From NCBI GenBank assembly GCA_900319275.1, contig ONNS01000046.1, positions 1-34,274 of the forward strand: a stretch of DNA of 34,274 nucleotides, given 5' to 3'. Below are positions 1 through 34,274 of the stretch, piece by piece. This stretch comes from an uncultured Eubacteriales bacterium (GTDB taxonomy: Bacteria; Bacillota; Clostridia; Oscillospirales; Oscillospiraceae). The translations under genes and the position numbers were made by a program. Each line of letters begins with the position of its first letter. Within the stretch, counting starts at the first letter, position 1. The notes beneath the pieces are model-generated. The model saw nothing but the letters and a program-made list of their open reading frames with translations. It did no database searches and was not told the origin of the DNA.

Positions 1-1
1 T

Positions 2-88
2 GTCATGGTCATCGTTTCTGTAGTGACACAATTAGCGGCGATACCTTTCTATATCGCCTCAACACGACAAGCACGACGGATCGCTTAA
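2..88 (+). CDS. C-terminus of a probable membrane protein, cut by the window edge
   Basis: The frame starting at base 2 is open from the window edge to TAA at 86-88. It encodes about 28 residues: a hydrophobic stretch (MVIVSVVTQLAAIPFYIAS) and a basic tail (TRQARRIA). This looks like the last transmembrane helix and cytoplasmic tail of a transporter. A strong intrinsic terminator follows 23 bases later on the same strand, which supports a real gene end here. The family cannot be named from so short a piece. Confidence 0.4.
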   Translation, partial: VMVIVSVVTQLAAIPFYIASTRQARRIA

Positions 89-111
89 ATGGATCCCCAG
101 ACGAATGAAAT

Positions 112-167
112 GCCCTGACAGATCTGAACCCCTTGGGTTCGGACTTCTCAGGGCGTTTTTTATTTTT
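112..167 (+). terminator. Intrinsic terminator
   Basis: GCCCTGA at 112-118 pairs with TCAGGGC at 148-154, and GAACCC at 126-131 pairs with GGGTTC at 135-140 around a CTT loop. A T-rich tract begins at 156. It probably ends the gene whose C-terminus is at 2-88. Confidence 0.85.
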
Positions 168-336
168 CCTTTTATTTATGCGGCTTTTCGAGATTTCGTG
201 TTCAGTACGGGAATCGGACACGCGAAAGAAAAAGGAATAAAATCGGAAAGAGAAATGAAAAAGCTTCTTCTTCCTATATCGTGGGCTGCATTTTTGAACA
301 TTCGTTTCTTTTGCCCACCGGACAGACTCGCCTTTT
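168..336. other. AT-rich stretch without a recognisable gene
   Basis: Short ORFs exist on both strands but none has a ribosome site or a protein-like composition. Nothing is seen here beyond the preceding terminator. Confidence 0.4.
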
Positions 337-541
337 TCACAAGCAATGTGTTCTGACGATCTCCACCAGTTCCTCAATGGGGATATCGCAATCCAGCAAG
401 AACCATTCTGTGATCACGCCGAGACCCGTACAGGCCCGGCAGGCGTTGGTGTACTAGTCTTCGGCCGACATACCCCGGCCTTGTCTACGATCTCCTGGAT
501 GCTGATCTCGGTATAGGGGCGCCTCTGCTCGATCAGACGCA
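337..541 (-). pseudogene. Remnant of a TetR/AcrR-family regulator
   Basis: Two pieces of a TetR-type protein can be read on the minus strand in different frames. Around 465-541 the peptide LLRLIEQ..YTEISIQEIVDKAGVCR matches the start of the TetR DNA-binding domain (helix 1 and the helix-turn-helix). Around 337-453 another frame gives a C-terminus of TetR type (GLGVITEWFLLD, then IPIEELVEIVRTHCL) ending at TGA 337-339. The ligand-binding middle, expected to be over 100 residues, is missing, and a stop lies between the pieces. This is a decayed gene with an internal deletion and frameshift. Its antiparallel neighbour is a decayed ABC ATPase, so the two may derive from a TetR-controlled efflux locus. 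Confidence 0.5.
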
Positions 542-683
542 GCAGCGCGTCGCCATCGCCAGGGCCTTGATGAGGGAACCGAAGATCCTGATTTTGGATG
601 ACGGTCATGTTGCTGCTTCCGGTACGCCTGCCGAGCTGGAGGAAAACAACGCTTTCTTCCGACAACTCGTGCGGGAGAGCTGA
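528..683 (+). pseudogene. Remnant of an ABC transporter ATP-binding protein
   Basis: Reading to TGA 681-683, the frame gives QQRVAIARALMREPKILILDD, the post-signature helix and Walker B of an ABC ATPase. This is joined directly to GHVAASGTPAELEEN and a short C-terminus. The D-loop and H-loop segment between Walker B and the last beta strand (about 45 residues) is absent. The signature LSGGQ is also not intact upstream, where LDQTQ is read. No start codon with a ribosome site is present. It is a doubly deleted fragment of an exporter-type ATPase and cannot be functional. Confidence 0.65.
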
Positions 684-689
684 ATTTCA

Positions 690-726
690 AAAACGGCAAT
701 CGCTCCGAATGGACGATTGCCGTTTT
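690..726. terminator. Symmetric terminator hairpin
   Basis: AAAACGGCAATCG at 690-702 pairs perfectly with CGATTGCCGTTTT at 714-726 around an 11-base loop. It is T-rich on the outgoing side for both strands. The right arm also contains the -35 box of the next promoter. Confidence 0.75.
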
Positions 727-745
727 ACATGATTTCTGGTACAAT
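717..745 (+). promoter_or_regulatory. Sigma-A-type promoter for the HAD gene
   Basis: TTGCCG at 717-722 and TACAAT at 740-745 are separated by 17 bases. The transcript would start near 752, 27 bases before the ATG at 779. The -35 box lies inside the right arm of the terminator hairpin. Confidence 0.7.
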
Positions 746-778
746 ACCCAAAAGTGAAAGGGGAGTGCGGAGAAACGG

Positions 779-1504
779 ATGAAACAGTATGACGCTTATG
801 TGTTCGACCTGTATGGGACCCTGGTGGATATCCATACGGATGAGCATATCGCCGCGCCATGGAAGGCATTGGCTGACTACGCCGCCTCCTGCGGGGCTCA
901 TTACCGGCTGCCTGAGCTGCGGGAGAGCTATCTGCGGCTTTGCGCCGCCCAAGAGGAAAAGCTTCGCGGCAGCAGCGCCTGTCCGGAGATCGATCTGCAG
1001 CCCGTATTTGCGGCGCTGCTATCGGAAAAAGGCGTCTTTCCGGAGAAGGCAATCGTCCGGGAGGCGGCGTGGCGCTTCCGGCAGGCGTCCACCAGCCACC
1101 TGCGCCTGTACGCGGGGGCGAAGGAGCTGTTGGAAGCCCTGGGAAAGAGCGGGAGCTATGTTCTGCTGCTCAGTAACGCCCAGGCGCTCTTTACCCGGCC
1201 AGAGCTTCGCCTCCTGGGCATCGACAGGGCCTTTGATCGGGTGGATATCTCCTCGGATCGGGGCTGCAGGAAGCCGGACCCGGCCTTCTTTCAAACACCG
1301 CTGAACGCGCTGGATTTGGATCCGGCCCGCTGCCTGATGATCGGCAACGACCCGGACTGTGACGTCCGTGGCGCGGCGGCCGTGGGGATGGACAGCGTCT
1401 ATCTTCATAGTGGCCTGTCCCCGGCCTATGATCCCAGTGCCCCGGCGACCTGGACGCAGCGGGGAATGGACCTAAAAAAGCTGATGAGAAAACTGTTAGA
1501 ATAA
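779..1504 (+). CDS. HAD-superfamily hydrolase
   Basis: This 241-residue haloacid-dehalogenase-fold hydrolase acts in the cytoplasm. Motif I is FDLYGTLVD, with the nucleophile at D10. Motif II is LLLSNAQ, motif III the lysine in CRKPDPAFF, and motif IV IGNDPDCDVRGA. A helical cap lies between motifs I and II. The second Asp of the phosphatase DxDxT signature is Tyr (Y12), as in the DxYGT form of L-2-haloacid dehalogenases. Members of this clade in gut Clostridia are usually left as unspecific HAD hydrolases, so no substrate is assigned. The ATG at 779 has GGAG at 769-772 and a good promoter upstream. The gene is monocistronic and ends before the terminator at 1595-1630. Confidence 0.9.
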   Translation: MKQYDAYVFDLYGTLVDIHTDEHIAAPWKALADYAASCGAHYRLPELRESYLRLCAAQEEKLRGSSACPEIDLQPVFAALLSEKGVFPEKAIVREAAWRFRQASTSHLRLYAGAKELLEALGKSGSYVLLLSNAQALFTRPELRLLGIDRAFDRVDISSDRGCRKPDPAFFQTPLNALDLDPARCLMIGNDPDCDVRGAAAVGMDSVYLHSGLSPAYDPSAPATWTQRGMDLKKLMRKLLE

Positions 1505-1594
1505 CTGGCATAAAAGAATGTCTCACGATCGGTCAGTACATGGATCTCCCGTTAGTTGTGTGAAATTGGACACCTTTTGGCGCAACACAGACAG

Positions 1595-1630
1595 AATCGT
1601 CTTGAAATGGTTCGTTTCAAGGCGATTTTT
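1595..1630 (+). terminator. Intrinsic terminator after the HAD gene
   Basis: AATCG-T-CTTGAAA at 1595-1607 pairs with TTTCAAG-G-CGATT at 1615-1627, and the T tract runs to 1630. It lies 90 bases after the stop codon. Confidence 0.75.
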
Positions 1631-1661
1631 GCTTTATTGTTTCGTTTCTCTTTATATTGAC

Positions 1662-1690
1662 TTGAGGTCAACAAAATGTTACCCTTAATA
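1662..1690 (+). promoter_or_regulatory. Possible promoter with a TTGAC..GTCAA inverted repeat
   Basis: TTGAGG at 1662-1667 and TTAATA at 1685-1690 are 17 bases apart, upstream of the small ORF at 1714. The -35 box sits inside the inverted repeat TTGACTTGAGGTCAA (1657-1671), which could be an operator. The -10 box is weak. Confidence 0.35.
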
Positions 1691-1713
1691 GTACAACAAA
1701 AGGAGGGAACCAA

Positions 1714-2005
1714 AATGGAGAAGTTTATCCCGTATGAAAAACTCTCGAAAAAGAAAAAGCGGGAGTTGGACGCAGACAGGCGAACGGTCTGGGCTATCAG
1801 TCCGGTGACCCGCAAAAGCGAAAACCCGAAAGCCTATAACAGAAAGAAAGCACAGAAGTGGAAGAATGATTCCGGTTCTGTGCTTTCTTTTTTCCCTGTT
1901 GCCATAATGATCATTCGCCCGATGCTCATTGCAATGAGTATATGGCAAAACAGCCATACTGTTTTGCTGCGCCGCAAAGTTTTTAAGCGTTTCGCTATCA
2001 TATAA
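1714..2005 (+). CDS. Small basic protein of unknown function, with a probably abnormal C-terminus
   Basis: ATG 1714 follows a very good ribosome site (AAAGGAGG). The first 45 residues or so are highly basic: KLSKKKKRELDADRR, then PVTRKSENPKAYNRKKAQKW. This is the style of small conserved hypothetical proteins found beside mobile-element debris in Clostridia. From about residue 44 the ORF runs through a perfect terminator hairpin (1845-1893), then continues for about 40 hydrophobic residues to the stop. Most transcripts would probably end before that stop. The native protein probably ended in or before the hairpin, and the present tail is likely read-through after loss of a stop codon. No function can be assigned. 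Confidence 0.5.
1845..1893 (+). terminator. Strong intrinsic terminator inside the small ORF
   Basis: AGAAAGCACAGAA at 1845-1857 pairs without mismatch with TTCTGTGCTTTCT at 1876-1888. Six T residues follow at 1888-1893. Confidence 0.85.
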
Positions 2006-2056
2006 TCATTATAGAGCGGTGAGGGTGCTTATGATTCATTCCTGTTCAGCTGCTGC

Positions 2057-2085
2057 TGGACAATATCCCGGCAAGCCGATACTAT
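2057..2085 (+). promoter_or_regulatory. Promoter-like sequence pointing into the corA 3' end
   Basis: TGGACA at 2057-2062 and TACTAT at 2080-2085 are 17 bases apart. The context GCTGGACAAT..CCCG recurs at 3488-3503, where it precedes a truncated TetR start. No gene lies downstream on this strand, so it is either a stranded remnant or an antisense promoter to corA. Confidence 0.3.
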
Positions 2086-3008
2086 TATAACCATTTCTTC
2101 CTTTTGAACAGGATCAGGCAGTAAACGACGATCGCGACGCTTAAAACAATGACGGCCGGGTAGCCGTAGCGCCATTCCAATTCCGGCATATAGCGGAAGT
2201 TCATCCCATACCAGCCGGCGATGAGCGTCAGCGGCATGAAAATCGTGGTGACGACCGTCAGCAGCGTCATGATCCGGTTCTGGCGTACGCCCAGCTGCGC
2301 GTCATAAAGATCCCGCACCTGCATCGCATAGTCGCGCAGAGAGGCCGCGGAGCTGTGTCGGCGGGTCATATAGTTCATAAACAGGTGGATATAGCGCAGA
2401 TTTTCTTCCCGGAAGAAACCGTTTTCGTTTTCCTCCAGCTCCTGCGTCATATCGATGATCTGCTCATAGTGGACAAGAAGCCTGCGGAGGTCGCTGCGGA
2501 TCTCGTTGACGCGCGCCAGATCGCCCTGCCCTTGAGAGGACAGGATCGTGTCCTCGATCTGATCCAGCTCATCTTCATAGCGTTCCATGATCGCGAGGTC
2601 CCGATCCACGATCTTCTCCAGAAAATCATGCAGAAAACGTTCCAGACTCGGCTCCCGCCAGTGCTTGGTGCGGCGGATGGACTGCACCATCTGCTCCGCT
2701 TTGCCGCTGTCGTCGATGAAGACGATGCCCTTTTCGTCCAGGGCGAAGGCGAAGCAGAATTCGTTTTCCTGCAGATTCTCCCGGTCGGGGATCTGGAAAG
2801 TCCCGGTCAGCGAGTCAAAGTTGACCTCGGCCTTCGTGTTGTGAATGTCCTGGGCGTCCAGATCCAGCTCGATGCCCATATCGAAGCTCTCGCGCTCCCG
2901 CTCCCATTCCGGCGTCGTCAGGATCGCCGCGTACTGCACGCCCTTGCTGTCAAGAAGCTCCGCTTTTGAACAGGGCTGCACGGTTTCTTTCAAAAGATAA
3001 TAGCTCAT
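2085..3008 (-). CDS. corA: CorA-family divalent cation (Mg2+) transporter
   Basis: At 307 residues this is the normal length for CorA, the homopentameric inner-membrane Mg2+/Co2+ channel. The N-terminal alpha/beta cytoplasmic domain is followed by a long helical region (from about residue 120 to 250). Two transmembrane helices lie at the C-terminus. The family signature GMN is present (WYGMNF) at the end of the first membrane helix, and the second helix ends in a basic tail (FKRKKWL). The ATG at 3008 has a GGGAG site. The gene stands alone between decayed gene fragments on both sides, so it may have been left in place while its surroundings were rearranged. Confidence 0.95.
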   Translation of the reverse strand: MSYYLLKETVQPCSKAELLDSKGVQYAAILTTPEWERERESFDMGIELDLDAQDIHNTKAEVNFDSLTGTFQIPDRENLQENEFCFAFALDEKGIVFIDDSGKAEQMVQSIRRTKHWREPSLERFLHDFLEKIVDRDLAIMERYEDELDQIEDTILSSQGQGDLARVNEIRSDLRRLLVHYEQIIDMTQELEENENGFFREENLRYIHLFMNYMTRRHSSAASLRDYAMQVRDLYDAQLGVRQNRIMTLLTVVTTIFMPLTLIAGWYGMNFRYMPELEWRYGYPAVIVLSVAIVVYCLILFKRKKWL

Positions 3009-3102
3009 AGATATATCTCCCTTATTTGATTCAGCCGGATACAGGATACCACAGATTTGATCGCTTGACTATGGTTTCTTTTCCACTGCCGCTCCGACAC
3101 AG

Positions 3103-3207
3103 CATATCTTCAACGCCGAGCACAAGAAGGCCCACCACGAAAAGCAGTTTCCGCTGGATCTGGAAAAAGCCCGGCATATGGGCAAAGAGCTTGTACAGCT
3201 GGCATAA
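3103..3207 (+). pseudogene. C-terminal fragment, perhaps of an NAD(P)H-dependent FMN reductase/flavodoxin-like protein
   Basis: The frame ending at TAA 3205-3207 reads HIFNAEHKKAHHEKQFPLD and then LEKARHMGKELVQLA. This resembles the last helix of flavodoxin-fold NADPH-dependent FMN reductases, in which a charged linker leads into a helix of the form LxxAxxxGxxL. No start codon or upstream domain is present. The assignment rests on a short stretch and is tentative. Confidence 0.3.
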
Positions 3208-3228
3208 TGCCGGAGGTTTTGACTGACT

Positions 3229-3472
3229 TCAAACCATGAACTGCTTCATCCTGTCCGGCTGAAAGGCTGCGATCTGCGCCGGCGTCCTGTCCTCCCGGAT
3301 GAGCCATTCGTAAACCGTGGCATAGTCCCGGAGACAAAGTAGCTGACGGGATATGTACGTCCTTGCCTGAAAACTTCCCCTGCTTCTGCAGATTCGTCTG
3401 TACAGTCTCGACAATGGGCTCCATCATTTTCCGGCGAAGGTGCAGATCGCCGTCGGGGTAATTATGAATCAT
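3229..3472 (-). pseudogene. Unrecognised frameshifted ORF
   Basis: From ATG 3472 on the minus strand one frame gives a protein-like sequence (MIHNYPDGDLHLRRKMMEPI, then VETVQTNLQKQGKFSGKD). Near 3350 the adjacent frame takes over with equally protein-like sequence (LRDYATVYEWLIREDRTPAQ, then IAAFQPDRMKQFMV) to the stop at 3229. This pattern suggests one small gene broken by a frameshift. The family was not recognised. Confidence 0.25.
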
Positions 3473-3489
3473 GCCAGCTTGACTGTTGC

Positions 3490-3518
3490 TGGACAATCGC
3501 CCGAAAATCTGGTACGAT
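3490..3518 (+). promoter_or_regulatory. Promoter for the truncated TetR start
   Basis: TGGACA at 3490-3495 and TACGAT at 3513-3518 are 17 bases apart and lie 46 bases before the ATG at 3564. Confidence 0.5.
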
Positions 3519-3563
3519 AACTGTAAGAAAAGAAATCCCAAGCGGAATGAGGAGCTGGCGCGC

Positions 3564-3677
3564 ATGAAGCGGAAAACGACCAAAGAGATACTGGCCGAGT
3601 CCTTTCGGGAACTGGCGGAGATCTACGGGAGCACGCTTCCGCAGCCCCTTCTGCAGCTTGTCATGAAAGAAAAATGA
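3564..3677 (+). pseudogene. N-terminal stub of a TetR/AcrR-family regulator
   Basis: ATG 3564 has an AGGAG ribosome site and a promoter upstream. The first 19 residues (MKRKTTKEILAESFRELAE) are a typical TetR N-terminus. After that the family sequence stops abruptly and 18 unrelated residues (IYGSTLPQPLLQLVMKEK) lead to a TGA. The helix-turn-helix is gone, so this cannot bind DNA as a TetR protein. It is the 5' end of a regulator gene cut by deletion or insertion, with its promoter retained. Confidence 0.55.
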
Positions 3678-3898
3678 AAAAACGGCCACGGTTCCTCATC
3701 ATGAGAAACCGGGTGTCCCTTCTGAATTGACGCGCTTCCCCCTGCTGGTAAAGCGGGGCAGACCCGGCTGATGCCAGGGAAGATGTGTTGATTCGACTGA
3801 GAGAATGGCTGAACGGCCGATCCGGGAAGCGGGATGCGCTGGCGTCAAAATGTGTAATGAACAGGGAGAGCGCCCTGCGACGCAGGAGGTATGGATAA
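3678..3898. other. Non-coding stretch before the SGNH hydrolase
   Basis: Only short ORFs without ribosome sites are seen. A modest imperfect hairpin lies at about 3689-3710, with no T tract. Confidence 0.4.
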
Positions 3899-4534
3899 AT
3901 GCGAAAAGAGATCTTATGCTTCGGTGATTCCAACACATGGGGATACACGCCCGGCACGGGCCTTCGGTATGCGCCGGATGTCCGCTGGACCGGGGTCATG
4001 GCACAGGCGCTCGGGAAGGGCTGCCATATCATCGAGGATGGGCTCAACGGGCGCACCACCAGCTTCGATTTCCCCTGGAGCGAGTGCAGGAACGGACAGT
4101 CTGCGCTCCCCTACGCGCTGCTGGCCAACAAGCCGCTGGATCTGCTGATCATTGCGCTCGGCATTAATGATCTGACGGTTGTAGACTCCGATTTTTCGGC
4201 AAAGAGCGCCGCCGCGCTGATCCGAAGAACGCGTATGCTGCAGGCGGTCCCGGATGCGGGAACGGCCGTCTTCCCGAACGGCGAGAAAATACTGATCGCC
4301 GCCCCGGCCCCGGTCCATCCGGACTATGACCGCATGTACGCCATCCCTTATTATGAGGACTCCTGCCGCCTGGCCGAAAGATACAGAAGCATGGCCGAAG
4401 AAAACGGCGTATATTTTCTGAATGTCGGTGACTATGCTTCCGCCTCGCCGATCGACTGCGTCCATTTCTCTCCGGAATCGCACAGAGCGTTGGGCCTGGC
4501 CATGGCGGAGAAAGTAAAGGAAATACTGCGCTGA
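3899..4534 (+). CDS. SGNH/GDSL hydrolase (arylesterase/lipase type)
   Basis: This 211-residue protein has no signal peptide. Block I is CFGDSNTWGY, with the catalytic Ser at S11. Block III is LGINDLTVV (GxND, the oxyanion-hole Asn). The C-terminal block V is DCVHFSPESH, with catalytic D186 and H189. All the SGNH residues are present, so the enzyme should be active as an esterase or deacylase. The opening GDSNTWGYTPGTG is typical of the arylesterase/acyl-CoA-thioesterase-like branch. The natural substrate cannot be told; deacetylation of a sugar or hydrolysis of a short ester are both possible. ATG 3899 is preceded by AGGAGG. No clear operon partner is seen. Confidence 0.9.
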   Translation: MRKEILCFGDSNTWGYTPGTGLRYAPDVRWTGVMAQALGKGCHIIEDGLNGRTTSFDFPWSECRNGQSALPYALLANKPLDLLIIALGINDLTVVDSDFSAKSAAALIRRTRMLQAVPDAGTAVFPNGEKILIAAPAPVHPDYDRMYAIPYYEDSCRLAERYRSMAEENGVYFLNVGDYASASPIDCVHFSPESHRALGLAMAEKVKEILR

Positions 4535-4634
4535 CGGTCGCCCCGCCGCGCGGCTGCAGCCGTATGCCGCGTTGGGGTTCAGGTCCGTGCCAGAAGGCAG
4601 CGAACGAAGACACGGGAGCTATGGAGGAAACACA

Positions 4635-5045
4635 ATGATACGACCCATTATGAAAGACCCGATCTTCCTCGCGCAGAAATCCGCACCGGCCACAGTGGCG
4701 GATCTGCCGGTTGCGCAGGATCTGCGGGATACGCTCGAGGTGCACCGGGACGGCTGCGTCGGCATGGCGGCGAACATGATCGGCGTGGCTAAGCGGATCA
4801 TTATCTTTGACGACAACGGCAGCGCGGCCGTGATGTTCAATCCGGAGATCGTCAAATGCTCCGGGGCTTACGAGGCCGAAGAGGGCTGCCTGTCGCTGAC
4901 CGGCACGCGCAAGGCCAGGCGCTGGCGCTCGATCAAGGTGCAGTACCAGAACGAGCAGTTTCAAACGCGCCTCAAAACCTATACCGGCTGGACGGCACAG
5001 ATCATCCAGCACGAGATCGACCACTGCAACGGGATACTGATTTGA
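4635..5045 (+). CDS. def: Peptide deformylase-like metalloprotein
   Basis: Deformylases remove the N-formyl group from nascent proteins, using a metal held by one Cys and two His. Motif II is EGCLSL, with ligand C85. Motif III is QHEIDH, with ligands H126 and H130 and catalytic E127. Motif I reads GMAANMIG at residues 43-50 instead of GLAAPQIG, so the Gln that builds the oxyanion hole is Met48. At 136 residues it is shorter than housekeeping deformylases (150-180) and may be a second, specialised copy. The start chosen is ATG 4635, with GGAGG 7-8 bases upstream; the longer in-frame extension has no ribosome site. The next gene starts 19 bases after its stop, suggesting co-transcription. Confidence 0.85.
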   Translation: MIRPIMKDPIFLAQKSAPATVADLPVAQDLRDTLEVHRDGCVGMAANMIGVAKRIIIFDDNGSAAVMFNPEIVKCSGAYEAEEGCLSLTGTRKARRWRSIKVQYQNEQFQTRLKTYTGWTAQIIQHEIDHCNGILI

Positions 5046-5064
5046 ATAAACGGGAGCAAACGCC

Positions 5065-5400
5065 ATGACCATTCGGGAATACATTAACAGCCGGGACGAG
5101 AGCATCCGGCCCCGGCTGAATGCCGTCTATGATACGATCCGCTCGGCGATCCCCGAGGCGGAGGAGCGCCTGTCCTGGGGCATGCCAACCTTCTGGAAGG
5201 GCCGCAACATCATCCACTTCGCCCCGGCGAAAAACCACATCGGGCTGTATCCGGGCGCGGAGGCGGTGGCGTTTTTCGCCCCGCGTCTGACGGAATACAA
5301 GACCAGCAAGGGTGCGATCCAGCTCCCCAACAAGCGCGAGCTGCCCCTGGAGCTGATCGCCGAGATCGCCCGCTGGTGCTGGGAGACGAACAGAAAATGA
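5065..5400 (+). CDS. DUF1801-domain protein (YdhG/iron-chaperone-like fold)
   Basis: This 111-residue single-domain cytoplasmic protein matches the DUF1801 pattern. An N-terminal helix (REYINSRDESIRPRLNAVYD) is followed by the signature LSWGMPTFWKGRNIIHFAPA. Then come HIGLYPG and KGAIQLPNKRELPLELIAEI. The fold is related to YdhG and frataxin-like proteins, but no reaction is established. It is the first of three small genes with overlapping or touching ends. Its TGA (5398-5400) overlaps the ATG of the next gene, indicating translational coupling. Confidence 0.85.
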   Translation: MTIREYINSRDESIRPRLNAVYDTIRSAIPEAEERLSWGMPTFWKGRNIIHFAPAKNHIGLYPGAEAVAFFAPRLTEYKTSKGAIQLPNKRELPLELIAEIARWCWETNRK

Positions 5401-5693
5401 GCGAAATGCAGGTCGAATACGACGCCGTCCTGCATGAAGAGCCGGACAACGGCGGGGCCTGGGTGACCTTCCCCCATGACATCCGGCAGCTGTTCGGCAA
5501 GGGGCGCGTGAAGGTGCACGCCAGCTTTGACGGCATCCCCTATGACGGCAGCATTGTCAATATGGGCGTGAAAAATGCGGACGGCTCGATCTGCTACGTG
5601 ATCGGCGTGCGCAAGGCGATCCGCGAGGCGCTGGGCAAGGGAGAGGGCGACACGCTCCACGTCGTCATCGAGCCGGCGGAGGACAAGAAATGA
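5397..5693 (+). CDS. DUF1905-domain protein
   Basis: This 98-residue protein matches the DUF1905 beta-barrel pattern: EYDAVLHEEPDNGGAWVTFP, then GKGRVKVHASFDGIPYDGSI and YVIGVRKAIREALGKGEGD. Such domains often occur next to, or fused with, YdeI/OmpD-associated or DUF1801-type domains. The function is unknown; a ligand- or nucleic-acid-binding role has only been guessed for relatives. Start ATG 5397 was chosen over 5376 because it forms the ATGA overlap with the DUF1801 gene. Its own end overlaps the next gene (ATGA at 5690-5693). Confidence 0.85.
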   Translation: MSEMQVEYDAVLHEEPDNGGAWVTFPHDIRQLFGKGRVKVHASFDGIPYDGSIVNMGVKNADGSICYVIGVRKAIREALGKGEGDTLHVVIEPAEDKK

Positions 5694-6079
5694 GAGTGCC
5701 GGACGACGATACCCTGCTGTTTTTTGCCGGGCACAGCGAGGCGCTGGGGCTGTATCAGGCGCTGGAAGAATTGCTCTTCAGCAGCTTTCCCCGGGTGAAC
5801 AAACGGGTGCAAAAGACGCAGATCACGTTCTATAACAGCCATGTCTTTGCCTGTGTGTCCTTCACGCGTGCCAAGCGCAAGGCCGAGCTGCCCGCGTGCT
5901 GGCTGACACTGACGCTATCTCTGCCCGTGCCACTGGATTCTCTGCGCGCCGCGGTCAAGTGCGAGCCGTATCCCGGCCGCTGGACACACCATTTTGTCCT
6001 TAGCAGCGCGGATGAGCTCGACGGGGAAATGATGGCCTGGATCCGGGCGTCCTATGACTTCTCGGAAGTAAAAAAGTAA
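5690..6079 (+). CDS. DUF5655-domain protein
   Basis: This 129-residue protein has the DUF5655 pattern. An acidic N-terminal helix (LYQALEELLFSSFPRV) is followed by the core KRVQKTQITFYNSHVFACVS. Then come FTRAKRKAELP and a final strand and helix (RWTHHFVLSSADELDGEMMA). The function is unknown. It is often found as a partner of DUF1801-type proteins, as here, where three ATGA-coupled genes form one short operon. No membrane segments or secretion signals are seen. Confidence 0.8.
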   Translation: MRVPDDDTLLFFAGHSEALGLYQALEELLFSSFPRVNKRVQKTQITFYNSHVFACVSFTRAKRKAELPACWLTLTLSLPVPLDSLRAAVKCEPYPGRWTHHFVLSSADELDGEMMAWIRASYDFSEVKK

Positions 6080-6146
6080 GGCCGCCGGCCGCCGCACAGG
6101 GGCTCTTCGTGTGGAGCCCAGACAGAAAAGAAGGAGGGAACAAGCT

Positions 6147-6887
6147 GTGCAATTCCACGAATACGGCGCCGATCAGAACGAGACGATCCTGCTGCTCCAC
6201 GGCGGAGGCCTGTCCTGGTGGAACTATCGGGAGGCCGCGGAAACCCTGCAGAAAGAATTTCATGTGATCCTTCCGATCCTGGACGGTCACGCGCTCAGCG
6301 ACCGGCCGTTTACGACGATCGAGGACAATGCCGCCGAGCTCATCTCCTTCATCGACGAGCACTGCGGCGGCTCCGTGCTGCTGATCGGCGGGCTGTCGCT
6401 CGGCGGGCAGGTCCTGCTGGAAACGCTGTCGCAGCGCGCAGATATTTGTTCGTATGCCCTGGTCGAGAGCGCGGCTGTGATCCCATCCAAATTGACGAAC
6501 GCTCTGATTGCCCCGGCCTTCGGCAGCAGCTACGGATTGATTCGAAACAGAAGCTTTGCCAAAATGCAGTTTGAGTCGCTGCACATCCAACCGGCGCTTT
6601 TCGAGGACTACTACCGGGACACCTGCCGGATCAAAAAACAGGACATGATCGCTTTTATGAAGGCGAACACGTCCTATGCATTAAAAGAATCTTTCAGTTC
6701 CACATCTGCCCGCGTCCATGTATACATCGGGGAAAAGGAGACCGGCGAGATCCGGCGTTCCGCGGAAGCAATCTGCCGTGCGCTCCCGTCGGCCAGGCTG
6801 CACCGCCTGCCGACGCTGCGGCACGGAGAGTTTTCGATCAACCATGCGGAACGGTATGCGGACGCCATCCGGCAAATCGTCCGGTGA
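6147..6887 (+). CDS. Alpha/beta-fold hydrolase
   Basis: From the GTG start the protein is 246 residues long. The oxyanion-hole motif HGGG is at residues 18-21. The nucleophile elbow GLSLGG gives catalytic S84, and the catalytic His lies in LRHGEFSI near the C-terminus. This is a soluble serine hydrolase of the esterase/lactonase/C-C hydrolase type, substrate unknown. GTG 6147 was preferred to ATG 6111 because AAGGAGG ends 8-9 bases upstream of it. The extra N-terminus from 6111 (MEPRQKRRREQA) would only be a translation of that ribosome site. The gene converges with the MBL hydrolase on the other strand. Confidence 0.85.
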   Translation: MQFHEYGADQNETILLLHGGGLSWWNYREAAETLQKEFHVILPILDGHALSDRPFTTIEDNAAELISFIDEHCGGSVLLIGGLSLGGQVLLETLSQRADICSYALVESAAVIPSKLTNALIAPAFGSSYGLIRNRSFAKMQFESLHIQPALFEDYYRDTCRIKKQDMIAFMKANTSYALKESFSSTSARVHVYIGEKETGEIRRSAEAICRALPSARLHRLPTLRHGEFSINHAERYADAIRQIVR

Positions 6888-6957
6888 ACGCGAAACAGAT
6901 CTGGCGGATGTAAATAAAACGGATCCGCTTAGCAGACGCCAGATAACAAACGGGAAT

Positions 6958-6992
6958 CCCCCGGCACGGCAAACCTTTCGCCGCGCCGGGGG
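6958..6992. terminator. GC-rich hairpin between convergent genes
   Basis: CCCCCGGC (6958-6965) and CGGC (6967-6970) pair with GCCG (6980-6983) and GCCGGGGG (6985-6992). The plus-strand T tract starts only 8 bases later. It probably ends transcription of the alpha/beta hydrolase, and perhaps of the opposing gene. Confidence 0.5.
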
Positions 6993-7100
6993 ATAGCTGT
7001 CTTTTCTGCTGTTTAGTTGATGGAAAGTCCAAACCGCATGCTGCTCAAGCGATGCTCATCGGTGCCAGCACACGCTGAGAACAGGGGATAGGCTTCCCTT

Positions 7101-7937
7101 CTATATCGTGAAAACACCCGGTTTTTGTTCCGGATCGTGGCTGCAGAGCACAACGGCGCAGCCGGGGTCCGCGGCCATATCCGCGATCCAGCGGAGACTC
7201 TTCTGCTGAAAGCCGCGGGCAAAGCCGAAGCCGGGGACGATCATCTCCTGCCAGTTGCGCCGGGAAAAGGCAGCGTCCGCGGTGAGCAGCGCGAAGCGCG
7301 CACCGTTTCGAATGACGATGGCAGCCTGTCCCTCGGTATGTCCCGGCACATTGACCAGTTGAAGACTCTCGTCTTCGAACAGATCGATCACCCAATGATT
7401 CGGGCCGAGCGGCGAGCCGCGATAATACGGCCGCTCCATGGGGTATTGGATCCACAGCTCCTGCGGCTGTCTCGGCCTGTACACGCTGCGGCAGGACCAA
7501 TAGTACTCATATTCCGGAAGCACGATATGCTTTGCCTGCTGCACATGTCTGAGCCCCGATACATGGTCGACGTCCAGATGCGTCAGAAGCACATAGTCCA
7601 GATCCTGCGGCTGAATGCCCAGGCTGGAAAGCTGCTCGTGGATCGCCATCCCGCTTGGAACAAAGGGGTGAAGCAGCGCGGCCATGCGGGGCGGAAAAAT
7701 CGCGGCGACCGCCTTGGAATCGTACACACCCGCGGGGCTGATCTCCCGGCACAGGCCGGTGTCCACAAGAATCAGACCCTTCGGATGCTCGATCAGATAG
7801 GTGAAAACGGGCAGTGTGATCCGCCCTCTATCCGGGGCCGTCAGTTGTCTGGCGGCTTCGATCAGGTCGAAGCGCCTGCCGAAGGGAACCGTCGGGTCAA
7901 CCCGAATGCATCCGCACTGCAGCACATGAATGTTCAT
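7101..7937 (-). CDS. MBL-fold metallohydrolase (N-acyl-homoserine-lactonase-like)
   Basis: This 278-residue metallo-beta-lactamase-fold protein has no signal peptide. The metal-binding motif is THLDVDH, with H120, D122, D124 and H125 (HxDxDH, a variant of HxHxDH). It is followed by the second-site histidine in NVPGHTEG and the aspartate in LLTADAAF. The overall layout (N-terminal YLIEHPKGLILVDTG, then LDYVLLTHLDVDHVSGL) is that of the AHL-lactonase-like branch. Many members there hydrolyse other lactones or esters, so quorum quenching should not be assumed. The gene lies 74 bases downstream of the AraC regulator on the same strand and could be its partner. The ATG at 7937 follows an AGGAT site. 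Confidence 0.85.
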   Translation of the reverse strand: MNIHVLQCGCIRVDPTVPFGRRFDLIEAARQLTAPDRGRITLPVFTYLIEHPKGLILVDTGLCREISPAGVYDSKAVAAIFPPRMAALLHPFVPSGMAIHEQLSSLGIQPQDLDYVLLTHLDVDHVSGLRHVQQAKHIVLPEYEYYWSCRSVYRPRQPQELWIQYPMERPYYRGSPLGPNHWVIDLFEDESLQLVNVPGHTEGQAAIVIRNGARFALLTADAAFSRRNWQEMIVPGFGFARGFQQKSLRWIADMAADPGCAVVLCSHDPEQKPGVFTI

Positions 7938-8011
7938 GGAATCATCCTTTTGTTATTCTTTAACGCGCCGGCAGTCCCTGCCGTGGATTTATATTGTTCA
8001 GCCCTGTCCAT

Positions 8012-9268
8012 TTATACCGTATGCCGGAATTTTTTCCGGTACTGCGCGGGGGTGTAGCCCGCGGTGTCGCGAAAACATTGAATAAAATAGTTCACAGTGT
8101 TGAAGGCGAGGCGATCGGCAATTTCATTTACGGCCAGGTCGGAGGTTTCGAGCAGCACCTTGGCCCGTTCGACCTTCACATAGCGGATATAGCTGCTGAC
8201 GGACTGACCGGTCTCTTTTTTGAATTTCTCGGTCAGATAGTACTCCGTGTAGCCCACCAGCGCCGCCAGATCCGCAGTGCGGATCTTCCGGTCGAGGCTG
8301 AGCTCGATGTAATCGCAGCATTTCTGAATGGCGTGGGAATAGCTCGGGTTCGTACGCAGGTGGTGGACACGGTAGATAAAGTCGTGGTACATCGCGTGGG
8401 CTAACGCCGACAGCTCGCCCGAGTCCCGGCAGTTTTCCGCCGACTGGATATACGAATCCCCCAGCGGATAGGCGATCTCCGGCGAGAGGCCGCCCTCCAT
8501 GGCCGCACGGCTCACCAGCGTGGTAAAGACAACGATGCTGGTTTTCACCTGCCGCAGCGGGTCCTGCCCCTGGATCGGTACGCCGGGACTCAGGCGTACA
8601 CTGCCCTGAAGGACGTCGTGGTAGTTGATATCCCCGTTGCGGACCATCTGCAGCATGGCACGCTCGGAGAGATAGACCTTGTTCCGGTCCCGTGTGCCGA
8701 GCGCCTCGGTGGAGAGTGCCGCTTCGGCGGCGTGCGCGGCGTCGAAGGCATCCAAACCCAGCTGCTGCCCGGTGAGCATATTGTGCACCAGCACGACGTA
8801 GCGGATGAAGACCGCATACGACATAACAGGGAGCACGGGCAGCAGCCGGATCAGTGCCGACACCCAGGCGGCGTTTTTCTGCGTGTCGGTATAGGCGCGC
8901 AGACCTGCGCGCAGATGCCGCTCGAACGGGCGGGTATAGAAGACCGGGCCGATCACGAACAGCAGCCGACGGTCCCGCTCGGATTCATAGCTGAGCGCCC
9001 ACTGCATCCCGATCGGCGAGCCGATGATCTGCGGGCGGGTGTTGTCCGCATCTTCGGCATAGGCGATCAGCTTTTCCCTGCCGCCCAGCAGGGCGAAGGC
9101 CTGCGCGAGAATATCGCGCTCCGGCTCCGGGCAGGAGCCGGCAATATACTGTCCGTCCGGATCATAACACCAGACGTAAAATTTCTCACCGGCAGGCATC
9201 AGACTCTCCAGAAGAACAAGGTTTTCCTCTGCCCGCGTCATGAATTGCCGGTAGTTTTCAAGCTCCAT
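8012..9268 (-). CDS. AraC-family transcriptional regulator of the glycoside locus
   Basis: This 418-residue regulator has an AraC/XylS DNA-binding domain in its last 100 residues or so. The first helix-turn-helix reads KIRTADLAALVGYTEYYLTE and the second NEIADRLAFNTVNYFIQCF, ending in GYTPAQYRKKF. The N-terminal 150 residues resemble a PAS/GAF-like ligand sensor rather than the AraC cupin (FYVWCYDPDGQYIAGSCPEP, then WALSYES). This layout is common in regulators of sugar operons in gut Clostridia. It is transcribed divergently from the transporter-glycosidase operon, so it is the likely activator of that operon, responding to an imported sugar or degradation product. The ATG at 9268 is preceded by a GGGGGCG-type site. 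Confidence 0.9.
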   Translation of the reverse strand: MELENYRQFMTRAEENLVLLESLMPAGEKFYVWCYDPDGQYIAGSCPEPERDILAQAFALLGGREKLIAYAEDADNTRPQIIGSPIGMQWALSYESERDRRLLFVIGPVFYTRPFERHLRAGLRAYTDTQKNAAWVSALIRLLPVLPVMSYAVFIRYVVLVHNMLTGQQLGLDAFDAAHAAEAALSTEALGTRDRNKVYLSERAMLQMVRNGDINYHDVLQGSVRLSPGVPIQGQDPLRQVKTSIVVFTTLVSRAAMEGGLSPEIAYPLGDSYIQSAENCRDSGELSALAHAMYHDFIYRVHHLRTNPSYSHAIQKCCDYIELSLDRKIRTADLAALVGYTEYYLTEKFKKETGQSVSSYIRYVKVERAKVLLETSDLAVNEIADRLAFNTVNYFIQCFRDTAGYTPAQYRKKFRHTV

Positions 9269-9294
9269 GCCATATCGCCCCCGATTCTTTTATC

Positions 9295-9323
9295 AGTATA
9301 ACACGCCTTGTGCAAACTCACAA
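9295..9323 (-). promoter_or_regulatory. Promoter of the araC-type gene
   Basis: On the minus strand TTGTGA (9318-9323) and TATACT (9295-9300) are 17 bases apart. This points to the AraC gene start at 9268. Confidence 0.65.
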
Positions 9324-9324
9324 G
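9307..9324. promoter_or_regulatory. Candidate operator palindrome
   Basis: CTTGTG (9307-9312) and CACAAG (9319-9324) are perfect inverted half-sites with a 6-base spacer, in the divergent intergenic region. The site overlaps the -35 box of the regulator promoter and lies about 40 bases upstream of the transporter promoter. That position would suit autoregulation. Confidence 0.4.
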
Positions 9325-9364
9325 AATCATCCTTAAATTTTGTAATTTTTCCGGATTTTTTGAG

Positions 9365-9393
9365 TTTACGCTTTTTTGCCCAATCTGTAAGAT
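9365..9393 (+). promoter_or_regulatory. Promoter of the transporter-glycosidase operon
   Basis: TTTACG (9365-9370) and TAAGAT (9388-9393) are separated by 17 bases. The transcript would start near 9400, 49 bases before the ATG at 9449. The weak -35 box suits an activator-dependent promoter. Confidence 0.5.
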
Positions 9394-9486
9394 AGAACCA
9401 TCGGAAATCCCCAAACCAAATCTATTACACAGAAAAGAGGAACGTCCCATGGCAAAAGAAAACTTACCCAAAGCCAGATCGACGGC

Positions 9487-10965
9487 GTGGAGTATCGCCG
9501 CGCCAAACTGTGGCAGATCATCTTAGTGGCCTTCAACGCCTTCAACGGCATGGCCATGTATTTTCTGATCGGTCTCGCCAGCTACTCGGCCAGCATCGGT
9601 TATGGCATCGCCACGCTCGTGGTCGGCGGCCTGCTGACCTTCACCCGCATCTTTGACGCTATCACCGACCCCTTGCTCGCGTTTGTCTACGACCGCTTCA
9701 ACACGCCCTTCGGCAAGGTCCGCCCGCTGATGCTGCTGGGCTGGGCGATCCAGAGTCTCGGCGTCGTGTGCCTGTTCAATGTCTTCTCCAGCAAGGGCCA
9801 CGGCATCCCGGTATTCCTGGCCTGCTACATGCTCTATGTCATCGGCTACACGATCGTCAACATGACCGCGCAGACCCTGCCCGCCCTGATGACCAACGAC
9901 CCGAAGCAGCGCCCCACCGTCGGCGTGTGGCAGACGGCGCTGAACTACATCACCCCGATGGCGCTGAACATCGTGGTCTATACCAAGCTCATGCCGGCCA
10001 TGGGCGGCAGCTTCAACCAGGCCTTCCTGAACGTGACCACCTGGCTGTGCGTCGGCATTTCGTTCGTTGGTGTTGTCCTCGTCTGCATCGGCATCTCCGC
10101 CTACGATAAGCCCGAGAACTTCAAGGGCATCGGCAAGACCGAGCGTCTGAAGCTCAAGGATATGTGGGATGTGCTGAAAAACAACAAGCCCCTGCAGAGC
10201 TACATCATCTCCGCCTCCTCCGACAAGATCGCCCAGCAGGCCTCCTCCGCTTCGATCGTCAGCACGATGCTCAACGGCATTCTGATCGGCAACATGGGCC
10301 TTGCGACCACGCTGAGCATGATCGGTATGTTCCCCTCGATCATCTTTGCGATCCTCGGCGCGCGCTACGCCGGCAAGCACGGCAACAAGGAGTCGATCGT
10401 GGCCTGGACGCGCTACAGCATCTTTGCCAACATCGCGATGATCGCCTTCTTCATCATCACCCGCAACACGGTCGGAACCACGGCAATCTCCAGCTCCCTG
10501 CTGTTCAAGATTCTCTTTATCGTGCTGACCTTTGCCGTCAACGGCTTTGCGATGGGCGTCACCACGGCCAACACCGGCTTCATGGCCGACCTGATCGACT
10601 TTGAGCTCGACCGCAGCGGCAAGTATATCCCCGCCGTGGTCTCCGGCACCTACAGCCTGGTCGACAAGATCGTCTCCTCGTTCTCCGCCGCGATCGCTAC
10701 CGGCTGCGTGGCCCTGATCGGCTACACCACCACGATGCCCCAGCCCACCGATGAGCAGACCGCCGGCGTGTTCTGGATGACCATGTTCCTGCGCTACGGT
10801 CTCGCGATCCTCGGCTTCCTCTGCACGCTGCTCGCCATGCGCGGCTGCAAGCTCGGTCGGAGCGAGATGGTCGAGGTCCAGAAGCGCATCGCCGACAAGA
10901 AAGCGGCGGCGCAGGGACAGTTCTTTGCAGAAAAGCTGCATGAGGGAGATCCCGAAAATGCGTAA
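9487..10965 (+). CDS. GPH-family (MFS) sugar/glycoside symporter, frameshifted at its start
   Basis: This 12-helix transporter of the glycoside-pentoside-hexuronide:cation symporter family resembles MelB, LacS and XynB. The signature RIFDAITDPLLAFVYDR lies between helices 2 and 3. From GTG 9487 it has 492 residues, close to the family norm. The natural start appears to be ATG 9449, with an AGAGGAA ribosome site, but that frame (MAKENLPKAR) is one base out. The transporter frame upstream of 9487 reads KLTQSQIDGVEYRRAKLW, so one A seems to have been lost from the A run at 9459-9462. Translation could begin at GTG 9487, which lacks a ribosome site. Only the cytoplasmic N-terminal tail is affected. 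It is the first gene of the operon and overlaps GH2 (ATG 10958). Confidence 0.85.
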   Translation: MEYRRAKLWQIILVAFNAFNGMAMYFLIGLASYSASIGYGIATLVVGGLLTFTRIFDAITDPLLAFVYDRFNTPFGKVRPLMLLGWAIQSLGVVCLFNVFSSKGHGIPVFLACYMLYVIGYTIVNMTAQTLPALMTNDPKQRPTVGVWQTALNYITPMALNIVVYTKLMPAMGGSFNQAFLNVTTWLCVGISFVGVVLVCIGISAYDKPENFKGIGKTERLKLKDMWDVLKNNKPLQSYIISASSDKIAQQASSASIVSTMLNGILIGNMGLATTLSMIGMFPSIIFAILGARYAGKHGNKESIVAWTRYSIFANIAMIAFFIITRNTVGTTAISSSLLFKILFIVLTFAVNGFAMGVTTANTGFMADLIDFELDRSGKYIPAVVSGTYSLVDKIVSSFSAAIATGCVALIGYTTTMPQPTDEQTAGVFWMTMFLRYGLAILGFLCTLLAMRGCKLGRSEMVEVQKRIADKKAAAQGQFFAEKLHEGDPENA

Positions 10966-13144
10966 CATCACAAGCATCAACGAGGGATGGCGGTTTTTAA
11001 AAGCCGCCATCCCCGCGGCGCAGGCCGTGGAATTCGCAGCCCGGGGCGAGGCGGTAACGCTGCCCCACACCTGGAACGCTGTGGACGGACAGGACGGCGG
11101 CAACGACTACCACCGCGGGACCTGCTGGTATGTCCGCGAGCTCACGAAAGCCGAGACCGCCGGGGAGCGGCTGTTTCTGGAGATCAACGGCGCGGCCATG
11201 ACGGCCGAGGTCTACTTAAACGGTGAGAAGCTCTGCCGTCACGAGGGCGGCTACTCCGCCTTCCGTGTGGAGCTGACAGAGCATCTGGCGGAGAAAAACG
11301 TCCTTGCCATATCGGTAAATAACGAGGACAACACCACGGTTTACCCCCAGAAGGCCGACTTCACCTTCTACGGCGGGCTCTACCGCACCGTGAATCTGAT
11401 CGCCGTGCCGGAAGAGCACTTCGAGCTCTTGAAGGACGGCACGCCCGGCATCAAGGTCACGCCCGTGGTGGACCTCGAAAAAAAGACCGCCACTGTCACC
11501 GTGGAGACCTGGCACAACGGCCAGTTGGTTGACATAACTGTAAACGGAGAGACCAGAACCGTCGAGCGCTGCGCCGAATTCGTGATCGAAAACGTGCACC
11601 TCTGGGACGGCGTGGACGATCCGTACCTCTACACGGCCACAGCGAAGCTGCCCTCGGGCGACGAGGTCAGCACCCGCTTCGGCTGCCGGGTTTTCCATTG
11701 CGATAGCGAGAAGGGTTTCTTCCTCAACGGCCGCAGCTATCCGCTGCGCGGTGTCAGCCGCCACCAGGACCGCAAGGGCAAGGGCAACGCCCTAAGCTAT
11801 GAGGATCACAAGGCCGACATGGCCATCATCCGTGAGCTTGGCGCGAACACGCTGCGCCTGGCCCACTATCAGCACGCGCAGGAGTTCTATGACCTCTGCG
11901 ACGAAAACGGCATTGTCGTCTGGGCCGAGATCCCGTATATCACGATGCACATGCCGAATGGGCGGCAGAACACGCTCGACCAGATGCGCGAGCTCATTAC
12001 CCAGTGCTACAACCACCCCTGCATCGCCGTCTGGGGCCTCTCGAACGAGATCACGGCGGCCAGCGCCGTGAACGAGGAGCTGCTCGAAAACCATCGGCTG
12101 CTCAATGAGCTCTGCCACCGCATGGACAAGACCCGTTTGACAACGATGGCCGATGTGTTTATGCTGGAAATAGACAGCCCGATTCTGGAAATCCCCGACA
12201 TCAACAGCTATAACCTCTATTTCGGCTGGTATCTCGGAGAGCTCGAGCAGACCGACGAGTTCTTTGACGAATACCACGCGAAATACCCCGAGCGGGTGAT
12301 CGGTTTCAGTGAGTACGGCGCGGATGCGAATCCCGCTTTTCACAGCAGCCACCCCGAAAAGGGCGATTATACCGAGGAGTACCAGGCCCTCTATCACGAG
12401 CACATGCTGCGCATGATCGAGGCGCGGCCTTACCTCTGGGCGACGCACGTCTGGAACCTCTTCGATTTCGCCGCCGACGGGCGCGACGAGGGCGGCAAGC
12501 ACGGCGAGAATCAGAAGGGTCTGGTCACCTTCGACCGCAGCCTCCGCAAGGACGCCTTCTATCTCTACAAGGCCGCCTGGAACAAGACCGAGCCCTTTGT
12601 GCACCTCTGCGGCAAGCGGTATGTCAACCGCTGCGAGGACGAGACCGAGATCAAGGTCTATTCCAACTGCGAGGAAATCAAGCTCTATGTGGACGGCAGT
12701 CTGATCGGCACGCAGAGCGGCAGGACCGTCTTCCGCTTCCGCATCCCGCTGCTGGGCGAGCATCTGATCCGCGCCGAGGCCGGGGAGGTCAGTGACACGA
12801 TGGTCGTCCGCCGCGTCAGCGAGCCGGATGAGAGCTATATCTTCAACAAGGCCGCGGCATCGGTCACAAACTGGTTTGACGCCGACGAGATCGACCCGAG
12901 TTGCTTCTCGATCCAGGATACGCTGGGCGAGATCCGCTCGCATCCCCAGGCCGGTGCGATCGTGGATGCCATGATGGCCAAGGGCGCCTCCGAGCGCGGT
13001 GACGTGGCCGACGCGGTCAAGGATAACCCCGCGCTGCAGCGCATGATGGGCCGCATGACGATGCTGAGCCTCCTCAAGCAGGGCGGCGCGGACGAAGAGA
13101 GCATCAAACAGCTCAACCGCATTTTGCAGGGCATAAAAAAATGA
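10958..13144 (+). CDS. Glycoside hydrolase family 2 (beta-galactosidase/beta-glucuronidase type)
   Basis: This 728-residue intracellular GH2 enzyme has an N-terminal sugar-binding jelly roll (LPHTWNAVDGQDGGNDYHRG). An immunoglobulin-like domain follows, then the TIM barrel starting at PLRGVSRHQDRKGKG. The acid/base is E364 in WGLSNEIT and the nucleophile E452 in GFSEYGAD. The HYQHAQEFYDLCDENGI and VWAEIPYI blocks are typical. The last 90 residues are a helical, methionine-rich extension (LGEIRSHPQAGAIVDAMMAK) seen in some Firmicute GH2 proteins, perhaps for oligomerisation. Specificity (galactosidase, glucuronidase or other) cannot be set from sequence alone. ATG 10958 has a GGGAG site and overlaps the transporter stop. 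Its ATGA overlap with the next gene indicates coupling. Confidence 0.93.
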   Translation: MRNITSINEGWRFLKAAIPAAQAVEFAARGEAVTLPHTWNAVDGQDGGNDYHRGTCWYVRELTKAETAGERLFLEINGAAMTAEVYLNGEKLCRHEGGYSAFRVELTEHLAEKNVLAISVNNEDNTTVYPQKADFTFYGGLYRTVNLIAVPEEHFELLKDGTPGIKVTPVVDLEKKTATVTVETWHNGQLVDITVNGETRTVERCAEFVIENVHLWDGVDDPYLYTATAKLPSGDEVSTRFGCRVFHCDSEKGFFLNGRSYPLRGVSRHQDRKGKGNALSYEDHKADMAIIRELGANTLRLAHYQHAQEFYDLCDENGIVVWAEIPYITMHMPNGRQNTLDQMRELITQCYNHPCIAVWGLSNEITAASAVNEELLENHRLLNELCHRMDKTRLTTMADVFMLEIDSPILEIPDINSYNLYFGWYLGELEQTDEFFDEYHAKYPERVIGFSEYGADANPAFHSSHPEKGDYTEEYQALYHEHMLRMIEARPYLWATHVWNLFDFAADGRDEGGKHGENQKGLVTFDRSLRKDAFYLYKAAWNKTEPFVHLCGKRYVNRCEDETEIKVYSNCEEIKLYVDGSLIGTQSGRTVFRFRIPLLGEHLIRAEAGEVSDTMVVRRVSEPDESYIFNKAAASVTNWFDADEIDPSCFSIQDTLGEIRSHPQAGAIVDAMMAKGASERGDVADAVKDNPALQRMMGRMTMLSLLKQGGADEESIKQLNRILQGIKK
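10984..11013. repeat. Near-perfect palindrome just inside the GH2 gene
   Basis: GGGATGGCGG (10984-10993) pairs with CCGCCATCCC (11004-11013) around a 10-base TTTTTAAAAG centre that is itself largely self-complementary. It begins 26 bases after the GH2 start codon and would form a very stable hairpin in the mRNA. Confidence 0.7.
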
Positions 13145-14001
13145 AGACATATGTACAGCAGATCATGCTGGGCACTGTGACGTCGAGCGAGTCACAGGCC
13201 CGCGAGACACTCAAACGCATCAAGGCCGCCGGTTACGACGGCCTTGAACTCAATCGCTTTATGATCCACCCCTCGTCGATGATGGTGCGTCTGATGACCC
13301 GCGCGGCGGGCATGCCCACCGGCAACGGCGGAAAGCTCGACTGGCACGCGCTGCTCCGCGAGAGCGGTCTTGCGGTCGCCAGCCTGCACGCCGATCTCGG
13401 CTCGCTGGAACGCGAGAGTGACGCCGTTGCGCAGGAGGCCAGGAGCTTCGGCACAGACAAGGTGGTCATCACCGGCATGTACCGCTTTGACTACAGCGAC
13501 GAGAACACCGTGCGCGCGCTGGCCGAACGCCTCAACAAGGCGGGCGCGGCGCTGAAAGCACAGGGGATCTCTCTTTTGTACCACAACCACAATATCGAGC
13601 TTCTGCAGGTCCGGCCCGGCCTGCGCGCCTGTGAGCTTCTGCTGGACGAGACGGATGAGAATTATGTGAACTATGAATTCGACAGCTACTGGTTCACCGA
13701 CGGCGGCGCGGACGCGAAGGCCTGGATGCGGCGGCTGGGCAGCCGCATGAAGCTCTGGCACATCAACGACCGGGGCAGCCGCCAGCAGGGGAGCGCCATG
13801 ACGCCGATTCTGAAGGCGGACAGCATGGAACTCGGCACCGGGAACATGGATCTGGACGGCCTGTGGCAGCTCGCAGAGGAGAACGGCGTCGAGACCGTGG
13901 TGCTTGAGAGCCACAAAAACTGGATCGACAAGGACCCCGTGAAGAGTCTGGAGCTGAGCGCCCGTTGGCTCCAAGCGAAGGGATGCAATGCACATGATTG
14001 A
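13141..14001 (+). CDS. Sugar phosphate isomerase/epimerase (AP endonuclease 2-type TIM barrel)
   Basis: This 286-residue protein has the xylose-isomerase-like TIM barrel pattern. The N-terminal substrate strand is GYDGLELNRFM. Metal-binding residues are in LLYHNHNIELLQ, YEFDSYWF, LWHINDRG and VVLESHKNW. Family members isomerise or epimerise free or phosphorylated sugars, inositols and 3-keto-glycosides. The precise reaction is unknown, but the position between GH2 and GH78 genes implies that it handles a monosaccharide or oxidised glycoside released by them. ATG 13141 overlaps the GH2 stop, and its 3' end overlaps the GH78 start by 14 bases. Confidence 0.85.
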   Translation: MKTYVQQIMLGTVTSSESQARETLKRIKAAGYDGLELNRFMIHPSSMMVRLMTRAAGMPTGNGGKLDWHALLRESGLAVASLHADLGSLERESDAVAQEARSFGTDKVVITGMYRFDYSDENTVRALAERLNKAGAALKAQGISLLYHNHNIELLQVRPGLRACELLLDETDENYVNYEFDSYWFTDGGADAKAWMRRLGSRMKLWHINDRGSRQQGSAMTPILKADSMELGTGNMDLDGLWQLAEENGVETVVLESHKNWIDKDPVKSLELSARWLQAKGCNAHD

Positions 14002-16288
14002 GAAAAAGATGCCCGAGAACTGGCAGGCCAGGTGGATCGACCCGGAGCTGCCGCACGACAAAGACGCGCGGCAGCCGGCCTCGGTGCTGCGCCGCCGCTT
14101 CAGCCTTCCCCTTGAGGGGAAGGTGTCACCAGTTCGCAAACTGGTGACGGATGAGGTGCAGCTCGCCATTCTCTATATCACCTGCCACGGCCTGTACGAG
14201 GCGCGGCTGAACGGACAGCGCGTCGGCGATTTCGTTCTGGCCCCCGGCACCGGCGACTATTTAAAGCGCCTGCCGGTGCAGGCCTATGACGTCTCCGCGC
14301 TGCTGCAGACCGGCGAAAACGAGATCACTGTCACGCTCGGCGACGGCTGGTATCGCGGCGGCGTCGGCATCGACGGGCTGCACAACTTCTATGGCGAGGA
14401 CATCGCCCTCCTGTGCCAGCTTGAGATCGGCGGAAAGCCGATCCTCGGCAGCGACGAACACTGGGAAGCCAGCCAGCAGGGGCCGACACGGGAGAACGAC
14501 CTGCAGCAGGGCGAGCGCTATGACGCCCGCATGGAGGAAATCAGCGACTGGCACGGTGTAACCGTGCGGGACTTTGGTTACGAAAAGCTCGCCCCCACCG
14601 AGAGCGTGCCGATCGTCGAGCAGGAGCGCTTTGAGGGAAAGCTCCTCCAGACGCCGAACGGCGAGACCGTGATCGACTTCGGGCAGAATCTCGCCGGCTA
14701 TACCGAACTGCGTGTGACGGCGAAGGCCGGGCAGCACCTGACACTCTGGCACGGCGAGACGCTCGATGAGAACGGGAACTTTACACAGAAAAACTTTGAC
14801 CCGGGCGAGCGCAACAAAAACGGTATCGCGCAAAAGCTCGAGTATATCTGCAAGGACGGAGAGAACGTCTTCAAGCCGCGCTTTACGATCTTCGGCTTCC
14901 GTTATGCGAAGATAGAGACCGACGCCGACCTGACGGGGGCACAGTTCACCGCAGTCGCCGTCTATTCAAAGATGCGGCAGACCGGCTTTTTCGAGTGCGG
15001 AAACGCCGACGTAAACCGTCTCTTCCTCAACAGCCTGTGGAGCATGCGCTCGAACTTCTGCGATATCCCGACCGACTGCCCGACGCGCGAGCGCGCGGGC
15101 TGGACCGGCGACGCGGGCGCCTTCGCCCCGACCGCGGTCTATCTGATGGACTGCTATCCGGTGCTGCGCAAATGGCTGGGCGAATGCCGCCTGGCGCAGG
15201 GCGAGGACGGCCTGGTGCAGAACATCGCGCCGGTGAACAACAGCGGCAGCATGATTTCGAACATGCTGCAGGGCTCGGCCGGCTGGGGCGACGCCTGCGT
15301 GCTGGTGCCCTGGGCGCTCTACGAGGCCTACGGCGACAAGACGATCCTCGAAGAAAACTACGACATGATGAGCCGCTGGATGGGCTACTGCGAAAAGCGC
15401 GCCCAGAAGACGCGGCCGCACAACCTCATAAACCCCTATCACAAATACCTCGTGGACGAGGGCTTCCACTTTGGCGAGTGGTGCCAGCCCGATGTCGATA
15501 ACGGCGCGGCCATGAAGAAATGCATGATGTTCGGCGCGCCCGAGGTCGCCACGGCCTATTATTTCCGCTCGGCCTCACTGATGGCGCAGATCGCGCAGGT
15601 GCTCGGCAAAACAGAGGACGCATCGCGCTATGTTGAGCTCTCCGCGAACATCAAAAAGGCCTACCGACACGCCTGCACGAAAAAGGGCGAGATCCGCTCC
15701 GATCGCCAGTGCGAGTACGTGCGGCCGATCGCCTTCGGCCTGCTCGACGGTGAAGAAATACAGAAGGCGGCCGATACGCTCAACGACCTGGTCGTGCGGA
15801 ACGGCTATCACCTGAACACCGGTTTTCTCTCAACGCCCGATCTCTGCCGCGTGCTCGCCGAAAACGGCCACACCGACACGGCCTACCGGCTGCTGCTGCA
15901 GACCGACTGCCCCGGCTGGCTCTATGCAGTCCGTAAAGGCGCGACCACGATCTGGGAGACCTGGGACGGCGTTCGCGCCGACGGCACGGTGCACGATTCG
16001 CTCAACCACTATTCCTACGGCGCGATCAGCGGCTGGCTGTTCGGCGGGGTGTGCGGCATCTCGCTGCAGGCGGGAAAGCTGACAGTCAAACCGTGTCCGG
16101 ATCCGTCGCTGGGTTATGCCAGAGCCCGCTGGGAGTCCCCGGTCGGCACGATCGAGAGCGCCTGGGAATACCGCGGCAACAAACTGCTGTTCGATATCAC
16201 GGTCCCGATCCCGGCCGCGGTCACGCTGCCCGACGGGAGAAGCTATACGATAGAGAAAGGAGCGCATCACGATGAAGTATTACTGTAA
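13988..16288 (+). CDS. Glycoside hydrolase family 78 alpha-L-rhamnosidase
   Basis: This 766-residue cytoplasmic enzyme has the bacterial alpha-L-rhamnosidase layout. The N-terminal beta-sandwich reads HGLYEARLNGQRVGD and TLGDGWYRGGVG. The concanavalin-like domain is GETVIDFGQNLAGY, followed by FTIFGFRYAKIE. The (alpha/alpha)6 barrel starts at DIPTDCPTRERAGWTGD, which holds the conserved acidic residues, and continues to TTIWETWDGVRADG. A C-terminal beta domain follows (KLTVKPCPDP). It should remove terminal alpha-L-rhamnose from plant glycosides or pectin side chains. Residues 39-57 or so are encoded by an inserted palindromic repeat (14104-14156) that keeps the frame. The ATG at 13988 lies inside the end of the isomerase gene. 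Confidence 0.93.
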   Translation: MHMIEKKMPENWQARWIDPELPHDKDARQPASVLRRRFSLPLEGKVSPVRKLVTDEVQLAILYITCHGLYEARLNGQRVGDFVLAPGTGDYLKRLPVQAYDVSALLQTGENEITVTLGDGWYRGGVGIDGLHNFYGEDIALLCQLEIGGKPILGSDEHWEASQQGPTRENDLQQGERYDARMEEISDWHGVTVRDFGYEKLAPTESVPIVEQERFEGKLLQTPNGETVIDFGQNLAGYTELRVTAKAGQHLTLWHGETLDENGNFTQKNFDPGERNKNGIAQKLEYICKDGENVFKPRFTIFGFRYAKIETDADLTGAQFTAVAVYSKMRQTGFFECGNADVNRLFLNSLWSMRSNFCDIPTDCPTRERAGWTGDAGAFAPTAVYLMDCYPVLRKWLGECRLAQGEDGLVQNIAPVNNSGSMISNMLQGSAGWGDACVLVPWALYEAYGDKTILEENYDMMSRWMGYCEKRAQKTRPHNLINPYHKYLVDEGFHFGEWCQPDVDNGAAMKKCMMFGAPEVATAYYFRSASLMAQIAQVLGKTEDASRYVELSANIKKAYRHACTKKGEIRSDRQCEYVRPIAFGLLDGEEIQKAADTLNDLVVRNGYHLNTGFLSTPDLCRVLAENGHTDTAYRLLLQTDCPGWLYAVRKGATTIWETWDGVRADGTVHDSLNHYSYGAISGWLFGGVCGISLQAGKLTVKPCPDPSLGYARARWESPVGTIESAWEYRGNKLLFDITVPIPAAVTLPDGRSYTIEKGAHHDEVLL
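14104..14156 (+). repeat. Palindromic repeat element inserted in frame in the GH78 gene
   Basis: Two adjacent perfect hairpins are present. CCTTCCCCT (14104-14112) pairs with AGGGGAAGG (14115-14123), and GTCACCAGTT (14125-14134) pairs with AACTGGTGAC (14139-14148). They are followed by GGATGAGG. The design of a CCCC/GGGG hairpin, a second hairpin and a GATGAGG tail is that of REP-like repeats scattered in gut Clostridia (recalled, not searched). The family sequence is interrupted between RRFS and EVQLAILYITCHG. Confidence 0.75.
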
Positions 16289-18074
16289 TCCGCTGAACAT
16301 CAACTACCGCTATCAGTTCAACGCCGATCCGCGCCGCCACGGCCAGCTGCAGATCTGCCGCGAGGCGGCCGACCCCTCGATGATCCTCTACAAGGGGCGC
16401 TACTATATTTTCGCGTCGATGACGCTCGGCGTCTGGGTGTCGGATGATCTCACACACTGGGAGAACCACCGCCTGCCGGAGGAATTGCCGCTCTATGACT
16501 ACGCGCCCGACGTGCGTGTGCTGGGGGACTGGGTGTACTTCTGCGCCTCCAACCGCGATCACAACTGCGACCGCTGGCGCACAAGGGATATTCTGCATGG
16601 CCCCTATGAGAAAATCGAGGGCAGCTTCCCCTACTGGGACCCCAACCTCTTCGTGGACGACGACGGCCGGGTGTACTTCTACTGGGGCTGCTCGAACGTT
16701 ACGCCGATCTACGGCGTGGAGCTGGACACCGAAACGATGAACCCCAAAACCGAGCCGAAGGTGCTGGTCGAGGGGCACCCTTTCGAAATCGGTTACGAGC
16801 GTTTTGGCGAGAACAACAGCCTGCTTCCGGCCTCGGAGGAGGAGATCGACGCCAAGTACAAAGCCTTCCACGAGGCGCAGGGCATCCCCGAGAGCATGAT
16901 CCCCGAGGAGGTCAAGCCGCTGATCCGTGGCATGTTCTCGAACCGCCCCTATATCGAGGGTGCGTGGATGGACAAGCACGACGGGCGCTACTACCTGCAG
17001 TACGCCGCACCGGGCACACAGTACAACACCTATTCCGACGGCGTCTATGTGGGCGAGAGCCCCCTCGGGCCCTTCCGTCTCGCGGACAACAACCCCTATT
17101 CCTATAAGCCCGGCGGCTTCCTGCCCGGCGCAGGCCACGGCTCGACGATGGAGGACAAGGCGGGCAATCTCTGGCACACGTCCACGATGCGCATCTCCGT
17201 CAACCACGACTTTGAGCGCCGCGTCGGCCTCTGGCCCGCCGGCTTTGACGCCGAGGGCGAGCTCTTCTGCAACCAGCGCTACGGCGACTGGCCGACGGCG
17301 GTCAGCGGGGAGCGGGACGACCCCTGGCGCGACCCGGCCTGGATGCTGCTGAGTGCGGGGAAGGCCGCCGTCGCCTCGTCCTGTCTGCCCGGACACGAGG
17401 CGGAAAAGGCCACCGAGGAGAACGTACAGACCTGGTGGCGCGCCGCCTCCAACAGCCGGAGGGAGTGGCTGTGTGTGGATCTCGGCGCGCTCTTCGATGT
17501 CCACGCCGTGCAGATCAACTTTGCCGACGACAAGCTCGATATCCCCTGCCCGGGCGAGATTCGCCCCGGCTCGCAGGCACGCTATATCGAGGAGGCCGAG
17601 CTCGTCACGCAGTGGAAGCTGGAGGGCAGCACCGACGGCACGCACTGGTTCGTGATCGAGGACAAGTCCGACGCCAGAACCGACCTCAGCCACGATCTGA
17701 TCGTGCGTGAGGAGGGCTTTGCCGCCCGCTATCTCCGCTTGAGCGAGATGGCGGTGCCCTACGAGCAGAAGCCCTGCGTGTCCGGTCTGCGCGTGTTCGG
17801 TCTCGGACACGGGGCAAAACCCGCCGAGCCGCAGTTTACCGCCAAACGCGCGAACGATCTCGATATGAATGTGAGCATCGCCGCGCAGAGCGACGCGCTC
17901 GGTTATAGCATTCTTTTCGGCAGCAGCTCGGAAAAGCTCTATCACAGCGCCATGGTCTTCACCCCCGGCGAGCACCGCGTCGGCGCGCTGATCGCGGGGC
18001 GGGAATACTTCGTGCGCGTGGACGCCTTCAACGAAAACGGCATCACCGCAGGTAACTGCGTAAAGCTCGGTTAA
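16272..18074 (+). CDS. Glycoside hydrolase family 43 with discoidin-like and FN3-like C-terminal domains
   Basis: This 600-residue protein has no signal peptide. An N-terminal five-bladed GH43 propeller carries the general base D34 in EAADPSMI. The pKa modulator is D123 in YWDPNLFVDDDGRVYFYWG and the general acid E229 in RPYIEGAW. From about residue 355 a discoidin/F5-8-type domain follows (TWWRAASNSRREWLCVDLGA), and the last 85 residues resemble an FN3 fold (GREYFVRVDAFNENG). GH43 enzymes act on alpha-L-arabinofuranosides, beta-xylosides or beta-galactosides; which one is not clear here. ATG 16272, with AAAGGAG upstream, overlaps the GH78 end by 17 bases. The next gene follows after 12 bases. 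Confidence 0.9.
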   Translation: MKYYCNPLNINYRYQFNADPRRHGQLQICREAADPSMILYKGRYYIFASMTLGVWVSDDLTHWENHRLPEELPLYDYAPDVRVLGDWVYFCASNRDHNCDRWRTRDILHGPYEKIEGSFPYWDPNLFVDDDGRVYFYWGCSNVTPIYGVELDTETMNPKTEPKVLVEGHPFEIGYERFGENNSLLPASEEEIDAKYKAFHEAQGIPESMIPEEVKPLIRGMFSNRPYIEGAWMDKHDGRYYLQYAAPGTQYNTYSDGVYVGESPLGPFRLADNNPYSYKPGGFLPGAGHGSTMEDKAGNLWHTSTMRISVNHDFERRVGLWPAGFDAEGELFCNQRYGDWPTAVSGERDDPWRDPAWMLLSAGKAAVASSCLPGHEAEKATEENVQTWWRAASNSRREWLCVDLGALFDVHAVQINFADDKLDIPCPGEIRPGSQARYIEEAELVTQWKLEGSTDGTHWFVIEDKSDARTDLSHDLIVREEGFAARYLRLSEMAVPYEQKPCVSGLRVFGLGHGAKPAEPQFTAKRANDLDMNVSIAAQSDALGYSILFGSSSEKLYHSAMVFTPGEHRVGALIAGREYFVRVDAFNENGITAGNCVKLG

Positions 18075-18086
18075 GGAGGTACAAAT

Positions 18087-19266
18087 ATGGCATTTCCCAA
18101 AGACTTTCTGATCGGCGCGGCCACGGCCGCTCACCAGGTAGAGGGCAACAACATCCACAGCGATTACTGGGCACAGGAGCAGCTGCCGCACACAAGCTTT
18201 GCCGAGCCCAGCGGCCTCGCCTGCGACCATTACAACCGCTTTGAAGAGGATATCCGGCTCCTCGCCGAGGCCGGGCTGAACGCCTACCGCTTCTCGGTCG
18301 AGTGGGCGCGCATCGAACCCGAGGAGGGCAAGTTTGACGAAGACGAGATCGAGCACTACCGCCGTGTGATTGCCTGCTGCAAGGCCCATGGCGTCGAGCC
18401 GATCGTGACCTTGATGCACTTGTGAGCTGAACTATATCTGCACGATCAACGAGGCCAACATGGGTCTGCAGCTCGCAGCCATTGCAAAGCGTTTCACGCT
18501 CATGGCGCAGCAGGCGGCGAAGAAGGCCAAGAGCGCCGAGGGCACGGTGCAGGTCGGCATGAACTTTGAGAAGATGATGGAGAACATGAAGTTCGCCGCC
18601 GCGGAAAATGCCGCCGTCTTTGGAACGCCTCAGCCGCAGATCTTCGTCTCCTCGCGCACACCCGAGGGCGACGAGCTGGTCTTCCACGCCCATCAGGCGG
18701 CAAAGGAAGCTATCAAAGCCCTGTATCCGAACATAAAGGTCGGTATCACGCTCTCGATGCACGACTGCCAGGCGCTGCCCGGCGGCGAGAGCTTTGCCGA
18801 CGCGGCCTGGGACGAAGAATTCCGGCACTATCTGCCTTATATCGAAGGCGACGATTTCCTCGGCGTGCAGAACTACACCCGCACCCAGTACGGCCCCGAG
18901 GGGCAGCTGCCCGCCCCCGAGGGCGCGGAGCTGACGCAGATGGACTATGAGCTCTATCCCGAGGCGCTCGAGCATGTGATCCGCCGGGTGCACGAGGATT
19001 TCCATGGCGATCTGATCGTGACCGAGAACGGCGTCGCCGTGTCGGACGACAGCCGCCGCGTCGAATTCATCGGCCGGGCGCTGAAAGGCGTGGAGAACTG
19101 CCTTGCCGACGGTATCCCGGTCAAGGGCTATATGTACTGGAGCCTGATGGACAACTTTGAGTGGCAGAAGGGCTTTTCGATGACCTTCGGCCTGATCGCC
19201 GTCGACCGGAACACGATGGAGCGCCATCCCAAGCCGAGCCTTGCCTTCCTCGGCAGTCACAGATAA
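18087..19266 (+). pseudogene. Glycoside hydrolase family 1 beta-glucosidase, disrupted
   Basis: The 5' part, from ATG 18087 with a perfect AAGGAGGT site, reads as GH1: FLIGAATAAHQVEGNNIHSD, NAYRFSVEWARIEPEEG and PIVTLMHL. It stops at TGA 18423-18425. The 3' part continues in another frame from about 18425 as ELNYICTINEANMG, with the acid/base Glu at 18451-18453. It includes LIVTENGVAV (nucleophile Glu at 19024-19026) and YMYWSLMDNFEWQKG, ending at 19266. GH1 enzymes normally have about 40 residues between these points, so a deletion of roughly 120 bases has also shifted the frame. The rest of the gene is undamaged, so the lesion is recent or an assembly artefact. An intact gene would have provided a cytoplasmic beta-glucosidase for the operon. 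Confidence 0.85.
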
Positions 19267-19285
19267 TTTGCAGGCAATACAGTAG

Positions 19286-19307
19286 GGGACGCCGCCCTCG
19301 GCGTCCC
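19286..19307. repeat. Short GC-rich palindrome
   Basis: GGGACGCCG (19286-19294) pairs with CGGCGTCCC (19299-19307) around CCCT, preceded by CAGTAG. The form resembles the GTAGGGG-type intergenic repeats common in gut Firmicutes (recalled, not searched). Confidence 0.55.
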
Positions 19308-19318
19308 GCAGCAGCATG

Positions 19319-19366
19319 AAAAAAGCCAGGACGAAAACGCATATGCGAATTCGTCCTGGCTTTTTT
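19319..19366. terminator. Bidirectional intrinsic terminator
   Basis: A 17-base arm at 19319-19335 (six A, then GCCAGGACGAA) pairs perfectly with 19350-19366 (TTCGTCCTGGC, then six T). The loop contains the palindrome CGCATATGCG. It ends the plus-strand glycoside operon and the minus-strand PAP2 operon. Confidence 0.9.
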
Positions 19367-19375
19367 AAGTCGAAG

Positions 19376-19490
19376 GGCGGCATCCGGGGATGCCGCCATT
19401 GACTTGGCTCGCCCCGGAGCGAAGCGAGAGGGGAGAGCTGGCGCGAAAGCGCCTGAGAGGGGCAACGCGGAGGTATCCGGAGATGCCTCC
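19376..19490. repeat. Cluster of three palindromic units, including a REP-like element
   Basis: GGCGGCATCC (19376-19385) pairs with GGATGCCGCC (19388-19397). A two-hairpin unit follows at 19404-19463: GGCTCGCCCC with GGGGAGAGCT, then GGCGC-GAAA-GCGCC (19440-19453) and a TGAGAGGGG tail. CGGAGGTATC then pairs with GATGCCTCCG at about 19469-19489. The middle unit has the same layout as the element inside GH78 at 14104-14156. Confidence 0.6.
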
Positions 19491-19497
19491 GGCGCGT

Positions 19498-20172
19498 TTA
19501 TCTGCGCAGGCGGGGGAGCCAGTAGCTTTTGCCGTACACCAGCAGTTCGGCCAGCAGGCACAGCGGCAGCGCGCACACCACGTCCACAAACGAGTGCTGC
19601 TTGACGAACATCACCGACAGGCAGACGCCCAGCACGAAGAGGCTTAGAAAAACCTTGAAGCCGGCAGAGCTCTCGCGCCGTTTCATAAAGACCGACCAGA
19701 TGCCCAGCGAATAGGCCACGTGCAGCGAGGGACAGACGCCGGTCGGCGTGTCGAAGGCATAGATGATGCCCATGATCCAGGTAAAGATATTGTGGCGGGG
19801 GAAGGTCTCGGGCCGCAGCAGCTGGATGCTCGGATAGATAATATAGACAAGCATCGCGACCATCTGCGTCACGATCAGGAATTTCTGCAGATGGACAAAG
19901 CTGTCGATGTCATAGAGGAAAAAGAACAGCAGTGACCCGGCCACAAGGAAAAACCATCCGACGTAGAACACGAGGAAGTACTCACAGAACGGGATCATGT
20001 CGTCCACCGCGCTGTGGATCACATGGCAGTGATCATAGTCAATCAGGTTTTCGGTCAGTAAGTACAGAGAAAAATACACGATCCAGCCGGCGAGCAGCCA
20101 GATGTGCTTATATTGGGGTTCATTGATGCGCGAGAATCGAAAGGCGCGGTAATCGACAACAGGCTTCTTCAC
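19498..20172 (-). CDS. PAP2-superfamily membrane phosphatase/transferase
   Basis: This 224-residue protein has about six hydrophobic helices. Two conserved PAP2 blocks are present, CPSLHVAYS (the SxxH block) and FVKQHSFVDVV (the final HxxxD block). The first KxxxxxxRP block is not obvious, as in the inositol-phosphorylceramide-synthase-like branch, where it is degenerate. Likely roles are dephosphorylation of a lipid phosphate or transfer of a phospho-head group at the membrane. Its start follows 9 bases after the stop of the acyltransferase gene, so the two form one operon. That fits joint action on phosphatidic acid or a related lipid. Confidence 0.8.
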   Translation of the reverse strand: MKKPVVDYRAFRFSRINEPQYKHIWLLAGWIVYFSLYLLTENLIDYDHCHVIHSAVDDMIPFCEYFLVFYVGWFFLVAGSLLFFFLYDIDSFVHLQKFLIVTQMVAMLVYIIYPSIQLLRPETFPRHNIFTWIMGIIYAFDTPTGVCPSLHVAYSLGIWSVFMKRRESSAGFKVFLSLFVLGVCLSVMFVKQHSFVDVVCALPLCLLAELLVYGKSYWLPRLRR

Positions 20173-20181
20173 ACGTTTACC

Positions 20182-20934
20182 TCATGTATTATAGGGATAG
20201 TCTTTTTTAGGGATATTGCGGTAGGGGACGACGACGTGCCGCGGCAGCGCGCGGGCGATGGCCGTGATCTCATCCTGCAGATAGCGGCAGATGCGCGCGC
20301 GCTCCTCGTCGATCGGCGCGGCGGGATCAAAGCGGATGGGCCGGCCGTACACGACCCGTTTGAGCATCGGCGCGTTATACACCGGCACAAACTGCAGGGC
20401 CTTCCCGGTCTTTTTGTAGTAAAAGCGGGCCAGATCGATGAAGCGATCCTGAAAGGCGCAGACGATGTTGTTATAGTGCTCGTCGCGCTCGGGGAAGATG
20501 ATCATGCTGTTGCCCTGCTCTAAAAGCTCCATGCTGATGCGGTAGGTGTTGCGCAGCCGCACGTCATGATACACCGGCACCGTGTGCGCGTTGTTGAAGA
20601 TCACGACCGAGAGCGGCGTGATCAGCCTGGCCAGCAGCCGGTAAAAGGGATGGGTCCAGCCGGGCTTCTGCGACCAGAAATCCCGGAAGGCGTACTCGGC
20701 CACCTCGTCCCAGTGCATCATCTCTCCGGCGCACCAGATGTAATGCTTTCCCGGGCCATAGAGCTCGCCGATAATAGGGCCGTTCATCTGCGTGTGATTG
20801 CCCACGATCACGCAGGGCTCGTCAGGAAGGTTTTCGGTGCCCTCTGGCTTCAGCTTCGGATAGAACAGCCACACGAGAAACCGTATGACGCGATACACGC
20901 CGTACCATTTTTCCTTTTCCTTTGTTTCAGCCAT
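20182..20934 (-). CDS. PlsC-like lysophospholipid acyltransferase
   Basis: This 250-residue protein is of the 1-acylglycerol-3-phosphate acyltransferase type, expected to transfer an acyl chain to a lysolipid at the membrane. Acyltransferase block I is VGNHTQMNGPI, with the catalytic His at H47. The Asp of the HX4D motif is replaced by Gly (G52). A later block MIIFPERDEHYNNIV corresponds to the FPEG(T/S) motif, again with a variant residue. The N-terminal amphipathic/hydrophobic helix (YRVIRFLVWLFYPKLKPEGT) is typical. The changes in both blocks suggest a distinct subfamily or an altered acceptor rather than a housekeeping PlsC. A promoter lies directly upstream, and PAP2 follows in the same operon. 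Confidence 0.75.
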   Translation of the reverse strand: MAETKEKEKWYGVYRVIRFLVWLFYPKLKPEGTENLPDEPCVIVGNHTQMNGPIIGELYGPGKHYIWCAGEMMHWDEVAEYAFRDFWSQKPGWTHPFYRLLARLITPLSVVIFNNAHTVPVYHDVRLRNTYRISMELLEQGNSMIIFPERDEHYNNIVCAFQDRFIDLARFYYKKTGKALQFVPVYNAPMLKRVVYGRPIRFDPAAPIDEERARICRYLQDEITAIARALPRHVVVPYRNIPKKDYPYNT

Positions 20935-20959
20935 CGAGCGTCACCACCTTTGAAAAAAG

Positions 20960-20988
20960 AGTATAACAGATCGAGGAGGACAAATCAA
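20960..20988 (-). promoter_or_regulatory. Promoter of the acyltransferase-PAP2 operon
   Basis: On the minus strand TTGATT (20983-20988) and TATACT (20960-20965) are 17 bases apart, 25 bases before the ATG at 20934. Confidence 0.7.
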
Positions 20989-21022
20989 GGCAAAGCTGCC
21001 GGTCAAAAGCCGGAAAATGCAC

Positions 21023-21050
21023 AAAAAAGGCGGGGCTTTTGGCCCCGCCT
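21023..21050 (-). terminator. Intrinsic terminator of hpf
   Basis: GGCGGGGC (21029-21036) pairs with GCCCCGCC (21042-21049) around TTTTG. On the minus strand the hairpin is followed by six T (21023-21028). It lies 25 bases after the hpf stop. Confidence 0.85.
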
Positions 21051-21074
21051 GAAAGCTTCGATAGGGAAGCGGTA

Positions 21075-21626
21075 TTATTTGCCGGCGTCGATGATCAGAC
21101 CGTAGCCGCCCTGCTCGCGGCGGTAGACAACCGAGACAAGGCCGTCGTCGTCCGCGTTGCGGAACACGAAGAAGGTGTGGTCCAGCAGGTTCATCTGCAG
21201 GATAGCCTCGTCCACGGACATGGTCTGATAGGCAAAGTGCTTGGTGCGGACGACCTCGTAGGTGCCATCCTCTTCCTCCTCGGCAGCCGAGGCGGCAAAT
21301 TCGGGCACGGCGTCACGCTGGTCCAGCGCACCCTCGCGCAAGCGCTTTTCAAGACGGGTCTTGTTCCGGCGCAGCTGCCGTTCGATGGCGGCGACCGCTG
21401 AATCCACGGAGGCGTACATGTCCTGCGTCAGCTCACTGGCGCGGTAGAAGAAGCCGCCGTCGCGAATCGTGATCTCGGCCCGGTAACGGCCGCGCTCGAT
21501 GCTGAAGGTCACCTGAGCCTCGACTTCGCGCTTGAAGTAACGGTCCAGCTTGCTGACCTTTTTTTCCGCATAGGCGCGCAGCAGATCGGAGGAATCCATC
21601 TTCTTTTCGGTAAACGTGAATTTCAT
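21075..21626 (-). CDS. hpf: Ribosome hibernation-promoting factor, long form
   Basis: This 183-residue protein matches long HPF (YvyD type). An N-terminal YfiA-like beta-alpha-beta domain (MKFTFTEKKMDSSDLLRAYA) binds the 30S subunit. A charged linker follows (EFAASAAEEEEDG). The C-terminal dimerisation domain reads VVRTKHFAYQTMSVDEAILQ, then LLDHTFFVFRNADDDGLVSV, and serves to join two 70S ribosomes into an inactive 100S particle. The start chosen is ATG 21626, with AAAGGAGCAGG upstream; the 17-residue extension to 21677 has no ribosome site. It has its own extended -10 promoter and terminator, so it is a single-gene unit. Confidence 0.95.
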   Translation of the reverse strand: MKFTFTEKKMDSSDLLRAYAEKKVSKLDRYFKREVEAQVTFSIERGRYRAEITIRDGGFFYRASELTQDMYASVDSAVAAIERQLRRNKTRLEKRLREGALDQRDAVPEFAASAAEEEEDGTYEVVRTKHFAYQTMSVDEAILQMNLLDHTFFVFRNADDDGLVSVVYRREQGGYGLIIDAGK

Positions 21627-21700
21627 AGTGCCTGCTCCTTTCTGTAGCATAGCGGAGTTTTCCCGCATGGGAGACAAGTCTCCGCCCTGTCGCTGAATCT

Positions 21701-21710
21701 ATTATACCAT
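21701..21710 (-). promoter_or_regulatory. Extended -10 promoter of hpf
   Basis: On the minus strand the box reads TGGTATAAT, a consensus extended -10 (TATAAT at 21701-21706). No good -35 box is seen, as expected for extended -10 promoters. The transcript would start near 21694. Confidence 0.65.
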
Positions 21711-21821
21711 ATCTTTCAAAAAAATACAGATACTTTTGTGAACTTTTCACAGTTTCGGCAATAGAGAGAAAGTAACGGCAGGAAATTGGGTAAATAGACG
21801 AAATTTTAACAGGCGAAAATG

Positions 21822-22631
21822 TCAGTTTGAAGAAAGTGCGTGGATGCGCAGATAGTTGAGCATGGCGTTGAGTCCGGCGGCGTTGAGCGTGCGGCCGTCC
21901 GGCTCGGCAAACTCGACGCGCAGGTAACCGCCGTCGTTCAATACGCTCGTCAGATCGGCATACCAGGCGCCGGTCTCGCGGCAGACGCGCATGATCCAGC
22001 TGTTGATTTCGGCAGCCCGTGTGCCGCTCATGTTGTCCAGACCGGTGTAGCCCGGGGCCACGGAGGCGACGGGGCAGCAGATCATGACGGTAGCGGGGCT
22101 GTAGTTGTGGATGTCCTCGATCAACGCCTCATAGTACTGCACAAAGCTGTCTTCGTTCAGACCGTCCAGCCCCTCGCTGCCGATGCACAGCACCAGCGTT
22201 TTCGGCTGGGAGAGCATGCAGGCCTGGCCGGGGCTGCGCTGGGAGTTGTCGGCGGGGAAGGTGATCGTCCACAGGTCGAGCTTGTTCATCGGCAGCGAGC
22301 CGGACTCGCTGCCCCAGACCTGGCCCGCAGTCAGGCCCGAGGAGCGCAGGGGGATAAAGCTTGCGTCACACAGATACACCAGCGAATCAAGATAGACCTG
22401 TCCGGCGTCGGCGCTCTGCTGCAGGCGGTGCACTGTGCCGTCGGCGGTCATGCCGGACTGCCGGACCTCGGTCTTCGGCGCGCTGACGCTGTGCCCCAGG
22501 TCCATCACCGGGCGGCTCTTGTCGCCATAGTAATGACCGACGGCCTCCAGCACAAAGCCGACGAACACGGCCGCCAGCGCGATCGCGATGCAGGCGGCCC
22601 AAATCATGTCTTTTAATGCACGGTTGCGCAT
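21822..22631 (-). CDS. Membrane-anchored SGNH-like protein without the catalytic residues
   Basis: This 269-residue protein has one N-terminal membrane anchor (residues 10-30) and an extracellular domain. The layout is that of the Clostridial SGNH/GDSL family. A first block LVYLCDASFIPLRSSGL is followed by QVWGSESGSL, then VLCIGSEGLDGLNEDSFVQY and a final DGRTLNAAGLNAMLNYLRIH. In active relatives the first block is GDS and the last DGxHLNAAG. Here GDS is C88-D89-A90 and the His is Thr, so the Ser-His pair is lost; S91 is shifted by one position. It is probably a pseudoenzyme or binding protein at the cell surface. A weak AAGGAT ribosome site precedes ATG 22631. Confidence 0.6.
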   Translation of the reverse strand: MRNRALKDMIWAACIAIALAAVFVGFVLEAVGHYYGDKSRPVMDLGHSVSAPKTEVRQSGMTADGTVHRLQQSADAGQVYLDSLVYLCDASFIPLRSSGLTAGQVWGSESGSLPMNKLDLWTITFPADNSQRSPGQACMLSQPKTLVLCIGSEGLDGLNEDSFVQYYEALIEDIHNYSPATVMICCPVASVAPGYTGLDNMSGTRAAEINSWIMRVCRETGAWYADLTSVLNDGGYLRVEFAEPDGRTLNAAGLNAMLNYLRIHALSSN

Positions 22632-22657
22632 GAAATCAGATCCTTACATCGTAAATA

Positions 22658-22684
22658 ACAGGCGGCGGGATTGCCGCCGCCTGT
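22658..22684. repeat. GC-rich hairpin upstream of the SGNH-like gene
   Basis: ACAGGCGGCGG (22658-22668) pairs with CCGCCGCCTGT (22674-22684) around GATTG. On the minus strand it is followed by TGTTATTT, so it may act as a weak terminator for transcription coming from the EF-G-like gene. Confidence 0.55.
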
Positions 22685-22715
22685 TGGGGATAAAGAGTAT
22701 GTAACATACGAGCAT

Positions 22716-22925
22716 GGGGGAGTTCAGAGGGGCACTCCCCTCTGATTTTTCGCCTCGAAAAGCGAAAAATTAATTCAAATTTGTTTTTTCCGGGGACATG
22801 TGCCTCGGAAAAAACTCTTCTCACGGTGCAAGTGTGCGAGGCGTCCCCCCGCAAGCCGAGTGCGCGCAGCACCGTGCAGCCCTTCTAACTGTTCAGCCCC
22901 CATAAAGGGGCTGAACAGTTACGAT
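22716..22925 (-). repeat. Five-hairpin structured repeat element, copy A
   Basis: Read on the minus strand from 5 bases after the EF-G-like stop codon, five hairpins follow one another. Hairpin 1 is 22886-22900 with 22907-22921 (15 perfect pairs). Hairpin 2 is 22822-22829 with 22869-22876 (CACGGTGC/GCACCGTG). Hairpin 3 is 22783-22792 with 22806-22815 (GTTTTTTCCG/CGGAAAAAAC). Hairpin 4 is 22746-22753 with 22762-22769. Hairpin 5 is 22724-22732 with 22737-22745 (TCAGAGGGG/CCCCTCTGA). A second copy at 27549-27750 has the same order and spacing. Hairpins 1 and 2 differ between the copies by compensatory changes. It could be a structured 3' UTR, a processing or attenuation element, or a MITE-like repeat. 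Confidence 0.85.
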
Positions 22926-22926
22926 C

Positions 22927-24939
22927 TTATTCCTCTTCGGCCTTGGACTCTTCGATGACCTTCTGCTGCACGTTGCCGGGAGCTTCCTCATAGCGGTCAA
23001 ACTTGCAGGTGAAGGAGCCGGCGCCCTGCGTCATCGAGCGCAGGTCGATCGTGTAGGTGCTCATCTCGGCCATCGGGACGTCGGCCTCGATCGTGGTCAT
23101 GCCGTCCTCAGCGGGCATCGAGCCCATCATCGTGCCGCGGCGCTTGGAGTTGATGTCGCCGATGATGGCGCCCTGGTACTCATCGGGGATCGTGACGAAG
23201 AGCTTGCCGATCGGCTCGAGAATGGTGGGACGGGCCTTGGGGATGCCGTCCTGGTAGGCGAGACGGGCAGCCGTCTGGAAGGCCATATCGTTCGAGTCGA
23301 CAGGGTGGTAGGAGCCGTCATACAGCGTAGCCTTCAATCCGACCAGCGGATAGCCGGCGAGCACGCCCTTCTGCACGGCGTTGCGCAGACCCTTTTCAAC
23401 AGAGGGGAAGAAGTTTTTCGGAACGGCGCCGCCAAAGACCTCTTCGGCGAAGATCATATCGTCGCTCTCCTCCTGGGGCTCGAAGCGGATCCACACGTCA
23501 CCGAACTGACCGGAGCCGCCGGACTGCTTCTTGTGGCGGCCGTGGGCCTCGACCTTGCCCTTGATCTTCTCGCGGTAGGCGACGCGGGCGCTCTTGAGCT
23601 CGGTATCGACGCCGAAATTGCTCTTGAGCTTGGTGCACAGAACGGCCATCTGGATGTCACCCTGGCAGGAGAGCACCATCTGATGCGTCTCGGCGTTGTT
23701 GACCAGCGTGAAGGAGACGTCTTCTTCGCCGAGCTTGGCAAGACCGGCGGCAACCTTGTCGTCCTGCCCCTTGGTCTTGGGGGCGATGGCCTGGCTGTAG
23801 TTGGGCTCGGGGAGCACAACGGCGGGCAGCGTCACATCTTCCTTGGAATCGACGACCACATCGCCGGTCTTCCAGTCCATCTTGCCGACGGCCACGATGT
23901 CGCCGCAGACGGCCTCGGTGACCTCGGCGGTCTTCTTGCCGGTGAAGGTGTACAGACGGCCCAGCTTGTCGGTGCTGGAGGCGCGGACGTTGTGCAGGCT
24001 CATGCCGCCGTTGACCTTGCCGGCGAGGACCTTGACAAAGCTGTACTTGCCGAACTTATCGGAGATGGTCTTGAACACAAAGCCGAGCGTGGTGTCGCCG
24101 CTCTTGTCCTCGGGAGCGGGGACGTAGTCCAGAATGCCCTGCAGCATGGCGGCGGTGCCCATGTTGGTCATACCGTCGGTGGCGTAGACGGGAACGACGC
24201 TGCGCTCCTTGACACCGATCTTCAGACCTTCAACGATATCGGCCTCGTCGAGCTCCATGGTCTCAAAGAACTTCTCCATCAGCTCTTCGGTGGCGCCGGC
24301 GGCGGCTTCCATCAGCTCGGCGCGCAGCTCTTCCACGGTGTCGGCGTCGGCGGCGGGGACAGCGCCCTTCTCGACCTTGTTGCCCTTGGTGGTATAGGCC
24401 ACGTTGTGTACCAGGTCGATGACGCCGGTGCCGTCGGACTTGGGGATCGTAACGGGGCAGATGCTGCTGCCGTATTTATCCTTCAGCGTGTTGAGAGCCT
24501 TGGTATAGTCGCCGTGCTCCTCACGGCACTTGGTGATCGAGAACATCACGGGCAGGTTGGCGGCCTTCAGATAGTTCCAGCTGCGCTGGGCGCCGACGGC
24601 GACGGACTCGGCCGTGTCCTTGGCGGAGACGGTGATTACGCCGGCCTCGACCGCGCGCAGGGCATAGAGCACCTCGCCGACAAAGTCGAAGTAGCCGGGG
24701 CAGTCGAGCACGTTGATCTTGTGGCCGTTGAACTCCACAGGCGCGATGGCGGTGGAGATGGTGATCTGGCGGGCGATCTCTTCGGCGTCATAGTCGCAGA
24801 CGGTGTTGCCGTCAGAGACTTTGCCGAGACGGTCGATCGCACCGGTGACATAGAGCATGCTCTCGGTCAGGCTGGTCTTGCCGGTGTTGCCATGGCCCAG
24901 GAGGGCGATGTTACGGATGTTTTTTGTTTCGTAGCTCAT
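22927..24939 (-). CDS. EF-G-like translational GTPase (FusA2-type paralogue)
   Basis: This 670-residue protein has the five-domain EF-G layout. The G domain has P-loop GHGNTGKT (residues 15-22), the switch I Thr in RQITIST, and switch II DCPGYFDF (79-86), where EF-G has DTPGH. The G4 motif NKxD is not intact; the aligned segment is TKCR (136-139). Domain IV and the C-terminal GSMPAEDGMTTIEADVPMAE block are present. The GHxNxGKTSLTE, LYVTGAIDRLG and DxPGY features place it in the EF-G-like clade rather than the canonical fusA or TetM. Its cellular role is unknown; guanine specificity may be relaxed. It has its own promoter and is divergent from the V-ATPase operon. A structured repeat begins right after its stop. 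Confidence 0.9.
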   Translation of the reverse strand: MSYETKNIRNIALLGHGNTGKTSLTESMLYVTGAIDRLGKVSDGNTVCDYDAEEIARQITISTAIAPVEFNGHKINVLDCPGYFDFVGEVLYALRAVEAGVITVSAKDTAESVAVGAQRSWNYLKAANLPVMFSITKCREEHGDYTKALNTLKDKYGSSICPVTIPKSDGTGVIDLVHNVAYTTKGNKVEKGAVPAADADTVEELRAELMEAAAGATEELMEKFFETMELDEADIVEGLKIGVKERSVVPVYATDGMTNMGTAAMLQGILDYVPAPEDKSGDTTLGFVFKTISDKFGKYSFVKVLAGKVNGGMSLHNVRASSTDKLGRLYTFTGKKTAEVTEAVCGDIVAVGKMDWKTGDVVVDSKEDVTLPAVVLPEPNYSQAIAPKTKGQDDKVAAGLAKLGEEDVSFTLVNNAETHQMVLSCQGDIQMAVLCTKLKSNFGVDTELKSARVAYREKIKGKVEAHGRHKKQSGGSGQFGDVWIRFEPQEESDDMIFAEEVFGGAVPKNFFPSVEKGLRNAVQKGVLAGYPLVGLKATLYDGSYHPVDSNDMAFQTAARLAYQDGIPKARPTILEPIGKLFVTIPDEYQGAIIGDINSKRRGTMMGSMPAEDGMTTIEADVPMAEMSTYTIDLRSMTQGAGSFTCKFDRYEEAPGNVQQKVIEESKAEEE

Positions 24940-25004
24940 GTGTTGCTTCCTCTCTGAAAAGTATATTCTTAATTCAATAAGACTGTGTATGCCGAACTTC
25001 TGAT

Positions 25005-25034
25005 ATTATACACTATGCGGGGCCGATTTGGCAA
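25005..25034 (-). promoter_or_regulatory. Promoter of the EF-G-like gene
   Basis: On the minus strand TTGCCA (25029-25034) and TATAAT (25005-25010) are 18 bases apart, 65 bases before the ATG at 24939. Confidence 0.65.
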
Positions 25035-25126
25035 CAGGAAATTGCAGATATTGAAATACCGCAGCCATTTGTGCAAATCCGGCAAAGTGTCTGTGAAATT
25101 TACGTGACCTTATACAGGGTTTTCTC

Positions 25127-25155
25127 TTGAAATGCGTGCGCGTTTGCGGTAATAT
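25127..25155 (+). promoter_or_regulatory. Promoter of the V-type ATPase operon
   Basis: TTGAAA (25127-25132) and TAATAT (25150-25155) are separated by 17 bases. The leader to ATG 25253 is about 90 bases. This is the only strong promoter seen for the nine-gene operon. Confidence 0.75.
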
Positions 25156-25252
25156 ATAACGCAGTGAAATTTGCCCGCTTGTCGGAAACAACGCGCTGCG
25201 GCAAATTTCCCGCTATCCTGTGAAATGATTATAAGACAGAGGGGGTGTGCCA

Positions 25253-25567
25253 ATGTCATTTGAAGCGATTACAAGCATCGCCCAGGCGGAGGCCGAGGCA
25301 AAAAACACGCTCGCCCAGGCCGAGCTCCGCGCTAAACAACTGATCGCCGAGGCTGAGGGCGCCGGGAAGGCTGCCGTCGAAGCAGCCGTTGCCAAAGCCG
25401 ACAGCGAGCTCAACGAGCTGCGCCGTCAGGCCGAGGAAAAAGTGAAGCGCGACGCGGATGCGGCGGCAAAAAAGCTCGAAACAGAAAAGAAAGAGCTTTG
25501 CGTCCGGGCCGATGGCCGGCTGGAAAAAGCCGCGTCACTCGTGGTGGAAAGGATTGTGAAAAACTGA
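25253..25567 (+). CDS. ntpF: V-type ATPase peripheral stalk subunit (G/H type, NtpF-like)
   Basis: This 104-residue, almost wholly helical protein is rich in Ala, Glu and Lys (SIAQAEAEAKNTLAQAELRA). It is the pattern of the stalk coiled coil that pairs with subunit E to hold the A3B3 head to subunit I. The position at the head of the operon, directly before subunit I, matches E. hirae ntpF. ATG 25253 is preceded by AGAGGGGG; the upstream GTG at 25247 overlaps the ribosome site and is less likely. Subunit I begins one base after its stop. Because stalk genes vary so much in sequence, the assignment rests on composition and context. Confidence 0.85.
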   Translation: MSFEAITSIAQAEAEAKNTLAQAELRAKQLIAEAEGAGKAAVEAAVAKADSELNELRRQAEEKVKRDADAAAKKLETEKKELCVRADGRLEKAASLVVERIVKN

Positions 25568-25568
25568 G

Positions 25569-27548
25569 ATGGCCATTGTAAAAATGAAAAAGCTTCGGCT
25601 GATGGCTGTCCGCTCCGATAAGGAGGAGCTGCTGCGCGAGCTGCTCCGCCATGGCTGTGTGGAGATTTCCGAGCCCGAAGCGCTCTCGGATGAGGCGCTC
25701 GGCGCGTCGCTCAAACGTGAGAGCAGCCGGCAGATGACCTGGCGCAGCCGCCAGCAGGATCTGCAGAACGCCCTCACGGTGCTGGGCCGCTATGCCCCGG
25801 CAAAGGGCAAGCTGCTCGCGCCAAAGCCTACGGCCAGCGGCGAGAGCCTTCTGACGGAGGAGCTGATCAAAACCGAGCTCCCTGTGGCCGGGCAGATCCT
25901 GCAGCAAAACGACGCGATCCGCCGCGCGCAGACCGAGGAGAGCCGCCTGAAATCGGCGATTGCCAGCCTGCAGCCATGGAAGGGGCTGGAGCTGCCGCTC
26001 GAGACTGCGGGCACCGAGCGCTGCGCCGTGCAGCTGGGCACCGTTCCGCTGCGCACCGAGCTTCTCAAAGCGCAGGAAGCGCTCGCCGAGGCCTCCGACG
26101 AGGCCGAGCTCTTCGAGATTTCGAGCGACAAGGGGCAGCGCTATCTGCTGCTCGTCGCCATGAAGGAACAGCTCGCAGACGCGCTCGAGGCCCTGCGGCC
26201 TTTCGGCTTTTCGGCCTTCAGCCCGAACGGTCTGACCGGAACGGCCACGGACAATATCGAACGCATGGAGCGCGAGCTCGAGGAGCTGGCGGCGGAGAGA
26301 AAGAATTGCGAACAGACCATTGTCGATCTCGCCTCCCACCGCGCGGCGCTCAAGCAGGCCTCGGACGCGGCTGGGACGCAGCTCGCGCTGTGTGAAGCGC
26401 AGGACAAACTCTGCGGCACCGAATCGGTCGTCATATTGCAGGGCTGGATGCCCGCCGAGCGCGAAGAGGAGCTTGCACGGGTCTTCGAGCGCTTCGACTG
26501 CGCCTGGGAGTGTGAGGAGCCTGCCGAGGACGAATACCCCGAGGTGCCTGTTCAGCTGAAAAACAACGCCTTCACCAACAGCATGAACATGGTGACGAAC
26601 ATGTACGCGCTGCCGCAGTACGGCACCGTGGACCCAAACCCCTTGATGGCTCCGTTCTTCATCCTGTTCTTCGGACTGATGATGGCCGACATGGGCTACG
26701 GCATTCTGATGATCCTCGCGGCGATCGTCTATTTATTGAAGGTCAAGCCCGAGGGCGGCGCTCTGGCTACCTGGCAGCTGGTGCTCTACGGCGGCATTTC
26801 CACCTTCGCGATGGGCGTGCTGACCGGCGGCTTCTTCTCCGACTCGCTCGAGAAGATCGTCAATCTTGTGAACCCCGCGGCAAACTTCCATCTCTGGCAC
26901 CTGTTCTCACCCGAGACCGACAGCACCATGGTGCTCTACGGCTCGATGGTGCTGGGCGTGCTGCATCTGAACACCGGCATGGCCGTGTCCTTTGCGCGCA
27001 AGTGGAAGGCCGGCGACAAGGCGGGCGCCTTCTTTGAAGAGGGCAGTCTGTGGATCATGCTGCTGGGCATCATCCTCTTTGCGCTGTCTATGATCGTCAA
27101 GGGCTTCCCCGGACAGATCGGGCTCGGCGTGCTGATCATCGGCACGGTACTGCTGCTCCTCGGCTCGGGGCGGAACGCCAAGGGCTTCGGTAAGGTCACG
27201 GCGGCCTTCGGCTGCATCTACAACACGGCGACCGGATGGTTTGGCGACGTGCTGAGCTACTCGCGTATCATGGCGCTGATGCTGGCCGGCGGTGTCGTCG
27301 GCAAGGTGTTCAACACCGTCGCCATCATGCCCGCGGAATCGAACGGGCTGAACGTATGGACGGGTCTCGCCTTTGCCGTGATCTTCCTGCTGGGCCACGC
27401 GATGAACTTCGCGCTGAACCTGCTGGGCTGCTATGTGCACGATTTGCGTCTGCAGTGCCTTGAGTTCTTCGGCAAGTTCTATGTCGACGGCGGCCGGCCC
27501 TTCCGCCCGCTGACCTACAGCCAGACCTATGTGAAGGCAAAGGATTAA
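25569..27548 (+). CDS. ntpI: V-type ATPase subunit I (membrane stator, a-subunit)
   Basis: This 659-residue protein has an N-terminal cytoplasmic half (residues 1-330) of alpha/beta and coiled-coil segments that binds the E/G stalks. The C-terminal half has about seven or eight membrane helices starting at NPLMAPFFILFFGLMMADMG. The blocks GVLHLNTGMAVSFARKW, DVLSYSRIMALMLAGGVVG and the helix GHAMNFALNLLGCYVHDLRL carry the conserved Arg needed for ion passage between the half-channels. It lies directly after the stalk subunit. Unusually, a 200-base structured repeat and a 323-base gap separate it from subunit K, whereas other genes in the operon nearly touch. Confidence 0.95.
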   Translation: MAIVKMKKLRLMAVRSDKEELLRELLRHGCVEISEPEALSDEALGASLKRESSRQMTWRSRQQDLQNALTVLGRYAPAKGKLLAPKPTASGESLLTEELIKTELPVAGQILQQNDAIRRAQTEESRLKSAIASLQPWKGLELPLETAGTERCAVQLGTVPLRTELLKAQEALAEASDEAELFEISSDKGQRYLLLVAMKEQLADALEALRPFGFSAFSPNGLTGTATDNIERMERELEELAAERKNCEQTIVDLASHRAALKQASDAAGTQLALCEAQDKLCGTESVVILQGWMPAEREEELARVFERFDCAWECEEPAEDEYPEVPVQLKNNAFTNSMNMVTNMYALPQYGTVDPNPLMAPFFILFFGLMMADMGYGILMILAAIVYLLKVKPEGGALATWQLVLYGGISTFAMGVLTGGFFSDSLEKIVNLVNPAANFHLWHLFSPETDSTMVLYGSMVLGVLHLNTGMAVSFARKWKAGDKAGAFFEEGSLWIMLLGIILFALSMIVKGFPGQIGLGVLIIGTVLLLLGSGRNAKGFGKVTAAFGCIYNTATGWFGDVLSYSRIMALMLAGGVVGKVFNTVAIMPAESNGLNVWTGLAFAVIFLLGHAMNFALNLLGCYVHDLRLQCLEFFGKFYVDGGRPFRPLTYSQTYVKAKD

Positions 27549-28354
<806 letters not shown>

Positions 28355-28372
28355 TGCGGACAGGAGCGGCAA

Positions 28373-28972
28373 ATGAAAGGCACTGAAAAAATCATCGCGC
28401 ACATCCGCTCTGACGCCCAGGCACAAGCCGACGCGATCATCGCTCAGGCCGAACAAAAGTGCGCGTCTATCCGCGAGGATTTTGAAAACAAGGCCAAAAA
28501 CAGTTACAACACCCGCCTGCGCGCCGGCGTCAAGGCCTGCGAGGACCGCGTCGACAGCATGAAGCGCATCGACGAGATGGAACAGCGCAAGTCGATGCTC
28601 GCGCTCAAGCAGCAAAAGGTGTCCGAGAGCTTTGCTCTCGCGCTCCGCAAGCTCGGCGAGATGCCAGAGAGCGACTATGTCGCTTTCCTTGCAAAGCTTG
28701 CCGCCGCGGCCTCCGTCACCGGTGAGGAGGAGCTTGTCCTCAACGCGAAGGACCGCGCCGCTGTCGGCGCAAAGGCCGTCGAGGCCGCAAACGCCGCGCT
28801 CAAAGCCGAGGGCCGCACCGCGAAGCTGACGCTGAGCGCCGACACGGCCGATATCGCCGGCGGACTGCTGCTGCGCCGGGGCAATATCGAGGCCAACTGC
28901 AGCAGTGAGCTGCTGGTCGACCTCTGCCGCGACGAGATGGCCGCGGAGCTCTCTGACGTGCTGTTTGCATGA
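28373..28972 (+). CDS. ntpE: V-type ATPase subunit E (peripheral stalk)
   Basis: This 199-residue protein has an N-terminal helix rich in Ala, Gln and Glu (RSDAQAQADAIIAQAEQKCA) that forms the stalk with the G/H subunit. A C-terminal globular domain follows (DTADIAGGLLLRRGNIEANC) that binds the top of subunit B, with the usual GGLLLRxGxIExNCS block. It begins 18 bases after subunit K, with AGGAGCGG as ribosome site. Its stop overlaps the region of the subunit C start. Confidence 0.93.
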   Translation: MKGTEKIIAHIRSDAQAQADAIIAQAEQKCASIREDFENKAKNSYNTRLRAGVKACEDRVDSMKRIDEMEQRKSMLALKQQKVSESFALALRKLGEMPESDYVAFLAKLAAAASVTGEEELVLNAKDRAAVGAKAVEAANAALKAEGRTAKLTLSADTADIAGGLLLRRGNIEANCSSELLVDLCRDEMAAELSDVLFA

Positions 28973-28995
28973 TGGCGACATCAGGAGGGCTGAAT

Positions 28996-29994
28996 TTGGC
29001 AAAAGCAATGAAAAAAGAAGACTATCTGTACATATCGGCGGCCCTGCGCGCCAGAGAGACCAGAATGCTCTCGCGTGAAAAGGCCGAGCGTATGCTCGAA
29101 GCTCCGGAATTTGCCGACAGCGCCAAGCTCCTGACCGACTGCGGTTATGAGGATATGTCCCGCATGAGTGCCAAGGAGATCGACGAAGCGCTCGCGCGGC
29201 ACCGCAGCGAGGTATTCGACGATCTCGCACAGCGCTGCCCCAACCGCGCGCTGGTCGACTTCTTCCGGATCCGGTATGACTACCACAACGCGAAGGTCGT
29301 GCTCAAGGCCGAGGCCAAGGGCACCGACGGCGACTATCTACTCTCCGAGTGCGGCCGTGTCAAGAGCAATGCTTTAAAAGAGGCCTATCTCGAAGAGCAC
29401 TACAGCGCACTGCCCGGCAAGCTCGGCACAGCGCTCGCCGAGGCGCGCGAGATCCTCGCGCGGACCTCGAACCCGCAGCTATCCGACTTCGTGCTCGACC
29501 GCGCCTGGTTTGACGAGCTCAAGACGATCGCGGACGAACAGCAGAGCGCGTTTTTAAAGCGCTATGTGGCGGTCCTCGCCGACAGCAGCAACCTCAAGAG
29601 CGCCGTGCGCACGCTGCGCATGGGCAAAAACGCCGATTTCCTGCGCGATACGCTGCTGCCCGGCGGCCGCGTGGAGCCGGGGCGCTTTCTCACCGCGCTC
29701 TCGGCGGAGGGGCTTGGCGGTCTCTTTTCGGGCTCCGAGCTCGCCGACGCCGCCGCGCTCGGCGCGGAGGCTGTCGAGGGCGGCAAGCTGACAGCTTTTG
29801 AGCTCGCCTGCGACAACGCGGTGATGCGCGTGCTGCGCGAGGCCAAGCTGACCGCCTTCGGAGAAGAGGCGGTGATCGCCTATCTCGCGGCGGTGGAGAA
29901 CGAGCTGACCGCCGTCCGTATGATCCTCACGGGCCGCCGCATGGGCATCGAGCCCCAGGTGATCCGGGAAAGGCTGCGTGATCTGTATGCTTAA
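28996..29994 (+). CDS. ntpC: V-type ATPase subunit C (V0 d/AC39 socket)
   Basis: This 332-residue all-helical protein has the three-fold repeated helical bundle that links the central shaft to the K ring. Typical blocks are DYLYISAALRARETRMLSRE, VDFFRIRYDYHNAKVVLKAE and EAVIAYLAAVENELTAVRMI, the last followed by LTGRRMGI. TTG 28996 is preferred as start because AGGAGG (28983-28988) lies exactly 7 bases upstream. The ATG at 28969 overlaps the subunit E stop but has no ribosome site. The 3' end overlaps the start of subunit F. Confidence 0.93.
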   Translation: MAKAMKKEDYLYISAALRARETRMLSREKAERMLEAPEFADSAKLLTDCGYEDMSRMSAKEIDEALARHRSEVFDDLAQRCPNRALVDFFRIRYDYHNAKVVLKAEAKGTDGDYLLSECGRVKSNALKEAYLEEHYSALPGKLGTALAEAREILARTSNPQLSDFVLDRAWFDELKTIADEQQSAFLKRYVAVLADSSNLKSAVRTLRMGKNADFLRDTLLPGGRVEPGRFLTALSAEGLGGLFSGSELADAAALGAEAVEGGKLTAFELACDNAVMRVLREAKLTAFGEEAVIAYLAAVENELTAVRMILTGRRMGIEPQVIRERLRDLYA

Positions 29995-30307
29995 AATTGC
30001 GGTTATCGGCGGCGCCGACACCGTCATCGGCTTCAAGGCCCTCGGCCTTGACACCCGGCCGGTGGCTACGCTGGACGAGGCCAGGGACGCCCTGCACCGT
30101 CTGACGCGCGAGAGCGAAGACTATGCCATCATCTACATCGAAGAGGTGCTGGCCCAGGAGCTGCAGCACGAGATCGACCGCTATAAGGACAGCCCCAAGC
30201 CCGCGATCATTGTGATCCCGGGCCGCAACGGCAGCATCGGTCTCGGCCAGAGGGCGCTGCGCGACGCAGTGGAGCGCGCCGTCGGAACTAATATATTAGG
30301 TGATTAA
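29987..30307 (+). CDS. ntpG: V-type ATPase subunit F (central shaft)
   Basis: This 106-residue alpha/beta protein has a CheY-like fold: [20 protein letters not shown], then [18 protein letters not shown] and [20 protein letters not shown]. Subunit F binds subunit D in the rotating shaft and tunes ATP hydrolysis. It is called NtpG in E. hirae. ATG 29987 overlaps the end of ntpC (stop 29992-29994). The frame would allow GTG 29978, but the shorter form begins exactly at the first beta strand. Confidence 0.93.
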
Positions 30308-30345
30308 TAACACCTTCAATCGTTGAAAAAAAGGAAGGTTATTCA

Positions 30346-32118
30346 ATGAGCGGAATTATTACCAAGGTATCCGGACCGCTTGTGGTGGCCAAGGGCCTGG
30401 CTGACGCCAACGTCTCGGACGTGGTGCGCGTGGGCTCGAACCGCCTGATCGGCGAGATCCTGAACATGACGGGCGATACCGCCTCCATTCAGGTCTACGA
30501 GGAGACCTCCGGTCTCGGCCCCGGCGCCGAGGTCGTGACCACCGGTATGCCGCTGAGCGTGGAGCTCGGCCCCGGCATGCTGAACAATATCTATGACGGA
30601 ATCCAGCGTCCCCTGCCCGAGATGCGCGCCATCGCCGGCGACTCGATCACGAGAGGCATTTCGGTCTCGGCCCTGAACCGCGAAAAGAAATGGGACTTTG
30701 TCCCCGTCGCCAAGGTCGGCGACAAGCTCGAAGCGGGCGACGTGCTCGGCACCGTGCAGGAGACCACGGCCATTCTGCATAAGATCATGGTCCCGAACGG
30801 TCTGAAGGGCGAGCTCGTCAGCATCCGCGGCGGCAGCTTTACCGTCGACGAGACTGTGGCCGTGCTGTGCGATGAAAAGGGCAAGGAGCACGAGCTGAGC
30901 ATGCTGCAGCGCTGGAGCGTGCGTGTGCCGCGCCCCTATCAGAGAAAGTTTGTGCCTGCCCGCCCGATGAACAGCGGACAGCGCATCATCGACACGATGT
31001 TCCCGATCGCCAAGGGCGGCACGGCCGCCGTGCCCGGCCCCTTCGGCTCGGGCAAGACCGTCGTGCAGCACCAGCTCGCCAAGTGGTCGGACGTGGACGT
31101 CGTCGTCTATATCGGCTGCGGTGAGCGCGGCAACGAGATGACCGACGTTCTCATGGAGTTCCCCGAGCTGAAGGACCCGCGCAACGGCGAGCCGCTGATG
31201 AAGCGCACCGTGCTGATCGCGAACACCTCCGATATGCCCGTGGCCGCGCGTGAAGCGTCGATCTACACCGGCATCACGATCGCCGAGTACTTCCGCGATA
31301 TGGGCTATGACGTGGCGGTTCTGGCCGACTCCACCTCCCGCTGGGCCGAGGCTCTGCGTGAGATGTCCGGCCGTCTCGAGGAGATGCCCGGTGAAGAGGG
31401 CTATCCCGCCTACCTTGCCTCGCGTCTGTCCCAGTTCTACGAGCGCGCCGGCGTCGTCGAGTGCATGGGCCAGGACCAGCGCCGCGGCTCCGTCACCGCG
31501 ATCGGCGCCGTGTCGCCTCCGGGCGGCGATATCTCCGAGCCCGTCTCCCAGGCCACGATGCGCATCGTCAAGGTCTTCTGGGCACTCGACTCCTCGCTGG
31601 CCTATGCCCGCCACTTCCCGGCCATCAACTGGCTGACCTCGTATTCGCTGTATCTCGACAACCTGCGCGAGTGGTATACCGAGCAGTTCGGCGAGCAGTA
31701 CATGAAGAACCGTGAGTCCGCTATGGCCATCCTCCAGGAAGAGAGCGAACTGCAGGAGATCGTCCGTCTGGTCGGCCAGGACGCGCTGAGCCCGAACGAC
31801 CGCCTGACGATGGAGACGGCCAAGATGATCCGCGAGGACTTCCTGCAGCAGAACGCCTTCGTCGACGAGGACGCCTACTCGTCCTACGGCAAGCAGTACC
31901 GCCTGCTCGATCTCGTGCTGCGCTACGACGGCTACTGCCGCGAGGCGCTCGCGAAGGGCTGCACCAACATGGACGCCCTCTTCACGATCGACGCGCGCGA
32001 GCGGATCGGCCGCGCCAAGATGGCCGACGCCAATACCTATGAGAAGGATTACGATGCGATCGACGCCGAGATGAAGCAGGAGATCGCGGACGTAGTTGCC
32101 GGAGGTGAGGACGAATGA
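30346..32118 (+). CDS. ntpA: V-type ATPase catalytic subunit A
   Basis: At 590 residues this is the normal length. The subunit hydrolyses or makes ATP in the A3B3 head. The order seen is an N-terminal beta barrel ([16 protein letters not shown]), the A-specific bulge domain, and the P-loop GPFGSGKT (about residues 230-237). GCGERGNEM follows, with the catalytic Glu, then the Walker B region [20 protein letters not shown] and the C-terminal helical domain. All catalytic residues are present. It starts 38 bases after subunit F behind AAGGAAGG. The B gene ATG overlaps its stop. Confidence 0.97.
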
Positions 32119-33491
32119 TCAAAGAATATAAAACCATCAAGCAGATCGCGAGCCCTCTGATGGTCGTTGAGCACGTCGAGGGTGTCACCTACGACGAGCT
32201 GGGTGAGATCGAGCTCCCCAACGGCGAGGTCCGCCGCTGCAAGGTGCTGGAGGTCGACGGCGACAGCGCAGTCGTCCAGCTCTTCGAGTCGGCCCAGGGC
32301 ATCAACCTGGCCGATTCCAAGGTCCGCTTCCTGGGCCATCCCCAGCAGCTGGCCGTGTCCGGCGATATGCTCGGCCGCGTCTTCAACGGCATGGGCAGCC
32401 CGATCGACGGCGGCCCCGAGCTGCTGGCCGACAAGCGCATGGACATCAACGGCCTGCCGATGAACCCGGCGGCCCGCGCCTACCCGGCCGAGTTCATCCA
32501 GACCGGCGTGAGCACGATCGACGGTCTGAACACCCTCGTGCGCGGCCAGAAGCTGCCGATCTTCTCGGGCTCCGGCCTGCCGCACGCCGCCCTGGCCGCA
32601 CAGATCGCCCGCCAGGCCCGCGTGCTCGGCGATAACGAGACCTTTGCGGTCGTGTTCGCCGCCATCGGCATCACGTTTGAGGAGTCGGAGTATTTCATCA
32701 ACGACTTCCGCCGCACCGGCGCCATCGAGCGCACGGTCGTCTTCTCGAACCTCGCGAACGACCCCGCGGTCGAGCGTATCGCCACGCCGCGCGTGGCGCT
32801 GACTGCCGCCGAGTATCTCGCCTTTGAGAAGGATATGCAGGTGCTCGTCATCCTGACCGATATCACCAACTACGCCGAAGCGCTGCGCGAGGTGTCGGCC
32901 GCCAAGAAAGAGGTCCCCGGCCGCCGCGGCTATCCCGGCTACCTGTACACCGACCTTGCCACGCTCTACGAGCGCGCCGGCCGCCGCCAGGGCAAGAAGG
33001 GCTCGATCACGATGATCCCGATCCTCACGATGCCCGAGGACGACAAGACCCACCCGATCCCCGACCTGACCGGCTACATCACCGAGGGACAGATCATTTT
33101 GAGCCGCGACCTCTTCCGCAAGGGCATTGTGCCTCCCGTGGACGTGCTGCCGTCCCTGAGCCGTCTGAAGGACAAGGGCATCGGCGTCGGCAAGACCCGC
33201 GAGGACCACGCCGGCACGATGAACCAGCTCTTCGCCGCCTATTCCCGCGGCAAGGACGCCAAGGAGCTCATGACGATCCTCGGCGAGGCCGCCCTGTCCG
33301 AGGATGACAAGCTCTTCGCCAAGTTCGCCGACGAGTTTGAAAAGCGCTATGTCTCCCAGGGCAACACCACCAACCGCACGATCCAGGAGACGCTGGATCT
33401 CGGCTGGGAGCTGCTGTCCATCCTGCCGCGCCGCGAGCTCAAGCGCATCAAGCCCGAGTTTATCGACAAGTATCTGCCCTCAAAGAAGTGA
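32115..33491 (+). CDS. ntpB: V-type ATPase regulatory subunit B
   Basis: At 458 residues this has the family length. The P-loop position reads [18 protein letters not shown], the normal non-catalytic form in B subunits. Other marks are the N-terminal barrel ([20 protein letters not shown]), [20 protein letters not shown]-like sequence around 33001-33060, and [10 protein letters not shown] near the C-terminus. It supplies the Arg finger at the A-B interface. Its ATG lies in the ATGA-type overlap with ntpA, with GGAGGTGAGG as ribosome site. Coupled translation should keep A and B equimolar. Confidence 0.97.
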
Positions 33492-33526
33492 GCGGAAAGA
33501 CAGACGATAAAGGAAGGTGATGCTCT

Positions 33527-34177
33527 TTGGCAACAAAAACCGTGACCCCGACCAGAATGGTCCTCAATCAGCTCAAGGGGCGTCTCAAAACCGCCCGCCG
33601 CGGCCACAAGCTGCTTAAAGACAAGCGCGATGAGCTGATGCGCCAGTTTATGGATGTGGTCAAGCGCAACAAGGAGCTGCGCACCCGTGTCGAGGACGGC
33701 CTGACCGCCGCCTTCGGCGCGCTGCAGGTGGCAAGCTCCATCATGTCGCCCGAGATGCTCGAGCAGGCCCTGCTCTATCCGCGCCAGAGCGTGGAGCTGG
33801 AGATGGGCTATCGCAACATCATGAGCGTCAACGTCCCGAAGTACCGTTTCAAAACCCAGAATACCGATCCCTCCGAGGTCTATCCCTACGGCTTTGCCCA
33901 GACCTCCGGCGAGCTGGATGACGCGCTCGACGCGCTCAGTCGGGTGTTCCAGGACATGCTGGAGCTGGCCGAGGTCGAGAAGACCATGCAGCTGCTGGCC
34001 GAGGAGATCGAAAAGACCCGCCGCCGCGTCAACGCGCTGGAGTACGTCATGATCCCCGAGCTTGAAGGCAATATCAAGTATATTACCATGAAGCTGGAGG
34101 AAAATGAGAACGCCACCAAGGTGCGGCTGCTGAAGGTCAAGGAAATGGTTCTGCAGGACGCCCACCACTATAAATAA
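33527..34177 (+). CDS. ntpD: V-type ATPase subunit D (central shaft)
   Basis: This 216-residue protein forms the long coiled-coil axle inside the A3B3 head. The N-terminal helix is typical (TPTRMVLNQLKGRLKTARRG, then HKLLKDKRDELMRQF), and the C-terminal helix (RRRVNALEYVMIPELEGNIK) completes the pair. TTG 33527 is the start, because AGGAAGGTGA ends 6 bases before it. An ATG at 33520 is in another frame. It is the last recognisable gene of the operon in this window. Confidence 0.95.
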   Translation: MATKTVTPTRMVLNQLKGRLKTARRGHKLLKDKRDELMRQFMDVVKRNKELRTRVEDGLTAAFGALQVASSIMSPEMLEQALLYPRQSVELEMGYRNIMSVNVPKYRFKTQNTDPSEVYPYGFAQTSGELDDALDALSRVFQDMLELAEVEKTMQLLAEEIEKTRRRVNALEYVMIPELEGNIKYITMKLEENENATKVRLLKVKEMVLQDAHHYK

Positions 34178-34274
34178 AGAGGGTCAATCACTTTTTCTGT
34201 GGGATGACAGTAAGGGAAATGGACAAATGAATTGAAAAAAGAAGAGCCAACGATTAGGATAGGGGTATGTCCCG
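34178..34274. other. Non-coding tail after ntpD
   Basis: The sequence becomes A-rich and has no ORF with a ribosome site. No terminator hairpin is visible before the window ends, so the operon may continue or terminate outside. Confidence 0.4.

What the first reader, a model, noticed from the sequence alone, without database searches (positions are those of the whole stretch)
22716..22925. Five-hairpin element with compensatory changes between two copies: candidate structured RNA or structured mobile repeat
Five hairpins stand in fixed order over about 200 bases and recur at 27549-27750. In hairpin 1 an AGTCCC/GGGACT stem became AGCCCC/GGGGCT. In hairpin 2 CGCCCTGC/GCAGGGCG became CACGGTGC/GCACCGTG, three independent pair exchanges. 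Hairpin 4 shows a C-G to U-G change. The loops diverge while the stems stay paired, which argues for selection on structure. Each copy starts 2-5 bases after a stop codon and reads away from it. I know no named RNA family with this layout.
Basis: seen in the sequence. Interest (0 to 1): 0.88.

Follow-up and report, generated by a model that had tools for sequence, protein, structure and literature searches.

The report
Stop-codon-hugging multi-hairpin mobile repeat
The five-hairpin stretch is one of about fifty copies of a small non-coding mobile DNA element that settles right behind genes, and relatives of it occur in many genera of the same bacterial order.

Summary
In detail: both copies sit 2-4 nt behind a stop codon and carry the stated compensatory exchanges. 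They belong to a family with 57 covariance-model matches in this genome and matches in 45 of 295 genomes of the order, own included. It is mobile: terminal inverted repeats GTAACTNTTCAGTC...GACTGAATAGTTAC, 8-bp target duplications (at least 7 of 8 in 10 of 24 testable copies, null 0.5%), and empty sites for both window copies (fusA 27 of 27 informative loci; ntpI 26 of 29 inspected). Covariation is massive (35 of 38 pairs). Wobble pairs are nearly absent from the three main stems (21 GU, 36 AC of 2871 cells), though not from P2's doubtful inner helices (70 GU of 533). That points to DNA hairpins or templated correction rather than RNA. Here 34 of 47 copies begin within 12 nt of a co-oriented stop codon. 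In relatives the core also rides a chassis flanked by duplicated terminator-like hairpins (20 of 39 loci show a flanking duplication, 0 of 195 controls). No Rfam match. The transposase was not found. BOX and YPAL are the closest known kinds.

The parts
22701..22922 (-). Element copy 1, behind the EF-G-like (fusA) gene; 3' boundary inferred by eye from a degenerate terminal repeat
   Evidence: empty orthologous site
22886..22921 (-). Copy 1, first hairpin: 5' terminal repeat plus its subterminal inverted copy
22822..22876 (-). Copy 1, P2 stem (CACGGTGC/GCACCGTG) with inner loops
22783..22815 (-). Copy 1, P3 hairpin (GTTTTTTCCGAGG...CCCCGGAAAAAAC)
22746..22769 (-). Copy 1, P4 hairpin (TTTTTCGC...GCGAAAAA)
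22724..22745 (-). Copy 1, P5 hairpin; on the other strand it is followed by TTTTT and looks like a terminator
27551..27778 (+). Element copy 2, between ntpI and ntpK of the V-ATPase operon, with 5' and 3' terminal repeats
   Evidence: empty orthologous sites
27552..27585 (+). Copy 2, first hairpin (TAACTGTTCAGTCCC/GGGACTAAACAGTTA)
27596..27647 (+). Copy 2, P2 stem (CGCCCTGC/GCAGGGCG)
27654..27686 (+). Copy 2, P3 hairpin
27699..27722 (+). Copy 2, P4 hairpin
27723..27744 (+). Copy 2, P5 hairpin; terminator-like on the minus strand
27765..27778 (+). Copy 2, 3' terminal repeat GACTGAATAAAAAC (3 mismatches to GACTGAATAGTTAC)

Best explanation
It is a non-autonomous DNA transposon (MITE-like), mostly 222-237 bp, and about 410-520 bp with extra modules. 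SHOWN: its ends are inverted repeats, many copies have an 8-bp (sometimes about 10-bp) target duplication, both window copies are insertions missing from relatives, it is multicopy, and its core is shared by several families of the order. SHOWN for this genome: most copies lie at stop codons, co-oriented with the gene. INFERRED: a transposase encoded elsewhere binds the GTAACTNTTCAGTC ends and moves it. INFERRED: the main stems are kept as Watson-Crick palindromes at DNA level (hairpin or cruciform DNA used in transposition, or hairpin-templated correction), and any RNA fold of the read-through 3' UTR is secondary. INFERRED: behind a stop codon and facing forward the insert is nearly harmless, because the terminal repeat itself supplies a TAA and no forward terminator forms, whereas on the reverse strand P5 plus TTTTT could stop transcription.
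For: Copies. Terminal repeats and target duplication; an 89-bp internally deleted copy keeps both ends and a perfect 8-bp duplication. Empty sites: fusA, ntpI. Distribution: 19 of 59 relatives by DNA search, 45 of 295 genomes of the order, own included, two copies on a contig filed as viral. Covariation; one orthologous locus with 9 two-sided, 4 one-sided and 0 broken changes in 70 pairs. Wobble deficit in P2-P4. Stop-codon adjacency: 34 of 47 copies with a 5' repeat, or 33 of 36 with a same-strand gene end within 60 nt, where a rough uniform model expects 10.6; 7 of the 10 copies with the clearest duplications show it too.
Against: No transposase with these ends was found: the only IS66 transposase match in the genome has a GTAAGCG end as read by eye, and a candidate end in a relative breaks off at contig ends. 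14 of the 24 copies with both ends show no clear target duplication (at most 6 of 8), window copy 2 among them (5 of 8); copy 1 lacked a scorable 3' repeat. The inner helices of P2 hold 70 G-U and 12 A-C in 533 cells, as an RNA would, unless those helices are wrongly drawn. Orientation is not absolute elsewhere: 10 of 69 copies in relatives lie reversed between co-directional genes, as do L175 and L177. Gene calls used a home-made codon score.
Confidence: 0.85

Rival explanations
1. A structured regulatory RNA (3' UTR element or small RNA) whose stems are kept because the RNA fold works; multicopy by duplication.
For: Very stable fold, conserved unpaired stretches (GAGAAG, GGATTTGAAT, GCGCACTCG and CTCGCACACTT), co-orientation with the upstream gene, stems that co-vary at one orthologous site, G-U pairs in the inner P2 helices (70 of 533 cells).
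Against: Almost no G-U pairs in P2, P3 and P4 and slightly more A-C than G-U, unlike nine tRNAs. Clear transposon ends and duplications. P2 tolerates a roughly 190-nt extra module. Some related copies are reversed.
Confidence: 0.15
2. The paired changes come without selection, by hairpin-templated (quasi-palindrome) mutation that copies one arm onto the other.
For: Two-sided swaps such as C-G to G-C are frequent while one-sided wobble states are rare, as expected if an arm is re-copied in one event.
Against: The P2 arms are separated by about 40 nt in short copies and far more in long ones, and separate stems each keep pairing. Not tested directly.
Confidence: 0.25
3. Stop-codon adjacency is only a selection filter: insertion is random, and only inserts that cut neither a gene nor a ribosome-binding site survive.
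For: Gaps are short (median 71 nt). The terminal repeat carries a TAA that serves as the stop in 12 of 36 cases (offset +3). None of 55 copies lies inside a called gene.
Against: A rough uniform model within the same gaps predicts 10.6 of 36 near the stop; 33 observed, 0 of 100,000 simulations as high. Young copies show the same placement (7 of 10).
Confidence: 0.4
4. A co-opted transcription terminator or mRNA 3'-end protector.
For: Clusters of hairpins behind stop codons are proposed to terminate transcription (abstract of PMC8355165). P5 plus TTTTT is terminator-like on the reverse strand.
Against: Copy 2 sits inside the V-ATPase operon, and 28 of 47 copies with a 5' repeat lie between co-directional genes, where a forward terminator would be harmful. 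No terminator-like site was called in the forward direction inside either window copy.
Confidence: 0.15

Closest known systems
BOX elements of Streptococcus pneumoniae (PMC3049150, passages read)
   Same: Modular, multicopy mobile repeats with terminal inverted repeats, target duplications and predicted stem-loop structure; size varies by internal modules; found clustered with and inserted into other repeats.
   Different: The passages call the pneumococcal repeats almost absent from most other streptococci, with BOX-related elements in S. suis; this core was matched in 26 of 149 sampled genera of another order. No BOX sequence was compared here. The passages shown do not describe stop-codon adjacency.
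YPAL / RU-2 palindromic repeat of Yersinia (described in PMC2229807, passages read)
   Same: A 168-bp mobile repeat, not A+T-rich, whose target duplications vary from 3 to 26 bp and whose targets span or adjoin dyad symmetry, much like the hairpin-duplicating chassis found here in relatives.
   Different: Hosts are enterobacteria. The window's own class makes 8-bp duplications without a hairpin. Here several different passengers share the hairpin-duplicating ends.
SPRITE repeats of S. pneumoniae (PMC3049150, passages)
   Same: Enriched close to the 3' ends of genes.
   Different: A duplex followed by a uridine-rich tract, terminator-like; the present element has five hairpins and no forward terminator-like site.
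IS1202-family insertion sequences (PMC10132070, abstract and passages read)
   Same: A subgroup has unusually long target duplications (16-28 bp), near the size of the duplicated hairpins; a possible source of the transposase for the second chassis.
   Different: No IS1202-type transposase was sought here. Their ends begin TGT; the ends here begin TCAGACTGT or GTAAC.
REP / REPIN elements (abstracts seen in the listings; otherwise recalled)
   Same: Multicopy extragenic palindromes.
   Different: REPs are 20-40 bp, many with GTAG or CGTC tags; here about 225 bp with terminal inverted repeats and target duplications.

Membership tests
MITE (miniature inverted-repeat transposable element) | Short, no transposase gene | tested here: met
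   199-520 bp end to end in 24 copies; too short for a transposase gene; sequences read
MITE (miniature inverted-repeat transposable element) | Terminal inverted repeats | tested here: met
   GTAACTNTTCAGTC...GACTGAATAGTTAC; 24 of 55 copies have the 5' end within 3 and the 3' end within 4 mismatches
MITE (miniature inverted-repeat transposable element) | Target site duplication | tested here: met
   At least 7 of 8 in 10 of 24 copies (shifts of up to 2 nt allowed); 0.5% of mispaired flanks reach 7 and none 8
MITE (miniature inverted-repeat transposable element) | Empty sites in relatives | tested here: met
   fusA: 27 of 27 informative loci; ntpI: 26 of 29 inspected, 2 cut by contig ends, 1 with another repeat
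MITE (miniature inverted-repeat transposable element) | Parent insertion sequence with the same ends | tested here: inconclusive
   IS66 piece has other ends; candidate in G024 cut at contig ends, no match to it in plasmids or viral contigs, 3 weak short matches in 300 family genomes
Any Rfam RNA family | Score above the family's gathering threshold | tested here: not met
   Window: none. 18 loci: only a tRNA. E up to 5 in 22600-27850: 4 weak matches, none inside the copies
Structured RNA (stems kept at RNA level) | G-U pairs tolerated in co-varying stems | tested here: inconclusive
   P2-P4: 21 GU and 36 AC of 2871 cells against 17 GU of 199 in 9 tRNAs, p = 3e-11: not met. Inner P2 helices: 70 GU of 533: met, but their drawing is doubtful
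BOX elements | boxA/boxB/boxC module sequences | not tested
   No BOX sequence was aligned; only passages of PMC3049150 were read
YPAL/RU-2 | Target duplications of varying length at dyad symmetries | tested here: not met
   Own copies: none of 52 tested shows a duplicated hairpin beside its ends; L018 repeats 29 nt that are no clear hairpin; one divergent copy (L023 940-1150) does have a duplicated hairpin when tested outside the core. Related chassis:
Intrinsic terminator | GC-rich hairpin followed by a U-tract in the gene's direction | tested here: not met
   No such site in the forward direction inside either window copy; hits inside the copies lie on the opposite strand

The most novel reading that the evidence does not exclude
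An order-wide family of transposable DNA hairpin cassettes that homes to gene ends: one chassis to stop codons in a fixed orientation, the other to intrinsic terminators, which it recognises as hairpins and duplicates whole. The conserved multi-hairpin core would be the DNA-structure part read by the transposition machinery, kept as strict Watson-Crick palindromes and swapped between chassis.
Probability: 0.25. Interest if true: 0.8.

Novelty: new variant of a known kind. Interest (0 to 1): 0.58.

Why it matters
It would be a large, apparently unnamed repeat family; the named relatives by one protein are mostly rumen and gut assemblies. It gives a case in which strong covariation, often taken as proof of a functional RNA, may reflect DNA palindromes; the missing G-U pairs in the main stems offer a simple test for other such claims. 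The two insertion habits, at stop codons and at terminator hairpins, pose a concrete question about how transposition machinery finds the ends of genes. For annotation, such repeats can end contigs and change gene 3' ends.

Tried and rejected
Rfam families, at gathering thresholds and down to E = 5: nothing inside the element. IS66 as the mobiliser, suggested by recalled family traits (GTAA ends, 8-bp duplications): the one IS66 match has other ends. A parent insertion sequence via the ends of the C104 relative, via ends in G024, via plasmids and viral contigs: nothing autonomous. The core in plasmids: no match; in phage records: one partial match, on a record whose genes look bacterial by eye. 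Hairpin duplication as the habit of the window's own class: not seen. An empty site for the hairpin-duplicating class: the chosen upstream gene is repetitive, so the test gave nothing. RNA-borne insertion (group II intron type) was considered and not pursued.

Weak points of single calls. One search's two-sequence consensus favours compatible pairs, so its zero broken pairs flatters the structure. In one search, L230 (1 of 40 fetched) was left out because a contig end cuts it; of the 20 loci scoring 18 or more, L246 is not a clear hairpin and L243's repeat lies far from the core, while L240 (score 17) is a duplicated hairpin below the cut. In one search, L267 is not an element and L273 carries our core although the script says not, so the corrected count for other passengers is 7 of 12, not 8 of 14; this part had no mispaired control; rows L044 and L040 are contig-edge artefacts. 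In one search my expression labelled four P2 modules 'elsewhere'; the printed context shows them inside elements. One search was given 69 of the 97 matches. PHROGs did not confirm the viral contig: 1 of 4 proteins matched, a family of unknown function. One search scored 150 of 1540 first-look candidates, so 57 is not a full count, and a few of the 57 overlap or are partial.

Full report
WHAT IS THERE. The two copies exist as described. Read in the direction of the gene before them, each begins at an (A/G)TAACTGTTCAG repeat 2-4 nt behind a stop codon. The order is: a first hairpin made of that repeat and its inverted copy; a closing strand AGGGG; P2 with a conserved interior; GAGAAG; P3; a linker like AGATTTGAAT; P4; P5; and the closing strand CTCCCC. 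Copy 2 folds far better than dinucleotide shuffles in the gene's direction (z -8.0). On the opposite strand copy 1 has z -8.2 and copy 2 z -11.6. In each of the three, 0 of 200 shuffles were as stable.

COPIES. A DNA search of the window's genome gave 58 matching pieces (40 of 80 candidates scored). Sixteen short copies were aligned. Others carry a roughly 190-nt extra module inside P2, or a second type of P2. A covariance model of the P2-P4 core, built from 28 sequences, finds 57 matches at E up to 0.01 in the genome (150 of 1540 candidates scored; a few overlap or are partial). In an even sample of the order it finds matches in 45 of 295 genomes and 26 of 149 genera, the window's own genome included. 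Stricter filters make this a lower bound for true members, though several genomes rest on one match near E = 1e-4 to 1e-3, which could be chance. By DNA search, 19 of 59 relatives have matches. The nearest named relative by the ntpI protein is a metagenome-assembled Ruminococcaceae bacterium, RUG11160 (89% identity).

MOBILITY. Class A, the kind in the window, has terminal inverted repeats GTAACTNTTCAGTC...GACTGAATAGTTAC. The 14-mer GTAACTNTTCAGTC occurs 25 times in the genome, and its reversed control 0 times. Of 55 copies examined, 24 have both ends (5' within 3, 3' within 4 mismatches). Ten of these 24 show target duplications matching in at least 7 of 8 positions, while mispaired flanks reach 7 in 0.5% of cases and 8 never. 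Examples are CGCAACTG, ACGTCTGA, GTGAATTT and AGTCAGTA. An 89-bp internally deleted copy keeps both ends and a perfect duplication. Window copy 2 has no convincing duplication (5 of 8), and copy 1 has a degenerate 3' end.

EMPTY SITES. Behind fusA, the closest relative (96% identical DNA over 971 bases) reads from the stop codon straight to the fusA terminator. Of 29 loci printed, one is the window and one is cut by a contig end; 27 of 27 informative ones lack the element, and the model finds it in none of the 29 other loci searched, two of which do not reach the stop. Behind ntpI, 26 of 29 inspected loci (of 80 fetched) reach the next start codon within 24-63 nt, 2 are cut by contig ends and 1 carries another repeat. 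The model finds no copy at that junction in any of the 80 loci, some of which are cut before it. Both window copies are therefore insertions.

STRUCTURE IS KEPT. On 16 own copies, 11 of 60 pairs show kept two-sided changes. On 28 core sequences, 15 of 40 pairs. On 93 distinct core sequences from relatives, 35 of 38 pairs, with 511 two-sided cells against 132 in shuffles and 39-63 in slid controls; that alignment was fitted to the model, which favours it. In two species that hold a copy behind the same gene (as judged by eye; coding identity 88% over 300 bases), 9 of 70 pairs differ on both sides, 4 on one side and none is broken, while 24 of 91 unpaired columns differ.

DNA RATHER THAN RNA. 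In P2, P3 and P4 together there are 2750 Watson-Crick cells, 21 G-U, 36 A-C and 64 others. Nine tRNAs from the fetched loci have 17 G-U in 199 pairs; Fisher p = 3e-11. The tRNA finder itself disfavours mismatches, so only the G-U contrast should be used, and the cells are not independent. Against this stands the interior of P2, where the drawn short helices hold 70 G-U and 12 A-C in 533 cells; most of these G-U lie at a few fixed positions, and the helices are uncertain. I infer that the main stems are kept in DNA, or that one arm is copied onto the other; the data do not separate these two and do not exclude an RNA role.

PLACE AND DIRECTION. Of 47 own copies with a recognisable 5' end, 34 begin within 12 nt of the stop codon of a same-strand gene. 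For the 36 with a same-strand gene ending within 60 nt, 33 do so where a rough model of uniform placement in the same gaps expects 10.6 (0 of 100,000 simulations as high). In 12 of these 36 the stop is the TAA of the terminal repeat. Five copies have a divergent gene upstream, and none of 55 lies inside a called gene. Among the 10 copies with the clearest duplications, 7 show the same placement. Genes were called with a simple codon score, so single cases may be wrong. In relatives the pattern is weaker: of 69 copies (of 97 matches), 23 lie forward between co-directional genes, 16 between convergent genes, 10 reversed between co-directional genes, and 20 are unresolved. A contig filed as viral in IMG/VR carries two copies, each about 3-4 nt behind a stop codon and co-oriented; PHROGs matched only 1 of its 4 proteins tested.

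A SECOND CHASSIS. In related genomes the same core is bounded by TCAGACTGTMGACAAA-type ends and often flanked on both sides by the same terminator-like hairpin. A flanking duplication was found at 20 of 39 loci and in 0 of 195 mispaired controls; in 19 of the 20 the repeated piece is a hairpin, 27-40 bp long and different from locus to locus. The same ends also carry unrelated passengers: 17 of 27 loci with these ends show a duplication, 7 of 12 among the other passengers after correcting two labels (no control). The Yersinia YPAL repeat is a published precedent for variable duplications at dyad symmetries (PMC2229807, passages). Direct proof by an empty site failed. In the window's genome one divergent copy (L023 940-1150) shows it among five tested that way.

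WHAT IT IS AND IS NOT. I file it as a MITE-like element with an unusual structured core and an unusual preference for gene ends. It is not in Rfam. Eight searches of the paper library by repeat, host and target terms listed no paper on it; the lists were capped and most subscription papers are not held, so a description may exist. The transposase is unknown.

Noticed in passing
L146 5978-6056; L148 after 5983; L098 and L115: Another repeat (CCTTCCCCTTGAGGGGAAGG...GATGAGGTG type) sits right behind the ntpI stop in L146, a similar one in L148, and two copies occur in the window's genome, one nested in an element with the same GTAACTGTTCAG ends.
   Followed up: partly
L274, L279, L281, L282, L284, L286, L288, L289, L290, L292 (genome G034): TCAGACTGTMGACAAA ends carrying a different passenger (GTCATTGCGAACC...TGGCAATCC), several flanked by duplicated hairpins.
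   Followed up: partly
L099 2488-2576: An 89-bp internally deleted element with both ends and a perfect 8-bp duplication GTTTACTG.
   Followed up: yes
L018, L023, L025, L029, L030, L034, L035, L039, L102 and others: A roughly 190-nt module inside P2, itself rich in inverted repeats; 15 occurrences of its first 18 bases in the fetched own loci, all inside elements.
   Followed up: partly
L116 1500-1641 and L118 (genome G024): GTAACTATTCAGTCTTTATAGAGC... repeated at two contig ends; possibly the end of an autonomous insertion sequence lost in assembly.
   Followed up: partly
L293 943-1061 and 5566-5686 (IMG/VR contig): Two element copies on a contig filed as viral, each right behind a stop codon.
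   Followed up: partly
L238 and L089: The two flanking hairpins have loops that are reverse complements of each other, as if one had been flipped.
   Followed up: no
L101 8200-9839: An IS66-type insertion sequence cut off by the contig end, with a GTAAGCG end by eye.
   Followed up: partly
L042 1515-1900; L102; L031: Copies interrupted by further inserts (for example GGTAAACGCTGATTAATACG... in L042, and sequence inside P3 in L031 and L102).
   Followed up: no
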